From the NCBI GenBank assembly GCA_034003725.1, contig JAVEYB010000009.1, positions 1-64,000 of the forward strand: a stretch of 64,000 bases of DNA. Direction: 5' to 3'. Position numbers and translations under genes: made by a program. How positions within the stretch are numbered: the stretch's first letter is position 1; every line of letters starts with the position of its first letter. The notes beneath the pieces were generated by a model. It saw only the letters and a list, made by a program, of their open reading frames with translations. It was not told the origin of the DNA and did no database searches. The DNA comes from Candidatus Zixiibacteriota bacterium. Its GTDB lineage: Bacteria > Zixibacteria > MSB-5A5 > GN15 > FEB-12. Below, piece after piece: positions 1 through 64,000 of the stretch.

Positions 1-328
1 TGCCGACGTAAGGATCTGTGACATCCCTTTGGGTAGTTTCGACTATTCTCTCCAAATTCACGCCTGCAGTCAAATCAGGTTCTCCGGGTCTCAGATAGGT
101 AGCCGGATCATTCGGATTGGGGCTCTGTGCTTTGGCCTCCAGTTGCCTCTCTTGCATTTCCTTCGCTGTCTCGCCATGAAACCCTAGGTTGCCCAAGTCC
201 TCCGCCACCGACATCCAGCCCATAGCGCTGCCCAATCGGTCAAGTGGCGACTTCTTCTTCCCAAAGGGACTACTCCATTCAAAACCGGAGTTTTCACTCA
301 GCGAGCCGAATCCAAAAGAAAGACTCAC
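1..328 (-). CDS. Partial protein of unknown function cut by left edge
   Basis: Reading the minus strand from about 328 to the window edge gives an uninterrupted frame of about 109 codons with protein-like composition (segments such as PFGKKKSPLDRLGSAMGW and NPNDPATYLRPGEPDLTAG). The 3' end lies outside the window. I recognise no family. The frame stays open further upstream into a palindromic GC-rich repeat, so the true start is uncertain: GTG at 328, TTG at 334, or ATG at 223 or 214. Its first codons abut the same 'gggctactcgg' tail that follows the palindromic repeat elsewhere in the window, so it may be the broken remains of a gene invaded by the repeat. Confidence is moderate that it codes or once coded, low on anything else. 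Confidence 0.4.
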   Translation of the reverse strand, partial: MSLSFGFGSLSENSGFEWSSPFGKKKSPLDRLGSAMGWMSVAEDLGNLGFHGETAKEMQERQLEAKAQSPNPNDPATYLRPGEPDLTAGVNLERIVETTQRDVTDPYVG

Positions 329-565
329 CCCCAACCGAGTAGCCCACCCCTCCGGGGTGGGATCGACTCGCCCAACCCGAGTAATCCCGCAAAGAAGTTC
401 CGTCGGGTGCTAGTCCGCCGAAGGCGAACGACACCCGACGGCTTATCATGGCCTTTCAGAATCATTCCCCCATGCTCGGACGACTGCGACAAGCCAAAAC
501 ATTGGCCGAAGCCGGGTGGCCCACCTTCCAGGTGGGTTCCCGTGAAACGATTCTGTTCCAGCGAC
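329..565. repeat. Mosaic of short GC-rich palindromes
   Basis: No gene is seen here. The stretch is built from short hairpins: a CCCACCCC/GGGGTGGG palindrome at about 343-361, a ten-base stem CCGTCGGGTG ... CACCCGACGG at about 400-442, and a 28-base unit at 514-541 that recurs exactly in inverted orientation at 11913-11940. The same kinds of unit surround the long repeat copies near 8 kb and 12 kb, so this is the same repeat family in a different arrangement. Confidence 0.7.
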
Positions 566-815
566 CTCACACTTTCCCTACCACCTCGATGGAGAAAATG
601 CCCGGCCCCCCTTAGTAAACACTCTTCTCAAGCGAGGCGCAAAAATGACGGTACTTCTGTATCGCGACAGATTGTCAAAAATCTGCTCAAACAGCAGTTA
701 TTTCCCTGCCGGATAACATGATCGGGGGAAAAGAAAAAAATGGGGTCCCCATAAAAATGACAAAACGAACCCATTTCGCTGTAAGTCGTTCAGAATCAAT
801 TTTGTACACGGATTT
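566..815 (-). repeat. Long intergenic repeat, copy 1 (core only)
   Basis: This is the minus-strand copy of a sequence found again at 7648-8110 and 11380-11844. The shared core runs from the 'ttacagcgaaatggg' end (near 784) to the 'gaaagtgtg' end (near 566), with weaker similarity out to about 815. It contains a 38-codon frame from CTG at 694 to TAG at 580-578 that aligns without gaps to frames in the other two copies. The hairpin-rich tail of copies 2 and 3 is absent here and is replaced by other palindromes. Confidence 0.8.
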
Positions 816-882
816 TTTCATTTTTGCGGCTTGTGCCCATAGTGGAAGCCTCCGCAATGCGGCTGTGACGATCAGGTCAAAG

Positions 883-969
883 CGGAGAGGCTGGGATTCG
901 AACCCAGGGTACGCTCACGCGTACAACGGTTTTCGAGACCGCCGCTTTCGACCACTCAGCCACCTCTCC
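883..969 (-). tRNA. tRNA-Ser (anticodon CGA)
   Basis: The minus strand folds as a class II tRNA of 87 bases. The acceptor stem GGAGAGG pairs with CCTCTCC, the anticodon loop is CTCGAAA (anticodon CGA, serine UCG codons), there is a long variable arm (GTACGC/GCGTAC) and the T loop is TTCGAAT. The discriminator base is G, as usual for bacterial tRNA-Ser. CCA is not encoded. Confidence 0.96.
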
Positions 970-1276
970 GATCCGATTGTGCCCGCCGGCCGAAACCCCC
1001 AACCGGCAGAGCCCCAATGTAACAAAACCGTCCGCGATGTAAAGGAAATTTCGGCGGCCGACACCGCTTGCCGCGCACCTGCGACCTCTCGCCGATTGCG
1101 TAGCGGGCGCACCGGAGGACAGTCCCTCCGCGCCATGCTCGTCGGTCCACGGCCGCCTAAAGCAGGTCATCAAGGCCTCCGATACCTCAAATACGGGGAA
1201 TCGAGTGCTCGACCAGAACACGCGCTCTGACCGCGCCCCTGCTGAATGGCAAAGCTCACTGAAGGCATCGGTCGCT
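970..1276. other. Intergenic stretch, no gene seen
   Basis: About 300 bases between the tRNA and the histidine kinase gene. Both strands are open in places only because the DNA is GC-rich. I see no convincing promoter box, terminator or conserved small gene. Confidence 0.5.
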
Positions 1277-2656
1277 ATGCAGAAAGACAAGTCCGTCAAC
1301 CGGTATGCGCTCAAAATAACGCTGCCCTACCTCGTCGCCAGCGGTCTCTGGATTATCTTCTCCGACCGTTTTATCGCCGGACTGGCGGACGACATTCAGA
1401 ATCTGACCGCCCTGCAAACCTACAAAGGCTGGTTCTTCATCACCATGTCGGCGCTGATGGTGTATCTCATCTCTCGCCGATACCTGGAACGAATCCGGCA
1501 GACCGCCACCAGCCTCCAGGAGAGCCGCGTCGTGCTTTCCGAAACACAACGCGTCATGGCGACCCTGCACGCCAACCTCCCGGGGTTCGCCTACCGATGC
1601 AGCGCCGATTGTGACCGCGTCATCCATTTCGTCAGCAATAGCTGTCTTGCCGTTACCGGCTATACCAGCGATCAACTGGTCGGCGGGCTGACGCTCCATC
1701 GACACCTCATCCTCCCCGGGGACAGGGACATGGTGAACGAGGCCATAGAGTCTTCCGTCGCCCATGCTGCCCCGTATCAACTTGAGTACCGAATTCGGCA
1801 CGAGGACGCCTCCGTCCGGTGGATCTGGGAACAGGGCTGCGGCGTGTTTTCCGCCGATGGCACGCTTGTGGCCCTCGAGGGCTACGTTTCGGACATATCG
1901 GAACAGAAGCACCTGCAGGAGCAGCTCCGTAACGCCGAACGACTCGAGCACATCGGCCAGGCGGCCTCGACCATCATTCACGATCTCAAAAACCCCATGC
2001 AGGTGATCCTCGGCCACGTCGAACTGCTGAGGCTCGAGCGTGACAAAGCGGATACCGATCGCTACCTCGATACGATCGAACATCAGGTGCAAACCATGCT
2101 CTCCATGAGCCGCGAATTGCTCGACTACGCCCGGGGTGAGATTTCTTTCGTCTTCACACCCATCAACGTCCGCGATATGCTCGAGCGCCTGGTCGAAACC
2201 TATCGGCCGACCTTCAGCCAGCTCGGAATCGGTCTGTCCTTCACCTGGCGACAGGAGACCGATACTTCGCCGGTGCTTGATCTTGATGGCGAACGCATGG
2301 GGCGCGCCCTCATGAACCTGATCGGGAACGCCCGCGATGCGCTCAAAGACCAGGGACAAATCCGCGTCCGTGCCTGGGCCGCGCCCGAGTCCCTCAGTAT
2401 CGAAATTCAGGACGACGGGCCCGGAATTCCCTCCCATATCCGGGACCGGCTCTTTGAAGCCTTCGTGACCCACGGCAAATCAGGGGGGACCGGCCTCGGT
2501 CTGGCCATAGCACGGAAAATCGTCGAATCGCATCACGGAAAAATCACCTGCTCCAGCGCCCCCGGCTCCGGCACCACCTTCACCATCATACTTCCGCGTA
2601 CGCGCACTTCAGCCTCCAGCCGGCTGCTCGAGGCCGCCGATGCGGTCCCACGGTGA
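1277..2656 (+). CDS. Membrane PAS-domain sensor histidine kinase
   Basis: A 459-residue kinase. Two membrane segments (about residues 14-30 and 52-68) bracket a short periplasmic loop, followed by a PAS domain with a PAC tail (about 95-210) and a kinase core. The H box is IIHDLKNP with the phospho-accepting His at about 235. The ATPase domain shows an N box (NLIGNARDAL) and the DDGPGIP and GTGLGLAIARKI G boxes. It would autophosphorylate on a cytoplasmic or membrane signal sensed by the PAS domain. The HDLKNP form is typical of NtrB-like kinases. No response regulator is adjacent, so its partner is unknown; the NtrC-type regulator at the right end is far away. ATG 1277 is chosen because the frame upstream encodes no recognisable protein; there is no clear ribosome site. 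Confidence 0.9.
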   Translation: MQKDKSVNRYALKITLPYLVASGLWIIFSDRFIAGLADDIQNLTALQTYKGWFFITMSALMVYLISRRYLERIRQTATSLQESRVVLSETQRVMATLHANLPGFAYRCSADCDRVIHFVSNSCLAVTGYTSDQLVGGLTLHRHLILPGDRDMVNEAIESSVAHAAPYQLEYRIRHEDASVRWIWEQGCGVFSADGTLVALEGYVSDISEQKHLQEQLRNAERLEHIGQAASTIIHDLKNPMQVILGHVELLRLERDKADTDRYLDTIEHQVQTMLSMSRELLDYARGEISFVFTPINVRDMLERLVETYRPTFSQLGIGLSFTWRQETDTSPVLDLDGERMGRALMNLIGNARDALKDQGQIRVRAWAAPESLSIEIQDDGPGIPSHIRDRLFEAFVTHGKSGGTGLGLAIARKIVESHHGKITCSSAPGSGTTFTIILPRTRTSASSRLLEAADAVPR

Positions 2657-2891
2657 TGCCGACAAGCCGTTGGCATCGGCCAGGTGCGGCGTCTGGACGG
2701 CCGGGATCCGCCCCGGACTCCGAAGCCTCCATGAGTCATCGACTTAGTATTGAGTCAGGCCGTCCGGTTCAAGGCCCAAGACCCCCGGATTTTTTGTCCA
2801 AGTTCAGGGCTCTATCGACCGATACAGGAGAGAAGAAGGCCGGATTGCCCGGCCAACCTCCCGCGACCTCTTGTGAGAGGAGATGTGTTCT

Positions 2892-3167
2892 ATGTCGGGT
2901 CTCCACCAAAAACCGATCAATTTCGTCGTACGCTTCTTCAGAAGCGACGTGCACGCCAGTCTCAAGCTGATCGTTGGCAGCATCGGTCTGGCGCTGGTAG
3001 CTGTTTTTCCGCTGCTGCTGTACATCGTCTTCGGGCCGTCCGACGGCAACCCGATCGGGCTCGGTCTGCTGGCATTCGCCGGCGTCGGCCTGGGTCAGGC
3101 TGGCGTCGTGGTCGGCGCCGTCTGGTTCCTCTTCTCGCTGTTCTTCGGTAGCAACCGGAACGGATAA
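2892..3167 (+). CDS. Small two-helix membrane protein
   Basis: A 91-residue protein with two long hydrophobic segments (about residues 20-44 and 55-82) separated by a short polar loop (GPSDGN). The start at 2892 follows a GAGAGGAG ribosome site, which fits better than the in-frame ATG at 2883. I recognise no family and predict an inner-membrane location only. It sits alone between the kinase and the acetyltransferase gene, all on the same strand. Confidence 0.6.
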   Translation: MSGLHQKPINFVVRFFRSDVHASLKLIVGSIGLALVAVFPLLLYIVFGPSDGNPIGLGLLAFAGVGLGQAGVVVGAVWFLFSLFFGSNRNG

Positions 3168-3291
3168 ACATGTGGCGTTCCGTGCTTGACTTCGATATCG
3201 CCCGGACACGTTCTTCGCACCAACAGTGGTAACGGAACCTGGCGCCAGTCTCTTCTGCGGGCACTGCGACGCCAGTGAGCGAAGGGAGTGC

Positions 3292-4173
3292 ATGTCTGAA
3301 TATGCCATAATGGAACGCTTCCGCGATGATGATCGGTTGCGCGAGGCCTACTTCCGGTTTCTCCCGCGGGTGTTCTCCAACGTCAACTTCCGTGAATGGT
3401 ACGACCGTGGCTGCTGGCCCGATGGGTACAACCCGATCTCGATCGTCGTCGACAATGAGATCGTCTCCAACGTCTCGCTCGCTCACATGAACCTGCTCGT
3501 CGACGGTGAGCGGCGCACAGCCTTGCAACTCGGAGCCGTTGGCACCCTGCCCGAGTGGCGGAAACGCGGACTCTCACGACTGCTGATGGACTACGCCATC
3601 GATCGCTATGCCGACACCGTCGACCTCATGTTCCTGTTTGCCAACGACGGTGTCGTCGATTTCTATCCGCACTTTGGTTTCAGCCCCCACCGGGAGGTGG
3701 TGTTCGTGCGAGATACGGCAATTCCCCGCTCCGACTTCAGGGCTCGGCGCCTCGATATCCAGGTGCCGTCGGACTGGCAGTTTCTCGTGAATCGGATTGC
3801 GAGTCGCTCGGTGCTCACGAAGCTTTTCGGTGCCGTGTCTTACGATTGCGTCACCACCTGGCATCTGATTAACTTGCATCCGAACCACGTGTACCATCTC
3901 GAAGATCCTGACCTCATTGCGATAGTCTCGGAGCGCGACGGCATCGTGCGTATCTGGGACCTCATCTTCGGGTCACCGTTCGACCCCGAAGTGTTGCTTC
4001 CACGCATACTGCCACCCGGCCGGATAGGCGAAGTTCATTACTACTTCTCGCCGGACCTTGTCACATTCCGTTACGATCGCGTGCAAGCAGTCCCTGACTC
4101 GCACCTCTTCGTGCGCGGTGAGTTCCCTGTTGCCGGACGTCACTTCAAGTTCCCGGCAACGGCCGAAACATAG
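3292..4173 (+). CDS. GNAT-family N-acetyltransferase
   Basis: A 293-residue protein whose N-terminal half (about residues 1-150) matches the GNAT fold. It shows a beta-strand SNVSLAHMNLLV, then LQLGAVGTLPEWRKRGLSRLLM, where the Q/RxxGxG/A-type acetyl-CoA loop appears as RKRGLS, then a strand and a DFYPHFGF motif typical of the last GNAT strands. The C-terminal 140 residues look like an added substrate or sterol-carrier-like domain, as in Eis-like two-domain GNATs, but this is only a size argument. ATG 3292 has an AAGGGAG ribosome site. The acyl acceptor cannot be told from sequence. Confidence 0.82.
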   Translation: MSEYAIMERFRDDDRLREAYFRFLPRVFSNVNFREWYDRGCWPDGYNPISIVVDNEIVSNVSLAHMNLLVDGERRTALQLGAVGTLPEWRKRGLSRLLMDYAIDRYADTVDLMFLFANDGVVDFYPHFGFSPHREVVFVRDTAIPRSDFRARRLDIQVPSDWQFLVNRIASRSVLTKLFGAVSYDCVTTWHLINLHPNHVYHLEDPDLIAIVSERDGIVRIWDLIFGSPFDPEVLLPRILPPGRIGEVHYYFSPDLVTFRYDRVQAVPDSHLFVRGEFPVAGRHFKFPATAET

Positions 4174-4225
4174 CCGTCCGCTGTTTTGCTCTTGCGAACA
4201 TCCGACGGCGAAGGCATCTTCCGGT

Positions 4226-4648
4226 GTGGATACCAAGCCCCGCATAATTCCAATCGGACTGGTGCTAGCGGCGGTAACGATTTCCGTGGTCGTCCAGGCG
4301 TGCGGCGGCAGTAAGACATTGATCGCATACGAGGGCGAGCGAAGGCCCGCCGATCAGGTGGCGATCATCGACATCAGCAACAAGTCGCTGTATGTGATGG
4401 GAATCGACTCAACCGTGAATCGCTACGCGGCATTCACGGAGCGGTTCATCGAAGTTGCGCCCGGCAGTCACACGCTGACCGTCAACTACAAGTCCTGGAA
4501 GGGCCGGTCGGAGGAGCCGATCGAGCTGCCGTTCACCGCTGCCGCCGGACACACCTACCAGGTGAAGGTCTCAGCCGGTTATAATCGGTGGACCGCCTGG
4601 ATAGTCGACGTCGTCGACGGCTCGGTCGTGGCCGGTTCCCCGAACTGA
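4226..4648 (+). CDS. Small lipoprotein, PEGA-like beta domain
   Basis: A 140-residue secreted lipoprotein. It begins at GTG 4226 with positively charged residues, a hydrophobic stretch (IPIGLVLAAVTISVVV) and a lipobox VQAC, so Cys at about 22 should be acylated. The mature part is beta-rich with the segment VAPGSHTLTVNY, which resembles the PEGA-type motif 'pGxHxlxv'. It probably sits in the outer membrane or periplasm. Function is unknown. It starts 52 bases after the acetyltransferase gene and precedes the amidase gene by 64 bases, so all three may share a transcript. Confidence 0.68.
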   Translation: MDTKPRIIPIGLVLAAVTISVVVQACGGSKTLIAYEGERRPADQVAIIDISNKSLYVMGIDSTVNRYAAFTERFIEVAPGSHTLTVNYKSWKGRSEEPIELPFTAAAGHTYQVKVSAGYNRWTAWIVDVVDGSVVAGSPN

Positions 4649-4712
4649 CGCTGCCGTCGCCGCGCGTACCAGTCGATATTACTTTGGTCAAGTTCACGCT
4701 TGATCAGCGTAC

Positions 4713-6215
4713 GTGAGACCGGCATCTTTGCGCATGCGCATCTCTCGAACCAGGCGCTGGGCGGCCGCAATCATCTCGATCGCGGCGATCTATCTCCTGC
4801 TCATGATACCGTCTCCGTCGCTGCGGCCCGCGGCGGGGGGAGAGGCGTCACCCTTTGTCTGGGACCGCGACTCATATTGGAGCTCGCTCGAGACGGGCTT
4901 CGTGCAGGCGCGGGCAATGGGTTGTGGTGTGCTCGACGCGACTGTCGCCGGCGAGCTCTCTACGCTGTCATTGCTGGCAACAAGGCTTGAGACCGACTCG
5001 ATGGATTCCGGGCATCCCGCTCTGGACACGCTGCAGACCGTCCTGTTTGAATCGGCGCCGCTGCTGGCGGCGTGTCCGTCGCGCTTCTCCGAGTACGTAA
5101 GCACATTCGGCCGAATCCGTCGCGCTCTCAAAGTCCAGTCCAGGCACTGGGACATATCGTCAAGCTCCACCCGTGCCCGGCTGTATCGTCTGCTGTACGG
5201 CGGGCGGACGGCGATCGAAGAGATCATGATTCAGGCGCCCGAATTCGCCGTACGCGACGTCGTCATCGAGACCGAAGAACCGTCCGTGACACCGTCGGCG
5301 ACCATACAGGGCGTCACCATACACAGCGGTGACATTCTCGTCTCGCGCGGGGGCGCGCCGACGTCAGCGCTGATAGCCCGCGGTAACGACTATCCGGGCA
5401 ACTTCTCGCACATCGCTCTGGTGCACGTCGATGACGTAACCGGGCACGTGTCGATCATCGAGTCGCACATCGAGAAGGGAGTCGCGGTTGCGACTGTCGA
5501 TGAGTATCTTCGCGACAAGAAGCTGCGAGTGATGGTCCTGCGGTTACGCGCCGACTTGTCGCAGATGCAGTCCGACCCGATGCTGCCGCACCGCGCGGCC
5601 ACGTTCGCGCTGTATCGCGCGACCAGCGAACGAATACCGTATGACTTCGCGATGAACGTCACGGAACCATCGAAATTGTTCTGTTCCGAGGTGGCGTACG
5701 ACGCATACCGCAGCTGCGGGATCTCGCTCTGGTCGGCGCTGTCTCACATTTCTCAGATCGGCGCCCGCACGTGGCTGGCGGCGTTCGGAGTGGAAAACTT
5801 CACGACCCAGGAACCATCGGACCTCGAGTACGATCCCCAGATACGAGTGGTCGCCGAATGGCGCGACTATGAGACGCTGTATCAGGACCGACTCGACAAC
5901 GCGGTCGTGGACGTCATGCTTGAGGCTGCGGATTCCGGAGCGGTGCTTGCGTACGAGTCATCCAAATTGCCGCTGGCTCGGCTGGCCAAAGCTTACAGCT
6001 GGCTGCTCAACCGGTTTGGCGCCGTGGGTCCGATACCGGAAGGCATGAGTGCGACCTCCGCGCTGCAAAACGAGTGGTTCTCCAAACGCCACCATGCAAC
6101 GCGAGATCACCTTAGTATGATGGCCGGTCAATTCCGGCAGGATCGTGGCTATGCGCCGCCGTACTGGGAGCTGGTCCGCATGGCCAGAGATGCTTATTGG
6201 GCCGCCAATGAATAA
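4713..6215 (+). CDS. YiiX/YebB-like permuted papain-fold amidase, exported
   Basis: About 500 residues. An N-terminal hydrophobic segment (IISIAAIYLLLMI) should act as a signal or anchor. The central part (about 200-340) matches the circularly permuted NlpC/P60-like YiiX/YebB amidase family (DUF830): a GDILVSR strand, FSHIALVHV supplying the catalytic His, IESHIEKGV, and KLFCSEVAYDAY supplying the nucleophilic Cys. The order His-before-Cys is the hallmark of the permuted group. The N-terminal 150 and C-terminal 130 residues are helical and not assigned. Family members are thought to act on cell-wall peptides or lipids; the substrate here is unknown. The start may be GTG 4713 or ATG 4734; neither has a strong ribosome site. 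Confidence 0.75.
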   Translation: MRPASLRMRISRTRRWAAAIISIAAIYLLLMIPSPSLRPAAGGEASPFVWDRDSYWSSLETGFVQARAMGCGVLDATVAGELSTLSLLATRLETDSMDSGHPALDTLQTVLFESAPLLAACPSRFSEYVSTFGRIRRALKVQSRHWDISSSSTRARLYRLLYGGRTAIEEIMIQAPEFAVRDVVIETEEPSVTPSATIQGVTIHSGDILVSRGGAPTSALIARGNDYPGNFSHIALVHVDDVTGHVSIIESHIEKGVAVATVDEYLRDKKLRVMVLRLRADLSQMQSDPMLPHRAATFALYRATSERIPYDFAMNVTEPSKLFCSEVAYDAYRSCGISLWSALSHISQIGARTWLAAFGVENFTTQEPSDLEYDPQIRVVAEWRDYETLYQDRLDNAVVDVMLEAADSGAVLAYESSKLPLARLAKAYSWLLNRFGAVGPIPEGMSATSALQNEWFSKRHHATRDHLSMMAGQFRQDRGYAPPYWELVRMARDAYWAANE

Positions 6216-6275
6216 GCGCCTTCGGGCGGCGTATATCCTCCAGAGGTATATAGCGTCCATCAAAGGAGTTGCCTC

Positions 6276-6455
6276 ATGCTGCACGCGGTCAATCGCGACG
6301 ATATCACGCCTCTGTGTCCGCATTGTCAGGCCGGCCTGACCGGCCTTTTCTTTCAGGAACTGCAGTCGACATTCGGGCGTCGCTACATCTACTTCTGCCC
6401 TCACTGCTCGAAAGTTCTCGGGGTGTCACACCGCAAGGGCTTCTGGATGGGCTGA
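6276..6455 (+). CDS. 59-residue zinc-ribbon protein
   Basis: A short gene with a near-perfect ribosome site (AAAGGAG at 6262-6268) before ATG 6276. The product has two CPHC knuckles (residues 14-17 and 41-44), giving a Cys4 zinc ribbon, between them an aromatic hinge (LFFQELQ, RRYIYF), and ends KVLGVSHRKGFWMG. I know no assigned function; two-knuckle ribbons of this size occur in nucleic-acid-binding or adaptor proteins. The gene lies 60 bases after the amidase gene and 74 bases before the DUF1028 gene. Confidence 0.72.
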   Translation: MLHAVNRDDITPLCPHCQAGLTGLFFQELQSTFGRRYIYFCPHCSKVLGVSHRKGFWMG

Positions 6456-6529
6456 TCATTGCTTGCTCCTGTCCTCATTCGGGGATATTTTACCGCTGTC
6501 ACATTCACGGCATGCGGAGGTCGACGGTA

Positions 6530-7546
6530 ATGAAATCGATTAGCAGCTTGTCGCGGTCTGCGATACTTGTTGGGATCGCGCTTGCAACCTTTGTTGCCGG
6601 CGTATTGGCGGACGCCCACACAGAGCGCCATGACGTCTGTACGTTCTCGATCGTTGCCCGAGATTCGGTCACGGGCGAGTGCGGTGTGGCGGTCGCGTCG
6701 CGCTTCTTTGCGGTCGGGTCGGTGGTGCCGTGGGCACGAGCGGGTGTCGGCGCCGTGGCAACGCAGGCATACGCCAACACGACATTTGGGCCGAACGGCC
6801 TCGAGCTGTTGGGCGAGGGGAAGTCGGCGCAGGAGGTTGTCGATGCGTTGATTGCCGGCGATGATAAGCCTGATCGCCGGCAACTCGGGATTGTCGATGC
6901 AACCGGCCGTTCGGCTTCTCATACCGGTTTGGGGTGCCTGGCGTGGGCCGGGTCGCGCAGCGGTCCCAACTACGCCATTCAGGGGAACATTCTTGCCGGC
7001 GAGCAGGTCGTTGACGCTATGGAGCGGGCGTTTTTGTCTACTGACGGTACTCTCGCGGATCGGCTGTACGCAACGCTGGTGGCGGGTGAAAAGGCCGGTG
7101 GCGACTCGCGCGGCAAGCAATCGGCGGCAATGCTGGTGGTGCGCGAGGGGGCGGGTTACGGCGGGTACACGGATCGTGCAATAGATATCAGGGTGGATGA
7201 CCACGCCGAACCATTCGTGGAGCTTGGTCGTTTGCTGCAACTGGCGCAGGTCAACTACGCATGGAACGACGCCTGGACACTGTTCACGCGGGAGCGATTC
7301 GCGGAGGCGCTTCCATTCATGGAACGGGCCGCGGCGCTGGCTCCCGACTACGGTGAGGTCTTGTATGATCTCGCGGTTATTCGGCTGGCCAACGACGATC
7401 GAACGGGTGCGCTTGAGGCAATCGGTCGCGCGTTCACGCTCAACCCAAAGCTGGTTGATGCGGCGATGAAGGATGACGACCTGAGCGGGTTGCATGCGGA
7501 TGACACCTTTCTGAGTCTGGTTGGCCAACTGACGGGTGACCAGTGA
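6530..7546 (+). CDS. Exported DUF1028 protein with C-terminal TPR
   Basis: A 338-residue protein. Residues 1-27 form a signal peptide (SAILVGIALATFVAGVLA). The DUF1028 domain, an Ntn-hydrolase-like fold, starts at CTFSIVARDSVTGECGVAVAS and continues through VPWARAGVGAVATQA and NILAGEQVVDAM to about 240. The C-terminal 90 residues hold one or two TPR-like helix pairs (EALPFMERAAALAPDYGEVLYDLAVI ... in short). DUF1028 proteins are often annotated as exported or peptidase-like but have no settled reaction. ATG 6530 has a GGAGG ribosome site nine bases upstream. Confidence 0.85.
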   Translation: MKSISSLSRSAILVGIALATFVAGVLADAHTERHDVCTFSIVARDSVTGECGVAVASRFFAVGSVVPWARAGVGAVATQAYANTTFGPNGLELLGEGKSAQEVVDALIAGDDKPDRRQLGIVDATGRSASHTGLGCLAWAGSRSGPNYAIQGNILAGEQVVDAMERAFLSTDGTLADRLYATLVAGEKAGGDSRGKQSAAMLVVREGAGYGGYTDRAIDIRVDDHAEPFVELGRLLQLAQVNYAWNDAWTLFTRERFAEALPFMERAAALAPDYGEVLYDLAVIRLANDDRTGALEAIGRAFTLNPKLVDAAMKDDDLSGLHADDTFLSLVGQLTGDQ

Positions 7547-7647
7547 TGGGAATTCTTCAGGGCCACACCTCCAAATGTCCCTCGCGGCAGGGTACAAGCT
7601 ATGCGTGTGAACCACACTGGCCCACGGCTTGGTCACGATAGTCGCAC

Positions 7648-8110
7648 CTTTTTCGTCGTACAAGTTTGGTTCCATGTACATTACAGCGAAATGGGTTTGT
7701 TTTGTTATTTTTAGGGGGTCCCCATTTCTTCCCCTTCCCCTTACCATGATATGCGGCATGGGAGTAACCCATGTTTGAGCGGATATTTGACGAACTGTCG
7801 CGATACAGAAGTACCATTGTTTTTGTACCTCGTGCGAGAGGAGTGTTTACTAAGGGGGGCCGGGCATTTTTTCCATCGAGGTGGTAGGGAAAGTGTGCGG
7901 TCGCGCGGTGCACGTGGACGCACGCCACGCACCGATGGAAGATAGCGGGTTCGAAGACGGACCCGCCCTACGGGAACTGTTTATATCTCAAGTCAATCCC
8001 ACCCGGGACGGGTGGGCTACTCGGTGTAGCGTGTGCGGTCAGGCGGGGTCGCCTGACCGCACTTATATAGCTTTTTCAACATGCCCGGGACGCCAGCCCG
8101 CCGCGGCGGG
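7648..8110 (+). repeat. Long intergenic repeat, copy 2
   Basis: About 463 bases, alignable end to end with 11380-11844 and, for its core, with copy 1. The core carries a 38-codon frame (ATG 7771 to TAG 7885-7887). The tail is a string of hairpins: GCGGGT...ACCCGC at 7945-7966, CCCACCCGGGACGGGTGGG at 7998-8016, a ten-base-pair stem GCGGTCAGGC/GCCTGACCGC at 8035-8060, and CCCGCCGCGGCGGG at 8097-8110. No transposase or terminal inverted repeats are visible. It may be a structured RNA, a non-autonomous element or a terminator cluster. Confidence 0.85.
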
Positions 8111-8126
8111 GGTCGGCCGATCTCTG

Positions 8127-8148
8127 GCGGGTTCGAAGACGGACCCGC
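8127..8148. repeat. Extra copy of the GCGGGT/ACCCGC hairpin
   Basis: An exact repeat of the 22-base hairpin at 7945-7966 and 11679-11700, again followed by 'cctacggg'. It stands alone just after repeat copy 2, which shows that the hairpin modules can multiply independently of the long repeat. Confidence 0.8.
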
Positions 8149-8575
8149 CCTACGGGGACTTGAGTTGAGCGCAACGGCAAATCCCCGTTAGCGATTGCAT
8201 CAGTTTGCGCGTCTCGGATTCGTGTGCAATGTATCTCCGACATACGTTCATCGATAGCCTGCGTTGATCCTGCATCGATGAGCGCCCGCTGACCGGGTGT
8301 CGCGCGGCGCATTGCATAGCCGTGGGTATCTCCGTTACGGTGCACATACTTGCGGCAATTGCCATTGCTTTCCTGACGTCTCATTCAGCCAGCCGATCCA
8401 TCGAATGGCGCGGCCGGTCCGGGTAATTTTTTCTCTTGCCCGGCGTCTCCCGTGCGATATCTTCATAGGTAGTTCTTCTCATCTAATCGCCTGACATCGT
8501 CATCGCATTGGCATGGCATCCCGGTCGCCGGGCCGATGCAATCCACACAATCACCCACACGATTGGGGAGAGTCT
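8149..8575. other. Intergenic stretch before the cohesin/dockerin gene
   Basis: About 430 bases with no supported gene. It presumably carries the promoter of the next gene, but I find no clear -35/-10 pair. The last bases (ttggggag) supply the ribosome site for ATG 8576. Confidence 0.45.
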
Positions 8576-11254
8576 ATGAGCGGTAAGAGATGGATCCTCG
8601 CGTCCGCGCTGGTACTGCTGGCGGTGATCCCCGCGAGCGCGCAGTACAATGTCCGTATCGGCCAGTCCGATCCGGTGTGCCCGTCGACTAACGTCACCGT
8701 GGGCATAACGATCGAGCCTGCCGTCCCGAATCCGGAGCCGATCGGAGGCTTCGACCTTCACTTCAGTTACAACCCAATGGCTTTGTCGATGGTGTCCATC
8801 ACGGCCGGAGAGTTCTACGCTGAGTGCGGCTGGGAGTATTTCACCTATTCGATCGGCTCGACTTATCCCGGTTGTTGTGCGAACTGCCCGTCGGTTAAAG
8901 TGGTTCACCTGATCGGTCTGGCAGACATCAACAACGGGGCGGTGCACCCGACCTGTTTTGCACCTACCGATGAGACTGAGCTGGTGCGGCTTCGATTCTT
9001 CGTGGGCGGCAGTCCGCAGTACGCCAACACGGTACAGCCGGTCAACTTCTACTGGCTGCCGGGGGAGAACTGCGGACTGGTGGCGTTTTCGAGCCAGTCG
9101 GGCGATGACCTTTTCATTGCCCAGAACGTGTATGACTACACCGGGCAACCTTTTCCGGCCGGATACAACTGCAGCGGGCCGGACGAGGATTGTCCGGGTG
9201 AGGGCATCATTCCGTATATCAATTACTACGACGGCGCCGTCGAAATCACGGAGCAGGATGTTCCGTACCGCGGCGACGTAAACCTGGACGGGGTGTCGTA
9301 CGAGATCGGCGATGCCGTTTTGTTCACCAACTACTTCCTCTACGGGCTCGGCGTCTTTACTGTCAACCCGTCGATCCAGGTTGCAGCCACTGAAGTCAAT
9401 TGCGACGGGATCAGCCTGACGGTCGGCGATTTGGTATACCTGATTCGAATCATCGTGGGCGATGTCGAGCCTTACTGCACCTGTGACGACAAGAGCGGCG
9501 CAGTGGCATCGCTGGAGGGCGCATCGGCACAGGAGTCGATCTACGATACGCTGGCGTTTTTCGGAGCCACGGGATACCAGGGACAGCAGCACATACCGTT
9601 CGATATCTACGTGGCCAACAGCGTACCGATCGCGGGTCTGCAGCTCAGGATGGAGTTTGATCCGGCCTGTGTGACGCCCGATTTTGATCCGATCATCGGC
9701 GACGGCCAGTCGGTGGAGTACGCGCTTGTGGGCAGGGCCGCCGACTACCTGCAGGATAACGGCAACATCATTGTGAAGAGTGTCGAGCCGGGTGTCCTGC
9801 TTGTGTACATGTATCCGACGTTCGGTCAGGCGCTTCCCGTTATTGCATCCGGTTCGGGTGTGGTGCTCAAAGTGTATTTCAACGCCAATCCTCCAATCAC
9901 GCCGAGGGAAGGTCCAGTGACCTTCGTGACCGAAGGTTACGACTACAATCTCTTTGCAGATCTGTACGGTCAGGCGATCCTGCCGACTTTGGTGGGTGAT
10001 CTCTTTCAGTTCGTGGCGCCACCGTCGTGTCCGGTCCTGTTCAGTTTCGACGGCTCGGGGTACACGATGGAGAACCCGCTGCTGACGGCGTGCGAAGAAT
10101 CGGGTTACCGCGATGTGGTCACCGATTACTACCAGACCTCCCATGCCGTGCCGGACGCGTCGGGCACGGTCCGGTTCCAGTTGCGGGAACTCGAGGACGA
10201 GGTGACGCTTCTGGACGAGATTGAACTGATCACGGTCGACCACTCGGTTTCGACGCAGGTGATGTGCGACACGGACGGTCGGATTCGCACGTATGACCGT
10301 ATGGTGGAGCCGCTCAGCGCGGTGGACCACAACGGGGTCGACCGACTTGCTGAAGTCGGCGGCAGCGACGGCACGTTGTTCGCGGCCGATGGTCCGGGCT
10401 ATTTGATTGTCGAATTCCCGGTCGACGGTCGGGCAGAGATAGGCGTGCTGGCTTCGTCGGCACCGAAACGCCCGTGCCTGCGCGACCCGGGCGATCCGCT
10501 GGACAAGTCCGGTCCCGGCACGGGCGAGACCGGCTATTCCGGTGCGTCGAGCACGGTTGAAGTTCTCAGTGCAGGCGATGCGTGGCGGACGGTTGCATCC
10601 AATCCGACCCGTTCGCACGCGGTTGACCAGGCGGTTTGGATCAGCACGACCGACCTGTCCGATACGCGGACGGTCACCGTGCGGATCGCGTGGTCCGAAT
10701 CCTACGCAACCGATGCGGTCGTGGCGCTCGTACCGTCGGTAGAGACGCCGGCGATTTCCGCCTGGAGCCCGACTGAAGTCCGGTTGACGGCAGCTGGGAA
10801 GGCGGGAGCCGATCCCGCTCACGCGGGCGAGTCGACGGTGACCCTGATGAAGGGGGACGTATACGAGGTCACGTTTGATGTCGGAAGTGCGCCGTCGGGA
10901 CTGGCACGCGAGTACATTGTCAAGGCAACGGGTCGATACCATCCAGCGGCCGCGACGGAGCTGGGTGGGCTCGCCGACAGCTACCAGTTGTTCGAGAACT
11001 ACCCGAACCCGTTTAATCCGACGACGACGATCACCTACTACCTGCCGCAGGCCACGCACACGCGGGTACAGGTTTTCAATACGCTGGGCCAGCGGGTCAC
11101 CACTCTTGTAGACCAGGTCCAGGGGTCGGGGTCGCACGCGGTTGTGTGGGACGGCACCGACCAGGCGGGCAGGATAGTCGCGAGCGGAACCTATTACTAC
11201 CGTCTGGAGACGTCGGATTTCCGTCAGACCAAGAAGATGGTGTTCGTCAAGTAA
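8576..11254 (+). CDS. Secreted cohesin-like/dockerin protein with FlgD-like sorting tail
   Basis: An 892-residue extracellular protein. The signal peptide ends at ASAQ (about residue 22). A cohesin-like beta domain follows (about 28-175, with GGFDLHFSYNP). Then comes a type I dockerin of two Ca-binding repeats (about 237-305: GDVNLDGVSYEIGDAVLFTN and EVNCDGISLTVGDLVYLIR), and a second cohesin-like domain (about 335-480, with GLQLRMEFDP). The middle is a beta-rich region. The last 90 residues form a FlgD/T9SS type A-like domain starting YPNPFNPTT and ending QTKKMVFVK, which usually directs proteins to a type IX-like secretion route. ATG 8576 has a GGGGAG ribosome site. A terminator follows at 11304. 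Confidence 0.85.
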   Translation: MSGKRWILASALVLLAVIPASAQYNVRIGQSDPVCPSTNVTVGITIEPAVPNPEPIGGFDLHFSYNPMALSMVSITAGEFYAECGWEYFTYSIGSTYPGCCANCPSVKVVHLIGLADINNGAVHPTCFAPTDETELVRLRFFVGGSPQYANTVQPVNFYWLPGENCGLVAFSSQSGDDLFIAQNVYDYTGQPFPAGYNCSGPDEDCPGEGIIPYINYYDGAVEITEQDVPYRGDVNLDGVSYEIGDAVLFTNYFLYGLGVFTVNPSIQVAATEVNCDGISLTVGDLVYLIRIIVGDVEPYCTCDDKSGAVASLEGASAQESIYDTLAFFGATGYQGQQHIPFDIYVANSVPIAGLQLRMEFDPACVTPDFDPIIGDGQSVEYALVGRAADYLQDNGNIIVKSVEPGVLLVYMYPTFGQALPVIASGSGVVLKVYFNANPPITPREGPVTFVTEGYDYNLFADLYGQAILPTLVGDLFQFVAPPSCPVLFSFDGSGYTMENPLLTACEESGYRDVVTDYYQTSHAVPDASGTVRFQLRELEDEVTLLDEIELITVDHSVSTQVMCDTDGRIRTYDRMVEPLSAVDHNGVDRLAEVGGSDGTLFAADGPGYLIVEFPVDGRAEIGVLASSAPKRPCLRDPGDPLDKSGPGTGETGYSGASSTVEVLSAGDAWRTVASNPTRSHAVDQAVWISTTDLSDTRTVTVRIAWSESYATDAVVALVPSVETPAISAWSPTEVRLTAAGKAGADPAHAGESTVTLMKGDVYEVTFDVGSAPSGLAREYIVKATGRYHPAAATELGGLADSYQLFENYPNPFNPTTTITYYLPQATHTRVQVFNTLGQRVTTLVDQVQGSGSHAVVWDGTDQAGRIVASGTYYYRLETSDFRQTKKMVFVK

Positions 11255-11303
11255 GCGATCAAACTGCATTCCGCACCGGAAAGGGTGCGTACGAAGGAGT
11301 GGG

Positions 11304-11331
11304 CAGCCCCGGAGCGATGTCTCCGGGGCTG
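11304..11331 (+). terminator. Rho-independent terminator after the cohesin/dockerin gene
   Basis: Stem CAGCCCCGGAG / CTCCGGGGCTG with a short loop, followed by TTTGCATTT. It lies 50 bases after the stop codon at 11254. Confidence 0.8.
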
Positions 11332-11379
11332 TTTGCATTTGTGACCGGACGACCGTACGCAGGGGCGTCGTGAAACAGA

Positions 11380-11844
11380 CTTTTTCGTCGTACTATATTC
11401 GGTTGTATGGCATTACAGCGAAATGGGTTTGTTTTGTCATTTTTAGGGGGTCCCCATTTCTTCCCCTTCCCCTTACCATGATATGCGGCATGGGAGTAAC
11501 TCATGTTTGAGCAGGATTTCGACAATCTGTCGCGATACAGAAGTACCGTCATTTTTGCGCCTCGCTGGAGAAGAGTGTTTACTAAGGGGGGGCCGGGCAT
11601 TTTTTCCATCGAGATGGTAGGGAAAGTGTGCGGGTAGCGCGGCGCACGAGGACGGGCGCCATGCACCGATGGAAGATAGCGGGTTCGAAGACGGACCCGC
11701 CCTACGGGGGCTGTTTATACCTCAAGTCAATCCCACCCGGGACGGGTGGGCTACTCGGTGTAGCGTGTGCGGTCAGGCGGGGTCGCCTGACCGCACTTAT
11801 ATAGCTTTTTCAACATGCCCGGGACGCCAGCCCGCCGCGGCGGG
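11380..11844 (+). repeat. Long intergenic repeat, copy 3
   Basis: About 465 bases, near-identical to copy 2 by eye, including all hairpins: GCGGGT...ACCCGC at 11679-11700, the CCCACCCGGGACGGGTGGG palindrome near 11732-11750, and GCGGTCAGGC/GCCTGACCGC near 11769-11794. Its short frame runs from ATG 11503 to TAG 11635-11637 (44 codons); one extra G in the poly-G tract shifts its last residues relative to copies 1 and 2. It starts about 50 bases after the terminator of the preceding gene, as copy 2 starts about 100 bases after a stop codon. Confidence 0.85.
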
Positions 11845-12416
11845 TGGGCGACTCCGGCTATATTCTGGAGGAACGAACAACCCGCGGAGGTGGTGGTGGG
11901 GCGAGTCACGACGGGAACCCACCTGGAAGGTGGGCCACCCGGGGTAAACTCACGCCGGCGGACAAAGTAGATTACAGGAGGGTGCCGGGTCTAATCTCAA
12001 CGCGGTAAATGTCAGCACCGTTTGCGGGAGAGGGTGGTTTGGTTTGTTGAGTCGGATGATCTGCAAACGGAGCTGACCTACTCATCTAATCAATGGATAC
12101 CCCCGCCACGGGCGGGCAGGCTCAGGGTAGGCCACCCAGCCGCTACGGGGGCTGTTTATACCTCAAGTCAATCCCACCCGGGACGGGTGGGCGACTCCGG
12201 CTAATCAATGGATACCCCCGCCACTGGCGGGCGGGCCCACCACAGGCGGGCAGGCCGTTTTCGATCGGTCCGTGATTCTTACCTCGGGCGGGCGGATGCT
12301 ATATCATTGACAAAACGGTCAATTTATGTGTTATTTGGGCAGGTAATAATCGCAGGTCCGGGGCGGTGAGAACCGTCCGCGGCGCAACCGGCGCTCGCGC
12401 CGTGCTGGAGTGGTGT
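11845..12416. repeat. Cluster of short repeats, no gene
   Basis: About 570 bases without a gene. It holds the inverted match to 514-541 at 11913-11940, a partial third copy of the repeat tail ('ctgtttatacctcaagtcaa' plus the CCCACC palindrome) at 12143-12193, and a 24-base direct repeat at 12086-12109 and 12201-12224, each followed by a GGCGGGC run. Spacers are unequal and there are only two units, so this is not CRISPR. Near the end a 16-base inverted repeat TTGAC-N6-GTCAA at 12307-12322 lies upstream of the aminotransferase gene and could be an operator overlapping a TTGACA -35 box. Confidence 0.65.
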
Positions 12417-13640
12417 ATGGACAGGTTGATCTATCTTGATAATGCTGCCACGAGCTGGCCCAAACCGGAATCCGTGTACACGTTTATGGTCGATTTTTGC
12501 CGACGGTGCGGGGTTAACCCCGGCCGGTCCGGTTTCGACAAGGCGATTGAGGCAGGCAATATTCTCGAGGACACGCGCAAGCGTCTGACCGCCCTGTTTG
12601 GCGGTGATACGGCTCATCCGGAGCGGATGGTTTTCACCTACAACGCCACCGATGCGCTGAATCTGCTGATCCAGGGTCTGCTGGATACCGGCGACCATGT
12701 GGTGACGACAAATCTCGAACACAATTCCGTTATCCGACCGATAAACCATCTGGTTCGCGACAGACAGGTGCAGGCGACGTTTGTGCCGTTCGACGGCGCC
12801 GGGTTTATCGATCCGGATGATATCAAAAACGCGATCAAGCCCAATACCAGGCTGGTCATAGTCAATCATGGGTCGAACGTGATCGGGACCGTGCAACCGG
12901 TGAAGGAGATCGGGCGAGTCTGCCGTGAGGCGGGAGTGATATTTGCGATTGACGCATCGCAGACCGCCGGGCGCTACGCGATCGATATGGCGGCGTGTCA
13001 TGTCGACGCGCTGGCGTTTACGGGGCACAAGAGCATGATGGGGTCGACCGGAATCGGCGGGCTGTGCATCCGCACCGATATAGAGATCCGCCACACACGC
13101 AGCGGCGGGACGGGCGTGCGGTCGGCCTATCCGTATCATCTCGATGAGTATCCCTATCGTCTGGAGTACGGTACGCCCAATACGATGGGAATCGCGTCAT
13201 TGTGGGCGGGGCAGGAGTGGATTGACAGTCAGGGCGGGGTGGAAGCGATACACGAGCGGGAGATGTTGCTGGCGAAGCGACTGGTCGACGGCCTGAAGCG
13301 GATCGACGGGGTGAAGTCGTATTGCTGTGACTCGCTGGAGAATCACATATCGACGACGACGGTTAATGTCGACGGACTCGAGGCGGGGGATGTGGGAATC
13401 ATGCTCGATGTCGACTTCGACATCGCGACCCGGACGGGGCTTCACTGCGCGCCGCTGGTCCACGAGCAGATCGGCACAACGGAGATACACGGCGGGGTGC
13501 GTTTCTCAATAGGCGCGTTTAATACCCAGGAGCATATCGACGCGGCGATATCGGCATTGGCGGAGATTGCCGAGCGGGCGAAGACGATGGGTCGGCCGGC
13601 GGCGCGCAGACAGTCGGTCGGCACGAGGCAAAACAAATAA
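12417..13640 (+). CDS. Class V aminotransferase / cysteine desulfurase-like enzyme
   Basis: A 407-residue PLP enzyme of the cysteine desulfurase fold. It opens YLDNAATSWPKP and NPGRSG, has the cofactor-contacting EHNSVIRP and AIDASQTAG strands, and the Schiff-base lysine in FTGHKSMMGSTG (about K205). TGLHCAPLVHE near residue 340 carries the Cys expected for a sulfur-accepting site in this family. The pattern fits the 'cysteine desulfurase family protein' subgroup seen outside isc/suf operons. No IscU, SufU or thiamine partner is adjacent. ATG 12417 follows CTGGAG. Candidate upstream control is the inverted repeat at 12307-12322. Confidence 0.88.
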   Translation: MDRLIYLDNAATSWPKPESVYTFMVDFCRRCGVNPGRSGFDKAIEAGNILEDTRKRLTALFGGDTAHPERMVFTYNATDALNLLIQGLLDTGDHVVTTNLEHNSVIRPINHLVRDRQVQATFVPFDGAGFIDPDDIKNAIKPNTRLVIVNHGSNVIGTVQPVKEIGRVCREAGVIFAIDASQTAGRYAIDMAACHVDALAFTGHKSMMGSTGIGGLCIRTDIEIRHTRSGGTGVRSAYPYHLDEYPYRLEYGTPNTMGIASLWAGQEWIDSQGGVEAIHEREMLLAKRLVDGLKRIDGVKSYCCDSLENHISTTTVNVDGLEAGDVGIMLDVDFDIATRTGLHCAPLVHEQIGTTEIHGGVRFSIGAFNTQEHIDAAISALAEIAERAKTMGRPAARRQSVGTRQNK

Positions 13641-13702
13641 CGGGGACCGGGTCCATCGGCCGCAATCGCCGGTTTTTCACATTTATTTGACGGGGCGAGA
13701 GT

Positions 13703-14233
13703 ATGGGCAGTTATGCCGGGATGTTGGTGCTGCCGTTACTGCAGATAGCGGCGATCATCGTCATGATCAAGAGACTCCGCGGATCGAAATCACTGCTGTT
13801 CGGGGTGATCGCGGTCGGTTGCTGGTTGCTGGCCGGAGTGGTGACGATGTTTGGCTACACGTCGACGTCAGCGGATCATGTGACCACCGCCATGGTTGTT
13901 TCGCTTCTCAGTTTCGGCGGCTGGATCGCGTTTCTGGCGATGCTTATGACGATTCCGGTCGGCGCCGAGACGCGGCGGGAGAGTTCGCAATCGCCGGCAG
14001 CCGACACGCCGGGGAGTCCCCAGACGGAAGCGGTTTCCGCCGGGCCTGATTGGGTGGTACGGTTGGGAAAGATCGGTGCGCTGGCGGGGTTCGTGGTGTA
14101 TCTGATCGTGGCGGGCGTCGAGACGCTGGCCGGGGGTGACGTGTTGTCGGGGATCGGCTGGGGATTCGTGTCCGGCGCGGTGGGGGGCGGGATCGGAGCC
14201 GCCGTCGGCCTCGCGGTGGAGAAGCTTCGGTAG
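13703..14233 (+). CDS. Membrane protein of unknown function, about five helices
   Basis: A 176-residue protein. Three hydrophobic helices (about 5-20, 30-50, 65-85) precede a polar linker rich in Ser, Pro and Glu (about 90-118). Two further hydrophobic stretches follow, the last a glycine-rich helix (SGIGWGFVSGAVGGGIGAAVG) of the kind that packs tightly in membranes or inserts as a glycine-zipper. I recognise no family. It follows the aminotransferase gene by 62 bases and may be co-transcribed. Confidence 0.6.
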   Translation: MGSYAGMLVLPLLQIAAIIVMIKRLRGSKSLLFGVIAVGCWLLAGVVTMFGYTSTSADHVTTAMVVSLLSFGGWIAFLAMLMTIPVGAETRRESSQSPAADTPGSPQTEAVSAGPDWVVRLGKIGALAGFVVYLIVAGVETLAGGDVLSGIGWGFVSGAVGGGIGAAVGLAVEKLR

Positions 14234-14250
14234 CCCACTTCGCTTTGCCC

Positions 14251-14279
14251 TTGACAAGTAGACCTGCTGTATCCACTTT
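14251..14279 (+). promoter_or_regulatory. Possible sigma-70 promoter for the class I aminotransferase gene
   Basis: A perfect TTGACA at 14251-14256 is followed after 17 bases by CACTTT, a poor -10 match. The position, 87 bases before the GTG start, is suitable, but the -10 weakness keeps this tentative. Confidence 0.3.
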
Positions 14280-14365
14280 AGGCTGATCCTGTGCGGCCGG
14301 CGGGAGATCTTCGCGCGCCGGCCGGACGCCATCTTCTTCACCGCTCAGCCGAGAGGTCACTCGTC

Positions 14366-15538
14366 GTGAACACCCGCCTCAACGATGTCGTTTTTTCGGG
14401 GATCGTGTCGGTTCGCGATCGCCTGTTGCAGCTTGCCAATCCGCTTCGGCTGGAATCCGGCGAGCCGGACTTCGACACGCCCGCGCACATCACGGAGGCC
14501 ATGGCGCGCGCCCTGGCCGACCACGAGACGCACTACGCACCATCAACCGGTATCAAGCCGCTCAAGGAAGCGGTGCTTCGGAAAGTCGCCGGCAGGAACG
14601 GGATTTCGTACGTGCAGAACCCGAACCACGTGCTGATCGTCAACGGCGGCATGCACGGGTTGTACTGCACGTTTCAGACGATTCTGAATGCGGGGGACGA
14701 GGTCATCATGCCCCGTCCGAACTGGACGGCGACGGCGTGGATGGTACGGCTGGCCGGAGCCACGACCGTGTTTTGCGACTTATTGCCCGAGCGGGAATAT
14801 CGGTGGGACGCGGGGCAGCTGGAGTCGCTGATAACGAGTCGCACCCGGGCGGTGCTGATCAATACGCCCCACAACCCGACCGGCGGCGTGATGCGGCGCG
14901 AGGACCTGCGCGATTTGCTCGAGCTCGCCGCCCGGCACAACCTGTGGGTGATATCCGACGAGGCGTATGAAGATATCATTTACGATCAGGAGCATGTCAG
15001 TATCGCCGCGTTGGCCGCCGATTATCCGGAGGCGGTGCGGGCCAAGATCGTGTCCTGTTATACATTTTCGAAAAGTTATGCGATGACCGGGTGGCGGCTG
15101 GGGTACCTGGTGTGTCCGAATGACGCCTTTGTGGATCAGATCAAGAAAATGATCCTGTACACGATCAACGGGGTGTCTACGGCAACGCAGTACGCCGGGG
15201 TAGCGGCGCTCGACGGGCCGCAGGAGGCGGTGGCCGTTATGCGCGAGGAGTACCGGAAGCGACGCGATCTTCTGTATCAGGGCGTCAACGCATCGCCCCT
15301 GATGTCCTGCGATACGCCGCCGGCAGGCGCGTTTTATCTCTACGCGCGGATCACCGACGAGTGGCGGGGGTCGGCCTGGGATCTGGTCAATCACCTGATC
15401 GAACGGTACGCGATGGGATCGGTTCCGGGGGACGTTTTCTACGATTCGCAGAAGTCGATCCGGTTTTCGTACGCCTGCTCGACGGCGATGATCCGAGAGG
15501 CTATCGAGCGGCTGACCGCGCCGGTCGCTGTCGGGTGA
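14366..15538 (+). CDS. Class I/II PLP aminotransferase (aspartate aminotransferase-like)
   Basis: A 390-residue fold-type I aminotransferase. The hallmarks are LESGEPDFDTPAHI at the N-terminus, HYAPSTGIKPLKEAV, the NTPHNPTGGVM asparagine loop, the VISDEAYEDIIYD strand with the pyridine-contacting Asp, and CYTFSKSYAMTGWRLGYL with the Schiff-base lysine. The conserved C-terminal arginine is in RFSYACS. The exact amino donor is not decided by sequence. The GTG at 14366 has a GAGAGG ribosome site nine bases upstream, better than any start further up. Confidence 0.9.
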   Translation: MNTRLNDVVFSGIVSVRDRLLQLANPLRLESGEPDFDTPAHITEAMARALADHETHYAPSTGIKPLKEAVLRKVAGRNGISYVQNPNHVLIVNGGMHGLYCTFQTILNAGDEVIMPRPNWTATAWMVRLAGATTVFCDLLPEREYRWDAGQLESLITSRTRAVLINTPHNPTGGVMRREDLRDLLELAARHNLWVISDEAYEDIIYDQEHVSIAALAADYPEAVRAKIVSCYTFSKSYAMTGWRLGYLVCPNDAFVDQIKKMILYTINGVSTATQYAGVAALDGPQEAVAVMREEYRKRRDLLYQGVNASPLMSCDTPPAGAFYLYARITDEWRGSAWDLVNHLIERYAMGSVPGDVFYDSQKSIRFSYACSTAMIREAIERLTAPVAVG

Positions 15539-15577
15539 GCGGGCGGTCGACGCGCTGTCACGGGATCGACGGGACGC

Positions 15578-16750
15578 CTACAGGAATTCCAGAACGGCGC
15601 ACTTGAGGTACTGGGTCTCGGGCATGGTAAGCAGGACGGGGTGATCCTCGGCCTGTCCGGAGAGAGACCGGACGTGGCAAAGCCGCCGGGCATCGCGGGC
15701 CGCAGCCGTGATGGTGTTGAGAAAATCGACCGGTGAGAGCTGGTACGAGCAACTGCAGGTGATGAGGATGCCGCCCGGGTTGAGCAGTTTCATTGCGGAC
15801 AGGTTGATTTCTTTGTAGCCGCGAACAGCTTCGGCGAGCTTTTCTTTAGACTTCACAAAAGCCGGCGGATCAAGGACGATCAGGTCGAAGCGTTCGCCGG
15901 CCGTGAAGAGGCTTCGCAGTAAATCGAAGCAGTCGGCTTTGCGGGTGTCGACAATCGATTCCAGGCCGTTACGGGCGGCGTTGTCGGTCACGAGCGCGAG
16001 GGCATCGGCGGACTCATCGACCGCGAGCACCGATACGGCGCCGCCGAGCGCAGCGTTAATGGAGAACCCGCCGCTATAACTGAAGCAGTCAAGAACGCGT
16101 CGGCCGCGGGACAGGCTGCGGCAGATGTGTCGGTTGGTCCGCTGGTCGAAGAAAAAGCCCGTTTTCTGACCGCGACGAAGGTCAACGCCAAAGCGCGCGT
16201 CGTTTTCAACAATCTCCACGATTTCGGGCACTTCGCCGTACGCGACTCGAACGTACTGGTCCAGTCCTTCGCGGGCGCGGAAAGGGGAGTCGTTGCGGAG
16301 GACGATCCCGGACGGTTTGAGCGTCTCGATCAGATCCGGCAGAATACGTTCGGTCAATCGATCCATTCCCATGGTAAGCGCCTGGACGGAGAGGAATCGG
16401 TCGTAGCGATCGACAATGAGGCCGGGCAGCAGATCGGCTTCGGAGTAGACGAGGCGGCAGGCGGAGCAGCCCGGTAGAAGTGTTGTCCTTCGCTCAAGCG
16501 CGCGGGTGATGCGGTCGCGGAAGAAGTCGGGCGGGATTTCTTGCGGGCCGAAGGACAGCATCCGGACGGAGATCAGCGAATGTCGGTTATAGTAGCCTAC
16601 GCCGACGGGGCGGTTCTTACTGGAGAAAACCTCAACAATATCGCCATTTTCAGTCAAGTCTTCGACTGCGGCGACCTGGTTATTGAACACCCAGAGGTAG
16701 ACGTTTTTGAGGCGTCGTTCGACTCCCGGTTTTAAGTATAGACGGGCCAT
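15578..16750 (-). CDS. rlmI: RlmI-like 23S rRNA cytosine methyltransferase
   Basis: A 390-residue enzyme of the RlmI/YccW family, which makes 5-methylcytosine in 23S rRNA using S-adenosylmethionine. An N-terminal PUA-like domain (ARLYLKPGVERRL, HLWVF-like VYLWVFNNQV) is followed by a linker and a Rossmann methyltransferase domain: VLDCFSYSGGFSINAA (SAM loop), VDESADAL, the catalytic DPPAFVKSK, and the CSCS cysteine motif near the C-terminus. GQKTGFFFDQR is the family signature before the SAM loop. There is no ribosome site at ATG 16750; a TATAGT -10 box lies six bases upstream, so the mRNA may be leaderless. Confidence 0.9.
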   Translation of the reverse strand: MARLYLKPGVERRLKNVYLWVFNNQVAAVEDLTENGDIVEVFSSKNRPVGVGYYNRHSLISVRMLSFGPQEIPPDFFRDRITRALERRTTLLPGCSACRLVYSEADLLPGLIVDRYDRFLSVQALTMGMDRLTERILPDLIETLKPSGIVLRNDSPFRAREGLDQYVRVAYGEVPEIVEIVENDARFGVDLRRGQKTGFFFDQRTNRHICRSLSRGRRVLDCFSYSGGFSINAALGGAVSVLAVDESADALALVTDNAARNGLESIVDTRKADCFDLLRSLFTAGERFDLIVLDPPAFVKSKEKLAEAVRGYKEINLSAMKLLNPGGILITCSCSYQLSPVDFLNTITAAARDARRLCHVRSLSGQAEDHPVLLTMPETQYLKCAVLEFL

Positions 16751-16756
16751 ACCTAC

Positions 16757-16785
16757 ACTATACTCGCGGAGGAGCTTCAGCGCAA
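16757..16785 (-). promoter_or_regulatory. Leaderless-type promoter of the methyltransferase gene
   Basis: On the minus strand TTGCGC (16785-16780), a 17-base spacer, TATAGT (16762-16757), then six bases to ATG 16750. Transcription starting about seven bases after the -10 box would begin at the start codon. The same layout occurs before the gene at 26439. Confidence 0.6.
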
Positions 16786-16946
16786 ACGGCAAGATGACGG
16801 TGGGGGCGGGCGGGCTCAAGGCGGGGGTACAGTCAGCCGATTAAATGAATATAGTCCTGTGGGTCCACGGTAGCGTGGCGCGCGACAGCAATTCGACCGT
16901 TCTTCGCCCCGAGAGGGACTCGACTTTATGCATTCAGGCAAGGGCA

Positions 16947-17330
16947 ATGTCGATTAATCGAACCGAAGCGAAGGATCGTCGCCACATGCCGCGCTGGCAG
17001 GCGAGCTACTTTTTCAAACCGGGTCGCGAGTACACGCGGCCGTATTTCGACGTCATCGACCGCAAGACCGGATCATCGATAGGGCATCTCGTAGATATGA
17101 CTTTTGACGGGATGAAGATCAAGTCGCCACATGAGATCGGGAAAGGGCGTCCCCTCAGCCTGCTGATACAGCTGCCGGAAGAGGTGAAGGACTGTGGGGA
17201 GATTCAGGTGGCGGCGCGGAGCCTGTGGTGCGAGCGGAACGACTCGTCGGGCGAGTATTATGTTGGACTGGAGATACTTTCGATAGCGCCGCCGTACGGG
17301 GAGATTGTCGACGCACTGGTACAACCGTAG
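16947..17330 (+). CDS. PilZ-domain-like protein
   Basis: A 127-residue protein resembling a lone PilZ domain. It shows an N-terminal Arg-rich stretch (KDRRHMPRW), a strand with DMTFDGMKI in the place of the D/NxSxxG motif, and a C-terminal RSLWCERN...YYVGLEIL, matching the usual 'W....xxxxGxxF' end of PilZ. The c-di-GMP motif is imperfect (Thr-Phe-Asp-Gly rather than Ser-xx-Gly), so binding is uncertain. If it binds, it would be a cytoplasmic c-di-GMP receptor; the window also encodes an HD-GYP phosphodiesterase at 47753. ATG 16947 follows a short AAGGG site. Confidence 0.65.
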   Translation: MSINRTEAKDRRHMPRWQASYFFKPGREYTRPYFDVIDRKTGSSIGHLVDMTFDGMKIKSPHEIGKGRPLSLLIQLPEEVKDCGEIQVAARSLWCERNDSSGEYYVGLEILSIAPPYGEIVDALVQP

Positions 17331-17361
17331 CAGTCGTTCGGGGATACTGCGGCGAATGGAA

Positions 17362-17396
17362 AACCGCCCGATGCCGTGTGCGTGCATCGGGCGGTT
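17362..17396. terminator. Bidirectional terminator between convergent genes
   Basis: A 13-base stem AACCGCCCGATGC / GCATCGGGCGGTT followed on the plus strand by TGTTTTTCCC and flanked on the left by AA. It lies between the PilZ-like gene and the end of the cytochrome operon and could serve both. Confidence 0.85.
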
Positions 17397-17449
17397 TGTT
17401 TTTCCCACCCAGAGAATCCTGGAGGCCCCTTACCGGGACCGAATTCGTT

Positions 17450-18604
17450 CTATCGCCGCGGAGACACGCGTTCTCCCGGGGGGACATCACCGGCGGTCCG
17501 ACCGTCATCGTGACATCCGCTGCAGTCCGGGGTGCCGGCATACTGCAGATCTACGTGGCAGTCCTTGCAGTCCATGGTCCCATGGAGTTCATCGAGGTGC
17601 AGGCCGGTGACAGCGTGATTGAAGTTTTCCTGATTCCAGCCGCCGTGGCAGGCAATGCAATCGGAGTTGACGCGGGCGATGCGTTTGCCGGTCGGGTGGC
17701 AGGCCCGGCATTCGAGATTTTTGTGGAAGCGATTCAGCTCCCAGCCGGTTTTGGCATGCGTGAAGCCGGGGCGTTCTTTGGTGTCATGACATTTGATGCA
17801 GGCGTCCTGCGCGTGGCAGTCGTTGCACATGGCATGGACTTCCTCGTCCGATTTCGCGAGCCGGGCGGGGCGTTGCAGGTCGTGGCAGTAGCTGCAGTTT
17901 TCCTGCTTGTGGCAGTCGACACAGCGCAGGTCGAACAGTTCGATATGTTCGCTGTGGTGGAAGGTCACGACCGGCGCCGTTTTATAAGGGGTGAGATAGA
18001 CTTTGGATTTCGGTTCGGTGATGACCGGGTGGGTGACGCCGATGATGTCGGTCGAGTCGTAGCCGAAGGCCGCCGCCGTTTTGCCGTCGGCGGGCGTATG
18101 GCAGAGCACGCACTTGGTGTCGTGGCTCCACTCGCGGTGGCAGGAGAGACACTGGCGGTGGTAGGCGCCTTTCAGAGTGGGCTGTTTGAGATTGGCGGGG
18201 TTGGTCTCGCCGCCGTGGCAGTCCTTACAGGGCGGGATGTGTCCCGGAGGGCTATAGTGGTGACAGGTGGCGCAGTCCTGACCCATTTCGGCCATTTCGG
18301 CGTGCAGCTTGTGGTTGAACCGAACCGGCCGAAACTGGTCCGCGATTTCCGAGAGCATAATGGTGTCGGGGGCTTCGTCCAGCCCGTGTTTGGCGGTTGA
18401 GTGGACCATCGCGGTGCTGGGGCACGGTTTCAGGCAGGGTTCGCGGAGTGTGGGGACCTCGCAGTCATGGCAGTCGAGGCACTCCAGTATGCCGGTTTGC
18501 GGCGCCGCTTTCTGGCGCTGCGGCATCTGCGCCACCGACGCCGTGCCCGCGAGGGCGAGTCCTATGCAGAGGAGCAATCCTGTTGTCAGCGCGTACCGTT
18601 TCAT
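17450..18604 (-). CDS. Periplasmic multihaem cytochrome c, 13 CXXCH motifs
   Basis: A 384-residue exported cytochrome. The signal peptide is at residues 1-26 (ALTTGLLLCIGLALAGTASVA). I count 13 CXXCH haem-binding motifs spread along the protein, from CLDCH near residue 42 to CSGCH near the end, with extra histidines (FNHKLH, FHHSEH) suited to bis-His ligation as in cytochrome c3/Hmc-type proteins. The opening CLDCHDCEVPT...CLKPCPS pattern recurs in large multihaem cytochromes of anaerobes. It is the last gene of a three-gene operon and overlaps the HybB-like gene by TGATG. It should pass electrons between the membrane complex and periplasmic or outer-membrane partners. An in-frame GTG lies one codon upstream. 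Confidence 0.9.
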   Translation of the reverse strand: MKRYALTTGLLLCIGLALAGTASVAQMPQRQKAAPQTGILECLDCHDCEVPTLREPCLKPCPSTAMVHSTAKHGLDEAPDTIMLSEIADQFRPVRFNHKLHAEMAEMGQDCATCHHYSPPGHIPPCKDCHGGETNPANLKQPTLKGAYHRQCLSCHREWSHDTKCVLCHTPADGKTAAAFGYDSTDIIGVTHPVITEPKSKVYLTPYKTAPVVTFHHSEHIELFDLRCVDCHKQENCSYCHDLQRPARLAKSDEEVHAMCNDCHAQDACIKCHDTKERPGFTHAKTGWELNRFHKNLECRACHPTGKRIARVNSDCIACHGGWNQENFNHAVTGLHLDELHGTMDCKDCHVDLQYAGTPDCSGCHDDGRTAGDVPPGERVSPRR

Positions 18605-19872
18605 CACTGCACCTGTTCCAGATTACTCGGGGTCCGGCGGACCTCGATGGGCAACGTGTAGGTCGGGACTTTTTCACCAGCGATAATGGGCAGGTGCATG
18701 ACCAGGAAGCGATAGACGAGCACCAGCGCGCTGATGAGACCGACGGTTACCATTATTTCAAAGACCGACGGGAAGTAGGGGCCGGTCGGGTAAAGCGGGG
18801 TATAGGCGACGAGGAAGACGTTTATTCGATTGAGCGCGACGCCGAGTACGATGACGAGCGTGGCGGCGGTCAGGAGCCCCGTAACGCTACGGCGCACTTT
18901 CTCCTGCAGCAGGAGGATGATGGGCAGGACGATACCGCCGCCGATCTCGATCATCCACATGACTGACTGGACCGACCCTTCCCACAGATACGGCCACGCA
19001 TCGCGGTTAGTCAGATCCACGAGCTTGATGGCAAGGTAGACGCCGAGCAGGACGGGCACATACCGCGCCAGCGAGGACAGGACGGGTGTTTCGGGTTTCA
19101 GCTTGAACGATTTCGAGGCGAGCAGCGACTCGAATATCACCATGGGGAAGCCGACGGCGATGGCCGACAGCAGAAACAGCAAGGGGGAGATGCTGGTGTA
19201 CCAGAGCGGGTGAATCTTGGTCGGAGCGATCAGCATCAGCGTGCCGAGCGACGACTGGTGCAGGCACGAGAGCACGACTCCGGCGATAATGAATACCGAG
19301 ATGAATCGGCCCAGGGTGCGGTCGGCAACCGAGAGAAACGACTCGATCAAACCGTTGAGATGGCGCAGGGGGCCGGGGAGATTGACCTGTCCCTTGAAGC
19401 GTTCCGCCACGATGGGAAGAAATTCGATGTACAGCACGGTCAGGTAGATCATCACACAGATGCCGACCTCAAAGAGTACGGAGTCACCCTGCCACATGCT
19501 GGGGAGCATCGGATGCCAGACGTTGTAGTAGCGGCCGAGATCGGCAAGCAGGCCGATGACGACAAAGGTGTATCCGAGCATCGCGGTGAGCAGGGCGGGG
19601 CGGACGATCACGTGATAGCGTTCCTTGTGGAAGATGTCGGCGAGCGCGGCGGTGGTAAATCCGCCGGCGGCAAGGGCGACACCGGTAGCGACATCGATGG
19701 CGATCCAGATGCCCCACGGATACTGGTCATTGAGGTTGGTGGTGGCCTGGAGTCCGGCGATAAGACGGTAGACGTAAGCCAGAGCGCCGAGGGCGGCCAG
19801 CACGGTCAGGACGATCGTTCCGCGCGTGAAAAAGCGCGTATGGATCGGATGGGGGCGTTCGTGGTTATTCAT
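18604..19872 (-). CDS. HybB/NrfD-like quinone-interacting membrane protein
   Basis: A 422-residue polytopic membrane protein with about nine to ten hydrophobic helices, matching the NrfD/HybB/HmcC family that exchanges electrons or protons with the quinone pool. Visible features are the first helix IVLTVLAALGALAYVYRLI, the YPWGIWIAIDVATGVALAAGG segment typical of HybB, and several HPMLPSMW and KIHPLWYTS loops. It overlaps the HybA-like gene by eight bases at its start and the cytochrome gene by a TGATG junction at its end, so the three are translationally coupled. No hydrogenase large or small subunit gene is next to it. Confidence 0.9.
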   Translation of the reverse strand: MNNHERPHPIHTRFFTRGTIVLTVLAALGALAYVYRLIAGLQATTNLNDQYPWGIWIAIDVATGVALAAGGFTTAALADIFHKERYHVIVRPALLTAMLGYTFVVIGLLADLGRYYNVWHPMLPSMWQGDSVLFEVGICVMIYLTVLYIEFLPIVAERFKGQVNLPGPLRHLNGLIESFLSVADRTLGRFISVFIIAGVVLSCLHQSSLGTLMLIAPTKIHPLWYTSISPLLFLLSAIAVGFPMVIFESLLASKSFKLKPETPVLSSLARYVPVLLGVYLAIKLVDLTNRDAWPYLWEGSVQSVMWMIEIGGGIVLPIILLLQEKVRRSVTGLLTAATLVIVLGVALNRINVFLVAYTPLYPTGPYFPSVFEIMVTVGLISALVLVYRFLVMHLPIIAGEKVPTYTLPIEVRRTPSNLEQVQ

Positions 19873-20776
19873 GAGGCACCTCGGCATCCGACGGCGCGGC
19901 GTCTCTTTCGCGGGTGGCGTGCATCACGAGCCCGAGCAAGCCGTACAGAGCGATCGGCGGCAGGAACGATTTGAAGATGCCGTGCTGGATCGTCTCGGTC
20001 AGCGACGGAATGACATCGGCTTTGAGGACGGGCAGTTCGGTGTGTTTGAAGTCGACCGGCGCGAGGTAGAGCCAGCTGGTGCCACCGGCTTCGGTTTCGC
20101 CGTACACGTGGTCGACATACACGCCGGGGTTGGATTTGATGCGATAGTGGGCGATATCGAGCAGTTGCTGGCGCGTGCCGAAAGTCAGAGCTTCATTCGG
20201 ACAGATTGCGACGCACGCGGGCAATTCGTGATCTTCGGTAATACGCTCGAAACAGAAGGTGCATTTGCGAACGCGCGGGTCGAGCGCGTTGTCGTATTCG
20301 TAGGCCGGGATTTGAAAAGGACAGGCGACCATACAGTAGCGGCATCCAATGCACTTCCAGGCATCATAGACGACGGGCCCGGTGGAGGTCTTACGCAGGG
20401 CGCCGACGATACAGGCCGAGACGCAGGCGGGTTCGTTACAGTGCATGCACTGCACTTTCATGGTGTACTTTTTCGAGGGGTTGTCGGGGTCCTCGAAGCG
20501 GTTCAAGACGGTGAAGGCGTCCTTGTCAGGACGGCGGTGTCGGTCGAACACCGATTTGTCGTCGAAGGATTCGGGCCGCCGTCCCGATTTGGTGTGTTCC
20601 TGGTCGCAGGCCAGCTCACATTTGCGGCAGCCGATACAGACGACGGTATCCACGAGGACGCCGTAGTATTCGCTGCAGTCGGTGGGCGGGATGTCATCAG
20701 CCGCAGCCGAGCCGACGGCAAGGGTCGTAGTACCGGCGGCCGCCAGCTTGAAGAAGTCTCGTCTATTGATAGCCAC
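19865..20776 (-). CDS. HybA-like Tat-exported ferredoxin subunit with membrane tail
   Basis: A 303-residue iron-sulfur protein. A twin-arginine signal (INRRDFFKLAAAG) sends it folded across the membrane. Four cysteine clusters for [4Fe-4S] centres follow: CIGCRKCELAC, CMHCNEPACVSAC, CIGCRYCMVACP and CTFCFERI...CVAICP, as in HybA, HmcB and NrfC. A C-terminal hydrophobic segment (FLPPIALYGLLGLVMHA) anchors it, as in HybA. It is the first gene of the operon and should carry electrons between the HybB-like quinone site and the multihaem cytochrome. The start is GTG 20776 with GGGAGG about eleven bases upstream. Confidence 0.92.
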   Translation of the reverse strand: MAINRRDFFKLAAAGTTTLAVGSAAADDIPPTDCSEYYGVLVDTVVCIGCRKCELACDQEHTKSGRRPESFDDKSVFDRHRRPDKDAFTVLNRFEDPDNPSKKYTMKVQCMHCNEPACVSACIVGALRKTSTGPVVYDAWKCIGCRYCMVACPFQIPAYEYDNALDPRVRKCTFCFERITEDHELPACVAICPNEALTFGTRQQLLDIAHYRIKSNPGVYVDHVYGETEAGGTSWLYLAPVDFKHTELPVLKADVIPSLTETIQHGIFKSFLPPIALYGLLGLVMHATRERDAAPSDAEVPHE

Positions 20777-20823
20777 CTAAGCTAACCTCCCGGTGACATC
20801 CCAGGTGCTGTCACGCGTCATTA

Positions 20824-20841
20824 TTGTGAAACAATTCACAA
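20824..20841. promoter_or_regulatory. CRP/FNR-type operator palindrome
   Basis: TTGTGAAACAATTCACAA is a perfect seven-base inverted repeat with a four-base centre and contains TGTGA-N6-TCACA, the CRP consensus; FNR-family sites are similar. It sits just downstream of the -10 box of the promoter for the HybA/HybB/cytochrome operon, about +4 to +21, a position normally used for repression. Confidence 0.65.
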
Positions 20842-20851
20842 AATCCACTAT

Positions 20852-20881
20852 ATAATAAATGAATATTTCATGGACAGTCAA
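20852..20881 (-). promoter_or_regulatory. Sigma-70 promoter of the hybA-like operon
   Basis: On the minus strand TTGACT (20881-20876), an 18-base spacer and TATTAT (20857-20852), in an AT-rich island. The transcript would start near 20845 and run through the CRP/FNR palindrome, giving a leader of about 70 bases before GTG 20776. Confidence 0.6.
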
Positions 20882-21740
20882 GGTATTTCATATCCTTTCT
20901 ACTCTATTTTCGTACGAAACAATAAAAAAGTTTGCCTTCGTTTCGATTCTGTTGAAAAACAATACAGTTACTATCCAGATTAGCTCGTGGGGCCGAACGG
21001 TGGTTCTCTGTTTCGCTTCATGCAATCAACTGATACACATGCGATTACATTGACGAGTGCCCGCCAGCCGCGAGGGGGCGGTCTGCTAGCCTGAATCTAG
21101 CGTATTGCTTATTCCGGTCAAATGCCGCTGTGTTAGCAATGACCGTGTATCGTCCCGTGCACGTCACTCAGTGACACGGCGGGTACATTATCGTACTTCC
21201 TGATCCGGGGATCGGGGTGATGTCATTTATCTCCCGGTCCCTTTTTGTTGCATTGGTTCCGCATTGAGGGGATGGGGTGAGGTCATTTGGACACGGGTTT
21301 TTCCGGTCATACGAGGTCAATTTTACACGGCGGGCGAATCGCGGCAATGCCGGCGGGAGGGTAAGTCATCATGGTATGGACGGTTATCTACTTGCGTGTG
21401 CGAGTTCGAGGACGGCACGGGATTTGTCTTACAGGAAGGGCGGACGCGCTGTCACATGTAGCGTTCGCCGGAGTGAGGCTCCGGCGGTTCGACAAGTTCA
21501 CGTGCGGGGGGCAGAAACCCACGCTGCGCGGCCTCCGGACTTCCCTGGGGGGCGCACCGGGAATCCGGAGTGATCGAGGGGGGCAGAGGATGCGCGGCAC
21601 ACGCGATCCAGCAGCATGAGCCCGGTCGACTTCGGTCGACGTCGGGCTCTTCTTTTGTATAAGGGGGGACCGGGCTTGCCCGTTCGGGCAGGGGGTGGTA
21701 TACTCACCGGAACTGAGAAGCGCGAGGAAGGGGTACACCG
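20882..21740. other. Long gene-free stretch with an orphan terminator
   Basis: About 860 bases with no supported protein gene. The first 170 bases are unusually AT-rich for this genome. Two imperfect copies of a 'ggggtgaNgtcattt' sequence lie near 21216 and 21274. The stretch ends with a strong hairpin terminator at 21618-21649 on the plus strand although no gene precedes it, so a small RNA is possible. The omptin-like gene follows. Confidence 0.5.
21618..21649 (+). terminator. Strong hairpin terminator with no gene upstream
   Basis: A stem of GAGCCCG and GTCGAC segments around a TTCG tetraloop (GTCGAC-TTCG-GTCGAC), followed by TTCTTTTG. It may end an unannotated RNA transcribed from the gap or insulate the omptin-like gene. 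Confidence 0.7.
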
Positions 21741-22778
21741 TTGTCATTCATCCGAGCCGTTTTCGTTTGTGTTACCGCCGTGCTGGCAGTCACTGAGGTG
21801 TCGACGGCCCAGTCCGGGGTCGTGGCGGAGCCAGTGCCGTCGAATCGGCAGATCAAGTTCTCCGTCGGACCGTCATTTGGTTACAATGTGGGGCACACGA
21901 CCTACGACTTTGCGATCGGTGTCCCGGGCGCTGCCAGCGGTGAGATTGCGTATTTGCGCAGCGAGCTGGAGTTTCCGGTTGACCAGTTCATGGCGGGTGG
22001 CGCGGTCCGGCTCCAATCGTTTCTCGGCGACGTGGAAGACTGGTCGTTGATGCTGTCCGGTCTGATAAGCGCGAACAATCCGGGGGGTACGATGACGGAT
22101 ATCGACTGGGTGAGGGTTGTCGACGGGTATGGCGGCACTTTCAGCCACACGGAGTCGAGCTCCGAGGGATCCAACCTGATCGTGAATTTTCAGTTCACCA
22201 AACGGCTGGTGGGGCGGACGCGGCACTCGATTGGAGTGGCGGCGGGGTTTCGATATCAACGTATCAGACAGGATATCGACAATTTCGCCGGCTGGCAGGT
22301 GCCGTATTACCAGCCGACCCCGACTCGAGTCGAGTTTGAGGTCAACAACGTGCCGGCGCTGGAATACCGGGTGACGTATGTGATGCCGATGGCGGGACTT
22401 CATCTGGTGCTGCGACCGTCGCGCGCGGTGTCTGTGGACGCTCGCGCGCTATACGCGCTGACGATGGCCGACGATTTCGACGATCATTTATTGCGGAATA
22501 AGGAGGCGACCGCCGACGGTCGGGGCAGCGGGTTTGTGGGCTCGCTGCGGGCGGACTGGCTGTTGCGCGAGCGGGCTCCGGGATCGCGCCCGTTTATCGG
22601 TGTGGAGGCGGAGGTCGTGACGCTGACGGTCGAAGGGGATCAGAAGCAGGTGTGGTATGACGACGAAGTCGTTCAGGGAGAGGTGATTGTCCCGCGCGGG
22701 ACGGTGTACAGCGGATTGCCGCACGATTTCATCAGCACGCAGTATCGAGTCGGGCTTCGATTCGGTTTTCGCTTCTGA
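21741..22778 (+). CDS. Omptin-family outer-membrane protease homologue
   Basis: A 345-residue beta-barrel protein with a signal peptide (cleavage after STAQ, about residue 24). The barrel aligns by eye with OmpT-type omptins. GGTMTDIDW matches the omptin GGxMxDxDW with the catalytic Asp pair (D120, D122). DFDDHLLRNK in an extracellular loop matches the omptin D-x-H loop (D247, H249), the third and fourth catalytic residues. The C-terminus HDFISTQYRVGLRFGFRF ends in Phe, as needed for outer-membrane insertion. Omptins cleave peptides, often between basic residues, at the cell surface. The start is TTG 21741 with AGGAAGGGG upstream. Confidence 0.8.
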   Translation: MSFIRAVFVCVTAVLAVTEVSTAQSGVVAEPVPSNRQIKFSVGPSFGYNVGHTTYDFAIGVPGAASGEIAYLRSELEFPVDQFMAGGAVRLQSFLGDVEDWSLMLSGLISANNPGGTMTDIDWVRVVDGYGGTFSHTESSSEGSNLIVNFQFTKRLVGRTRHSIGVAAGFRYQRIRQDIDNFAGWQVPYYQPTPTRVEFEVNNVPALEYRVTYVMPMAGLHLVLRPSRAVSVDARALYALTMADDFDDHLLRNKEATADGRGSGFVGSLRADWLLRERAPGSRPFIGVEAEVVTLTVEGDQKQVWYDDEVVQGEVIVPRGTVYSGLPHDFISTQYRVGLRFGFRF

Positions 22779-22791
22779 GGGAGAGACGCAG

Positions 22792-23358
22792 CTATCGCGG
22801 TCGCTGGTCCCACGGTTCAACCGTTCCGACGACGGCCGCAAGCCGATCGTTGGCGATTGCGTCGAGCACGCCCGCGGATATCTCATCATCGGTGAGCCAG
22901 CGTGACCGTTCGTGTTCCCGCTTGAATCCCAGAATAACCGTCCGATACGATACGCCGGCGATATTGTCGAACGGTGAATGTGCATCAGTCGTGACGGAGG
23001 GGTCGGCGGCCTGGGAGCCGAGGATGCGATACACCTGGCAGGGGTCGGACTGCTCGCCGAGCAGGCGTGCGACGACTGCAAGGGAATCGGCCGCGTCGCT
23101 TCGGATCCACACGACGGCCATAGCGATGGGTCCGAGGACAGCGGTTGCTTCGCGCAGTTTTGCCTCAAACGCGGCACGGTCCGAGTAGTCAACGGCGATC
23201 GGGTTAATGACGCCGGGGCTTCGCTGCGTGTCGCGGATCAATCCGACCAATCGTTCCTTGTTGCGCGCGACGACCGATACGCGGTGTCCCGCCTCGGCCA
23301 GCACGATTGCCACCGTGCGAAGCATGCCGGTTCCGCCTACGACGAGACAATGAGCCAT
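22792..23358 (-). CDS. Short Rossmann-fold dehydrogenase-like protein
   Basis: A 188-residue protein beginning MAHCLVVGGTGMLRTVAIVLAEAGHRVSVVAR, a clear GGTGM nucleotide-binding loop followed by an Arg that suggests NADP. The rest keeps the alternating pattern (AVDYSDRAAFEAKL) but lacks the SDR catalytic Tyr-x3-Lys in its usual place; YRTVILGFKRE is the nearest sequence. It is shorter than classical SDRs (about 250). ATG 23358 follows GAGGAGT. It sits 11 bases after the glyoxalase-like gene in the same direction, so the two are probably one unit. Confidence 0.72.
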   Translation of the reverse strand: MAHCLVVGGTGMLRTVAIVLAEAGHRVSVVARNKERLVGLIRDTQRSPGVINPIAVDYSDRAAFEAKLREATAVLGPIAMAVVWIRSDAADSLAVVARLLGEQSDPCQVYRILGSQAADPSVTTDAHSPFDNIAGVSYRTVILGFKREHERSRWLTDDEISAGVLDAIANDRLAAVVGTVEPWDQRPR

Positions 23359-23369
23359 AGACACTCCTC

Positions 23370-23705
23370 TTAAGCGAATTCCGCGGGATCTTCCCAGAGG
23401 TTGAAGATCAGGCCGAAGGGGTCGCGGATGTAGTTGGCGCCGCCTTTGCCTTCCCAGCGAACGACCGTGCATCCGTGCCGTTCGAGTTCATTTCTTGCGG
23501 TATCGAGGTCCGGTACTATGAATTCGAACACGGGCTGGGGGCTGTCGCCGTGATCGAGAAACAGGCGATTGTCGCCGGCTTTCAGTTCGAGCTGGTCGTT
23601 ACCGGATTCTACCTGCGGCAGTTGCAGCACGGTCGTGTAGAAGGCAGCCGCCCGGTCCCGGTTGGGCGTGTGGAACGCGATACATCGACTGAACTTGTAC
23701 GGCAT
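23370..23705 (-). CDS. Glyoxalase/bleomycin-resistance (VOC) superfamily protein
   Basis: A 111-residue single-domain VOC protein. It shows CIAFHTPNRDRAAAFYTTVLQLP, the typical first beta-alpha unit with a metal-ligand His, then FEFIVPDLDTARNELERHGC and the terminal RDPFGLIFNLWE, where the final Glu is the usual second metal ligand. Such small proteins dimerise to form lyase, isomerase or binding sites; the substrate is unknown. It forms a two-gene unit with the downstream Rossmann protein. Confidence 0.85.
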   Translation of the reverse strand: MPYKFSRCIAFHTPNRDRAAAFYTTVLQLPQVESGNDQLELKAGDNRLFLDHGDSPQPVFEFIVPDLDTARNELERHGCTVVRWEGKGGANYIRDPFGLIFNLWEDPAEFA

Positions 23706-23863
23706 CCTGAAACCTCACTCTGCCCGGACGGTGACGGGAGACGGCGCGTTGCTGTCAGTAGATGCACGCAGTATACGTCCGGTTACTGCGGGTGTCAATT
23801 CCGGCCGCCGGAAGAAACAAGATTGCTGATGTAGTGTTACAAAATCAGAGAGAGGTTAAGTCC

Positions 23864-25231
23864 ATGAAGAGTCAGAGGACGGCGACGCTCGCAGGAGAAG
23901 AGCCTGAGGTCATTTCCACCGGAGATGGCGACCGGGGGTCACGTTCGGAAGGTGGCCGTCACCGGGTGGTAATAGTCGGCGGCGGTTTCGGCGGCCTGTA
24001 TGCGGCCAAGTCGCTTCGGCGGAGCAAAGTCGATCTAACGCTGATAGACCGGCGCAATTTCCATCTTTTCCAACCGCTTTTGTACCAGGTGGCGACCGGG
24101 GGGTTGTCGCCGGGAGATATATCGTCGCCGTTGAGGTCGATACTGAGGAGGCAGAAGAACGCCCGGGTGTTGATGGCGGAGGTTGTCGATATCGATGTTT
24201 CGGGGCGGCGGGTGGTTCTTGCGGACGGCGAGGTATGCTACGACTCCCTGATCGTCGCGACCGGCGCTCACCACGACTATTTCGGCAACTCACACTGGGA
24301 GCAGTATGCGCCCGGTCTCAAGACGGTCGAGGACGCGCTGGAGATACGCAAGCGGATCTATCTGGCGTTTGAGGCGGCCGAGCGCGAGCCGGACCCGGAG
24401 AAAAAGGCGGCGTGGCTCACGTTTGTGGTGGTCGGCGGCGGTCCGACCGGTGTGGAGTTGGCGGGAGCGCTCGGTGAGATCGCACACTACACGCTGAGGC
24501 AGGACTTCAGATCTATAGACCCGGCGCTGGCACGGATCATTCTCGTAGAAGGGCTGGATCGCGTGCTGGCGACGTACGACCAATCGCTCTCTGAGAAGGC
24601 CCGGCGATCGCTGGAACGGCTCGGGGTGGAAGTCCGGCTGCACTCGTTTGTCACGGGGGTGGACGACCACGGTGTCACGATTGCACATGGTGACGAGACG
24701 GCAACTATCAACGCGAAGACTGTCTTGTGGAGCGCGGGGGTTAAAGCGGACTCGCTGGGAATGGTGTTGGCGGAACGGACCGGCGCGACTGTCGATCGGG
24801 CCGGTCGCATAGTGGTTGACGAGAACCTGATGATTCCGGGGTGGCCGGGCATATATGTCATCGGTGATCTTGCCAGTTTCAGCCACCAGACCGGCAAGCC
24901 GTTGCCGGGTGTGGCGCCGGTGGCGATGTCGATGGGTCGGTATGCGGCGAGGCGAATCGACGCCGCGATTCAGAATCGGGCGATGAAGCCGTTTCGTTAT
25001 TTTGACAAGGGGGCCCTTGCGACGATAGGCCGCTCGGCGGCAATTGCGCAGTTCGGCCCGGTGAAGATATCGGGCTGGATTGCCTGGGTGACCTGGCTAT
25101 TCGTCCACCTCATGTACCTGGTGGAGTTCGATAATCGTCTGCTGGTGCTCACTCAATGGGCGTGGAACTACTTCACCCGAAATCGGGGTGCCCGGCTGAT
25201 TACCGGCAAGACCGGTCGGCTGGTGGAGTAG
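23864..25231 (+). CDS. ndh: Type II NADH:quinone oxidoreductase (NDH-2)
   Basis: A 455-residue membrane-associated flavoprotein. It has two Rossmann motifs: FAD-binding VVIVGGGFGGLYAAKSL (residues 35-51) and NADH-binding VVVGGGPTGVELAGAL (about 185-200). Further family marks are FQPLLYQVATGGLSP, the ATG strand, GIYVIGDLA with FAD-contacting Asp, and GVAPVAMSMGRYAA near the quinone site. A C-terminal amphipathic/hydrophobic region (ISGWIAWVTWLFVHLMYLVEF) docks it on the membrane. It oxidises NADH and reduces quinone without pumping protons. ATG 23864 has AGAGAGG upstream; the acidic 30-residue N-terminal extension is unusual. Confidence 0.93.
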   Translation: MKSQRTATLAGEEPEVISTGDGDRGSRSEGGRHRVVIVGGGFGGLYAAKSLRRSKVDLTLIDRRNFHLFQPLLYQVATGGLSPGDISSPLRSILRRQKNARVLMAEVVDIDVSGRRVVLADGEVCYDSLIVATGAHHDYFGNSHWEQYAPGLKTVEDALEIRKRIYLAFEAAEREPDPEKKAAWLTFVVVGGGPTGVELAGALGEIAHYTLRQDFRSIDPALARIILVEGLDRVLATYDQSLSEKARRSLERLGVEVRLHSFVTGVDDHGVTIAHGDETATINAKTVLWSAGVKADSLGMVLAERTGATVDRAGRIVVDENLMIPGWPGIYVIGDLASFSHQTGKPLPGVAPVAMSMGRYAARRIDAAIQNRAMKPFRYFDKGALATIGRSAAIAQFGPVKISGWIAWVTWLFVHLMYLVEFDNRLLVLTQWAWNYFTRNRGARLITGKTGRLVE

Positions 25232-25326
25232 GCTGCCCGAATCTCTACATTTCTACTCTGCAATTTCCGGCACCAATCTGAAGCTGGCGGGTACAAGAGT
25301 CGTTGGAAAGAGACGACGATTGTACT

Positions 25327-26403
25327 ATGGACCAAAGTCAATACTCAGCAAGAGAATACCAGCCCCGGATAACAGCAATCCATCCGGTTACGCGGCGAGT
25401 GCTGCTGGTGAGCAATTCGGCCGATCCCGCCGCTGATCCCTTTGATCGTCCGGGGGCGATGGCAGAGCTTATCGGAAGAATCGACCCGCTCACCGTGAGA
25501 ATAATGCAGCTGGAGTATTCAGCCGGGGCTTTCGGTCGTTGCTGGCGGGATCTGTACGGCGCCGTGACGGCGGCAGGGACTGTACAGGTGCTGTTGTTGT
25601 CGTCACGGCTGTTGTGGCGAGGCGTTGTTCCGGCGCTGGTACTGGCTCGGTATTTTGGGCGGTCGATTGCCGTTCATATCGATACCGACCTTGCGGGCGG
25701 GATGACGAACGGTGAGTTGAGGGTGTTCGGGCGGTTTCTGCGGATGGCCGATCGGGTCACCGCGTCACCGACCGCCGACATTTCCTGGATGGGTGCCGAT
25801 CGAAACCGGGTGGCGCGTCTGCAGACAGCATCGCGGATCGAGGGCATTCCGGCGAGGGTGATCCGCCAGGTTCAGCCCAAGGTTTTGTGCTTCGTGAGCT
25901 CGAGCCAGACGGGGACGGTTGCGACGCTGGTCCGCGGGATGGAACTGGTCAAACGTAAATACCCGAGGGCGGAGCTGGTGGTCGCCACGGTTGGGGCAGC
26001 GGAGCCATCGTTCAGTTGCTGTGGCGTGCGGCAATCGTCGGTTTCTTGTGTTGCGGTTCGTACGTGGTCCGATATCCGCGGGCTCGTATCGACGGCAGAC
26101 ATGATGGTTGATTTGTCGCTGTCGCGTACGACGTTGCCGCTTCATTATGCTATGGCTGCGGGATTGCCGGTGGTGGCGCTTCGGCTCGCAGCCGACCCGT
26201 ACCTGCACGACGGAAACGCCTTCCTGCTTGGATCCGATGATTATGTGGCGGTGGCGGATACGATCACGGCCATGGTCGAGAAGCCGGATGCGACGGAGGC
26301 CGTATCGCGGGCGGTTGCATCGAGCGGCGAGTGGTGGGCACCGGAGATTCTGAAGCGTCACTGGACGTCGCATTTCGAGCATCTGCAGATCCGGCATATG
26401 TGA
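25327..26403 (+). CDS. Group 1-like glycosyltransferase
   Basis: A 358-residue GT-B-like protein. The N-terminal Rossmann domain starts VTRRVLLVSNSADPAADPFDRPG. The C-terminal domain has a strand-helix pattern ending in VSTADMMVDLSLSRTTLPLHYAMAAGLPVVALR, which corresponds to the family 4 donor-binding region, where the usual E-x7-E signature is weak (LSLSRTTLPLHYAMAAG). It also carries a central cysteine-rich stretch (FSCCGVRQSSVSCVAV), which is unusual. Donor and acceptor are unknown. ATG 25327 is selected over TTG 25303; neither has a strong ribosome site. Confidence 0.6.
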   Translation: MDQSQYSAREYQPRITAIHPVTRRVLLVSNSADPAADPFDRPGAMAELIGRIDPLTVRIMQLEYSAGAFGRCWRDLYGAVTAAGTVQVLLLSSRLLWRGVVPALVLARYFGRSIAVHIDTDLAGGMTNGELRVFGRFLRMADRVTASPTADISWMGADRNRVARLQTASRIEGIPARVIRQVQPKVLCFVSSSQTGTVATLVRGMELVKRKYPRAELVVATVGAAEPSFSCCGVRQSSVSCVAVRTWSDIRGLVSTADMMVDLSLSRTTLPLHYAMAAGLPVVALRLAADPYLHDGNAFLLGSDDYVAVADTITAMVEKPDATEAVSRAVASSGEWWAPEILKRHWTSHFEHLQIRHM

Positions 26404-26432
26404 TTGCGTCGACCTGTCGGTCCCGATATATT
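26404..26432 (+). promoter_or_regulatory. Leaderless-type promoter of the RecB-like nuclease gene
   Basis: TTGCGT at 26404-26409, a 17-base spacer, TATATT at 26427-26432, then six bases to ATG 26439, which has no ribosome site. It begins right at the stop codon of the preceding glycosyltransferase gene. Confidence 0.6.
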
Positions 26433-26438
26433 CACTTC

Positions 26439-27689
26439 ATGTTGAAACGATACAGTCATAGTGCGATTGCTACGTTTCGCACCTGTCCGCGTCAGTTCAA
26501 ATTCAAGTACATCGAGAAGCCCGATGTCGCCCGGCGGGTGACGGCGGACGCCTATATGGGCAACGCGGTTCACCGTGCGCTGAAGCAGTTGTATTCGGCC
26601 GTGGGCATGGGGCGGGTGTTGCCGCTGGAGCAGGTGCTTGCCGTGTACGATGCCGAGTGGGAGAAGCCGGAAAAGCGCCAGATCACGGTGGTGAAGGAGA
26701 GCGTGACGGTTGACGATTATATCGCGACGGGGCGCAAAATGCTCACGCGATACTACACGAGCAATCATCCGTTCGACCAGGGGACGACGCTTGCCACGGA
26801 GCGCACCATCACATTTGACTTGCCCGGCTCCACTCACAGGATGACGGCCATCATTGACCGATTGTGGCGCCGTCCCGACGGAATGATCGAGATTTGTGAT
26901 TACAAGACCGGCGATCATCTTCCCCAGGGACCGCGCGACCGTGTATTCTTTTTCCAGATGGGAATTTACCAGTTGGCGGTTCAGCAGACCTGGCCGGATT
27001 TCCGCGATATCGAGCTGGTTCAGTATTTCCTCAAGATGGATGAAAAAATCACCCACCGGATGAGCGAAGAGGATCTGGATGTTCTGCAGACGGAGTTGAA
27101 AAACGCGATCGCCGAGACGATCCACGCCGAGCGGCGCGACGAGTTTCCGACGACCGAGGGGGGACATTGCGGATATTGCGAGTTTTTCGATTTGTGTCCC
27201 GCCAAGCGTCATCGGCTGATTCTCGAAAAAGAGTCGGGGGAGAAAGAGGGCTCGGAGGTGTCGACCGCCGAGTCAGCCGCCCGGTTGGTGGAGCGATATC
27301 TTGACGTTCACGAGCGGCTGCGGGAGATCAAAAGCGAGGCTGATGCGCTGAAGGTGGATCTGGCGCGGGCGGCGGGTGATCTGGGCGTCAACAAGCTGGT
27401 CGGCGGCACGGGGGAAGTGTCCGTGAAGGTGAGTCGAAAAGAGAAGTTTGTCACGAAGACGGGCGACGAGCAGGGATGGGCGGATTTCGGGGCGGTGGTC
27501 CGGCAGCTTCATCTCGACGACTATCTTGTTCCCGACGCCAACGGGATCTACAGGGACATATATAAAAAGGGCCTGCTGCCCGACGAGGATCTTCAGAAGC
27601 TGGCGGCGTTCATAATCGAGAAGGAAGAGATCACGGTGCGGGCGAAGCTGAAGAATGCCGAGGACGAAGACGATTCCGAGTCGGCGTGA
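26439..27689 (+). CDS. RecB-family PD-(D/E)XK nuclease with iron-sulfur cysteines
   Basis: A 416-residue nuclease of the RecB/AddB/Cas4 group. It opens YSHSAIATFRTCPRQFKFKYI, the usual RecB-nuclease start with the first Cys. The active site is ATDRL-like AIIDRLWRRPDGMIEICDYKTG (Asp, Glu... Asp-x-Lys), followed by the QMGIYQLAV helix with the conserved Gln and Tyr. GHCGYCEFFDLCP supplies the other three cysteines, so a [4Fe-4S] cluster is expected. The C-terminal 150 residues add a helical segment (about 285-320) and an extra domain. No helicase or CRISPR genes are nearby, so it stands alone. A terminator follows. Confidence 0.85.
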   Translation: MLKRYSHSAIATFRTCPRQFKFKYIEKPDVARRVTADAYMGNAVHRALKQLYSAVGMGRVLPLEQVLAVYDAEWEKPEKRQITVVKESVTVDDYIATGRKMLTRYYTSNHPFDQGTTLATERTITFDLPGSTHRMTAIIDRLWRRPDGMIEICDYKTGDHLPQGPRDRVFFFQMGIYQLAVQQTWPDFRDIELVQYFLKMDEKITHRMSEEDLDVLQTELKNAIAETIHAERRDEFPTTEGGHCGYCEFFDLCPAKRHRLILEKESGEKEGSEVSTAESAARLVERYLDVHERLREIKSEADALKVDLARAAGDLGVNKLVGGTGEVSVKVSRKEKFVTKTGDEQGWADFGAVVRQLHLDDYLVPDANGIYRDIYKKGLLPDEDLQKLAAFIIEKEEITVRAKLKNAEDEDDSESA

Positions 27690-27713
27690 TAGTCGGCTTT
27701 CATTGGAAGTGAG

Positions 27714-27743
27714 AACGCCCGGCCGCTTGTCGCGGTCGGGCGT
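27714..27743. terminator. Terminator between convergent genes
   Basis: Stem AACGCCCG(G)CCGC / GCGG(T)CGGGCGTT with loop TTGTC, followed by TTGTTA on the plus strand. It separates the RecB-like gene from the minus-strand gene ending at 27772. Confidence 0.8.
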
Positions 27744-27771
27744 TTTGTTATCGGCAGTATCCGTGTCGGCG

Positions 27772-28341
27772 CTATTTCAGATAGCGAATCACGAATTCCG
27801 GGTAGATGCGCACCTGGTCGCGATCGAGGCGGGTCGTATCGGGCGGGGTGCCCTGGAGTTCATCGGCGACGCTCAGGAGTCGCTGCTGGCCCGGCGGGAC
27901 GGTGGCGGTGTCGACGACCAGGGAGTCGATCGGGTTGTCGTCGAGCGATGACACGAAAATCGTGGCGAGCCGGCCGCGTCCGGGTTCAAGGCGTTTGAAG
28001 GTGGGTCCGAGATTGGCGACCATGCCGAGCAACACGCACTGAATAGCGGTGTCCGGGCGGAAGGCCTTGAGGGTGAAGTGGTCGACGCGGCCGCCGGTGT
28101 ACACCGCAGAGTCGGCGACAATGCGATTCAGGCCTGCGGACATTCTGAGGGGGACCGTGAGGCCGGCGACCGCCTCGTCGTTGGTATATGACACGGTGAT
28201 TGACCAATTATGCGAGTCGATTCGCGACAGGTCGGCGTACACGGTATCGCGGACGCCGTGCTGGTCATCGACCTGCTGCGAGCGCAGCGCGACCGGCAGA
28301 CAGATCACAATGGCGCTGAGAACGATAGCAGTTACTTTCAT
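27772..28341 (-). CDS. Secreted protein of unknown function
   Basis: A 189-residue exported protein with a signal peptide (AIVICLPVALRSQ, about residues 5-22). The mature part is all-beta with segments such as WSITVSYTNDEAVAGLTVPLRM and RGRLATIFVSSLDD, which resemble a cohesin-like or immunoglobulin-like sandwich of the kind used as adhesive modules, but no family is assigned. ATG 28341 follows GGAGGAAGC. It ends YPEFVIRYLK. It is 70 bases downstream of the TPR lipoprotein gene in the same direction. Confidence 0.55.
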   Translation of the reverse strand: MKVTAIVLSAIVICLPVALRSQQVDDQHGVRDTVYADLSRIDSHNWSITVSYTNDEAVAGLTVPLRMSAGLNRIVADSAVYTGGRVDHFTLKAFRPDTAIQCVLLGMVANLGPTFKRLEPGRGRLATIFVSSLDDNPIDSLVVDTATVPPGQQRLLSVADELQGTPPDTTRLDRDQVRIYPEFVIRYLK

Positions 28342-28411
28342 GCTTCCTCCAGTATAACTGTCAAGTCGACGTCTCCTGAGCTTGTACACCCGGTCGGCGG
28401 AGAAGATCCGC

Positions 28412-29893
28412 CTACGATCCGCCGGCAGTCGGGTCGATCATGGACCGTTTATATGCTTCGATCAGCGAATCGGCAACATCGGGGTTGCGGAGTCGCTGGC
28501 GGTGAATCTCGGATGCGGTGATGAGCGCCGAACGTCCTACCCGGGTGTCCGGGTACCGGGCGTAGAGCTGCTCGAGCGCGCCGGCGGCTTCGGGCCACAT
28601 CTTTCGCTGGCGATACATCTCGGCTTTGTACATCAGGGCGCGCGCGGCGGCGGACCCCTGAAGCTGGATCAGGCGGTCGTACGATTCGATGCCGCGTTCG
28701 AACCACCGATTCGCTTCGGCGTTGAGTCGTTCCGCGGTGTAATGCTGCTCGAGATGCAAATACGCCGACATTGCTTCGTCCGACCCCTCGTAATTTTCGA
28801 TCAAGTAACGGAATTCCGTTTCGGCCCGCTGCCAGTTGCCTTCGAGCTCGAACGTTCTCGCCTTGAGCAGTTGTGCGGTCGGATTGGAGTTGTAGTACCT
28901 CGGGTACTGGTCGGACAACTGGATGAGTAGGTCGCGGGCCTCGGTGTACTGTTTGGTATCGAGCAGGATGGCGGCCCGTTGATAGATGAGGACCGGACGG
29001 TAGGTGGTATCGCGGCCGCTGATGTTGGCGAGCAACCGATCGTAGATGGATAACGCGTTCGAGTACTTTTTCAGTCGGCGGGCGTAGATGTCGGCGATTT
29101 GCATCTGGGCGGCGACTCCCACCTGCCCGGTTGAGTCGGTCAGGGCGTTGAGCTGGGCGATAGCGTCTTCGTGCAGTCCCGCCTGATCATACAGCGACGC
29201 GAGGCTGGAACGGGCCGCGACCGCGACATCGGTTGCCGGGAAGTCGTTGACGATGTCTCGGTAGTAGGTCTCGGCGAGCAGATAGGAGTGATAAGCCTCG
29301 GCGGTGTCCCCGATTCGGTTGTAGATCTGGAAGATATGCGCGGGGAGGTTGAAGAGCTTGAATTCGATTTCCTTGTCGGGCGACAACGGCGGGTAGTATC
29401 CGTTGTAGGTATCCGTATAGACGGTCACGGCGCTGTCCCACATTCCCTTGGCCTGGAGGATTTGTCCGAGGTTCAGCGAGGAATACATGGTTTGATAGTC
29501 GGTGAGACCGCCAAGCTCTCGCAGACGGCTGTAGAGGGTGATGCAACTGTCGAAAGCCCGGTCGGCATAAAGGTACTGAGACAGCCGAATGGTGCTGTGG
29601 TAGGCGAGGCTGGCCAATTCGAGGAACTCGGTCGGATGCGCGGCGCTGTCGACGTTATCGATTGCCTCGTAGCAGTAGGAGAGTGTCCGCGCGTAGGCAT
29701 CGCGAACCTGCTGATCGGTTCCGGGCGCGTTCAACTCGGATTTTATGGAGGCATTGCGGGCGGTCCGGTTGGCCTCGTGGAACAGTTTTTCGGCGTTATA
29801 GCGGTATTCGAGCGCCTGATTTTCAGCGCAACCGGCGCCGATCAGCACCGGGCCGATCAACGCGCACACAAGCGGAAACAGGTGTCGTTTCAT
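28412..29893 (-). CDS. TPR-repeat lipoprotein
   Basis: A 493-residue lipoprotein. The signal is MKRHLFPLVCALIGPVLIGAGC, with Cys at about 22 as the acylation site. The rest is helical and made of about eight to ten tetratricopeptide-like repeats (for example AEAYHSYLLAETYYRDIVNDF and RALMYKAEMYRQRKMWPEAA). It resembles outer-membrane assembly or gliding/secretion scaffold lipoproteins but no specific match is made. Such proteins hold other envelope proteins together. The gene has no clear ribosome site. Confidence 0.78.
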   Translation of the reverse strand: MKRHLFPLVCALIGPVLIGAGCAENQALEYRYNAEKLFHEANRTARNASIKSELNAPGTDQQVRDAYARTLSYCYEAIDNVDSAAHPTEFLELASLAYHSTIRLSQYLYADRAFDSCITLYSRLRELGGLTDYQTMYSSLNLGQILQAKGMWDSAVTVYTDTYNGYYPPLSPDKEIEFKLFNLPAHIFQIYNRIGDTAEAYHSYLLAETYYRDIVNDFPATDVAVAARSSLASLYDQAGLHEDAIAQLNALTDSTGQVGVAAQMQIADIYARRLKKYSNALSIYDRLLANISGRDTTYRPVLIYQRAAILLDTKQYTEARDLLIQLSDQYPRYYNSNPTAQLLKARTFELEGNWQRAETEFRYLIENYEGSDEAMSAYLHLEQHYTAERLNAEANRWFERGIESYDRLIQLQGSAAARALMYKAEMYRQRKMWPEAAGALEQLYARYPDTRVGRSALITASEIHRQRLRNPDVADSLIEAYKRSMIDPTAGGS

Positions 29894-30010
29894 TATTTCG
29901 TCTATCGGTTAAGTTGGCGTGGGTCATTACCGTACGCGAATATAGACGGCAGGTCAGAGCAAGACAAGCGGTTTATAGACGGACCGGACCGGGGTCACGC
30001 TGCAAAAGGA

Positions 30011-30038
30011 AGAGCCGCTCCCGGCAGGGAGCGGCTCT
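30011..30038 (-). terminator. Terminator of the PEP-CTERM gene
   Basis: A 12-base stem AGAGCCGCTCCC / GGGAGCGGCTCT with a four-base loop, followed on the minus strand by TCCTTTTG. It lies 36 bases after the stop codon at 30074. Confidence 0.85.
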
Positions 30039-30073
30039 GAAACGTCCCGGAAAAAGGTGAGTAACAGTGCGTT

Positions 30074-30874
30074 TTACGCTGTGCCCATTTTGCGGCGTGC
30101 CAGACCGGCGCCAAGCAGTCCGACGCCGAAGAGGATCATGGTGGCCGGTTCCGGAACCGCCGAATACGTTTCCTCGATCAGGTCGTTTCCGCACTCCAGT
30201 GTGAGATGGAAATCAAGGGTGCGGAAATCTCCGAGAAGCGATTTGGAGATCTGGAATTCCCAGACATAGGTGTCGCCGCTGTACGGGCGAATGGGGTTGT
30301 TCTCGTAGTCTTCCGCGAACGTCTTTATGAACGAGACATCACCGACCGTTGAGGCATCGGCGCCAACCTGCCACGGTCCGACGGTGTTTCGGATGTCGGT
30401 GTAGTTATAGTAGGTGCCCGGTTTGTTGGAGATGTGATTCCAGCTGTTGTTGACGCTCATCAGCGAGGTGGTACCGAGCACGCCGTTAGCGCCGTCGGCG
30501 ATATCGATGGCCAGGCCGTTGCCGAATCCGCCGCCATCGACTCCGATAAAGAGATCACCGATGCGGTACTGCTGATTCCAGCCGCCGCTCATGTAAGCTT
30601 CGGACTGATAGCCAAACGAGTTGGCGACGGCCACGTACACGAAGTCTCTGGTTTCGCGCACCCTGAGTCCTTCAAGGTCAAACGACTCGCCGCCGGGGCC
30701 GAGATTGCCGGGGGAGGGGAGACTGCCGACGCCGTTGGGGTAGTCGATCGGCGCCCAGTTGTTGTTGTGGTCGAACGGTGAAGAGCCGTCGCCGAAGACA
30801 TCGAAATGATAGTCAAACGCGGAGACATTTGCCGCGAGCAGTACCACGGCAGCGCCAAGTAGAATTTTCTTCAT
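30074..30874 (-). CDS. PEP-CTERM sorted exported protein
   Basis: A 266-residue protein with a signal peptide (LLGAAVVLLAANVSA) and a C-terminal PEP-CTERM signal, VPEPATMILFGVGLLGAGLARRK: the VPEP box, a hydrophobic helix and a basic end. Exosortase would cleave or process this and place the protein at the surface or in exopolysaccharide. The middle is a beta-rich domain (LFIGVDGGGFGNGLAIDIADG) of a type common in PEP-CTERM substrates. No exosortase gene is in the window. ATG 30874 has AAAGGTGG upstream. Confidence 0.88.
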   Translation of the reverse strand: MKKILLGAAVVLLAANVSAFDYHFDVFGDGSSPFDHNNNWAPIDYPNGVGSLPSPGNLGPGGESFDLEGLRVRETRDFVYVAVANSFGYQSEAYMSGGWNQQYRIGDLFIGVDGGGFGNGLAIDIADGANGVLGTTSLMSVNNSWNHISNKPGTYYNYTDIRNTVGPWQVGADASTVGDVSFIKTFAEDYENNPIRPYSGDTYVWEFQISKSLLGDFRTLDFHLTLECGNDLIEETYSAVPEPATMILFGVGLLGAGLARRKMGTA

Positions 30875-31198
30875 AGGACCACCTTTCATCGGGACGTAGT
30901 TAGACGTTGTCATGACTGAAGAAAGCAAACACGGTGCCGTCCGGTCAGGGTTGGTGCATCGCGGTATACCGGCTTGCAGAGCAACAGCTTAGCAGGCTTC
31001 GACCGGTCCATCGTTAGTGGGGTTTCTGCGTTCATTATCGTTTCGACTGCACACTGTGTATGTTCGCGTTCAACCTGTGGGGAGATTCCCATAGTGAAGG
31101 ACGGCAGGTTAGCGCCACGTTCCGATGCAGGCGACCACAAAATCCCTATCAACTCAGAGGTAAAAATGGCGGCTCCGGCTAGTCAAAAAGGAGGAGTC
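30875..31198. other. Divergent intergenic region at the left edge of the phage module
   Basis: About 320 bases between the minus-strand PEP-CTERM gene and the plus-strand portal gene. I see no integrase remnant, tRNA or obvious attachment-site repeat. Promoters for both directions must lie here, but I cannot pick them with confidence. An in-frame ATG at 31167 could start the portal protein ten codons earlier. Confidence 0.45.
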
Positions 31199-32464
31199 AT
31201 GTCAGAGATGAAACGTGATGACAGCGCGCAGCAGGGTGCAAGAGCGTATCCGGCCTTAGCCGCGCATGTTGCACCGCCCCGGAAGGCTTTCTCAACGGCC
31301 GAGCGACTTGTTCGGACGCTGCAATGGACGCCGCGCGATATTACGACCGGACGATATCGGTATCTGCTGTATCGATTTTTGTCGGATCACGTTCCGGCGA
31401 TAAGCGCGTGCATCTGGACGTGGTCGCGGCTGGTTGGCGCGCCGGGGCAGTATGTGGTACGTGACGACGGCGGCGGCGCGGCAGGCCGACGGGCGCAGGG
31501 GCGTCTCGATGAGTTGTCGGAACGGCTGTACGCCAATCCGCTGGGCTCACGAGTCGGGATGGCGACGATGATTACCGATATAACGACGGCGTTGTTTCGC
31601 GACGGTCTGGTGGGCGGGTTTTTGACGGTACATCCGGACGCATCGTCGGTCGATCAGTTCGTGCCGGTGGATCCGATGCATCTGCAGGCAGACGCCGACA
31701 AATCGCCGGTCGGATTGTATCTCGAGCTGGAGAACCGGCGAATAGATCTTCGACGGCCTGATTTCTATCTCATCACGCTTTCAGACAGTCCGGCGAGTCC
31801 GCTGGGGCGATCGGTGCTGACGGCGGTTCCGTTCGTGAGTTATATCGAGCAGCAACTGGTGTCGGATATGCAGCGATCGAGCCACAACGCCGGATTTCAT
31901 CGTCTGCATGTCAAGATCACGCCGCCGGAGCGGATGGCGGGGGAATCCGACCCGGCGTATACCGACCGCATCAACCGTTACTTCGACACCACGGTCGACA
32001 TGATTCGTTCCTGCGAGATCGATGACAATCCGGTTACGTGGGACAATGTCGAGGTGGAGTATATCGGTCCGACTCACAGTCGCGATATCGCCAACAGCTG
32101 GTTCATGTCGCATCGGGCGATGATCGAAGAGATCTGCGCCGGGACCAATCTCGCTCCGTTTCTGCTCGGGTATTCCTATGGATCGACGACGACCTGGGCC
32201 GATTTCAAGTTTGATATCGTTATGCGGCAGGTGCGGTCGGTTCAGACGCAGGTAGCGCGGTTTTTGGAGTGGATCGGCGATATCGAACTGGCGCTGGGCG
32301 GTTTCGACATGCGATGCTCGTATCGATTCGACAACTCGTTTGCGTATCGTGCCGCCGATGAAGTGCGTACACAAGCGGGTCAGATCGACAATATACTCAA
32401 GTTGTATGAGGCCGGCCTGATCGACAAAGAGGCCGCTCGGGAGAAAGCATGTCGGATCGTGTAG
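31199..32464 (+). CDS. Phage portal protein
   Basis: A 421-residue portal-like protein, the ring at the capsid vertex through which DNA is packaged. It shows the N-terminal helical LYRFLSDHVPAISACIWTWSRLVGAPGQYVV (in parts), the wing region, LRRPDFYLITLSDSPASPLGRSVLTAV, and the stem region FMSHRAMIEEICAGTNLAPFLLGYSYGSTTTWADF, typical of portal proteins. The end (AADEVRTQAGQIDNILKLYEAGLIDKEAAREKA) is the usual C-terminal helical bundle of SPP1/HK97-type portals. ATG 31199 has an AAAGGAGGAG ribosome site. It overlaps the terminase gene by 16 bases; portal before terminase is the reverse of the usual order. Confidence 0.85.
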   Translation: MSEMKRDDSAQQGARAYPALAAHVAPPRKAFSTAERLVRTLQWTPRDITTGRYRYLLYRFLSDHVPAISACIWTWSRLVGAPGQYVVRDDGGGAAGRRAQGRLDELSERLYANPLGSRVGMATMITDITTALFRDGLVGGFLTVHPDASSVDQFVPVDPMHLQADADKSPVGLYLELENRRIDLRRPDFYLITLSDSPASPLGRSVLTAVPFVSYIEQQLVSDMQRSSHNAGFHRLHVKITPPERMAGESDPAYTDRINRYFDTTVDMIRSCEIDDNPVTWDNVEVEYIGPTHSRDIANSWFMSHRAMIEEICAGTNLAPFLLGYSYGSTTTWADFKFDIVMRQVRSVQTQVARFLEWIGDIELALGGFDMRCSYRFDNSFAYRAADEVRTQAGQIDNILKLYEAGLIDKEAAREKACRIV

Positions 32465-33795
32465 TTGCGGTGGTCACACGGGAAGACTGGGAACGCGGAC
32501 TGGACGACCCGGAGTGGTTTGCACGGCGCGCGCTGGGAGTCGGCCTGCATGCCGGGCAGGCGGAATGGCTTCGTCGCTCCACCGGCCGCGAGAACGTGCT
32601 GGTCACCGGTAATCGCTGGGGGAAGTCGTTCGTATCGGCGGTCAAGCTGCTGCACCACGCGCTCTATCGTCCTCGGCCGCTCGTGTATGACCGGGCCGGG
32701 CGTTACCGGGCGGTGACGGCATCGATCACGCAGGATCAGGCTAATATCGTATTCGACACGGCGCTTCGACTCGCCCGGCAATCGGCATGGCTGGAACCGC
32801 TGATCGCGACCGTGACGCGCACGCCGTTTCCGCTGCTGCGACTCACCAACGGAGCGACGATCGAGGCGAGGTCGACGCAAAACAGGGGCGAGTATCTGCT
32901 GGGCAACGACTACGACCTGTTTGTGTTCGATGAAGTCGCGTTCGAGCCTCATCCGGAATACGTGGTGGAAGAAGTGATCCTGATGCGCCTGGCCGATCGC
33001 GGGGGGCGGCTCGATCTGGTGTCGACGCCGAACGGGAAGAACTGGTTGTATCGGCGCGCGCGGGAGATAATGGAGGGTGCGCGGCCGGGGTACTTCCAGT
33101 GCGGCGACAGCCGCGAGAACAATTTTATATCGCAAGGGTATCTTGATGAGCGCGTGAGGCATTTCACGGAGCGGCGGTTGCAGCAGAATATCCAGGGGCA
33201 GTTTGTCGACGCGGGTGGAGAGATACTTCCCGGGGCGTATATCGACGACGCTCTTCGGCTCGGAGCGGGCGGTCTGCAGACTGCATCAGGGCGGGCGCCG
33301 GTGTACATTTCCGGCTGGGATCTGGCTCGCAAGCGCACGGCGACGGTCGGCGTGACGGTGGAAGTTATCGATGGCTGCGCCCGTGTCGTGTGTTTGGAGC
33401 GGATTCGGCTTTACGACTGGCCGGCAGTGATCACGCGGATCGCCGAGCGTCAGCGGCAATATCCGGGGCGGCTGGTTATCGACGCGACGGGGCTGGGAGA
33501 CGTCATCACGCAGCACCTCGACAATTTCAAACCTCAGGCGGTGATATTCACGCCGCAGGTGAAAGCAGAGCTGTTGACCAATGTCGAGTTGTTCCACGCG
33601 CGGCGGGCGATCGGATACGAACGATGGGAGTTGCCGGACGGTCCGGGGCGGATCTGGTCTCTCGAGGATGAGCTTCGGGGCGCGCGATGGGACGATAACA
33701 GCGAATGCGACGCGCTTATGGCATTGGCGCTGGCTTTGTGGCCGCTGGCCGGCCGGGATGTGCCGCCTGTCGGCCCGCGAGTAGGACGGGCGTGA
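32449..33795 (+). CDS. Phage terminase large subunit
   Basis: A 448-residue packaging motor. The ATPase has Walker A VTGNRWGKS (residues 52-60), Walker B DLFVFDEVAF (about 160-170) with the catalytic Glu, and the motif III-like LVSTPNGK. The C-terminal RNase H-like nuclease has SGWDLARKRT (first Asp), VIDATGLGD (second Asp) and a later acidic site near NSECDALMALALAL. All key residues are present, so it looks functional. No small terminase gene is recognisable next to it. A hairpin follows at 33806. Confidence 0.9.
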   Translation: MSDRVVAVVTREDWERGLDDPEWFARRALGVGLHAGQAEWLRRSTGRENVLVTGNRWGKSFVSAVKLLHHALYRPRPLVYDRAGRYRAVTASITQDQANIVFDTALRLARQSAWLEPLIATVTRTPFPLLRLTNGATIEARSTQNRGEYLLGNDYDLFVFDEVAFEPHPEYVVEEVILMRLADRGGRLDLVSTPNGKNWLYRRAREIMEGARPGYFQCGDSRENNFISQGYLDERVRHFTERRLQQNIQGQFVDAGGEILPGAYIDDALRLGAGGLQTASGRAPVYISGWDLARKRTATVGVTVEVIDGCARVVCLERIRLYDWPAVITRIAERQRQYPGRLVIDATGLGDVITQHLDNFKPQAVIFTPQVKAELLTNVELFHARRAIGYERWELPDGPGRIWSLEDELRGARWDDNSECDALMALALALWPLAGRDVPPVGPRVGRA

Positions 33796-33805
33796 GACAA
33801 AAAAA

Positions 33806-33834
33806 GTACCCTGTAGCGGGAGACTACAGGGTAC
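33806..33834 (-). terminator. Terminator of the PEP-CTERM mini-gene
   Basis: A perfect 11-base stem GTACCCTGTAG / CTACAGGGTAC, followed on the minus strand by TTTTTTT. It serves the minus-strand gene at 33863; the plus side has no T run. Confidence 0.88.
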
Positions 33835-33862
33835 GGAAGGGAGGTGGGATGGGGAAAGTCTT

Positions 33863-34177
33863 TTACTTGTTCCCGTAATGGCGCCGAACCAGATAGGCAG
33901 CGCCGAGCCCCGCTCCCACCAGGAGGAAGGTTGCCGGTTCCGGAACCGCGACGGGCGGGTCCTCATGGACAGGTGGGTTATCGATTGGCGAGGGAGCGGC
34001 CTTGTCGCTCTCCGCTGCATGACGCGGGTTGTCCTTCTGGGAGTCGATGCGATCACGCCCATTGTTCACGCCGATTCCATAGACATCCGTGAACGTCATC
34101 GTCATCCCCAGCACAAAGACGACGATAAATAGTACCCACTTCAGCCATGCGCTTGATGTGCGCCGATACACGACCAT
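33863..34177 (-). CDS. PEP-CTERM mini-protein inside the phage module
   Basis: A 104-residue protein on the strand opposite to all phage genes around it. An N-terminal hydrophobic helix (WLKWVLFIVVFVLGMTMTF) is followed by a polar, proline-rich stretch and a C-terminal PEP-CTERM signal, AVPEPATFLLVGAGLGAAYLVRRHYGNK. There is almost no folded domain between the two signals. It has its own ribosome site (AGGTG) and terminator. It may be a host-derived cargo gene ('moron') or a host gene that the module grew around. Confidence 0.78.
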   Translation of the reverse strand: MVVYRRTSSAWLKWVLFIVVFVLGMTMTFTDVYGIGVNNGRDRIDSQKDNPRHAAESDKAAPSPIDNPPVHEDPPVAVPEPATFLLVGAGLGAAYLVRRHYGNK

Positions 34178-34437
34178 TAGTCACACCTGCCTTAAAAGTT
34201 TCCTGTCGATTCCACGTTGTCTGTAAGACCATTTGAGCAACTGCAGTGCCCAGTTTGACAAATTCGTACCTACTCCCTATCCAAGCCATTGATAAATATC
34301 GGCTTATACGTCCACGACTGAGTTTAAACCGGTACCTACTGCCGTACCCACTGCGCAATCGTCTGCGCAATTTTGAGATAGAATCGATGGAAAAAATGGG
34401 ACGGGCGGCTTTAGTGAACCCAATCGCAGGAGGTGAT
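34178..34437. other. AT-richer gap before the prohead protease gene
   Basis: About 260 bases holding the divergent promoters of the PEP-CTERM mini-gene and the prohead protease gene. A direct repeat of 'gtacctact' occurs near 34266 and 34332. The segment 'cgatggaaaaaatg...ctttagtgaac' at about 34384-34419 resembles the end of the long repeat core read in reverse, but the match is too short to call. A strong AGGAGGTGAT ribosome site ends the gap. Confidence 0.4.
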
Positions 34438-35967
34438 ATGACAGCCCGACTTGGTCGAATAACCGCCCGGCTCGCCGAACCCGATGTCTCAGAATGCAAT
34501 GAGATAGTGGACCGGATCAATCGCAATATTAATCCGCCCGTTGTGTTGACGCCGTCTGACGTTTACATCCGCGCGATGTATGTGGTCTCAGACAGCGTCA
34601 ACAGTTTCGGGGGTCGATTTCCCGCTGACGAACACGATCGCCTGTCGGCGCTGCTGATCGACTCGCCGGTGCTGGCAGGTCATCGCAAGGACAAGTTGCC
34701 GCTGGCCCGCACGTTTCACGCAGAGACAGTCGAGCGCAATTCTGAACGATGGGTGAAGGCGTACTTCTACTGGTTGCGGAGCGCCGACGGCGCCGACAGC
34801 CTTCGCGAGAACATCGACGGCGGCGTAATCAAAGAGTGCTCGATCGGTTTCACGTTTTCATTCGCGGAGTGTTCGATATGCGGGCGCGACATACGCCTGT
34901 GCGAACATGAACCGCTCGAGCAGTACGAAGTCGACGGGGTTTCGACGCCGTGCCATTTCAACTATCGCAAGATCGAGCGGGTCCTGGAGACGTCACTGGT
35001 ATACCGTGGGGCCACTCCCGGGACGTCGTTTACGCGCGATCTTCGGCAGTTTTCGGACGAAAACGCGACTGTCGAGGCAATGGAGGACACGGCGCCGCTG
35101 TCTCTGTCCGATCTTCCGTCGACCGATACCTACCTGGTAATCCCGCATTATGACGCGCTGCATTGTCGAATCGGCCGGGTGAAGGGCCGTCCGGTGTGTC
35201 GTCCGGTCGACGCCACGATAGCGGTACAGAACGAGAGGCTTGCGCCCGTCAATGCGGCGTTGTCGTCGCTGGGCGGCGGTTGTGTCTCCGGGAGGCTCGT
35301 GGGCTATCGCGGCCGGGATCGGTGCAGCGTTGGCGATCTCGTCGCGTATCTCGCCGGGCACACATCGCCGGTGCGCCGCGTGGTCCTGCACCTGTTGCCG
35401 ACGTCGCGGGAAGTGCCGACGGCGGCACCGACGCCTATACCGGGAGCGCCGGCGAGAATGATTCCGCATCGCTTCACCGATCGCAGCTCATTGGCTGTGT
35501 CGGCGCGGGAAATCATGACGGCGAGCGGCGTGGAGGTTCAGCCTCTCGGAAACGGGCGTAACCAGAGCTTTCACATACTTCCACAGAAGTTGACGGAACG
35601 CGACGGCGACCGCTACGAGCTGTACCAGGCGGCACATGAGCGGCGGGCCTATCTGCGTATCGTAAGCGCCGGCACGTCTCGTCACCTCGTGATTCACCAG
35701 TTCCATGTCGGTCGGTTCAAGAAGGGAGCGCGCTTCATCGCCGAGTCGCTTGGAACGCTGCCCGACACTTGCAGGCGGCGCACGCCGATCGCCACGGGAC
35801 GCACCGTTCAGTTTTCGACGACCGGCGACGGGGCAGCGGTGACGTTTGATGGCCCGCTCGCGGGGAGCTACCGTTTCCGGCAGGTTACGCTCGACGGCCG
35901 GCGGTGCACGCTGGTCTATCGACACGAATCGGGAGGAGAACGAGAGGGAGGAACACATGACTCGTGA
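34438..35967 (+). CDS. Prohead protease-like protein with long C-terminal extension
   Basis: A 509-residue protein. The N-terminal 210 residues resemble phage prohead (capsid maturation) proteases: a His in VLAGHRKDKLPLA and the Ser of GGVIKECSIGF, matching the 'H...G.SiGF' pair of the HK97-type protease. A Cys-rich knuckle CSICGRDIRLCEH follows and probably binds zinc. The remaining 300 residues are beta-rich and unassigned (about 260-500). Usual proteases of this kind are near 200 residues, so the extension could be a scaffold or a head-fibre domain. ATG 34438 has a perfect AGGAGGTGAT site. It overlaps the next gene by 11 bases. Confidence 0.65.
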   Translation: MTARLGRITARLAEPDVSECNEIVDRINRNINPPVVLTPSDVYIRAMYVVSDSVNSFGGRFPADEHDRLSALLIDSPVLAGHRKDKLPLARTFHAETVERNSERWVKAYFYWLRSADGADSLRENIDGGVIKECSIGFTFSFAECSICGRDIRLCEHEPLEQYEVDGVSTPCHFNYRKIERVLETSLVYRGATPGTSFTRDLRQFSDENATVEAMEDTAPLSLSDLPSTDTYLVIPHYDALHCRIGRVKGRPVCRPVDATIAVQNERLAPVNAALSSLGGGCVSGRLVGYRGRDRCSVGDLVAYLAGHTSPVRRVVLHLLPTSREVPTAAPTPIPGAPARMIPHRFTDRSSLAVSAREIMTASGVEVQPLGNGRNQSFHILPQKLTERDGDRYELYQAAHERRAYLRIVSAGTSRHLVIHQFHVGRFKKGARFIAESLGTLPDTCRRRTPIATGRTVQFSTTGDGAAVTFDGPLAGSYRFRQVTLDGRRCTLVYRHESGGEREGGTHDS

Positions 35968-36271
35968 TCCGGTCATCAGGGGAATCCGTCTGGGCGGGCA
36001 GTTACTGCATATGCTGGTGCTCGCGCTGGGTCTCGCGGGAGGGTACTTCATGACGGTGCAGTCGATCAGGCTGGAGCTGGCGGCAAAGGCGGAGGCGGTG
36101 ACGGTGGAGACGCTGGAGCGAAAACTCACCAACCTGGAGGTAATACTTCGCGAGGGTACGGTGACGAGGGAGCAGTTTTACGAATTTTCGCGCGAGGTCG
36201 AACGCCGGTTGGCGAGGATCGAATATTACGTGAGCGAAGATAAAGGAGGACACGACGGTGGAACCAAATAA
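35957..36271 (+). CDS. Small membrane/coiled-coil phage protein
   Basis: A 104-residue protein with one hydrophobic helix near the N-terminus (LLHMLVLALGLAGGYFMTV) followed by a charged coiled coil (AKAEAVTVETLERKLTNLEVILREG). The layout resembles small membrane-anchored phage proteins of lysis or head-binding type, but no family is assigned. It overlaps its upstream neighbour by 11 bases and its downstream neighbour by 14. Confidence 0.6.
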   Translation: MTRDPVIRGIRLGGQLLHMLVLALGLAGGYFMTVQSIRLELAAKAEAVTVETLERKLTNLEVILREGTVTREQFYEFSREVERRLARIEYYVSEDKGGHDGGTK

Positions 36272-36674
36272 CGCGCTGGCGACGGAACTACGGTTGTTTG
36301 CGGCAGAGATCGGGCCGGACAGCCTGTCCTGTATCGATTTCGACAAGCTGCGTGATACGATCGCACGGGCGGCAGCCACGCTGGAAGAATCGGCCGCCGT
36401 GTCCGCGGACCTGGCGGCGCTTCGGTCGGATTACCAAGCGCGCATCGCGGGAATGCTCAAGGCCATCTCCGCCGTTGCCCGCACGAGGGGCGGTCGCGAG
36501 GAGGCGGTTGATACCACGTTGGAGCTGTCGTCAAAGTCGACGATCGAGCTGCTGGAGTGTTATCGCCGCGCCGCCGCTCGGTTTCGTGACAATTTCCCGT
36601 CGAGTTTCGGACTGTTGCAGGTGAAGACGCCCTCCCGGGGGCTGCCTGCGGACAAGTGCCGGGATTTCCTCTAA
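36258..36674 (+). CDS. Helical phage protein of unknown function
   Basis: A 138-residue, mostly helical protein (LRDTIARAAATLEESAAVSADLAALRSDYQARIAGML). The GTG start at 36258 has AAAGGAGGA upstream and lies inside the previous gene. Its place between protease and capsid genes would suit a scaffolding or chaperone role, but nothing in the sequence shows this. Confidence 0.58.
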   Translation: MEPNNALATELRLFAAEIGPDSLSCIDFDKLRDTIARAAATLEESAAVSADLAALRSDYQARIAGMLKAISAVARTRGGREEAVDTTLELSSKSTIELLECYRRAAARFRDNFPSSFGLLQVKTPSRGLPADKCRDFL

Positions 36675-36782
36675 AGAAAGCAAACGAATGTGCCATTGAG
36701 GCCATATCCGTGCCACGCGGGATGCAACCCGGCACGTCACACGATCCCAAATGGGGATACAGTATTTACGAAGGAGGAATGG

Positions 36783-37205
36783 ATGACCATTCGCGAACAG
36801 AATCTCGAGACGATAGCTCCGGTGCTGGCGACATTCACAATTTCGCAGACCGGCGGTATCGACGACCTCACCGACGACAGTATCGGATCAGCCGTCGCGC
36901 TGACGGGCAGCTATGAAGTGGGCCCTGCGGGCGACGGGGCCCAGGTGCTGGGAAAGCTGATCAGCCTGAGCTTGAGCGATGCGGATACGGGCAAGCGTGT
37001 CGCCACGGTCCAGATCGGCGGCATCTGCAGTTTGCCGGTAGCCCCGGCGTATCCGCTGGTCGGCAACCGGGTTGTCGGGGCGGCAGGGGGCGCGGTACGC
37101 CAGGCGCCGGCTCTTGCCGGCAGCGATCCGGCGGGCGGCAATATCGGGCGCGGCACCGTGCTGAGTATCAACGGCACGACCAACTGCGTTCTTCTTCTCA
37201 ACTAG
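36783..37205 (+). CDS. Candidate capsid decoration protein
   Basis: A 140-residue protein rich in Gly, Ala and Thr with a beta character (GSAVALTGSYEVGPAGDGAQVLGKLISLSL). The C-terminal part is QIGGICSLPVAPAYPLVGNRVVGAAGG. The position, directly between the protease region and the major capsid gene, matches the protease-decoration-capsid order of lambda-like heads, and the composition fits small capsid-stabilising proteins. This is inference from order. AAGGAGG lies five bases before ATG 36783. Confidence 0.55.
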   Translation: MTIREQNLETIAPVLATFTISQTGGIDDLTDDSIGSAVALTGSYEVGPAGDGAQVLGKLISLSLSDADTGKRVATVQIGGICSLPVAPAYPLVGNRVVGAAGGAVRQAPALAGSDPAGGNIGRGTVLSINGTTNCVLLLN

Positions 37206-37217
37206 GAGGGAGTGACA

Positions 37218-38315
37218 ATGGACTTTGCTTCGTTTCTCGAATCGGCGGCCGTTCGGTTGCAGTCCGGCGCTCCGGCGCCGCAGGCCGGGCCGGTCGATCT
37301 TTCCCGGACGGCGGACATAACGGTGGACCGGGACTTGTATCTCGATGCGGAAAGCCGGGGCATGACGCTGACCGAACTGTTGGAGTGCGACGAGTATGAT
37401 CCGTCGCCGGTGGGGTCCGCGCTCGATGCGTTCGAACGGCAACTGGCCCTCGCGGGCGTACGCCTGTCGGGGAAGGCGCCGACCACGGTGGAGCAGTTTT
37501 ACCAGAAGGCCCCGTCCCTGATTCCCGAGTTTATCATGCGGGAGATCAAGCGCGGGCAGGCGATGCGTCCGGAGCTGGCGCAGCTCATCGCCAATTCCAC
37601 GACAATCGCGAGCAATCGCTATACGCCGTTCTTCATCGATACCGACGACGACGCCCGATTTTCGCTTCGCCCGGTCGGCGAAGGGGCGAACGTTCCGGCG
37701 CTGATCGTCACCGAGCAGCGCCATGCGATCACGGTCGGCGATTACGGCCTGGCGCTGAAAGCCAGCTACAAGGCTCTTCGGTACCGCACGACCTCGCAGT
37801 TCCGCGTCCTGCTGTGGTACATCGGCTTCAAGATGCAGACGGACAAGATCGGCATGATCGTCAACTGCCTGATCAACGGTGACGGCAACGACAATGCCGC
37901 CGCGATCGTGACAGGCGCGGCGAGCGGGGCGCTTACCTACGACGACCTGATCTCGCTGTGGGCACGCTTCGCGCCGTTCGAGATGAATACACTGGTTTGT
38001 CATATCAACACGCTGAAGACGATCCTGACGATGGACGAATTCAAGGATCCGATGGCGGGGTTCCGATTCCAGCGCAGCGGTGATCTGTTCAGTCCGCTGG
38101 GGGCGAAGCTGGTGCGGTCGGACGAAGTCCCGGTTGATTATGTCATCGGGCTGGACGCTCGTTTTGCGATCGAGGAAGTTGTCACGCAGCCGCTGGTGAT
38201 CGAGTACGACAAGATAATCGAGCAGCGCTTCGAGGAAGCGGTCATCTCGGAATCCGTGTCGTATGCGAAGGTCATCAAGGATGCGGCGGTGATTCTCGAC
38301 ACGGTATTTGAGTGA
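37218..38315 (+). CDS. Major capsid protein (HK97-like candidate)
   Basis: A 365-residue protein. An N-terminal region of about 90 residues (possible delta/scaffold part) is followed by KAPSLIPEFIMREIKRGQAM, typical of the start of the mature shell domain in capsid proteins of this kind. Then come VTEQRHAITVGDYGLALKASYKALRYRT, a strand-helix spine (LVCHINTLKTILTMDEF), and a C-terminal KLVRSDEVPVDYVIGLDARFAIEEV axial domain. Position and size fit the major capsid protein. ATG 37218 has an AGGAGGG site; the GTG at 37212 is less likely. Confidence 0.78.
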   Translation: MDFASFLESAAVRLQSGAPAPQAGPVDLSRTADITVDRDLYLDAESRGMTLTELLECDEYDPSPVGSALDAFERQLALAGVRLSGKAPTTVEQFYQKAPSLIPEFIMREIKRGQAMRPELAQLIANSTTIASNRYTPFFIDTDDDARFSLRPVGEGANVPALIVTEQRHAITVGDYGLALKASYKALRYRTTSQFRVLLWYIGFKMQTDKIGMIVNCLINGDGNDNAAAIVTGAASGALTYDDLISLWARFAPFEMNTLVCHINTLKTILTMDEFKDPMAGFRFQRSGDLFSPLGAKLVRSDEVPVDYVIGLDARFAIEEVVTQPLVIEYDKIIEQRFEEAVISESVSYAKVIKDAAVILDTVFE

Positions 38316-38321
38316 GCAGAT

Positions 38322-38363
38322 CGGGGCCCGGCTTGACCGGGCCCCGGCTTGACCGGGCCCCGG
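38322..38363. terminator. Triple GC-rich palindrome after the capsid gene
   Basis: Three copies of CCGGGGCCCGG-like half-palindromes separated by 'cttga' (CGGGGCCCGG-CTTGAC-CGGGCCCCGG-CTTGA-CCGGGCCCCGG). Alternative hairpins can form between neighbours. There is no T run, so it is more likely an attenuator or mRNA-stabilising structure that tunes expression after the capsid gene than a full terminator. Confidence 0.55.
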
Positions 38364-38379
38364 TTTGCCGGGGAGTATC

Positions 38380-39798
38380 ATGCACACGCGATTAGCGCTC
38401 ACGACAGCGGCACAGCCGCTGGGAGGGCTGCAGGCCGCCTGCCTGCTCGAGGTGAAGACGGGCATTCGCGCGGGAAGGCGGGTGGCGGTTTTTCTTTCCA
38501 GTCCGACCACACTGAACTGTTCGTGGTCGGACGGGCCGTACGTGAACTGGTCCACGCCTGCGGCGATCTGGTCCTCGGTGGACGGAGACGCCGGGTTCTC
38601 AGCGGCGATGGATTCGGATAACAATATCCACCTTGCGTTTATCGAGCAGTCATCGATGAACGTCATGCACGTCTGCCTCACGTTCACCGAGACCGGCTGG
38701 CAGCCGGGCGTTCCGGTAACGGTGTTTGCGGGCGATATCAATTCATCGCCGTCGGTGGCGATCGACTTATCGGATTGTCTGTGGCTGGGCTGGGTCCGGC
38801 TGACCGATCCGCCGGTCCGTCACATACATGTCAAAAGCTCGTCCGATGGGGGCGCAACGTGGGGCGCCGGAGCGGGCGATTCGGGAGAGATTATACACAG
38901 CGGCGGCATGCTGGCGACGGTGAAGGTGCTGGCCGGTCCGAGCCGGCTGCACGCCGTGTATTACTACGCCAGCGACTATCTGTGCCATCGCAGTCGTCCG
39001 CTGCCATCGGGGAGCTGGACCGACGCGGTCACGATTGTATCGGGTGCGGAGTGCAGCAGCACGTTCGACTGCGCGCTTCGCACCGACGGGAATCCATCGG
39101 CGGCATGGGCGGCCGCGGCGCTGTATTACCGGGAGTTCGACGGAGCCCACTGGGGTCCCGCCGTGACCATCCCGGAGAGCGGAGCGACGGGCATACAACT
39201 GACGATGGCCGGGCCCGAACCGATCATCACGTTTGTGCGCTCAATCGATGTCGGGCACGCGCAGCCGTACTCGCTGCGTCGGCAGAACGGCGTGTTCAGC
39301 GAGGCCGCGCTGCTTGACGCGCGAGTCGGCGAGTTCGACCGGGTATTCTGTTATCACGGCGCCACGGCGTCGTTTGCCGATGTCACGTCAGCGGCGCGCA
39401 GCGTGCAGTCGGGCGATATGGTTCACCCGCAGTCATCGGCTCTCCTCGGGGGCCCGGGGGACGCGGTGTTTTTCGCCGCAGGGCGGCCGTTTCGCTATGT
39501 CTGGCTGACGCTGAGCACACCGGGAGCGGGGGGAACCGTGAGTGTCAGCTACTGGGACGGCGCCTCGTGGCGGGGGGTTGTTCCGTATGGCGGACCGCCG
39601 GCGCTCGATGCGTCTGAACTCGATCTCTGGGTCTGGCCGGACTATGCTTCTCTTCCGGCCGACTGGCAGAAGTCAACGGTGAACGGGGTCGCCGGCTTCT
39701 GGATCAAGGTGGAGGTTGTGTCGCCGTACACGACCGCCCCGGTGGGAACACGGGCAAATATGGTCTCCGGTATAGAGGCCATGCGGGCAGGGAGGTGA
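38380..39798 (+). CDS. Beta-propeller-like phage tail/receptor protein
   Basis: A 472-residue beta-rich protein. Residues about 40-330 show repeating blades with Asp-box-like sequences (SSDGGATWGAGAG), as in sialidase/BNR-type propellers. The C-terminal part has a fold with YVWLTLSTPGAGGTVSVSYWDGASWRGV and VAGFWIKVEV, common in phage tail and bacterial surface proteins. It probably binds surface sugars. ATG 38380 has GGGGAG upstream. Phage role is inferred from position. Confidence 0.6.
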   Translation: MHTRLALTTAAQPLGGLQAACLLEVKTGIRAGRRVAVFLSSPTTLNCSWSDGPYVNWSTPAAIWSSVDGDAGFSAAMDSDNNIHLAFIEQSSMNVMHVCLTFTETGWQPGVPVTVFAGDINSSPSVAIDLSDCLWLGWVRLTDPPVRHIHVKSSSDGGATWGAGAGDSGEIIHSGGMLATVKVLAGPSRLHAVYYYASDYLCHRSRPLPSGSWTDAVTIVSGAECSSTFDCALRTDGNPSAAWAAAALYYREFDGAHWGPAVTIPESGATGIQLTMAGPEPIITFVRSIDVGHAQPYSLRRQNGVFSEAALLDARVGEFDRVFCYHGATASFADVTSAARSVQSGDMVHPQSSALLGGPGDAVFFAAGRPFRYVWLTLSTPGAGGTVSVSYWDGASWRGVVPYGGPPALDASELDLWVWPDYASLPADWQKSTVNGVAGFWIKVEVVSPYTTAPVGTRANMVSGIEAMRAGR

Positions 39799-39802
39799 TG
39801 TC

Positions 39803-40612
39803 GTGTCGTATGCATCGATCAAACAGGTGCGATCCCACCTGGTAGACAATCGCCCTCTTGCTGACGCCGTGTACAATCAGGCGGTGGTTCTCACCGGCAC
39901 AGAGTGGATACGGCTGTTCGGCGGAGCGATCGATCCGGTTTCAGTTGCCGTCAAGGGGCGACGGTCATCGCAGTTGACTCGTGTCGCGCTCGTCGTTGGG
40001 CCGGTGCCGGTGTCGGTGGGAGCGAGTGACCTGGAAGTCGGCAGCGTTGTAGTCGCATCCGATAGTTCACTCGGCCACGTCTACCGCGAGAATATCGATT
40101 ACACCGTTGACTATATCCACGGGAAGATTGTCGTGCGAACCGACGGCGAGCTTGTCGACGGCTCCCCGGTGACCGTCTGGTACGGTTCGTATGAGCCGTA
40201 TCAACGGGACACGGACTTTCACCTCGACGCCGAGAACGGTTCCATTCGCAGGCTCGTTTCGGGGCGGATAGTGAACGGAGAGCTGGTGCTCGTGGACTAT
40301 CGCCCGGTGTACGCAAGCTTCGCCGACGAGATCGTGGAAACCGCAACGGCCGAGGCCAACGGTGTGATCGAGCGCTCGGTTGATCCGGGGAGGGAGTTCG
40401 GCGCCGATCCGAGTCTGAGTCTCGCAGCGACGTACTATGCTCTTGCGATCGTTTGCCGCGCGGCAGCGTCGCGGGCGCTCGGTGCCGGCGGGGGCGATCG
40501 GCTCGCGCCGGCCTGGATGAAACTGGCCGACGATTACGCCGCGCGCTCCGAGGAACGGCTCCGGGAATTTCGGCCCGCGGTGGGTGGATTGCACCCACCC
40601 GTCCGCAGCTAG
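39803..40612 (+). CDS. Phage neck/connector-like protein
   Basis: A 269-residue protein. The first 185 residues are beta-rich (VYRENIDYTVDYIHGKIVV, a form often seen in phage structural proteins). The last 80 are helical (FADEIVETATAEANGVIERSV ... AIVCRAAASRAL), like adaptor proteins that sit between portal and tail. The GTG 39803 start has GGGAGGTGAT upstream, four bases after the previous stop codon. The function is inferred from order and shape only. Confidence 0.5.
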   Translation: MSYASIKQVRSHLVDNRPLADAVYNQAVVLTGTEWIRLFGGAIDPVSVAVKGRRSSQLTRVALVVGPVPVSVGASDLEVGSVVVASDSSLGHVYRENIDYTVDYIHGKIVVRTDGELVDGSPVTVWYGSYEPYQRDTDFHLDAENGSIRRLVSGRIVNGELVLVDYRPVYASFADEIVETATAEANGVIERSVDPGREFGADPSLSLAATYYALAIVCRAAASRALGAGGGDRLAPAWMKLADDYAARSEERLREFRPAVGGLHPPVRS

Positions 40613-40624
40613 GAGGTAACGCTT

Positions 40625-40996
40625 ATGTCAGCACTCGAACGTGTGACGGCTCGGCGGGTCTGGTTCGTGCCGGGTGTGATGGTGTACGGCGCCGCGGACA
40701 GTGTCGGACTCGGGATGCTGATCGCCGAGACAATCGGCAGTCAGCGGGGCGTCTATTACCAGACGATGGAGGTCGGCGCCGATCGGCAGCAAGTTCGGTT
40801 TGACTCGCTCATCGATCACCGCGGCAACCGGTTGCCGTCGACGATCCGGGCGCCGAGGGTGATACCGCGATCGCGTTCGGAATACGCGGTCTTCGTCACC
40901 GCGCCCGAATCCGACGAATCGTTCGTGATTGCGCGTGAGTCGCTCTCGCCGGGTCCGGTCGTGGCGGACCTGCTCATCGTGGAACTCGGCCTATGA
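40625..40996 (+). CDS. Small phage structural protein, unknown
   Basis: A 123-residue beta-rich protein (VWFVPGVMVYGAADSVGLGMLIAETIG, MEVGADRQQVRFDSLIDHRGN). An AGGAGG site lies upstream of ATG 40625. It overlaps the next start by ATGA. Size and place would fit a head-tail joining or tail-completion protein; no family is assigned. Confidence 0.52.
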   Translation: MSALERVTARRVWFVPGVMVYGAADSVGLGMLIAETIGSQRGVYYQTMEVGADRQQVRFDSLIDHRGNRLPSTIRAPRVIPRSRSEYAVFVTAPESDESFVIARESLSPGPVVADLLIVELGL

Positions 40997-41283
40997 GTGA
41001 CACTCAGGCAGTCGACTCCGCGGAGTCAAAGAGGATAATCGAAAAGCTCGACACGCTGATCGATGCGATGCTCGAGCAGATAGAGTCCGAAGTCAGCAAA
41101 CATACCAAACTGGGAGACCTGATTCGTATGATACATCTTCGCTACAAACTGATGCCGGATCACTCCAGCCAGAAGGAATTCTGGAAAATGGTGGAGAAGA
41201 TCAGGCAGGAGAAGCTGCCAGTCGCGCTGCCCGAGGCGTCGGCGACGGCAGCGCGGACCGAACGAAAGAAGGCGTCGACATGA
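40993..41283 (+). CDS. Small helical phage protein
   Basis: A 96-residue, charged helical protein (IIEKLDTLIDAMLEQIESEVSKHTKLGDLIRMI then FWKMVEKIRQEK). It is coupled by ATGA overlaps to both neighbours. A small DNA-binding terminase subunit or a tail chaperone would have such a size and character, but there is no motif to decide. Confidence 0.52.
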   Translation: MSDTQAVDSAESKRIIEKLDTLIDAMLEQIESEVSKHTKLGDLIRMIHLRYKLMPDHSSQKEFWKMVEKIRQEKLPVALPEASATAARTERKKAST

Positions 41284-42533
41284 GCGGGAGCATCAGCACA
41301 CTGCTTACTCTCGTGGTCGCGATCTGCGTATCGCCTGCGACCGACTCATCGGGCAACGCGCCATTCGCAGAGTGGCGGCTTGACAGCGGACGGTTCGGCG
41401 CGATGGCGCTGTCTCGTAACCTGGCGGCGCGGCTGGAACGGTCGCGAGGCGACAGTGAGTCGCCTGCTTTGACGATCAGCGGATGGGACGGCGGCGGGTC
41501 TTTTTCGGTCGTTTTTGATTCGAGCGATTCGGCGCCGTCGGAGGTGTTCGTTCGGTCGGCGGGAACGAAGTCATCGGTTGCGGCGGTCGTTGCACAGTCA
41601 TGCACGCACCATGTGTTCGTGCGCGATGACGGCGCGCTTGAGTGGAATATCGTCCTGGCGACTCCACCGCCGGCGGGTCGGCTGGCATTCGGACTGCGCT
41701 CCCACGGCGTGCGCTTCCTGTACCAGGGGCCGTTGTCGGCGGCGGACAGTGCGGAGGGCGCCGAACGCCCGGACAGCGTGGTCGGATCGTACGCCGTTTA
41801 TTATGCCGGTAAGATGCCTCGTGAATCGGACCCGGGTAACCCGGCACGTATATTCGGCACGGGCAAGGTGTGCCACATCTATCGACCGAAAGCGTGGGAC
41901 TCCGGCGGCGACACGGTCTGGTGCGAAATGGCTGTCGATACCGTGTCGCACCTGCTGATTGTCAACGCGCCGGAGTCGTTCCTGGTGTCGGCACGATACC
42001 CGGTTACGATCGATCCGACATTCGGGTGCACGGAAGTGGGCGCCAGCAACATTTCGCTGGCGACGGATGCCGCGTGCGCGAATATAGTCGACGTGCACGA
42101 AGCATCGGCAGCGGATCGGATTGTCACCTATCACTTTTCGTGCTACACGTACAACAATCCCCGGACCATAGATATGGCGGCCTACGACATGTCTGCCGGA
42201 GAGCCGGACCAGCGACTGGCGGCGCCGGTGACGATTGCGGTTCAGAACAGCGCCCCGGCACAATGGTATGTCTCATCGGTTGTGTCGCATTCCATGATCG
42301 GCGGCCGGACGTACTGTATCGCGGTCGGAGGCGTATCGGGAAGCAGCGTGCGAGCGCAGTATGACACGGATATCGGGGCGCGGTCGGACGACGCATCCGG
42401 CGGCGGCACACTGGCGCAGACCTGGAGCGTCACCGATCACCAGGACCGTCGCATGTCCTGGTACGTCACGTACGAAACCGATGACGGCGGTCAGGCTTAT
42501 GCCGGGCGACGCCGTCGACTCGGCCAACTATAG
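41280..42533 (+). CDS. Exported tail-like protein with phage-type beta domain
   Basis: A 417-residue protein with an N-terminal hydrophobic signal (ISTLLTLVVAICVSPATDSS). The segment SVVGSYAVYYAGKM ... TGKVCHIYRPKAWDSGGDTVWCEM ... ARYPVTIDPTFGCTEVG belongs to a domain that I know from hypothetical phage-associated proteins. The C-terminal half is a further beta domain (DRIVTYHFSCYTYNNPRTIDMAAYDM). A Sec signal on a virion protein is unusual. It is translationally coupled (ATGA) to the preceding gene. Confidence 0.62.
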   Translation: MSGSISTLLTLVVAICVSPATDSSGNAPFAEWRLDSGRFGAMALSRNLAARLERSRGDSESPALTISGWDGGGSFSVVFDSSDSAPSEVFVRSAGTKSSVAAVVAQSCTHHVFVRDDGALEWNIVLATPPPAGRLAFGLRSHGVRFLYQGPLSAADSAEGAERPDSVVGSYAVYYAGKMPRESDPGNPARIFGTGKVCHIYRPKAWDSGGDTVWCEMAVDTVSHLLIVNAPESFLVSARYPVTIDPTFGCTEVGASNISLATDAACANIVDVHEASAADRIVTYHFSCYTYNNPRTIDMAAYDMSAGEPDQRLAAPVTIAVQNSAPAQWYVSSVVSHSMIGGRTYCIAVGGVSGSSVRAQYDTDIGARSDDASGGGTLAQTWSVTDHQDRRMSWYVTYETDDGGQAYAGRRRRLGQL

Positions 42534-42542
42534 AGGCAGGAT

Positions 42543-44018
42543 ATGAAACGCTCTCTGTTGCTTGTTATGAGCCTGGCGGTGTGCGCCGTGTCGATGGCAG
42601 CCAATGTTGCTATCGTCACAAACACCGCCGATGAGGGAACCGCAGAGGACTCGCTCACGGTGGCGTTTGTGGTGACCGATTCGATCGGCAATGTCGCGGC
42701 CGCGGACTCGTTTTATGTCGCCCTGTTCGGTCCGAGCGGCGAACCCGTTTTCGGGGCGTCGTACGCCATCGGCGCCGCAGAGATATCATCGATGCTGGTC
42801 GGCGGTCGGCGGGTCTATCGATGGGCCGAAGCAGTGGCGGATATCGACGCCGGTGGTCGTCGCGGCACGTACGCCGGAATCGTGATCGCAGTCGATACGC
42901 TTGACGGCGCGGGGGCCGAGTACCTCGATGGTGCGGCGTCGTTTTCGTTCGTCCTGATGCCATCGCTGGCCGACCGCATCCCGATAGGGGATACGATCCG
43001 GCGCGAGGCATCAACGCTGGTGTCAACGGATCGAATCGGCGTCGATCTCACGAACGTGGTCGGTACGCTGGACGCCGGAGAAATCGGTGTAGCCGCGATC
43101 GGTAATCAGCAGCTTGGCGACGGCGCGATCAGCGCGGGTAAAATCCAGGACTACGCAATCACGGCGTACAAGATAGCCGGCAGCGCGCTGTCGTCGTCGA
43201 AATTCTCCGACGACGCCATCGAGAAATTCTGGGAGTGCGACAGCTCACGCATATCGGCCGGGATGGGCGCGATGCTCAAGGATACGGCGGCCTACCAGGG
43301 ATCTGCGGGATCGATCGATTCCGCGGCGGTGGCCGGGTGGGTGTGGAATACACCGCAGGCGAATCACGAGATCCACGCCACGTTCGGCGATTATCTGGAT
43401 GCGCCCGTGTCGGCTCTGTCGACCGGAACCGGCGCACATGTGTTGACGGTGATTTCGTACGACTCGACTCGCGACGCCGTCATTCCGTATGCGGGCATAA
43501 CCGTTCACGATGTGTCTCATGCGGCCCTGCTTGCGGTCGGACGGACGGCGGCCGACGGCGCCATCACGTTTCACCTCGATGCGGACAGCTGCGTGGTTGC
43601 GGCGTTTGTCTCCGGATACACGTTCACGGGCCTCGATACCGTGGCGCTCGCCGAGACCGACGAGGACACGGTGTATGCATCGTGGTTCGACCCCGGCGCT
43701 CCGGTTTCGCCCGATCTCTGCCGTGTGTACGGGCACGTGTATGGTGTTGACGGGCTCCCGCTGGGCGGCGTGACGGTCACGGCGGCGCTGCCGAAGGGTA
43801 CGGTGAGGTCGGGCACCGTGCTTGTATCTCCGGCGTCCGTATCAACGACCACCGACGCCGACGGATACTTCGCCCTTGACGTCATACCGACGGCAGCCGT
43901 GCTGCCGCCGGATACTCGATACGAGGTGTCGATCGTACAGGCCGGCGGAACGATTCTGCGGAAGCGGGTTATCGTTCCCGATCAGTCGTCGTGGCGGCTG
44001 GACTGGTCCGACGAGTGA
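42543..44018 (+). CDS. Exported tail-fibre-like protein with Kre/CarboxypepD-reg-like C-terminus
   Basis: A 491-residue protein with a typical signal peptide (MKRSLLLVMSLAVCAVSMAA). The middle (about 170-225) has tail-fibre-like repeats: AIGNQQLGDGAISAGKIQDY, AITAYKIAGSALSSSKFSDDAIEKFW. The C-terminal 120 residues contain a carboxypeptidase-regulatory-like beta domain, CRVYGHVYGVDGLPLGGVTV ... TTTDADGYFALDVIP. The combination of signal peptide and tail-fibre repeats is odd and suggests a protein displayed on the cell. ATG 42543 has AGGCAGG upstream. Confidence 0.65.
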   Translation: MKRSLLLVMSLAVCAVSMAANVAIVTNTADEGTAEDSLTVAFVVTDSIGNVAAADSFYVALFGPSGEPVFGASYAIGAAEISSMLVGGRRVYRWAEAVADIDAGGRRGTYAGIVIAVDTLDGAGAEYLDGAASFSFVLMPSLADRIPIGDTIRREASTLVSTDRIGVDLTNVVGTLDAGEIGVAAIGNQQLGDGAISAGKIQDYAITAYKIAGSALSSSKFSDDAIEKFWECDSSRISAGMGAMLKDTAAYQGSAGSIDSAAVAGWVWNTPQANHEIHATFGDYLDAPVSALSTGTGAHVLTVISYDSTRDAVIPYAGITVHDVSHAALLAVGRTAADGAITFHLDADSCVVAAFVSGYTFTGLDTVALAETDEDTVYASWFDPGAPVSPDLCRVYGHVYGVDGLPLGGVTVTAALPKGTVRSGTVLVSPASVSTTTDADGYFALDVIPTAAVLPPDTRYEVSIVQAGGTILRKRVIVPDQSSWRLDWSDE

Positions 44019-44054
44019 CGGCCGGTTGACTGTGTTCAGTGTACAGGAGGAACC

Positions 44055-44354
44055 ATGGATTTCATTTTGTCAGATGGTGGATGGCTGGGCATTCTTGGAT
44101 CGATTGCCCTGACGTTGGTTGGTTTTATCGCCAACAAGTACGTAATTCCCTTCTTGCAGGTAGGGAAGAGACAAAAATACGCCGAGTACATCGCGGCGAT
44201 CGCGGGTGAGGCGATCGACGATTTGCGCAATCGTTATCCCGACAAGGCGTGGCTCGAGCATTTGCAGGAGGCGGTGGACGTGGTGATTGCGATCACCGGC
44301 ATCGCGCCGGATATCGCGGTACGCGCTGTCCATGCAGCGGCCGCACGGCGCTGA
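44055..44354 (+). CDS. Holin-like protein
   Basis: A 99-residue protein with one N-terminal membrane helix (WLGILGSIALTLVGFIANKYVI), then an amphipathic helical tail (KYAEYIAAIAGEAIDDLRNRYPDKAWLEHLQEAVDVVIAITG). This layout matches the LL-H-type phage holin family, which makes holes in the inner membrane late in infection. It has an AGGAGG ribosome site and is the last gene of the module. No endolysin gene is next to it. Confidence 0.65.
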   Translation: MDFILSDGGWLGILGSIALTLVGFIANKYVIPFLQVGKRQKYAEYIAAIAGEAIDDLRNRYPDKAWLEHLQEAVDVVIAITGIAPDIAVRAVHAAAARR

Positions 44355-44407
44355 CGGATCACCCAGCCTGCGTGCTGGTGGGCTGGGTGACGACGTGCCC
44401 GGTATGT

Positions 44408-44433
44408 GTTGTCAGGCGTATCGGCCTGACAAC
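44408..44433. terminator. Hairpin between the phage module and the next gene
   Basis: Stem GTTGTCAGGC / GCCTGACAAC with a six-base loop. No T run follows on either strand. It lies between the holin-like gene and the convergent dockerin gene. Confidence 0.45.
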
Positions 44434-44459
44434 GCATACACAATCGGGCGCAGACGGGC

Positions 44460-46622
44460 TCAGTAGCAGGGGGTGGACGCTGTCCCGTAGAGATAATTCA
44501 TGAAATACACGATGTCCGCGATGTTGATGTAGGTGTCGCAGTTGGCGTCGGCGCGCTGCGGTCCGCCTGCGGGCGCGGGGCCGCCCAGCGTGATGTACTG
44601 GATCATGTAGTAGAGATCCACTATGTCGGCGCCACCGTCGCCGTTGTAGTCGCCGGCGCTGAAGGTGTTCTCACAAATGTACTGCATGAGCACGCTGGTG
44701 TGCCCGGCGTACCGGTTCGCGTCTTCGGTCGCCGCCCACATGAAAAACCAGTCGCCCTCGGTGAGGGGATGGGGCGTCCACAGATACGACCAGCCGTCGG
44801 CGCCGTTCAGGTCCTTCCCGAGCAGGGCGCGGGTGAGCGACCAGTCCGGCGCCAGCAGAGAAACCATGAGATCGACCGAGTGCCACTCTCCGGTGATTTG
44901 CATTTCGGTGACACCGCCGCTTTCGCGGAACGGCACGTCCTGGACGGATCCGGTCAGGGGATTCATGATGGAGACGAGATAGGTATTGGGCGCCGTCTCC
45001 CAGTCGAGGAACCCGTCGACGGCTACCCACAGCCCGGGATCTCCTCCCAATCCGAGCAGGACCACGCGCTCGTCATCCTGTACCCACGTGCGGAGCCCGA
45101 CGTATTTCGGGCTGCGCTTGAAGTCGACAGAGACGCGCCCGCCGTGCGCAGCAATCCACTGCTGCAGACCCCGGACGAGCAGGTCGTCGCGCGTTCCTTC
45201 GTTGGCCCGCGTCTGGAACATCACGGCTAGCGATTCGGCAACGGCCGCAATGCCCAGGGTGGCTGCGCCGCTTTGCATCAATTCGGTGTAGCCGCGATCA
45301 TACCATTCCTGAATGGCGACGGCAGCGGCCGCCGGGCCGCAATAGTACTCGCCGAATTCGCCGTTTGCAATCGAGTTGCCGTCGTACGGGTCGTGATCGA
45401 CGTCGCCGAGCAGGGTCTGGTCGACCTCATACAGCCCGATTGTGAAATCGTCGGGGATCGCACGGCCTTTGAACTCCACGGATGAAATGTCTTCGTCCGA
45501 ACAGTTGACGAAAAAGTGAATGCTGGAGCAGAATGTGCTCCACGGCGACGGGTTTACGATGTACGGGATGGGTGGGGTCGGCTCGAGTATCACAACCCGC
45601 TCCACAGACGAGCTTCGCCCCAGCGTGTCGATAGCCGTGACGCGAATCGTGCATGGTCCCTCCGGGAGGCTCGCGAAATTCCACGGCAGGCTGTACCCGG
45701 CCGACGGAGTCGCGGGGTCAACGCCGTTGCGGGTGGTCGCCACGCCGTCGTAGACCATCCCGATACTCTGGAAACCGGATCCGCTATTGAACTCGAAGAT
45801 GACGTAGTCAACGATCCGGGAACCCGACGTCTCTACGGCCCACAACTCAGTGGACTCGTACAGCACGGAATCGTCGATGGCCGGCGACACCCATTCGAGC
45901 TGCGGCAGGGGATCGGTTCCCGAATCGTTGCCGCCGGGGACGCCCGACGCATACAGGACGAGTCGTCCGGGCCATTCGAAATAGAACTGGCCGTCGTCGT
46001 AGATGTACTGCCCAAGATCGACGAAGCCGATTTCCGAGTCCCAGATGTTGTACGAGACGCAGGGAACGCGGGAGGTGTCGGTGAGCACGGCGGCGTTCAT
46101 GGTCAGTGTGTTGGAGATAAGGAATCCGGCGAAAAACGGTCCGTTGACCACGACCGGTTCATCCAGCGGCACCCAGATATTGTAAAGCCCGGCGGCGGGG
46201 ATCGTATACTGCCACCAGACCGACGAGTCAATGAGCTGGCCGGGCACCGGGCATGTGGGATCGGTGAGGTCGGCTGCTTCGACGTCAACGGAAACCACGA
46301 TGTCGCCCGGTGCGTCAAAAATCATCGGCATGTTGATCTCGAGCACTGAAAACGGATACGGGTTTTCGCAGGACGCGGCCGGATCGAGGTATTGCTTGTA
46401 CAATTCCTGCCCGATCACCCATCCGTCGATTCGCATGATGATGCCGGCATCGGAACGGACAATGCAGGTATCCGCGGTGGCCATCCGTTGCGCTATACGA
46501 ATGTCGGTGGGGGAGAATTCCCCGATTTTTTCGACCCGGCCCGCGCGTTTTTCTGCGGGCCAGACTGCACCCGCAAAAAGAATTACTATTGCCAGAGCTT
46601 GAATGGACCGGTAGAGCCGCAT
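44460..46622 (-). CDS. Secreted dockerin protein with a C39-like domain
   Basis: A 720-residue exported protein. The signal peptide is MRLYRSIQALAIVILFAGAVWPA. The N-terminal 250 residues are beta-rich. An immunoglobulin-like domain follows (DYVIFEFNSGSGFQSIGMVYDG). At about 420-580 lies a papain-like peptidase C39-type domain, starting GEYYCGPAAAAVAIQEWYDRG with the expected Cys; the site where family members have GHWVVVDG reads GLWVAVDG, so the catalytic His seems to be lost. The end is a type I dockerin: GDYNGDGGADIVDLYYMIQYI and DANCDTYINIADIVYFMNYLYG. ATG 46622 has AAGGAGAT upstream. Confidence 0.8.
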   Translation of the reverse strand: MRLYRSIQALAIVILFAGAVWPAEKRAGRVEKIGEFSPTDIRIAQRMATADTCIVRSDAGIIMRIDGWVIGQELYKQYLDPAASCENPYPFSVLEINMPMIFDAPGDIVVSVDVEAADLTDPTCPVPGQLIDSSVWWQYTIPAAGLYNIWVPLDEPVVVNGPFFAGFLISNTLTMNAAVLTDTSRVPCVSYNIWDSEIGFVDLGQYIYDDGQFYFEWPGRLVLYASGVPGGNDSGTDPLPQLEWVSPAIDDSVLYESTELWAVETSGSRIVDYVIFEFNSGSGFQSIGMVYDGVATTRNGVDPATPSAGYSLPWNFASLPEGPCTIRVTAIDTLGRSSSVERVVILEPTPPIPYIVNPSPWSTFCSSIHFFVNCSDEDISSVEFKGRAIPDDFTIGLYEVDQTLLGDVDHDPYDGNSIANGEFGEYYCGPAAAAVAIQEWYDRGYTELMQSGAATLGIAAVAESLAVMFQTRANEGTRDDLLVRGLQQWIAAHGGRVSVDFKRSPKYVGLRTWVQDDERVVLLGLGGDPGLWVAVDGFLDWETAPNTYLVSIMNPLTGSVQDVPFRESGGVTEMQITGEWHSVDLMVSLLAPDWSLTRALLGKDLNGADGWSYLWTPHPLTEGDWFFMWAATEDANRYAGHTSVLMQYICENTFSAGDYNGDGGADIVDLYYMIQYITLGGPAPAGGPQRADANCDTYINIADIVYFMNYLYGTASTPCY

Positions 46623-46760
46623 GGGGATATCTCCTTTTATCCGGGAAAATACTCCTATGTCTTGATTATCGAGCGATTTGCGCTTTTCTTGATCTATGTA
46701 ATGACCGGTGGAACGCGGCTCCGGTCCGCGGGTTCTATCGACGGGCGAGGCAGGCAGAGA

Positions 46761-47642
46761 ATGGCGATTGACGACCAGCACCAGAAAGCTGACCCACGGC
46801 GCAAGCCGTCGTGGCTCAAAGTACGCGCTTTCTCCGGAAAGGGGTTCAGCGAAGTCAGCGAGCTGCTCCGCGAACGCGGCCTGTTCACGGTCTGCCAGGA
46901 GGCGAACTGCCCGAATCGAGGGGAGTGCTTTAACCGAGGGACGGCTACCTTCCTGATAATGGGACCCGTCTGCACGCGCAACTGCCGGTTTTGTAACGTG
47001 TCTCCGGGTACCCCGTCAGGACTAAATCCCGAAGAGTCTCGACTGGTGGCCGACGCTGTAGCGCGCATGCAGTTGCGCCACGCGGTGGTCACCTCGGTGA
47101 CCCGTGACGATCTTCCCGACGGCGGGGCGGGGCATTTTGCCGAGACCATTCGTGAAATCCGTCGATGTCGCCCGGGGTGTACGATTGAAGTTCTCACGCC
47201 GGATTTCCGTAATCAGCCGGATGCCCTTGGAATCGTCATGGCCGCGCGGCCCGACATCTTCAATCACAATGTCGAAACCGTTCCCCGGCTGTATCCGGCG
47301 GTTCGACCCGGCGCCGACTATCATCGGTCGCTCGATTTGCTCGCGCGGGCTTCGCGGGAGTTTGGCGCGCGGACCAAGTCCGGCCTGATGGTGGGACTGG
47401 GCGAGACGACCGACGAGCTCGCTGCGGTCTTCCACGATCTGCACGCTGCCGGGGTGGCGATGCTGACGATAGGCCAGTACCTGTCTCCATCGAAGGACCA
47501 CCTGCCGGTTGACCGATATGTTACTCCTGAGGAGTTTGACCGCCTGGCGGAGAGGGCCCGGATTGTCGGAATCCGACAGGTCTTTGCGGGGCCGCTGGTT
47601 CGCTCATCGTACATGGCAGACGCTATGGCGACGCGCGCATAG
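46761..47642 (+). CDS. lipA: Lipoyl synthase
   Basis: A 293-residue radical SAM enzyme that inserts two sulfur atoms into protein-bound octanoyl chains to make the lipoyl cofactor. Both iron-sulfur sites are complete: the auxiliary cluster Cys (C45, C50, C56 in CQEANCPNRGEC) and the radical SAM cluster (C71, C75, C78 in CTRNCRFC). VTSVTRDDLPDGGAGHF and FNHNVETVPRLY are family signatures, and the C-terminal RSSYMAD supplies the conserved Ser ligand. It is divergent from the dockerin gene with 138 bases between the starts. No lipB is visible. Confidence 0.96.
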   Translation: MAIDDQHQKADPRRKPSWLKVRAFSGKGFSEVSELLRERGLFTVCQEANCPNRGECFNRGTATFLIMGPVCTRNCRFCNVSPGTPSGLNPEESRLVADAVARMQLRHAVVTSVTRDDLPDGGAGHFAETIREIRRCRPGCTIEVLTPDFRNQPDALGIVMAARPDIFNHNVETVPRLYPAVRPGADYHRSLDLLARASREFGARTKSGLMVGLGETTDELAAVFHDLHAAGVAMLTIGQYLSPSKDHLPVDRYVTPEEFDRLAERARIVGIRQVFAGPLVRSSYMADAMATRA

Positions 47643-47752
47643 TCTGCGAATATCCCAGCGCAAATTTTACACAGATATCCCGAGCCATCTGGTCCTTTCC
47701 TCAAGCCGTCCGATAAGAATCGGAGAAGCTATGGCGGGAAAGGGCATCTTGG

Positions 47753-49285
47753 ATGAATAAACTCAGACCGCAGGTGCTGGTGGTCGACGACGAGATCTAT
47801 ATCTGCAAGATCGTCGTTGAGTCACTCGGGACCGAGGACTACGACGTCGTGTCGTACACCGATCCGGCACAGGCTCTGGCACATATCCGCGAAAACCCGG
47901 TCGACCTGGTCCTGACCGATCTCGTGATCGGTGAGTTCAACGGCGTGCAGGTGATGGAGACGACGCTGGAAAACCACAGCGACGCGATCATCATCCTGAT
48001 GACGGCTCACCCGACAATTCAGACCGCCATATCGGTACTCAAGAAGGGCGCCTACGATTTTCTGGTCAAGCCGTTCAAGCTCGATGCGCTCAAGGCCGCC
48101 ATCCGGCGGGGCCTGGCTCATCAAAAAGTTCGGCGCGACAACCTCGCCCTCAAGAGCCAGGTGGAGTTTCTGAAGGTCGCCAATGCATTCGGTACGGGTA
48201 TTCATATCGAGAAGCACCTCCAGATGGTGCTGGCTTCGTGCAAGACCGAGCTTGACGCGGCCGCAGCATCGGTTCTCGAAGTCAACCCCAAAACGGGCGA
48301 GACGGTGCGCCAGTTGTACGACTGCGATGACGAATCGATGCTCGCGACCGTGCTCGACGACACGCTGCTGTTGCAGTTCAACTGCAGCAAGAGCACCAAG
48401 CCGGTCGTGCGCACCGAGCACGTAACGCTCGACGGTCATCCGATGGTGAAGTCGCTCATATCACAGCCGATTCTCATCCACAAGCGGCTTCACGGCGTCA
48501 TCAACCTGCTGATCATCAGCCGCTTTGACCGGGTCCGTCCGGGGGAACTCGATGCGTTGTCGATTCTGACCAATTCGGCCGCGTCCGTGATCGCCAACAA
48601 CCTGTTGTACGAGGACGTCCAGCAGTCATACATGCAGGCGATCCGTGCTCTGGCAAACGCCATTGAAGCGAGAGACGCCTGTACGGCAGGGCACACCGAC
48701 CGCGTGAGCAAACTGGCGATGCTTGTCGCGAGGCGTATCGGGTGGACAGGGGAAGCGATCGATAACCTCGTGGTCGGCTGCATGCTGCATGATATCGGCA
48801 AAATCGGTGTGCCGGACTCTATCCTCAACAAAGCCGACCGGCTGACGCCGGAAGAACTCGAGACGATGACCAGTCACCCGATGGTCGGATTGAAAATCAT
48901 TCGCGGGATCGACCTGCTCAAGCCCGCCATTCCCTATATCAGCGCCCACCACGAACGCTACGACGGCAACGGTTATCCGCGCGGGCTGGCGGGAGAAGAG
49001 ATTCCTATCGAGGGGCGGCTGCTGGCCGTGGTGGATACGTTTGACGCCATCCTGTCCGACCGGCCGTACCGCAAAGGTGCACCGTTGAAGGTGGCGGTCG
49101 ATGAGTTAATCAATAATCGTGGTACTCAGTTTGACCCGACGCTGGTCGACGTGTTCCTGCAGTTGCTTCGCGAGGGCGAGGTGAATCTCAACGAGTTGTA
49201 CGGACGCGACGAGGATCTTGGTTTTATCGAGACACTCGGCATCGCTCCGCTCGCTACCAGGGTGTCGGAAACGGAATCGGTGTAA
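47753..49285 (+). CDS. Response regulator with receiver, GAF and HD-GYP domains
   Basis: A 510-residue regulator. The receiver (about 5-120) has VVDDE, the phospho-accepting D56 in LVLTDLVIG, and KPF. A GAF-like domain (about 150-290) follows. The HD-GYP phosphodiesterase (about 310-480) is complete: GHTDRVSKLA, HDIGKIGVPD, the HHERYDGNGYPRGL signature, and VVDTFDAILSDRPYRK. It should hydrolyse cyclic di-GMP under control of a kinase. A nine-codon frame with its own ribosome site (47731-47760) overlaps the start and could couple translation. Its 3' end overlaps the convergent protease gene by 32 bases. Confidence 0.92.
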   Translation: MNKLRPQVLVVDDEIYICKIVVESLGTEDYDVVSYTDPAQALAHIRENPVDLVLTDLVIGEFNGVQVMETTLENHSDAIIILMTAHPTIQTAISVLKKGAYDFLVKPFKLDALKAAIRRGLAHQKVRRDNLALKSQVEFLKVANAFGTGIHIEKHLQMVLASCKTELDAAAASVLEVNPKTGETVRQLYDCDDESMLATVLDDTLLLQFNCSKSTKPVVRTEHVTLDGHPMVKSLISQPILIHKRLHGVINLLIISRFDRVRPGELDALSILTNSAASVIANNLLYEDVQQSYMQAIRALANAIEARDACTAGHTDRVSKLAMLVARRIGWTGEAIDNLVVGCMLHDIGKIGVPDSILNKADRLTPEELETMTSHPMVGLKIIRGIDLLKPAIPYISAHHERYDGNGYPRGLAGEEIPIEGRLLAVVDTFDAILSDRPYRKGAPLKVAVDELINNRGTQFDPTLVDVFLQLLREGEVNLNELYGRDEDLGFIETLGIAPLATRVSETESV

Positions 49286-50372
49286 ACGAGACCAGCAGAA
49301 TCACGAGAGCAGCCGCTCCGAGCATCTTCGCATTTTTGCCGACCGGGTACTCATCGTTGAGGGTCGGCGGATGCGCCGCGCCGAAAATCAGTCCGAGGCC
49401 CGCGAACAGCCACCACATCATCGAGTAATACCCCAGCACCGCGAGAAAGACGACGGCCGCCCAGGCGAGCTTGCGCTGGATGTCGCGACCGAACAGCCCA
49501 TAGGTGATATGACCACCGTCGAGTTGGCCGATCGGCAGCATGTTGATGGCCGTGACCAGCAGTCCGACCCAGCCGGCAAACGCCGCCTCACTGAAGGCAT
49601 ACAGGTGGCCTTCCGGGGCGACCCCGACCAGCAGCGGCACCAGCGTCTGCATCAGAATCGACTCCCCGGTCAGCGAGAACGACATGGCAACATCGCGAAA
49701 CAGGAGCGGATCGCCGGGCAGAATAAACGACTGCGTGAGTCCAAGGACCAGCCAGCCGATCGCGACGATCCAGCCGGCGATCGGTCCGGCCGCTCCGACC
49801 TCGATCAGGTCGCGACGGTTCCAGAAGGGAGACTTGGATTTGATGACCGCGCCGAACGAACCGATGATGTTCGGTGCGGGAAGAAAATAGGGCCACGACG
49901 TGACGATATCACGCCGTCGGCTGGCCATGAAGTGACCCATCTCGTGTACCAACAGAATCGACATCAGCGCCGCGGTGAACACCAGGCCTTTGCCGGCGGC
50001 GAGGTCCGCGAGGACGGCATGCCACAGTTCTTCCCACGACTCGACGAACGCAAACTGCCGGAATACGACGGGAATGATGTAGACCGACAGCACGGTTGCG
50101 ATAAAGAGAATAACATTCAGTCGGGGGATACGCAGGCGGCGGTACGGGTCCACCAGCAGGGTCAGCGCGTCGTGTTCTCCACGAATCTCAAACGTGTATC
50201 CGGCGGAGTCAAGCCGGTCGGTGAGAGCGGCGACGGACGGCTGGAAGTCATAGCGCGGGCGGATGGCCAGTTCGAAGCGGGGTCCGCGACGGTAGGTAGC
50301 GTCGATGACGAATAGATCGGCGACCATGCGGACCAGGGTAGCCAGCTGGCGCTGTTCTGCGGAGTCGTTCAT
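49254..50372 (-). CDS. Site-2-type (M50) membrane metalloprotease
   Basis: A 372-residue protein with about seven to eight membrane helices. The zinc site HEMGHF (VHEMGHFMASRR) is in one helix and NMLPIGQLDGGHI, carrying the third ligand Asp, in a later one. An N-terminal 80-residue soluble domain (EQRQLATLVRMVADLFVIDATY) precedes the first helix. This resembles the cyanobacterial/plant EGY-like branch of site-2 proteases rather than RseP because no PDZ domain is present. It would cut membrane-bound substrates, often anti-sigma factors; none is adjacent. ATG 50372 lies seven bases after a TATAAT box; ATG 50393 is an alternative. Confidence 0.88.
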   Translation of the reverse strand: MNDSAEQRQLATLVRMVADLFVIDATYRRGPRFELAIRPRYDFQPSVAALTDRLDSAGYTFEIRGEHDALTLLVDPYRRLRIPRLNVILFIATVLSVYIIPVVFRQFAFVESWEELWHAVLADLAAGKGLVFTAALMSILLVHEMGHFMASRRRDIVTSWPYFLPAPNIIGSFGAVIKSKSPFWNRRDLIEVGAAGPIAGWIVAIGWLVLGLTQSFILPGDPLLFRDVAMSFSLTGESILMQTLVPLLVGVAPEGHLYAFSEAAFAGWVGLLVTAINMLPIGQLDGGHITYGLFGRDIQRKLAWAAVVFLAVLGYYSMMWWLFAGLGLIFGAAHPPTLNDEYPVGKNAKMLGAAALVILLVSFTPIPFPTPW

Positions 50373-50379
50373 AGGACCT

Positions 50380-50385
50380 ATTATA
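50380..50385 (-). promoter_or_regulatory. TATAAT box just before the M50 gene
   Basis: On the minus strand a perfect TATAAT lies seven bases before ATG 50372. A start about seven bases on would produce a leaderless mRNA. The -35 region at a 17-base distance (TGTCCG) is poor. Confidence 0.4.
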
Positions 50386-50411
50386 CGCTTCATGCCGTCA
50401 GGCGGACAGGC

Positions 50412-50447
50412 AAAAAAAAGGAAGCGAGGAGCAAGCTCCTCGCTTCC
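50412..50447 (-). terminator. Terminator of the 1688-residue protein gene
   Basis: Stem GGAAGCGAGGAGC / GCTCCTCGCTTCC, followed on the minus strand by TTTTTTTTG. It is a textbook rho-independent terminator 35 bases after the stop codon at 50482. Confidence 0.93.
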
Positions 50448-50481
50448 CGATCTATCCCGAACTTAGGGTTTCGGTTTAGAC

Positions 50482-53400
50482 TTAGATCTCCCAATCGCCG
50501 ACCGGAGCCGGGCCGTAGTTGAAGTAGTAGTTCACCATGTAGGTGATGTCAGAGAGGTCGATGTTGCCATCGGCATTGACGTCACCCAGATGAGCAAACG
50601 GTACCGGGCCGGCACCGCCGTGGAAGGCGTGGTTGGCCAGGTAGATGACGTCTGCCAGGTCTGACAGGTCGTCACCGTTGACGTCACCACGACCGAATCC
50701 GGCGAACTTGTTGGCGATATTGGCGAGCGGAGCATAATTCACGGCGTTGGCGTTACCGGTCACGCCGGAGAGGCCCCACTGCGCCACGGCAAACGTATAC
50801 GTATCGTTGGGACCGAAGGTGACGTCACGCACGAAGGTGTGGTGAGCCTCACCGTCGCCTGAGCTCATAGGAACTGTGCTCAGACCGATCGGGTATTCGG
50901 CCATGTACTTATAGGTCGAATCCCAGTACGTATCGTAACCCCAGAAACCGCCACCCGGATCGCCGGAGATACCGGTGATACCGCGGGCGCCGATCATGTT
51001 CGTATACGGACCGCCGAACGGAATCTTCGTCGTACCCATGGCGTCCGAACCACCCACGTTGAAGCTCCAGGCGGTAGAGATCGGGCGGCTGAAATTAACC
51101 GAGTCAATGGTACCGCCGTTTACGACGATGTCGTAGTCGGCGTAGTGACCCATTGCCCAGCCATCAACCGTGCCACCATTGCGCTCGGAGATTTCGAACA
51201 CGCAGATGGTCAGGTTGTTCAGGTACTCGAGATTCAGACCGGTCGGAGCGTCTTCGACACCGATCGTCCGGGCGTTGACATACAGACCCATGGTGGAGTC
51301 GTTGTCAAAGGCGCCGGCCAGATCGCTGGTCACGTTCTCCCAGCTCCAGACACCGTCAAGCTCGAAGTTCTGGACGGAATCCAGATAGCTCGAGTAGACG
51401 ACGTTGACCGCGCCGAACGGCGAGTAGGTCAGGCCGTCGAGCGAGTATTCCGGAGCATCGGTGAGCGTACCCACAGCGGGCTTGCACTCACCGGAGACGT
51501 AGTTCGGATCCGGCTGCAGCGACACAAACGATGCTTCTTCACCATCGAGCGGCGACGTACCCGTCGTCCAGTCGTTGGAGTTCATCGCAATGCGGCGCTG
51601 GCTGACGCCGTAGACGTACGAGCCACCGAAGTAGAGTCCGTCGTTGCCGTCGATCGCAAAGTTACCCGGACCATCCGGCGGGTTCCAGTCGCCGGTCGCG
51701 CCAACGCGTCCGGTATTGGTAACCAGCTGGAGGTTCGCACCGCCGACGCCGAAATGCAGCGTGGTGGTGTCGATCGCACAGCCACCGATCAGGGACAGCG
51801 AGACCTCAGGAGACAACGTGTTGTCATTGAGGTAGTAGTCCGGATCGTTGCTCTGCAGCTCGAGGTAGAAGCGATAGATGCCGCGAGAGATCTGCGACTG
51901 ATCCACACGGACTTCGATATCAGCAACCTCACCGGGGTTAATCGAGAGGTTGTACGAGCTGACGACGAGGTACGGCGGAGCAGCCGTGGCGGCAGTGTTG
52001 ACGCGGTCACGGGTTACCGGCGACTTCACGTTGGTTTCGGGATCGAACATACCGTCGATCCGGAAGCCTTCGGTCATGCCGTCGGCCAGCGAGGCCGAGC
52101 GGGCCAGCAACTTCGTGGGTACGCCACTGCCGAGGATCTTGCCGCTGCCGCTGGTGCCGTTGGAGACCTCATCCGCAACCATGGTCAGATCGAGGACGTC
52201 GCAACCAGCGTTGGTCAGCATGTCCTCAAACACGATCGTGGTGTCGGGGTTGGTCCCGAACGGAACACCGGCGCGCTCACGCCACTTCAGGACTTCAAGA
52301 CGCGGACGGTTGACGCCGGTTTTGGCCAGCGCGAACACGGAGCCTTCGCTAGAAACGAAGACCATCGTGTCGGCGACCATGGCGCCGCCCGAACCCACGT
52401 TGATGAAGCCGTTGTCCGGCGTGGTGCCGGCAAGATAGTCGATACGACGATGGAAAATCTCTTCACCTGTCGACGCGTCGAAGCAGGAGAGATATCCAGT
52501 CTCGTTAAATGCATAGATCTGATCGGGGAAACCAGGCTCACAGGTCATGATACCGTCGGTGTAGTACCGCAGGTACGGGCGCTCACCGGCAGATGAGGCG
52601 GCCCAGATCACGTTGCCGTTGACCTTGTTGTAGGCGATCAGATCGCCGCCCGACGGCGGCGTGAAGAACGTCGAGAACGACGGGATGTACACCGCGTTCG
52701 CGTCGAGCAGCGGATGCGCATAGGTGGAACCGTGCGCAGCCTTGGCTGCCAGAATAGCGCCGTTCGTGGCGTCGATGACGTAGAACACGCCGGCGTTGGT
52801 GCCACCCGAGACGATCGAGTTAGCATACACACGCGGCGGGTTACCACCACCAGCGGCTTCGTAGGTGACACCGCTGCGGAAGCCTTCGTCGCTCGTGCCC
52901 GCTATCAGGCCGTAGATCGTCTCGGCCTGGAGGCCGGACGCCGCGGACAACTGCCAGACGACGGCACGGGTGAAGGCGTTGATGCAATACAGGTCACCGA
53001 GGAAACCGACAATACGAACGCCGTAGAACAGGTTATCGACACCGTTGGTGGCGCCGTTCCGCGAGGTCGTCGGCGCGAAGCCGGACAGAACCAGCGGGCC
53101 GGCCCAACCGGCGTAGGCAGTACCATCATCCGCATACCGCGCATGGATACGGCCCTGGTCACTGGCGCAGAACAGAACGTCGTCTGTACCGTCGTTCAGG
53201 ACCATGAAGTTGCCGAAGCGAGCCGTCTGACCGGCGGGACCCGGAAGCGTAATGCTCCAGATGGGCGCCAGCGAAGGCCACGCGAGGGCGCTGACCGTCG
53301 GGGTGTCACCACCCGCGAGGAACAGCACTTCGGTCGGCGAGCCGCCGATGTCGATTGTCGCTACCGTCGGGATACCCCACGAGTTGGTACCGGTCGGGAT

Positions 53401-55548
53401 TGTCCCGGCGATCGTGCCGTCGTCGAGGTTGAAAACGACATATTCGTCGTTGAGCGCAACCACGGCGAGGCCGTCTTTGATCATCGGGGCGGACCAGTTC
53501 GCCACATCGGGGTAGTTAACGGTCCAGATATTGGTCAGGTCGCAATACGCATCACCCATCGCGTTGCCGGAGTGACCGGTACGCGCGAAGTCATGCTGCA
53601 GAGTGACCCACTCAGTACCCGGGACACAGGGGATCTCTTCAACGGGAATGGTGCAGAATTCCGCAGCCATCACCGCGTTGTCGTCAGCACCAACAGCATC
53701 GCCCAGATCGAACCAGGCAGCGGAACCGACGCTGTAGTACTTGGCGCCGCCATTGATTTCAGGACCGCCGTCCTCTTCCATGGCGTAGTAGAAGTACTCG
53801 GTCGCCGGATTGGCGGAAACGTCTTCATATCCGATGAAGAAGTCGCCAACAATCTGGAGACCACCAGGGATTACCAATTCGTTCCACCCAGGATAAGGAG
53901 TCAGGTCGCCGAAATTGAGGGTCGCGGAGCGATACAACTCGGCACCCGGCATTCCTCCAGCGTCGGCCCAGACAACGACTTCCTGGGAGTATGTCGTCGC
54001 CGGCTCTCCGAACAGGGTCGGATCGATGAACTGCCAGTAGATTCTATCCAGGCGGTTCACCTGACCAGCGGAGACGCGCTGAGCAAGGTTCAGCGGCAGG
54101 CCGTAACCGGTGGTTGCGCCTGCGTTGAACAGCTGCTGGAACTTGCAATCGTAAAACTCGTCCTTACACTGCGTCGTCCGGAAGAAGAAACCGATCTCGA
54201 AGCCGATTTCGGTCATCCAGGTCGTGTTCTCCCGAGACAACTGCCAGCCGACACCGGGCGCGCCATAGTACACCGAACCATCGTCGGCAACATTGCTCGC
54301 ATCGGTGCTGGTCGGCAACAGAATCTGACCGTCCGCCGGGTTGGGGCTGGTCATCCGAGCCGACACGTGCCAGGGGCCGAAAACGACCGGGGGCGTGGTC
54401 AGCGGGATGTCAAGCACCTCAAACCCAAACAGTCCGGGCGTGCCACCCGAAGCCGGGAAGAGGCTCGCCAGACCGCCGGGGATCAGCTGCGAATAAAGGG
54501 GTCCGCCTGAAGCATCGATGTTACCGGTACCATCGTCGGGCCAAATTTCGATATTGACCGCGTTGGTGCTGGTGCCATCGTAGGTGCCGTATCCGGTGTA
54601 ATGATACAGACGGACAGCTTTCACCGTTTCCGGACCTTCCGCCACGAAGCGCTGGCCGAACCCTTCGAGGGTCGAGCCGTCGCCCCAGACGTTGTCCGGG
54701 ACCGCCCAGAGGTATACGCTTCCGCCTGCCACGCCATTCTGGGCGAAGCACTCGGAGTAGTATACGCACTGTTCGGAGGTGATGATGAAGTTGACATCGG
54801 TTCCGTCACCGAACAGATCAAGAACCGTATACCAGACGCCACCGGAACGATACGAGCTGCGCCGGGTGCCGGTCGCGGTACCACCGTTGACCGGGTCGCC
54901 GCCGTCGTCAGAGGCGAACAGTACACATTCGCCGCCGGCTGACGTGCTGAGCACAGACACGTGATAGTTCTCGTAGCCCTGGAGTACAACAGGGGCTGCG
55001 GACCACGGGAAGTAATAATAGCCACCGGCGAGGTCCTCAGCCAGGGGGCCGAAGCTCTCGGTGTAAATTACGTCCGCGTCGTCCGGAACACCGGCCAGGT
55101 CGCCGTAAATATTCAGCGTCACTTCAGCGCCGGCCTGGACTTCGAACATGTAGACCCACGAACCGAGCAATTCGGCGACGTGGTTTTTGGGCACGTCAAA
55201 CCGCATGGCCAATTCGCTGGTGCTACCGCCGCAGCGAGTCCAGCTGTAGAAAAACGCCGTTCCGGCATAGTCGGTGTAATCCTGTTCATAGCATGCAGAG
55301 GTATCGGGGCTGGAAACGCCAGCGCGCTCCTGAATCCCGTAAATGGGACCCTGTGCGTCTTCAGCCGCCCGCTGGAAATCCTGCGGGTGGGTCTGGGACT
55401 GCGGGAGCATCGCCTTATCGGGCACACCGGTGGCAACACGCTCGATCTTCTTCGAGGTGACACCATCCGGGGTGTCCGAAAATGCCGTACCGCTAAAAGC
55501 CGTGATCAGGCCGATAACGAATACCGCGATTAACAGTCTTCTTAACAT
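50482..55548 (-). CDS. Very large secreted dockerin protein
   Basis: 1688 residues. The signal peptide is LLIAVFVIGLITAFSGTAFS. The N-terminal third has repeated beta-sandwich units, each ending near C(E/K)DEFYDC-type cysteines (EQCVYYSECFAQNG, TTQCKDEFYDCKFQQ). The middle, about 640-1090, is a beta-propeller-like, PQQ/WD-type region (VFNLDDGTIAGTIPTG, SCFDASTGEEIFHRR). A beta-rich region follows. The end is a type I dockerin: GRGDVNGDDLSDLADVIYL and LGDVNADGNIDLSDITYMVNYYF. It should be displayed or secreted and may bind cohesin-like partners. ATG 55548 has AAGGAGG upstream and is preceded by a leader that may exceed 100 bases. Confidence 0.85.
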   Translation of the reverse strand: MLRRLLIAVFVIGLITAFSGTAFSDTPDGVTSKKIERVATGVPDKAMLPQSQTHPQDFQRAAEDAQGPIYGIQERAGVSSPDTSACYEQDYTDYAGTAFFYSWTRCGGSTSELAMRFDVPKNHVAELLGSWVYMFEVQAGAEVTLNIYGDLAGVPDDADVIYTESFGPLAEDLAGGYYYFPWSAAPVVLQGYENYHVSVLSTSAGGECVLFASDDGGDPVNGGTATGTRRSSYRSGGVWYTVLDLFGDGTDVNFIITSEQCVYYSECFAQNGVAGGSVYLWAVPDNVWGDGSTLEGFGQRFVAEGPETVKAVRLYHYTGYGTYDGTSTNAVNIEIWPDDGTGNIDASGGPLYSQLIPGGLASLFPASGGTPGLFGFEVLDIPLTTPPVVFGPWHVSARMTSPNPADGQILLPTSTDASNVADDGSVYYGAPGVGWQLSRENTTWMTEIGFEIGFFFRTTQCKDEFYDCKFQQLFNAGATTGYGLPLNLAQRVSAGQVNRLDRIYWQFIDPTLFGEPATTYSQEVVVWADAGGMPGAELYRSATLNFGDLTPYPGWNELVIPGGLQIVGDFFIGYEDVSANPATEYFYYAMEEDGGPEINGGAKYYSVGSAAWFDLGDAVGADDNAVMAAEFCTIPVEEIPCVPGTEWVTLQHDFARTGHSGNAMGDAYCDLTNIWTVNYPDVANWSAPMIKDGLAVVALNDEYVVFNLDDGTIAGTIPTGTNSWGIPTVATIDIGGSPTEVLFLAGGDTPTVSALAWPSLAPIWSITLPGPAGQTARFGNFMVLNDGTDDVLFCASDQGRIHARYADDGTAYAGWAGPLVLSGFAPTTSRNGATNGVDNLFYGVRIVGFLGDLYCINAFTRAVVWQLSAASGLQAETIYGLIAGTSDEGFRSGVTYEAAGGGNPPRVYANSIVSGGTNAGVFYVIDATNGAILAAKAAHGSTYAHPLLDANAVYIPSFSTFFTPPSGGDLIAYNKVNGNVIWAASSAGERPYLRYYTDGIMTCEPGFPDQIYAFNETGYLSCFDASTGEEIFHRRIDYLAGTTPDNGFINVGSGGAMVADTMVFVSSEGSVFALAKTGVNRPRLEVLKWRERAGVPFGTNPDTTIVFEDMLTNAGCDVLDLTMVADEVSNGTSGSGKILGSGVPTKLLARSASLADGMTEGFRIDGMFDPETNVKSPVTRDRVNTAATAAPPYLVVSSYNLSINPGEVADIEVRVDQSQISRGIYRFYLELQSNDPDYYLNDNTLSPEVSLSLIGGCAIDTTTLHFGVGGANLQLVTNTGRVGATGDWNPPDGPGNFAIDGNDGLYFGGSYVYGVSQRRIAMNSNDWTTGTSPLDGEEASFVSLQPDPNYVSGECKPAVGTLTDAPEYSLDGLTYSPFGAVNVVYSSYLDSVQNFELDGVWSWENVTSDLAGAFDNDSTMGLYVNARTIGVEDAPTGLNLEYLNNLTICVFEISERNGGTVDGWAMGHYADYDIVVNGGTIDSVNFSRPISTAWSFNVGGSDAMGTTKIPFGGPYTNMIGARGITGISGDPGGGFWGYDTYWDSTYKYMAEYPIGLSTVPMSSGDGEAHHTFVRDVTFGPNDTYTFAVAQWGLSGVTGNANAVNYAPLANIANKFAGFGRGDVNGDDLSDLADVIYLANHAFHGGAGPVPFAHLGDVNADGNIDLSDITYMVNYYFNYGPAPVGDWEI

Positions 55549-56656
55549 TTAAATCCTCCTTAACAAGGAAAAACCACAAACTCGCCTCGGCAAAGCGGGA
55601 CCCATGCCAAACCGGTCGATTGAATCGGCGGTCATGCGGCATGTATCGCCAGTCTCGTTGTGTCTAGGGAAGGGTGAGACTATACTTTGAAAAAACGAAT
55701 TCATTCTCTTCCTATCTTGGAGTCGGGAGCCTATTGCTGCTGGAATAAACTCCCAGTAATCAGTTGTGTGAAAAAACCTTGCCTCTAGAAATCTCTAGTT
55801 ATCCGGCTAATTGGTCTGGTACCTCCTGTAAAGCACACGCCTTACGGTTTGGGTTTATGGTGGAGAAAAACACCAATTGTAGGGTGGGGAACAAACCGGG
55901 AAACCGCCAACCAACAGCCCGAGCGGGTAACACCCAATAGGACATCACCGCGCAGACCATTCCCAGCGGGGGAATTGCGATTCGTTAGCAGTTTCTACGT
56001 TTGTGAAGAGATATCCGTTACTGCCGAATCAATTTGTGGCTCTCTGATTCGTTCGTAACGATTAGCACACGCTCACCTGTAAAAGTACGCCATTTCCAAG
56101 AATTGTCAACACTTAAAATGGAAATAATTTCCCGCAGAGCCCTGTCGTTCTGGGAGAGACGCGGGCCCCGTCCGACCACCCGCGGAGACGCCAATGTCAG
56201 GTCGAGTAAGCATTGTTGTACGCGAATCGTACGCAGTCAGAGCCGGCCGGGCAGTCCTGCAACGCGCCTCCATCAACGGGGCGCGCGGCCGTGCCTGTCC
56301 AAACGGAATCGGATCGACGCTTGTTCGGTCGGTACGGGGAGGCGGATGGGCCTGGTGAGGACAGAGAGGGAAGCAGTCCGGCCAAGAGGCTCGGAGCACG
56401 CCGTAAATAGTTGATAAACAGGCTGGAAGCATGCCGGAGCACGGACCGGTCTGACTTAGCGCGCGGGAGCATGGCCGGGGAGAGACGCGGTGCTCCCGTG
56501 GAGCGAAGCGTGGTGGGCCGGGCATCGTGCCGCGGTCCGGCAGGGAGCATCGAAAAAAGCGATTCCTTCCGGTCCTATAGATTACCATATTCACTGCCGG
56601 GGAATCGACTATCGAACCCGAAACACTCACGTGTCCATCTGGGAGGAGCCAGGTCC
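55549..56656. other. 1.1-kb gene-free region between divergent genes
   Basis: No protein gene is supported in this stretch. A TATAGT box on the minus strand at 55684-55679, some 130 bases before the large dockerin gene, may be its promoter. The first 600 bases are AT-richer than the surrounding genes. Two halves of a 'ctctagaaatctctag' near-palindrome lie near 55790. The right half is GC-rich and holds frames on both strands that look like chance. Confidence 0.45.
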
Positions 56657-57334
56657 ATGCCACGTTTGACGCTGTTAAAACTCTCACCTTCCGGTCGCCG
56701 ATTTCTGCGGCGGCTGGCGGTGGTGGTCATCGTTGTCGTGATCCTGGTGGGCTTCCGGCTCGTTCAGGAGATTGGCCCGGAGCGGGAGCCCGAAGCCCGT
56801 TTTACGGCAGTCAGGGTGCTTGATGGGGACACGATCGAACTGGCGGGCGGCGACCTGGTCAGGCTGCTCGGAGTCGATACGCCGGAGCGCGACGAGCCGC
56901 TGTTCGACGAGGCACGGATGTTTGTTGAGCGGCTCGTGCTGGGCCGGCAGCTTCGGCTGGAATTCGGCGAGTCTCGCCGCGACCGATACGGACGGCTTCT
57001 CGCGTTCGCCTATGCCGACACGGTTTTCGTGAACCGAGCCATTATCGAGAACGGTCTCGGTTATCTGTATTTGTTTGATGACAGCCCTTCCGACCGTGCC
57101 GAACTGCGGGCGATGATGGCGGCGCAACAGATCGCTATTCGTGATCGAGCGGGACTTTTGGGTCTGGACCGGGCGCAGGAGCCGTATTATATCGCGTCGC
57201 AGTCATCCTATCGGTTTCATCGACCGGGGTGCCGCTCGGCCGCGAGCATCGCCCCGGAGCGAACGCGCCGGTTTGCCACGCGGGAGGAGGCACTGGCGGC
57301 CGGGCTCTCGCCCTGTCGCAATTGCCGTCCGTGA
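56657..57334 (+). CDS. Thermonuclease (SNase) family protein with Cys-rich tail
   Basis: A 225-residue protein. An N-terminal membrane anchor (LAVVVIVVVILVGFRLV) is followed by a staphylococcal-nuclease-like OB fold: VRVLDGDTIELAGGDLVRLLGVDTPE (first Arg and Ca-binding Asp), then ESRRDRYGRLLAF with the second catalytic Arg. The last 45 residues, FHRPGCRSAASI...PCRNC, form a small metal-binding domain like the Ada-type one often fused to SNase in bacteria. It should degrade DNA or RNA outside the inner membrane. GGGAGGAG lies eight bases before ATG 56657. Confidence 0.88.
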   Translation: MPRLTLLKLSPSGRRFLRRLAVVVIVVVILVGFRLVQEIGPEREPEARFTAVRVLDGDTIELAGGDLVRLLGVDTPERDEPLFDEARMFVERLVLGRQLRLEFGESRRDRYGRLLAFAYADTVFVNRAIIENGLGYLYLFDDSPSDRAELRAMMAAQQIAIRDRAGLLGLDRAQEPYYIASQSSYRFHRPGCRSAASIAPERTRRFATREEALAAGLSPCRNCRP

Positions 57335-57347
57335 GCTCTGCGGCTGC

Positions 57348-57375
57348 CAAAAAGAAACCGCCCTCGATCAGGCGG
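57348..57375 (-). terminator. Terminator of the small dockerin gene
   Basis: On the minus strand, stem CCGCC...GGCGG with an eight-base loop, followed by TTTCTTTTTGG. It lies between the nuclease gene and the convergent gene ending at 57406. Confidence 0.75.
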
Positions 57376-57405
57376 CGGAAGTCATGGCATCTGCGAAGTC
57401 CAATC

Positions 57406-58368
57406 CTATTCTTCGAAACCTCTCCCCTCCAAATCCTCGTTGGCCGGTGCAGCCGGTTCATCGGTTGACAGCTTGCCGACATGCTCACATGGCTGGAGGC
57501 AGTCTGTCGGCGCCGGTCCGCCGTGAATGAGGAAGGTCGCGAGGTAGATTACATCCGAGAGGTCCACTCGGCAGGCGGGGTCGCCGTTGATATTGGCGAA
57601 GACAGCCGACCGGTGGAGGTTCTGACCGAAAAAGAGGAAATTCACGAGGTCCATCAAATCGCTGAGGTCGACCGATCCGTCGCCGTCAATGTCACCGGTC
57701 TCTCCGCCCTGACAGGCGGTGGGGACCACGAAGAACCGGACGGCGCAGGTGTCTTCGGCCAGCCCGTCGTTGATCGCCACAACGATATCGACCCGGCCGA
57801 AGTCGCTGTTGGAGGCCGTGAGCATCAGCATCCCGTTGACGGAACCGATAGATACCAGGCCGTCAATACCGCCGTCCGACAGCAGGCGATAGCGCAGGGA
57901 ATCGGGACAATGATCGGCAGCATCGAGATCCACCGTCCGAACGTACCCGGCATCGGCGGTCAGGCTCGTTGTCGGGCAGTTCGTGAACACCGGCGCCTGA
58001 TTGGTGACGGTCAGGGGGACGGTGGTGACCGGTGTTGAACTGCCGTTGGCGCATCGGGCGACTACCTGAATGGATAGAGCGCGGCCGACATCGGCTATCG
58101 TTGGCTGATAGGACCACAGGCCGGTGAGCGGGTCAATAGCGCCCGGGCCGGACAGCAGGGTAAACGTGGCTCCCGCGCAGCCGGAAGGGTTCGTCAGGTC
58201 GAAATTGTACTGGAGCAGGTCGCAATACGGAGCGGTGATACCTGCGGGCGAGACGATCACGGGCGGCTGGGTCTGGGCATGGGCGACGATCGCCGCCGAC
58301 ACAATCAGGCAGATCGCGAGCGAACCGACGCGTACGGGTCTGACTCGAGGCATGGCGCGCTTTCTCAT
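57406..58368 (-). CDS. Secreted dockerin protein with Ig-like repeats
   Basis: A 320-residue exported protein. The signal peptide (VGSLAICLIVSAAIVAHA) ends near residue 31. Two cadherin- or Ig-like putative domains follow (FTLLSGPGAIDPLTGLWSYQP, and LTASNSDFGRVDIVVAINDG), a type common in FCB surface proteins. A type I dockerin runs from GDIDGDGSVDLSDLMDLVNFLFFG to INGDPACRVDLSDVIYLATFLI. The protein ends in an acidic tail of about 35 residues after the dockerin, which is unusual because dockerins are normally terminal. Confidence 0.82.
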   Translation of the reverse strand: MRKRAMPRVRPVRVGSLAICLIVSAAIVAHAQTQPPVIVSPAGITAPYCDLLQYNFDLTNPSGCAGATFTLLSGPGAIDPLTGLWSYQPTIADVGRALSIQVVARCANGSSTPVTTVPLTVTNQAPVFTNCPTTSLTADAGYVRTVDLDAADHCPDSLRYRLLSDGGIDGLVSIGSVNGMLMLTASNSDFGRVDIVVAINDGLAEDTCAVRFFVVPTACQGGETGDIDGDGSVDLSDLMDLVNFLFFGQNLHRSAVFANINGDPACRVDLSDVIYLATFLIHGGPAPTDCLQPCEHVGKLSTDEPAAPANEDLEGRGFEE

Positions 58369-58469
58369 GTTCTAGGAATCGGCACAGTGTTGATGGAATT
58401 AATATAGTGACTCTGACAACTTTGCCTACGGGAATCGATCGAGGGGGAGGTCGAATTCGGCAAGAAGAA

Positions 58470-58495
58470 GGACCGGCCGCTTCGGCGACCGGTCC
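58470..58495 (-). terminator. Terminator of the M6 protease gene
   Basis: On the minus strand, stem GGACCGG(T)CGC / GCG(G)CCGGTCC with a CGAA loop, followed by TTCTTCTT. It lies 31 bases after the stop codon at 58526. Confidence 0.85.
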
Positions 58496-58525
58496 CGGTC
58501 AGCAGTCCAAATCAATCGTGCGCGG

Positions 58526-61471
58526 CTACCCGCAGGATGGATCGCAGGGGGCAGGGCCCGGACCGGAGAGAAACAGATAATTCACGAGTCGGATCAGATC
58601 GGACAAGTCCACCCGGCATTCGGCATCACCATCGACATTCCCTTCCGCCATGCAATCGGCAGCCGATCCACCGAGGAAGAGGTAGTTCACGAGGTAGATC
58701 AGGTCCGACAGGTCCACAACCTCGGCTGTGTCGTCGTTCACGTTTCCGGTCGAACCCAGGCAGCAACCGGGGAGAATGCCGTCGAACAGCAGAGACCGGG
58801 CGTTTGAGACGGCGGCCGTGAGATCGCCGACTGCGCCTTCGTGCACAGTAATAAGGACCGTGAAGTAGAATAGCGTATCTCCCGGCATGAGAATTTCATT
58901 GGTCGCATACGTCATGAGCAGGTGCTGATCAGCCTCGCTGCCGTCCGCGCCGAAGCCGGTATTCTGAAGCATGATCTGATAAAGCGTGTCGGGGGGATAG
59001 CCCTGATTCGGTATCACCACGTCGGAGTTGAGCACCGTGCGTGCGCCGTAGGCGACAGGCGATGAGTTAATCTCGTAGCCGACCCCGGAGTAGCGCGCGG
59101 TCGCCAGCAGAGAAAGGCCGCCAAACCGCGCGGTGTGTGCCTGGCAGGACTGCAGATACTGATCGACGCCGCGCAGGTAGACCAGGTTTTGCGCGAAATC
59201 CAGCCCGCCGGTGTTGAGGACGGGCGGGTCGCTGGGGACGTCAAAGTCGACAGCCTCGCCGAATATGAGGTTGTAATGGGGCTGGCCGTCGTACGAGTAT
59301 GCGCGGGTGCGCTGGATGATGAAGTTCGCGTTGTCGCCGGCATTGCGTGGCGCGTACCAGGTTCTGTCCATGCCGATCGCGCTGTCGTGGCTGACGAAGG
59401 TGCCTGAACCGGCGATATCAAAGCTGCCGGTGATCTGCGACTCCAACCACGGAACGGCGCCGATCACCGGGAACAGCCGCTGATCGGGCTGACCGATAAG
59501 GCGGAAGAGACAGTTGTCCGCCACCGGTCCGCCACCATCGTCGTGGCCGATAACGGGGCTGCCGTCGAACAGGTAGAGAACCGCTTCGGGGTCGCAGTCG
59601 CCCGACAACCGGTAGTCCATGTTGACCGTCCCGCCCGGCCCGCCGCTGCTGCCGACATTGCCGTCCGGCCTCACTACCAGCCGCAGGCTATCGGTGGCCA
59701 CGGTGTCGGTGCGCGGGCTGCCGCCCGGGAAGTCGCAGGCGTTGCCCAGACCGTCTTCGTCGTCGTCCAGCTGGTCCGGATTGAACACCCAGATACAGTT
59801 GTCACAGGCGTTGCCGAAACCGTCGTCGTCGTAGTCCTCCTGCAGCGGGTTGGAGATCGAATCGCAGTTGTCGCACTCGTTGCCGAGGCTGTCCTCGTCG
59901 CCGTTGAACTGATCCGGGTTATACGTGCCGGGGCAGTTGTCGGCGAAATTGACGATCCCGTCGCCGTCGTCGTCAAAGACATTCGGGTTGTTGACATAGG
60001 CGACCAACAGGTCTCCGGCGATGTAATCGACGCTCACCACTACGCCCGAGGAGCCGAGGTCATACGTACCGCTGTTGGGGACCGAGGTGGGCGTAAACTC
60101 ATCCTGGAATAAAACGTCGTCGGAAAACAGCGCACCCTTGCGTGTTTCAAACGGGTACCACCACTGGGCGGAATCGCTTACGGTACCGTTGGGGTTGGAC
60201 GTGTAGTCCATCCCCGGATTGTAGCCGGCGTCTTCGACCGCCACGCGATAATGCGGGTACGTGGGAGTGCCGTTGTTGGACCAATAGGGGAGGTGATCGT
60301 CGACATGCGTGATGAGCAGCCCGCGGTCGAGCGTGTCGGCGCCCAGGGCCAGATACGGATAAAACCAGCTCGAGAAATCGGAGTCGGTCTTGTCGAACCG
60401 GGCCGAAGAGCGAGGGTTCCGGTACTCGAGCAGGAAGTACTCCAGACCATCGGAGCTGATCGGTATCTTGTACAGCGAGTTGAACCGCGATGTCTCGATC
60501 GCGGCGATGGCGACTTCCTGATGTTCGCCCGTCAGGATGGTCGGCTCGATGAATCCAAGGGTCATTTTCGTGTAACCACACATGTGGCTCGGGTTGTCGC
60601 CTTTTATCGAGAAGTAGCCGTAACCGCCGTATCCCATGATGTCCCAGTCGTACACGGGATGATCGTTGTTGTCGTTGGGGGTCGTAAAGGTCGAGAACTC
60701 GAGTTTATCGTCGTAGTCGTACAGATCCCAGTATCCGAGATTGTGCGTCGTTTCATGGCAGAAGACACGAATGCTGTTCAGCGTATCGACCCCGGTCAGT
60801 TCAATCGGGTTGACCGGATTGTGCAGCGGTCGAAGTTCCGGCGACGTGTTCCAGCGCGAAACCATGACGCCGTCGAACGGCCCCGGGCCATAGCCGAGCT
60901 GATAGATGTACGCGTACGACCAGATGTCGTTGGGGTCGTGGCTGTCTTCTTCGCCCGTGCCGGAGCGAACAAAAATCACGGCGTCGGCGACATTGTCTCC
61001 GTTGGCATCGTATTGTGAGAAGTCGACGAAGGCGTCGAGCGCCGGCAGTATCGATTCAAAATCGAAGTTGGGATTATACGTCCCGGCGTTATACCAGTCG
61101 ATCACGTCCCCGGACACCGCAAGTTGACCGTAGGTATTCTCGTGAAACCAGTCGGCCATCGATCCGGTCGGGTAGACGTTTCGCGAGAACAACATGCTGT
61201 CGATCGTCTCCCGGCTGTAGATGCCGGGGCGGTCCGACCATTCCACCAGAATGGCAAGCACCCTGAGAGTGTCGCCGTCAAATCGCTGTTTGGCGATTGT
61301 CGCGCTGTCTTCGGGTGTCAGCGCGCTTCCGGCGGCCTTGCCGAACATGGCGATGATTTCCTCTTGCGGGATGTCGGTCACGATGGCTTGGGAAACATCG
61401 GCGTGCGCGATAGCTGGCAGAAGCAGGCTCATCGCGCCGGCCAGCCAGATAAGAATATGACGGGGTGTCAT
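58526..61471 (-). CDS. Secreted M6 metalloprotease with TSP3 repeats and dockerin
   Basis: A 981-residue exported protease. The signal peptide ends near AIAHA (residue 25). The M6 (immune inhibitor A-like) domain carries the zinc site HETTHNLGYWD, of the HExxHxxGxxD type, followed by DWDIMGYGGYG with the Met-turn. At about 600-690 it has calcium-binding thrombospondin type 3-like repeats: DDDGDGIVNFADNCPGTYNP, DSLGNECDNC, DDDGFGNACDNC, DEDGLGNACD. A beta domain follows, then a terminal type I dockerin: GNVDGDAECRVDLSDLIRL after a first repeat DTAEVVDLSDLIYLVNYLF. ATG 61471 has GGGAGGAG upstream; the open frame beyond it is antisense to the neighbour. Confidence 0.9.
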   Translation of the reverse strand: MTPRHILIWLAGAMSLLLPAIAHADVSQAIVTDIPQEEIIAMFGKAAGSALTPEDSATIAKQRFDGDTLRVLAILVEWSDRPGIYSRETIDSMLFSRNVYPTGSMADWFHENTYGQLAVSGDVIDWYNAGTYNPNFDFESILPALDAFVDFSQYDANGDNVADAVIFVRSGTGEEDSHDPNDIWSYAYIYQLGYGPGPFDGVMVSRWNTSPELRPLHNPVNPIELTGVDTLNSIRVFCHETTHNLGYWDLYDYDDKLEFSTFTTPNDNNDHPVYDWDIMGYGGYGYFSIKGDNPSHMCGYTKMTLGFIEPTILTGEHQEVAIAAIETSRFNSLYKIPISSDGLEYFLLEYRNPRSSARFDKTDSDFSSWFYPYLALGADTLDRGLLITHVDDHLPYWSNNGTPTYPHYRVAVEDAGYNPGMDYTSNPNGTVSDSAQWWYPFETRKGALFSDDVLFQDEFTPTSVPNSGTYDLGSSGVVVSVDYIAGDLLVAYVNNPNVFDDDGDGIVNFADNCPGTYNPDQFNGDEDSLGNECDNCDSISNPLQEDYDDDGFGNACDNCIWVFNPDQLDDDEDGLGNACDFPGGSPRTDTVATDSLRLVVRPDGNVGSSGGPGGTVNMDYRLSGDCDPEAVLYLFDGSPVIGHDDGGGPVADNCLFRLIGQPDQRLFPVIGAVPWLESQITGSFDIAGSGTFVSHDSAIGMDRTWYAPRNAGDNANFIIQRTRAYSYDGQPHYNLIFGEAVDFDVPSDPPVLNTGGLDFAQNLVYLRGVDQYLQSCQAHTARFGGLSLLATARYSGVGYEINSSPVAYGARTVLNSDVVIPNQGYPPDTLYQIMLQNTGFGADGSEADQHLLMTYATNEILMPGDTLFYFTVLITVHEGAVGDLTAAVSNARSLLFDGILPGCCLGSTGNVNDDTAEVVDLSDLIYLVNYLFLGGSAADCMAEGNVDGDAECRVDLSDLIRLVNYLFLSGPGPAPCDPSCG

Positions 61472-61590
61472 CAGCTCCTCCCACAAATCGTTGCAAAAAG
61501 TGAACGGCTCCTTTAGAAAAGATAGCTGCTCGTGCAGCCTATCCAAGGAGTTTGTTTTGTTTGAGATCAGACCCTGCGAACGGAAAAGAC

Positions 61591-61619
61591 CTGCATGTGC
61601 GGTGAGGAGAGTGTATAAT
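61591..61619 (+). promoter_or_regulatory. Leaderless-type promoter of the FlgD-like protein gene
   Basis: TATAAT at 61614-61619 with CTGCAT 17 bases upstream (61591-61596). Eight bases separate the -10 box from ATG 61628, and no ribosome site lies between. Confidence 0.5.
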
Positions 61620-61627
61620 AGTGTAAT

Positions 61628-62299
61628 ATGAGAGCCCTCAGTTTTGTCAGGATCATTATCTGTGGTGTGGTCCTGTTGCACAGTATAGGGGCCGGCGCTC
61701 AAAGCGGTGGCACTGGAGGCGCAGCTTACAGGCAGTCCTTTGAGGAACTGACTGCATATCCCAAGGATCCCGATGAGGCCCAGCGAGTGCGGGTCTGGCT
61801 TGGGCTGGAGCGGAAGTCCAACTGCCGGGTGACGGTCGATATATTCGATCGCCAGGGAAGGCCGGTGCGCCAGCTGATGAGCCGGCTGATGAAGGCAGGT
61901 TACTACAACCTGTACTGGGACAAAAAAGACGACAGCGGCCGGTATGTCGACGACGGGACATACGCCGTTGTCATCAACGACTGCGGCAAAATAAAGAACG
62001 ATTCCGTGGTGGCTTTCTACCGGCCGTGGGAGCGGTACAGCTCGCTTGAGGTTTTCGGGGAGCGCTCGTCGCCGGTGTTTCGGCTTACCCTTGATGGCGA
62101 CTCCGCACTGACCCGGCTGGCAATCGTGACGCTCCGGGCCGACACGGTCGCCACCGCTCTGCCAGACACGGTGCTGATATCGGGTGTCCACGAAATCCCG
62201 TTCCCGGTCGGGGCTGGTCTGACGAACGGCGCGTATTTGGTCGTGCTGCTTATTAATGAGGAGTATGTCCGCGAGGAGCGGTTCCAGTATACGCCATGA
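61628..62299 (+). CDS. Secreted FlgD-like Ig-domain protein
   Basis: A 223-residue exported protein with a signal peptide (IIICGVVLLHSIGAGAQ). The central domain, TVDIFDRQGRPVRQLMSRLMKAGYYNLYWDKKDDSGRYVDDGTYAVVI in parts, is the FlgD Ig-like fold also seen in T9SS sorting domains, but here it sits in the middle and not at the end. The C-terminal 90 residues form another beta domain. It overlaps the lipoprotein gene by ATGA, so the two are made together. Function unknown; an envelope or secretion role is inferred. Confidence 0.68.
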   Translation: MRALSFVRIIICGVVLLHSIGAGAQSGGTGGAAYRQSFEELTAYPKDPDEAQRVRVWLGLERKSNCRVTVDIFDRQGRPVRQLMSRLMKAGYYNLYWDKKDDSGRYVDDGTYAVVINDCGKIKNDSVVAFYRPWERYSSLEVFGERSSPVFRLTLDGDSALTRLAIVTLRADTVATALPDTVLISGVHEIPFPVGAGLTNGAYLVVLLINEEYVREERFQYTP

Positions 62300-62757
62300 T
62301 ACGCCAAAGTATTACAGCCGCTCTTTTGGTCCTATTGGTCGGTTGTGCGGGGAACAGGCCCGGCGAAGAGACGATGCAGCCTGCCGGAGTCTGGGAGACG
62401 GCCTGGGTCGATCCGGAAATCGTAGTTTCGACTGATCTTCTGACGGTGATCAAATCCGCGCGGATTGACTCCTTTCTGGTCGATCTCACCGCGGATACGG
62501 TGACGCCCGGGAGGGGCCCCGCTGATCCCGAAGTCACTTTCGAGCTCGCCAACACCGATTGCCGGGTGGCGGCCAACGTGGTTGACGGGCATGGGCGGGT
62601 GGTGATGCCGCTGTTGCTTCAGCTACTCGGGCCGGGCCATTACAGGCTGACGGTCAACAAGGTCGTGCTGATTCAGCAGGGTCTGCCGCCGGGCAATTAC
62701 GCCGTCACCGCATCGGTCTGCGGGGCTCGACAGGTGCGTGAGTTCTCGGTGCCGTAA
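62296..62757 (+). CDS. Small lipoprotein
   Basis: A 153-residue protein with a lipoprotein signal (ITAALLVLLVGC, Cys at about 17). The mature part is beta-rich (LLQLLGPGHYRLTVNKVVLIQQGLPPGNYAVTASVCG) and shares with its upstream neighbour a 'GxYxLxxNK/D' element, so the two may be related modules. It is coupled to the preceding gene by a four-base overlap. Likely anchored in the outer membrane or periplasm; function unknown. Confidence 0.65.
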   Translation: MIRQSITAALLVLLVGCAGNRPGEETMQPAGVWETAWVDPEIVVSTDLLTVIKSARIDSFLVDLTADTVTPGRGPADPEVTFELANTDCRVAANVVDGHGRVVMPLLLQLLGPGHYRLTVNKVVLIQQGLPPGNYAVTASVCGARQVREFSVP

Positions 62758-62990
62758 CCCTCCAGGTTCTGACGTTCTTCAAAGATCTTCCGTGACTATC
62801 TGAAAACCCCGAGTAGTGATTAACCGCCAAATTTGTCCGGTGTCCGGCGTTTGCGCCGCTCATCTGAATGTTCGAATATTGAACAGTGGTCCCTCTCAGC
62901 GACTATCCGCCATCGCCGATATATGGGAAAGAGCCCATGCCCCGGCATGGAAAGTTACGGCACCAACGAGGGATACATCGATGCCCAACA
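62758..62990. promoter_or_regulatory. Intergenic region with a TGTTC-N7-GAACA palindrome
   Basis: TGTTCGAATATTGAACA at 62869-62885 is a five-base inverted repeat with a seven-base centre, about 105 bases before the NtrC-type gene. It could bind a dimeric regulator. I see no clear -35/-10 or -24/-12 promoter nearby. Confidence 0.3.
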
Positions 62991-64000
62991 TACTTGTTGT
63001 CGAAGATAAAGACTCGATGCGGACGATGCTGAGCCAGACCCTTACGGAAGAGGGTTACCGGGTCGATACGGCCGAAGACGGCCGGAAGGCGCTGGATCTG
63101 GTCGCGAACAAATCATACGATCTCGTCCTGACCGACCTTCGCATGCCCAGGCTGGATGGTTTGCAGGTGCTCAGCGGCATAAAGGAAATCGACGCCGACA
63201 CGGCAGTGATCGTGATGACGGCGTACGGGACGATCGAAGATGCGGTGAATGCGATGAAGAGCGGCGCGTACGATTTCATCACCAAGCCGCTCGACACCGA
63301 TCACCTGTGCGTGCTGGTGAACCGGGCGCTGGAGAACCGCCGCTTAAGGGCCGAAAACGTGTTGCTTCGCGAGGAAGCGATGGCCCACCAGGGGTTCGGC
63401 AATATCATCGGTCAGTCCCGCAAGATGGTGGAGTTGAGCCAGCTGGTACGGAAAGTGGCGACTTCGGATGCATCGGTACTCCTGCAAGGCGAGTCCGGCA
63501 CGGGCAAGGAGCTGATCGCACGCGCCATTCATACGCTGTCCAACCGCAAGGACAAGTCATATATCACGATCAACAGCGCGGCGATCCCGCGCGAGCTGCT
63601 GGAAAACGAGTTGTTCGGTTCGGAGAAGGGCGCGTTTACCGGGGCTCACGCGCGCAAGATGGGCAAGTTCGAGATCGCCAACGGCGGGACGATATTTCTC
63701 GACGAAATCGGCGACATGGACATTTCCCTGCAGGCGAAGCTGCTTCGCGTGCTGCAGGAAAAGCAGTTCGAACGGCTGGGCGGCAACAAGACGGTGGATG
63801 TCGACGTGCGTGTGATCGCCGCGACCAACATGGACCTGCAGGAGCTGATCCGGCAGAGCAAGTTCCGCGAGGACTTGTATTACCGGCTGTCGGTGTTCCC
63901 GCTGGTGATCCCGCCGCTTCGGGAGCGGATCGACGATATCGCGCTTCTGGCCGACTACTTCATCGACAAGTACTGCCGTGAGATGAAAAAGGGCCAGAAG
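62991..64000 (+). CDS. NtrC-family sigma-54 response regulator (cut by right edge)
   Basis: The first 336 codons of a sigma-54 activator. The receiver (about 1-120) has VVEDKDS, D52 in LVLTDLRMP, the switch MTAYGT and KPL. The AAA+ domain begins at IIGQSRKMVE and has Walker A GESGTGKE, the GAFTGA loop (EKGAFTGAHARK) that touches sigma-54, Walker B GGTIFLDEIGDM, and the R-finger region FREDLYYRLSVFPL. The DNA-binding helix-turn-helix is beyond the window. It would activate sigma-54 promoters when phosphorylated; its kinase is unknown. ATG 62991 has a GAGGG site upstream. Confidence 0.95.

Follow-up and report, generated by a model that had tools for sequence, protein, structure and literature searches.

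Why does a bacterial chromosome carry, among ordinary host genes, a compact set of full-length phage structural genes in which nothing resembling an integrase can be recognised? The case we consider is a 13.2 kb cluster (positions 31199-44354) in a 64,000-nucleotide stretch of a Zixiibacteriota genome (G000, C9:1-64000; hereafter the window). The genome measures 3.73 Mb and is 99.5% complete, and the closest relatives of the window in a public genome collection are MAGs of Zixiibacteriota, also known as candidate division GN15. An earlier note, made from the bare sequence, had suggested that the cluster might be domesticated and named a gene transfer agent (GTA), a phage satellite and a capsid-based particle as options. 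We find strong support for domestication by the host lineage, and a GTA-like role, itself inferred, fits best among the three.

Gene content of the cluster

Annotation with PHROGs and Pfam places portal, terminase, protease, capsid, tail-like and holin-like genes in the cluster and host genes around it; scores for the holin, the protease and the Ig-like tail part are weak. The open reading frames are full-length and closely spaced, so that the earlier description of the cluster as intact holds. Host genes do lie on both sides, as claimed: a PD-(D/E)XK nuclease, TPR, PEP-CTERM and dockerin proteins, lipoyl synthase, an HD-GYP regulator and an M50 peptidase. The reported gaps in the gene set also hold: neither the module nor the scanned flanking ORFs yielded a recognisable integrase, repressor, small terminase, tape measure, tail tube or endolysin. 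Lysogeny and replication genes were likewise missing from both, and related loci showed none of all these as an additional co-conserved gene. The latter portion of the module has a GC content of 0.62–0.63, slightly above that of the flanks (mostly 0.57–0.62). The PD-(D/E)XK nuclease gene upstream (26331-27686, plus strand; PF12705, E 4e-34) has homologues near the module in eight loci.

All genes of the module lie on the plus strand, with one antisense exception. The first encodes the portal protein (31199-32464; phrog_3753, E 3e-13), whose ATG at 31199 is preceded by GGAGGAG. Next comes the large terminase, TerL (32449-33795; phrog_2, E 5e-33; Terminase_6N), which matches the TerL of a Thermus phage in the PDB; capsid and portal profiles found no meaningful match among PDB sequences. 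The Walker A motif GNRWGKS and the Walker B pair D161-E162 of TerL are invariant in 16 proteins, as are three aspartates (D291, D345 and D421) that we read as the nuclease site. The claim that catalytic residues are kept is thus borne out. A portal gene ahead of the terminase had also been called unusual, but this proves a minor matter: the whole phylum has portal first, and TerL precedes portal in a related phylum (phylum B, below).

An antisense PEP-CTERM gene (33863-34177, minus strand; PF07589, E 1e-5) lies between TerL and the protease. By tblastn it is present in 22 related loci, some of them the same genome twice, and a terminator-like hairpin follows it at 33834-33806. The head maturation protease (34246-35967; phrog_16951, E 2e-14; phrog_80, E 0.015) has H146 and S199 invariant in 16 proteins. 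Its C-terminus in the window is a degenerate DNA-ligase-like domain, the KxDG motif having been lost in the window lineage, and in one orthologue (L085, 5922-8123) the part joined to the head protease is recognised as an ATP-dependent DNA ligase domain (PF01068, E 3.6e-30). Two small genes follow. The product of g5 (35846-36271) is a putative membrane protein of conserved position with orthologues of about 104 aa, and its true start is probably near 35957; g6 (36258-36674) is conserved in position and length, and we infer from its position that it is scaffold-like. Then come g7 (36690-37205; phrog_4588, E 3e-4), a decoration-like virion protein of a type also encoded upstream of capsid genes in phages, and the major capsid protein (37212-38315; phrog_3922, E 5e-63).

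Downstream of the capsid, structure prediction adds to what profiles offer. AlphaFold2 gives g9 (38365-39798) a confident all-beta fold (pLDDT 91.6), and Foldseek matches the model to beta-propellers of sialidases and lectins; one match (E 1.6e-10) is to a chain from the portal-tail complex of phage LME-1, and TM-scores over the whole chain are low. We call it a beta-propeller tail-like protein. The neighbouring g10 (39803-40612; phrog_807, E 9e-4), an Ig-like and connector-like structural protein, is modelled with beta domains and, at the C-terminus, a part made of three helices. Its single strong fold match is a phage baseplate protein, and it has homologues on a phage contig (L210) and at loci of phylum B. 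The earlier note had described a head/tail module without a tape measure; the absence stands, and the beta-propeller and connector-like genes indicate that the cluster is probably not a pure head. The predicted structures of g9 and g10 make a short tail plausible for the particle, and under this inference a missing tape measure would be expected.

The remaining genes are less well characterised. A protein of about 123 aa, g11 (40625-40996), is found phylum-wide at near-constant length, followed by a conserved small protein, g12 (40993-41283). Its neighbour g13 (41280-42533) is variable, has no assigned role and is recognised in near relatives only. The fibre-like, variable g14 (42543-44018) has a weak minor tail match (phrog_2012, E 0.013) and a carboxypeptidase-regulatory-like part, and differs in length among relatives. 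The last gene (44055-44354) is holin-like (phrog_6918, E 1e-3; 4HB below cut-off), the weakest assignment of the cluster.

Inheritance within Zixiibacteriota

Phage-derived genes in a chromosome could simply belong to an ordinary or decaying prophage or to a phage satellite. Their distribution speaks against this. Capsid is found in 112 of 133 genomes of the phylum and 74 of the 79 of good quality, TerL in 116 and 72, and portal in 113 and 71, respectively. The ribosomal gene rplB, our yardstick for assembly gaps, is found in 118 and 76. Capsid is single-copy, the three double entries being pieces of one gene, and only two good-quality genomes lack capsid, TerL and portal together: G071 and the 98% complete G020. 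Identity to the window capsid follows taxonomic rank, at 80–85% within the genus, 68–80% within the family, 64–73% within the order and 53–66% within the class. The public genome collection gave 35 matches, and every one is a MAG that bears the label Zixibacteria/GN15, "bacterium" or, in a single case, Ignavibacterium.

Individual assemblies showed apparent exceptions of other kinds. A split capsid in G077 (L064, L065) was dismissed as a scaffolding artefact, its parts sharing an identical 141 bp beside 100-N gaps, and a split TerL in G057 (L070), which adjoins an N gap, was read the same way but less directly checked. The single-contig, 99% complete genome G070 (C1:1558000-1573000, L259) keeps portal, protease and capsid with TerL undetectable, and several large ORFs lie between its portal and protease genes.

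The module has descended with its hosts. For 38 genomes we compared a tree of 19 ribosomal proteins (2891 columns) with a capsid tree, using FastTree. The two correlate with a Mantel r of 0.909, against 0.195 for the best of 1000 permutations, and have 24 of 35 splits in common; two halves of the ribosomal alignment compared with each other give r = 0.935 and also 24 of 35 splits. The capsid tree fits the ribosomal tree about as well as the ribosomal halves fit each other. Agreement with the ribosomal tree extends to TerL (r = 0.891, 15 of 21 splits), portal (0.839, 12 of 19), g9 (0.747, 22 of 33) and g10 (0.744, 21 of 34).

Position and selection tell the same story, and both were checks that the earlier note had proposed. 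In four families of the order (f1 to f4) the module sits in the same orientation between the same host genes, with TPR and PEP-CTERM genes upstream and a dockerin gene, the lipoyl synthase region and the HD-GYP regulator downstream. Nei-Gojobori dN/dS, computed for the window genome against two congeners and for the congeners against each other, is 0.10–0.47 for all genes measured (capsid 0.12–0.19, TerL 0.13–0.16, holin-like gene 0.10–0.20), which indicates purifying selection. Only one value exceeds 0.43, that of a portal pair with one miscalled ORF, and the ratios are rough because dS is near saturation.

The module can also be broken up without being lost. Portal and TerL lie about 26 kb (G068) and about 17 kb (G009) from the capsid genes with no N gaps between, and in G124, G126, G114 and G118 the roughly 9.5 kb that precede the capsid genes lack them, and they are located on other contigs. 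Such a relocation of portal and TerL has taken place in no fewer than two lineages. Both separated halves persist, which points to cell-level selection.

Near-universal single copy measured against rplB, congruent trees, a common locus, purifying selection and the retention of separated halves leave us with very little doubt that the module is phage-derived and was domesticated by the host lineage. The outcomes named beforehand as refuting this did not appear, as neither integrase and tail genes among the flanking ORFs scanned nor scattered, non-syntenic prophages were found (attachment sites were outside the scope of the analysis). Set against the same near-universal single copy, host-like tree, fixed locus and purifying selection, and with no integrase recognised, a prophage or satellite retains almost no credibility. 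An active prophage was rejected because the expected scattered distribution off the host tree was not seen and integrase, lysogeny and replication genes were not recognised in the module or the scanned flanks. A satellite, for which again no integrase was recognised, is ruled out by the fixed position and vertical descent of the module.

Proposed function and its alternatives

Gene transfer agents are phage-like particles formed by proteins derived from tailed phages; their genes are fully endogenised, often at several loci, and are inherited mostly vertically, co-diversifying with the host; and mostly random host DNA is packed into a head too small for the whole GTA genome and delivered to other cells (Kogay et al. 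2022, PMC9662315). The module satisfies the criteria of endogenisation, often at several loci (identical flanks in four families, and the split in G068 and G009), and of mostly vertical inheritance with host co-diversification (by distribution and trees). Of the first criterion it shows the phage ancestry of the proteins (by PHROGs and Pfam, and by the likeness of TerL to its Thermus phage counterpart), with particle formation only inferred.

We envisage that a few cells, under some host condition, would produce small, probably short-tailed particles. The protease would mature the head, and the terminase would fill the capsid with host chromosomal DNA by way of the portal. Connector and beta-propeller proteins would then close the head and bind the recipient, while the holin, with a lytic enzyme encoded elsewhere, would release the particles. 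This GTA function is, on balance, probable. Its particle formation, host-DNA packaging, delivery and lysis are all inferred; what we observe is that the genes are intact, are inherited vertically under purifying selection and keep their catalytic residues, and that no self-mobility genes were recognised. As far as sequence allows a judgement, the module appears GTA-like, and its membership is not proven. Several points count against it: no endolysin or small terminase was identified, the holin is weak, G070 has no detectable TerL and G020 lacks all three hallmark genes.

The third option raised at the outset, a capsid-based particle, is disfavoured in its DNA-free form by the intact portal and TerL, but is not excluded. 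More broadly, the domesticated capsid might do a job other than transfer, as a container of DNA or protein, in the release of extracellular DNA or in the delivery of protein cargo. The DNA-ligase-like domain on the protease would suit such a role, as would the persistence of capsid and portal in G070 without a detectable TerL. Against it, TerL with invariant ATPase and nuclease residues occurs in nearly all genomes, which implies that packaging is under selection, and we consider a non-transfer role distinctly unlikely. An encapsulin compartment, a shell without portal or terminase, was ruled out because portal and TerL are conserved along with the capsid.

PBSX offers a further precedent, having a contractile tail and a killing function; we know of no phylum-wide distribution for it. 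It is a chromosomal phage-like element of Bacillus subtilis that packs about 13.4 kb of dispersed host DNA (PMC12946183). A domesticated particle of this type would pack host DNA, lyse its producer and attack competitors by way of receptor-binding proteins, with the DNA not usefully passed on. Such a particle could make use of the variable g13 and fibre-like g14, the lectin-like g9 propeller and the holin-like gene. Yet neither a contractile or long tail nor a tape measure was recognised here, and the terminase and portal genes belong to the best-conserved ones, as suits the carriage of DNA rather than killing. This makes a killing particle a poor candidate.

If the module is a GTA, as we favour, it differs from RcGTA-like GTAs, which are long-tailed and have a tape measure. 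The module does not fit the Rhodogtaviriformidae, as neither a tape measure nor a tail tube could be recognised in the window or among genes co-conserved at related loci. RcGTA-like GTAs do resemble it in being phage-derived clusters that co-diversify with their hosts, occupy several loci and have been lost in some lineages, but they belong to alphaproteobacteria and their transfer is proven (PMC9662315, PMC10883770). By architecture the nearest described case is FpGTA of Faecalibacterium, which has a portal, TerL and capsid operon with further structural and lysis genes at a second locus and is of the short-tail type suggested for Zixiibacteriota; unlike the module, it is restricted to Faecalibacterium, has a candidate small terminase and an endolysin, and has been shown to form particles (PMC12946183). 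BhGTA/VSH-1, BaGTA and the GTAs of Desulfovibrio and Methanococcus voltae are likewise separate domestications of tailed phages, but in other hosts, in few taxa each, and with particles shown (PMC9662315, PMC11841831). We found no paper joining Zixibacteria with gene transfer agents, and no description of the module in the titles and abstracts retrieved with related terms, most subscription papers and bioRxiv being outside this search.

Relatives beyond the phylum

A capsid profile searched against 387 genomes matched only 8 of the 254 outside Zixiibacteriota, and other phyla are thinly sampled. Four of these eight come from two phyla in which the capsid is common: phylum B (that of G287), where 34 of 39 genomes and 23 of 27 good-quality ones have it, and phylum C (that of G186), where four of six do. 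Phylum B loci contain g7, capsid, g10, a TerL-like protein, portal and protease in an order different from that of Zixiibacteriota, and their TerL is missed by the Zixiibacteriota TerL profile.

In a maximum-likelihood tree of 53 capsids, Zixiibacteriota and phyla B and C form one clade (SH-aLRT/bootstrap 100/100) in which B and C are sisters (99.9/100), apart from nearly all viral capsids. The hosts are related in the same way: a ribosomal tree of 31 genomes unites Zixiibacteriota, B, C and G205 with support 1.0 and places B nearer to C than to Zixiibacteriota. Together, the capsid clade and the relatedness of the hosts fit one domestication in a common ancestor.

This leads to a tentative proposal, about which our doubts slightly outweigh our confidence: this GTA lineage would exceed all described ones in reach, and probably also in age. 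It would go back to a single domestication that preceded the split between Zixiibacteriota and two or more related phyla, with inheritance ever since; its particle would have a short tail, and its head protease would carry a DNA-ligase-like domain as fusion partner. Alternatively, one widespread phage group may have been captured several times independently and kept each time. That history concerns origin alone; it is compatible with GTA function and overlaps the other readings. In the portal tree a 55 kb IMG/VR contig (L210) groups with phyla B and C, so that a single origin of every gene is not necessary. Gene order and TerL differ between Zixiibacteriota and B, and no capsid match came from G205. 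A single origin is nevertheless clear within Zixiibacteriota, and the capsids of all three phyla form one clade in related hosts. We regard repeated capture as rather unlikely, without dismissing it.

The GTAs known so far are few and mostly from few taxa, and those of alphaproteobacteria have been dated to 700 million years or more (PMC10883770). A capsid, portal and terminase retained nearly as faithfully as a ribosomal gene throughout one phylum, and common to related phyla, would imply that capsid-borne DNA packaging can turn into a permanent trait of the cell. The question of why costly particle production persists would also become testable in an independent lineage.

The module has viral relatives as well. 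A search of IMG/VR with a single capsid sequence returned no match, and an alignment search found distant relatives. Phages with phrog_3922-type capsids (in IMG/VR and among human-gut contigs, such as MT835508) have a homologous capsid of at most 38% identity and the same portal-protease-capsid order as Zixiibacteriota, but they are listed as viral and fall outside the cellular capsid clade. Two other IMG/VR contigs, L097 and L109, nest within the Zixiibacteriota and phylum B capsid clades and carry the module. They are probably chromosomal fragments labelled viral, and illustrate how virus-calling pipelines may label pieces of chromosome as viruses. Finally, capsid relatives in G160, G307, G271 and G275 (L276, L275, L274 and L270) lie outside the ribosomal clade of Zixiibacteriota, B and C, and could be prophages or further domesticated modules.
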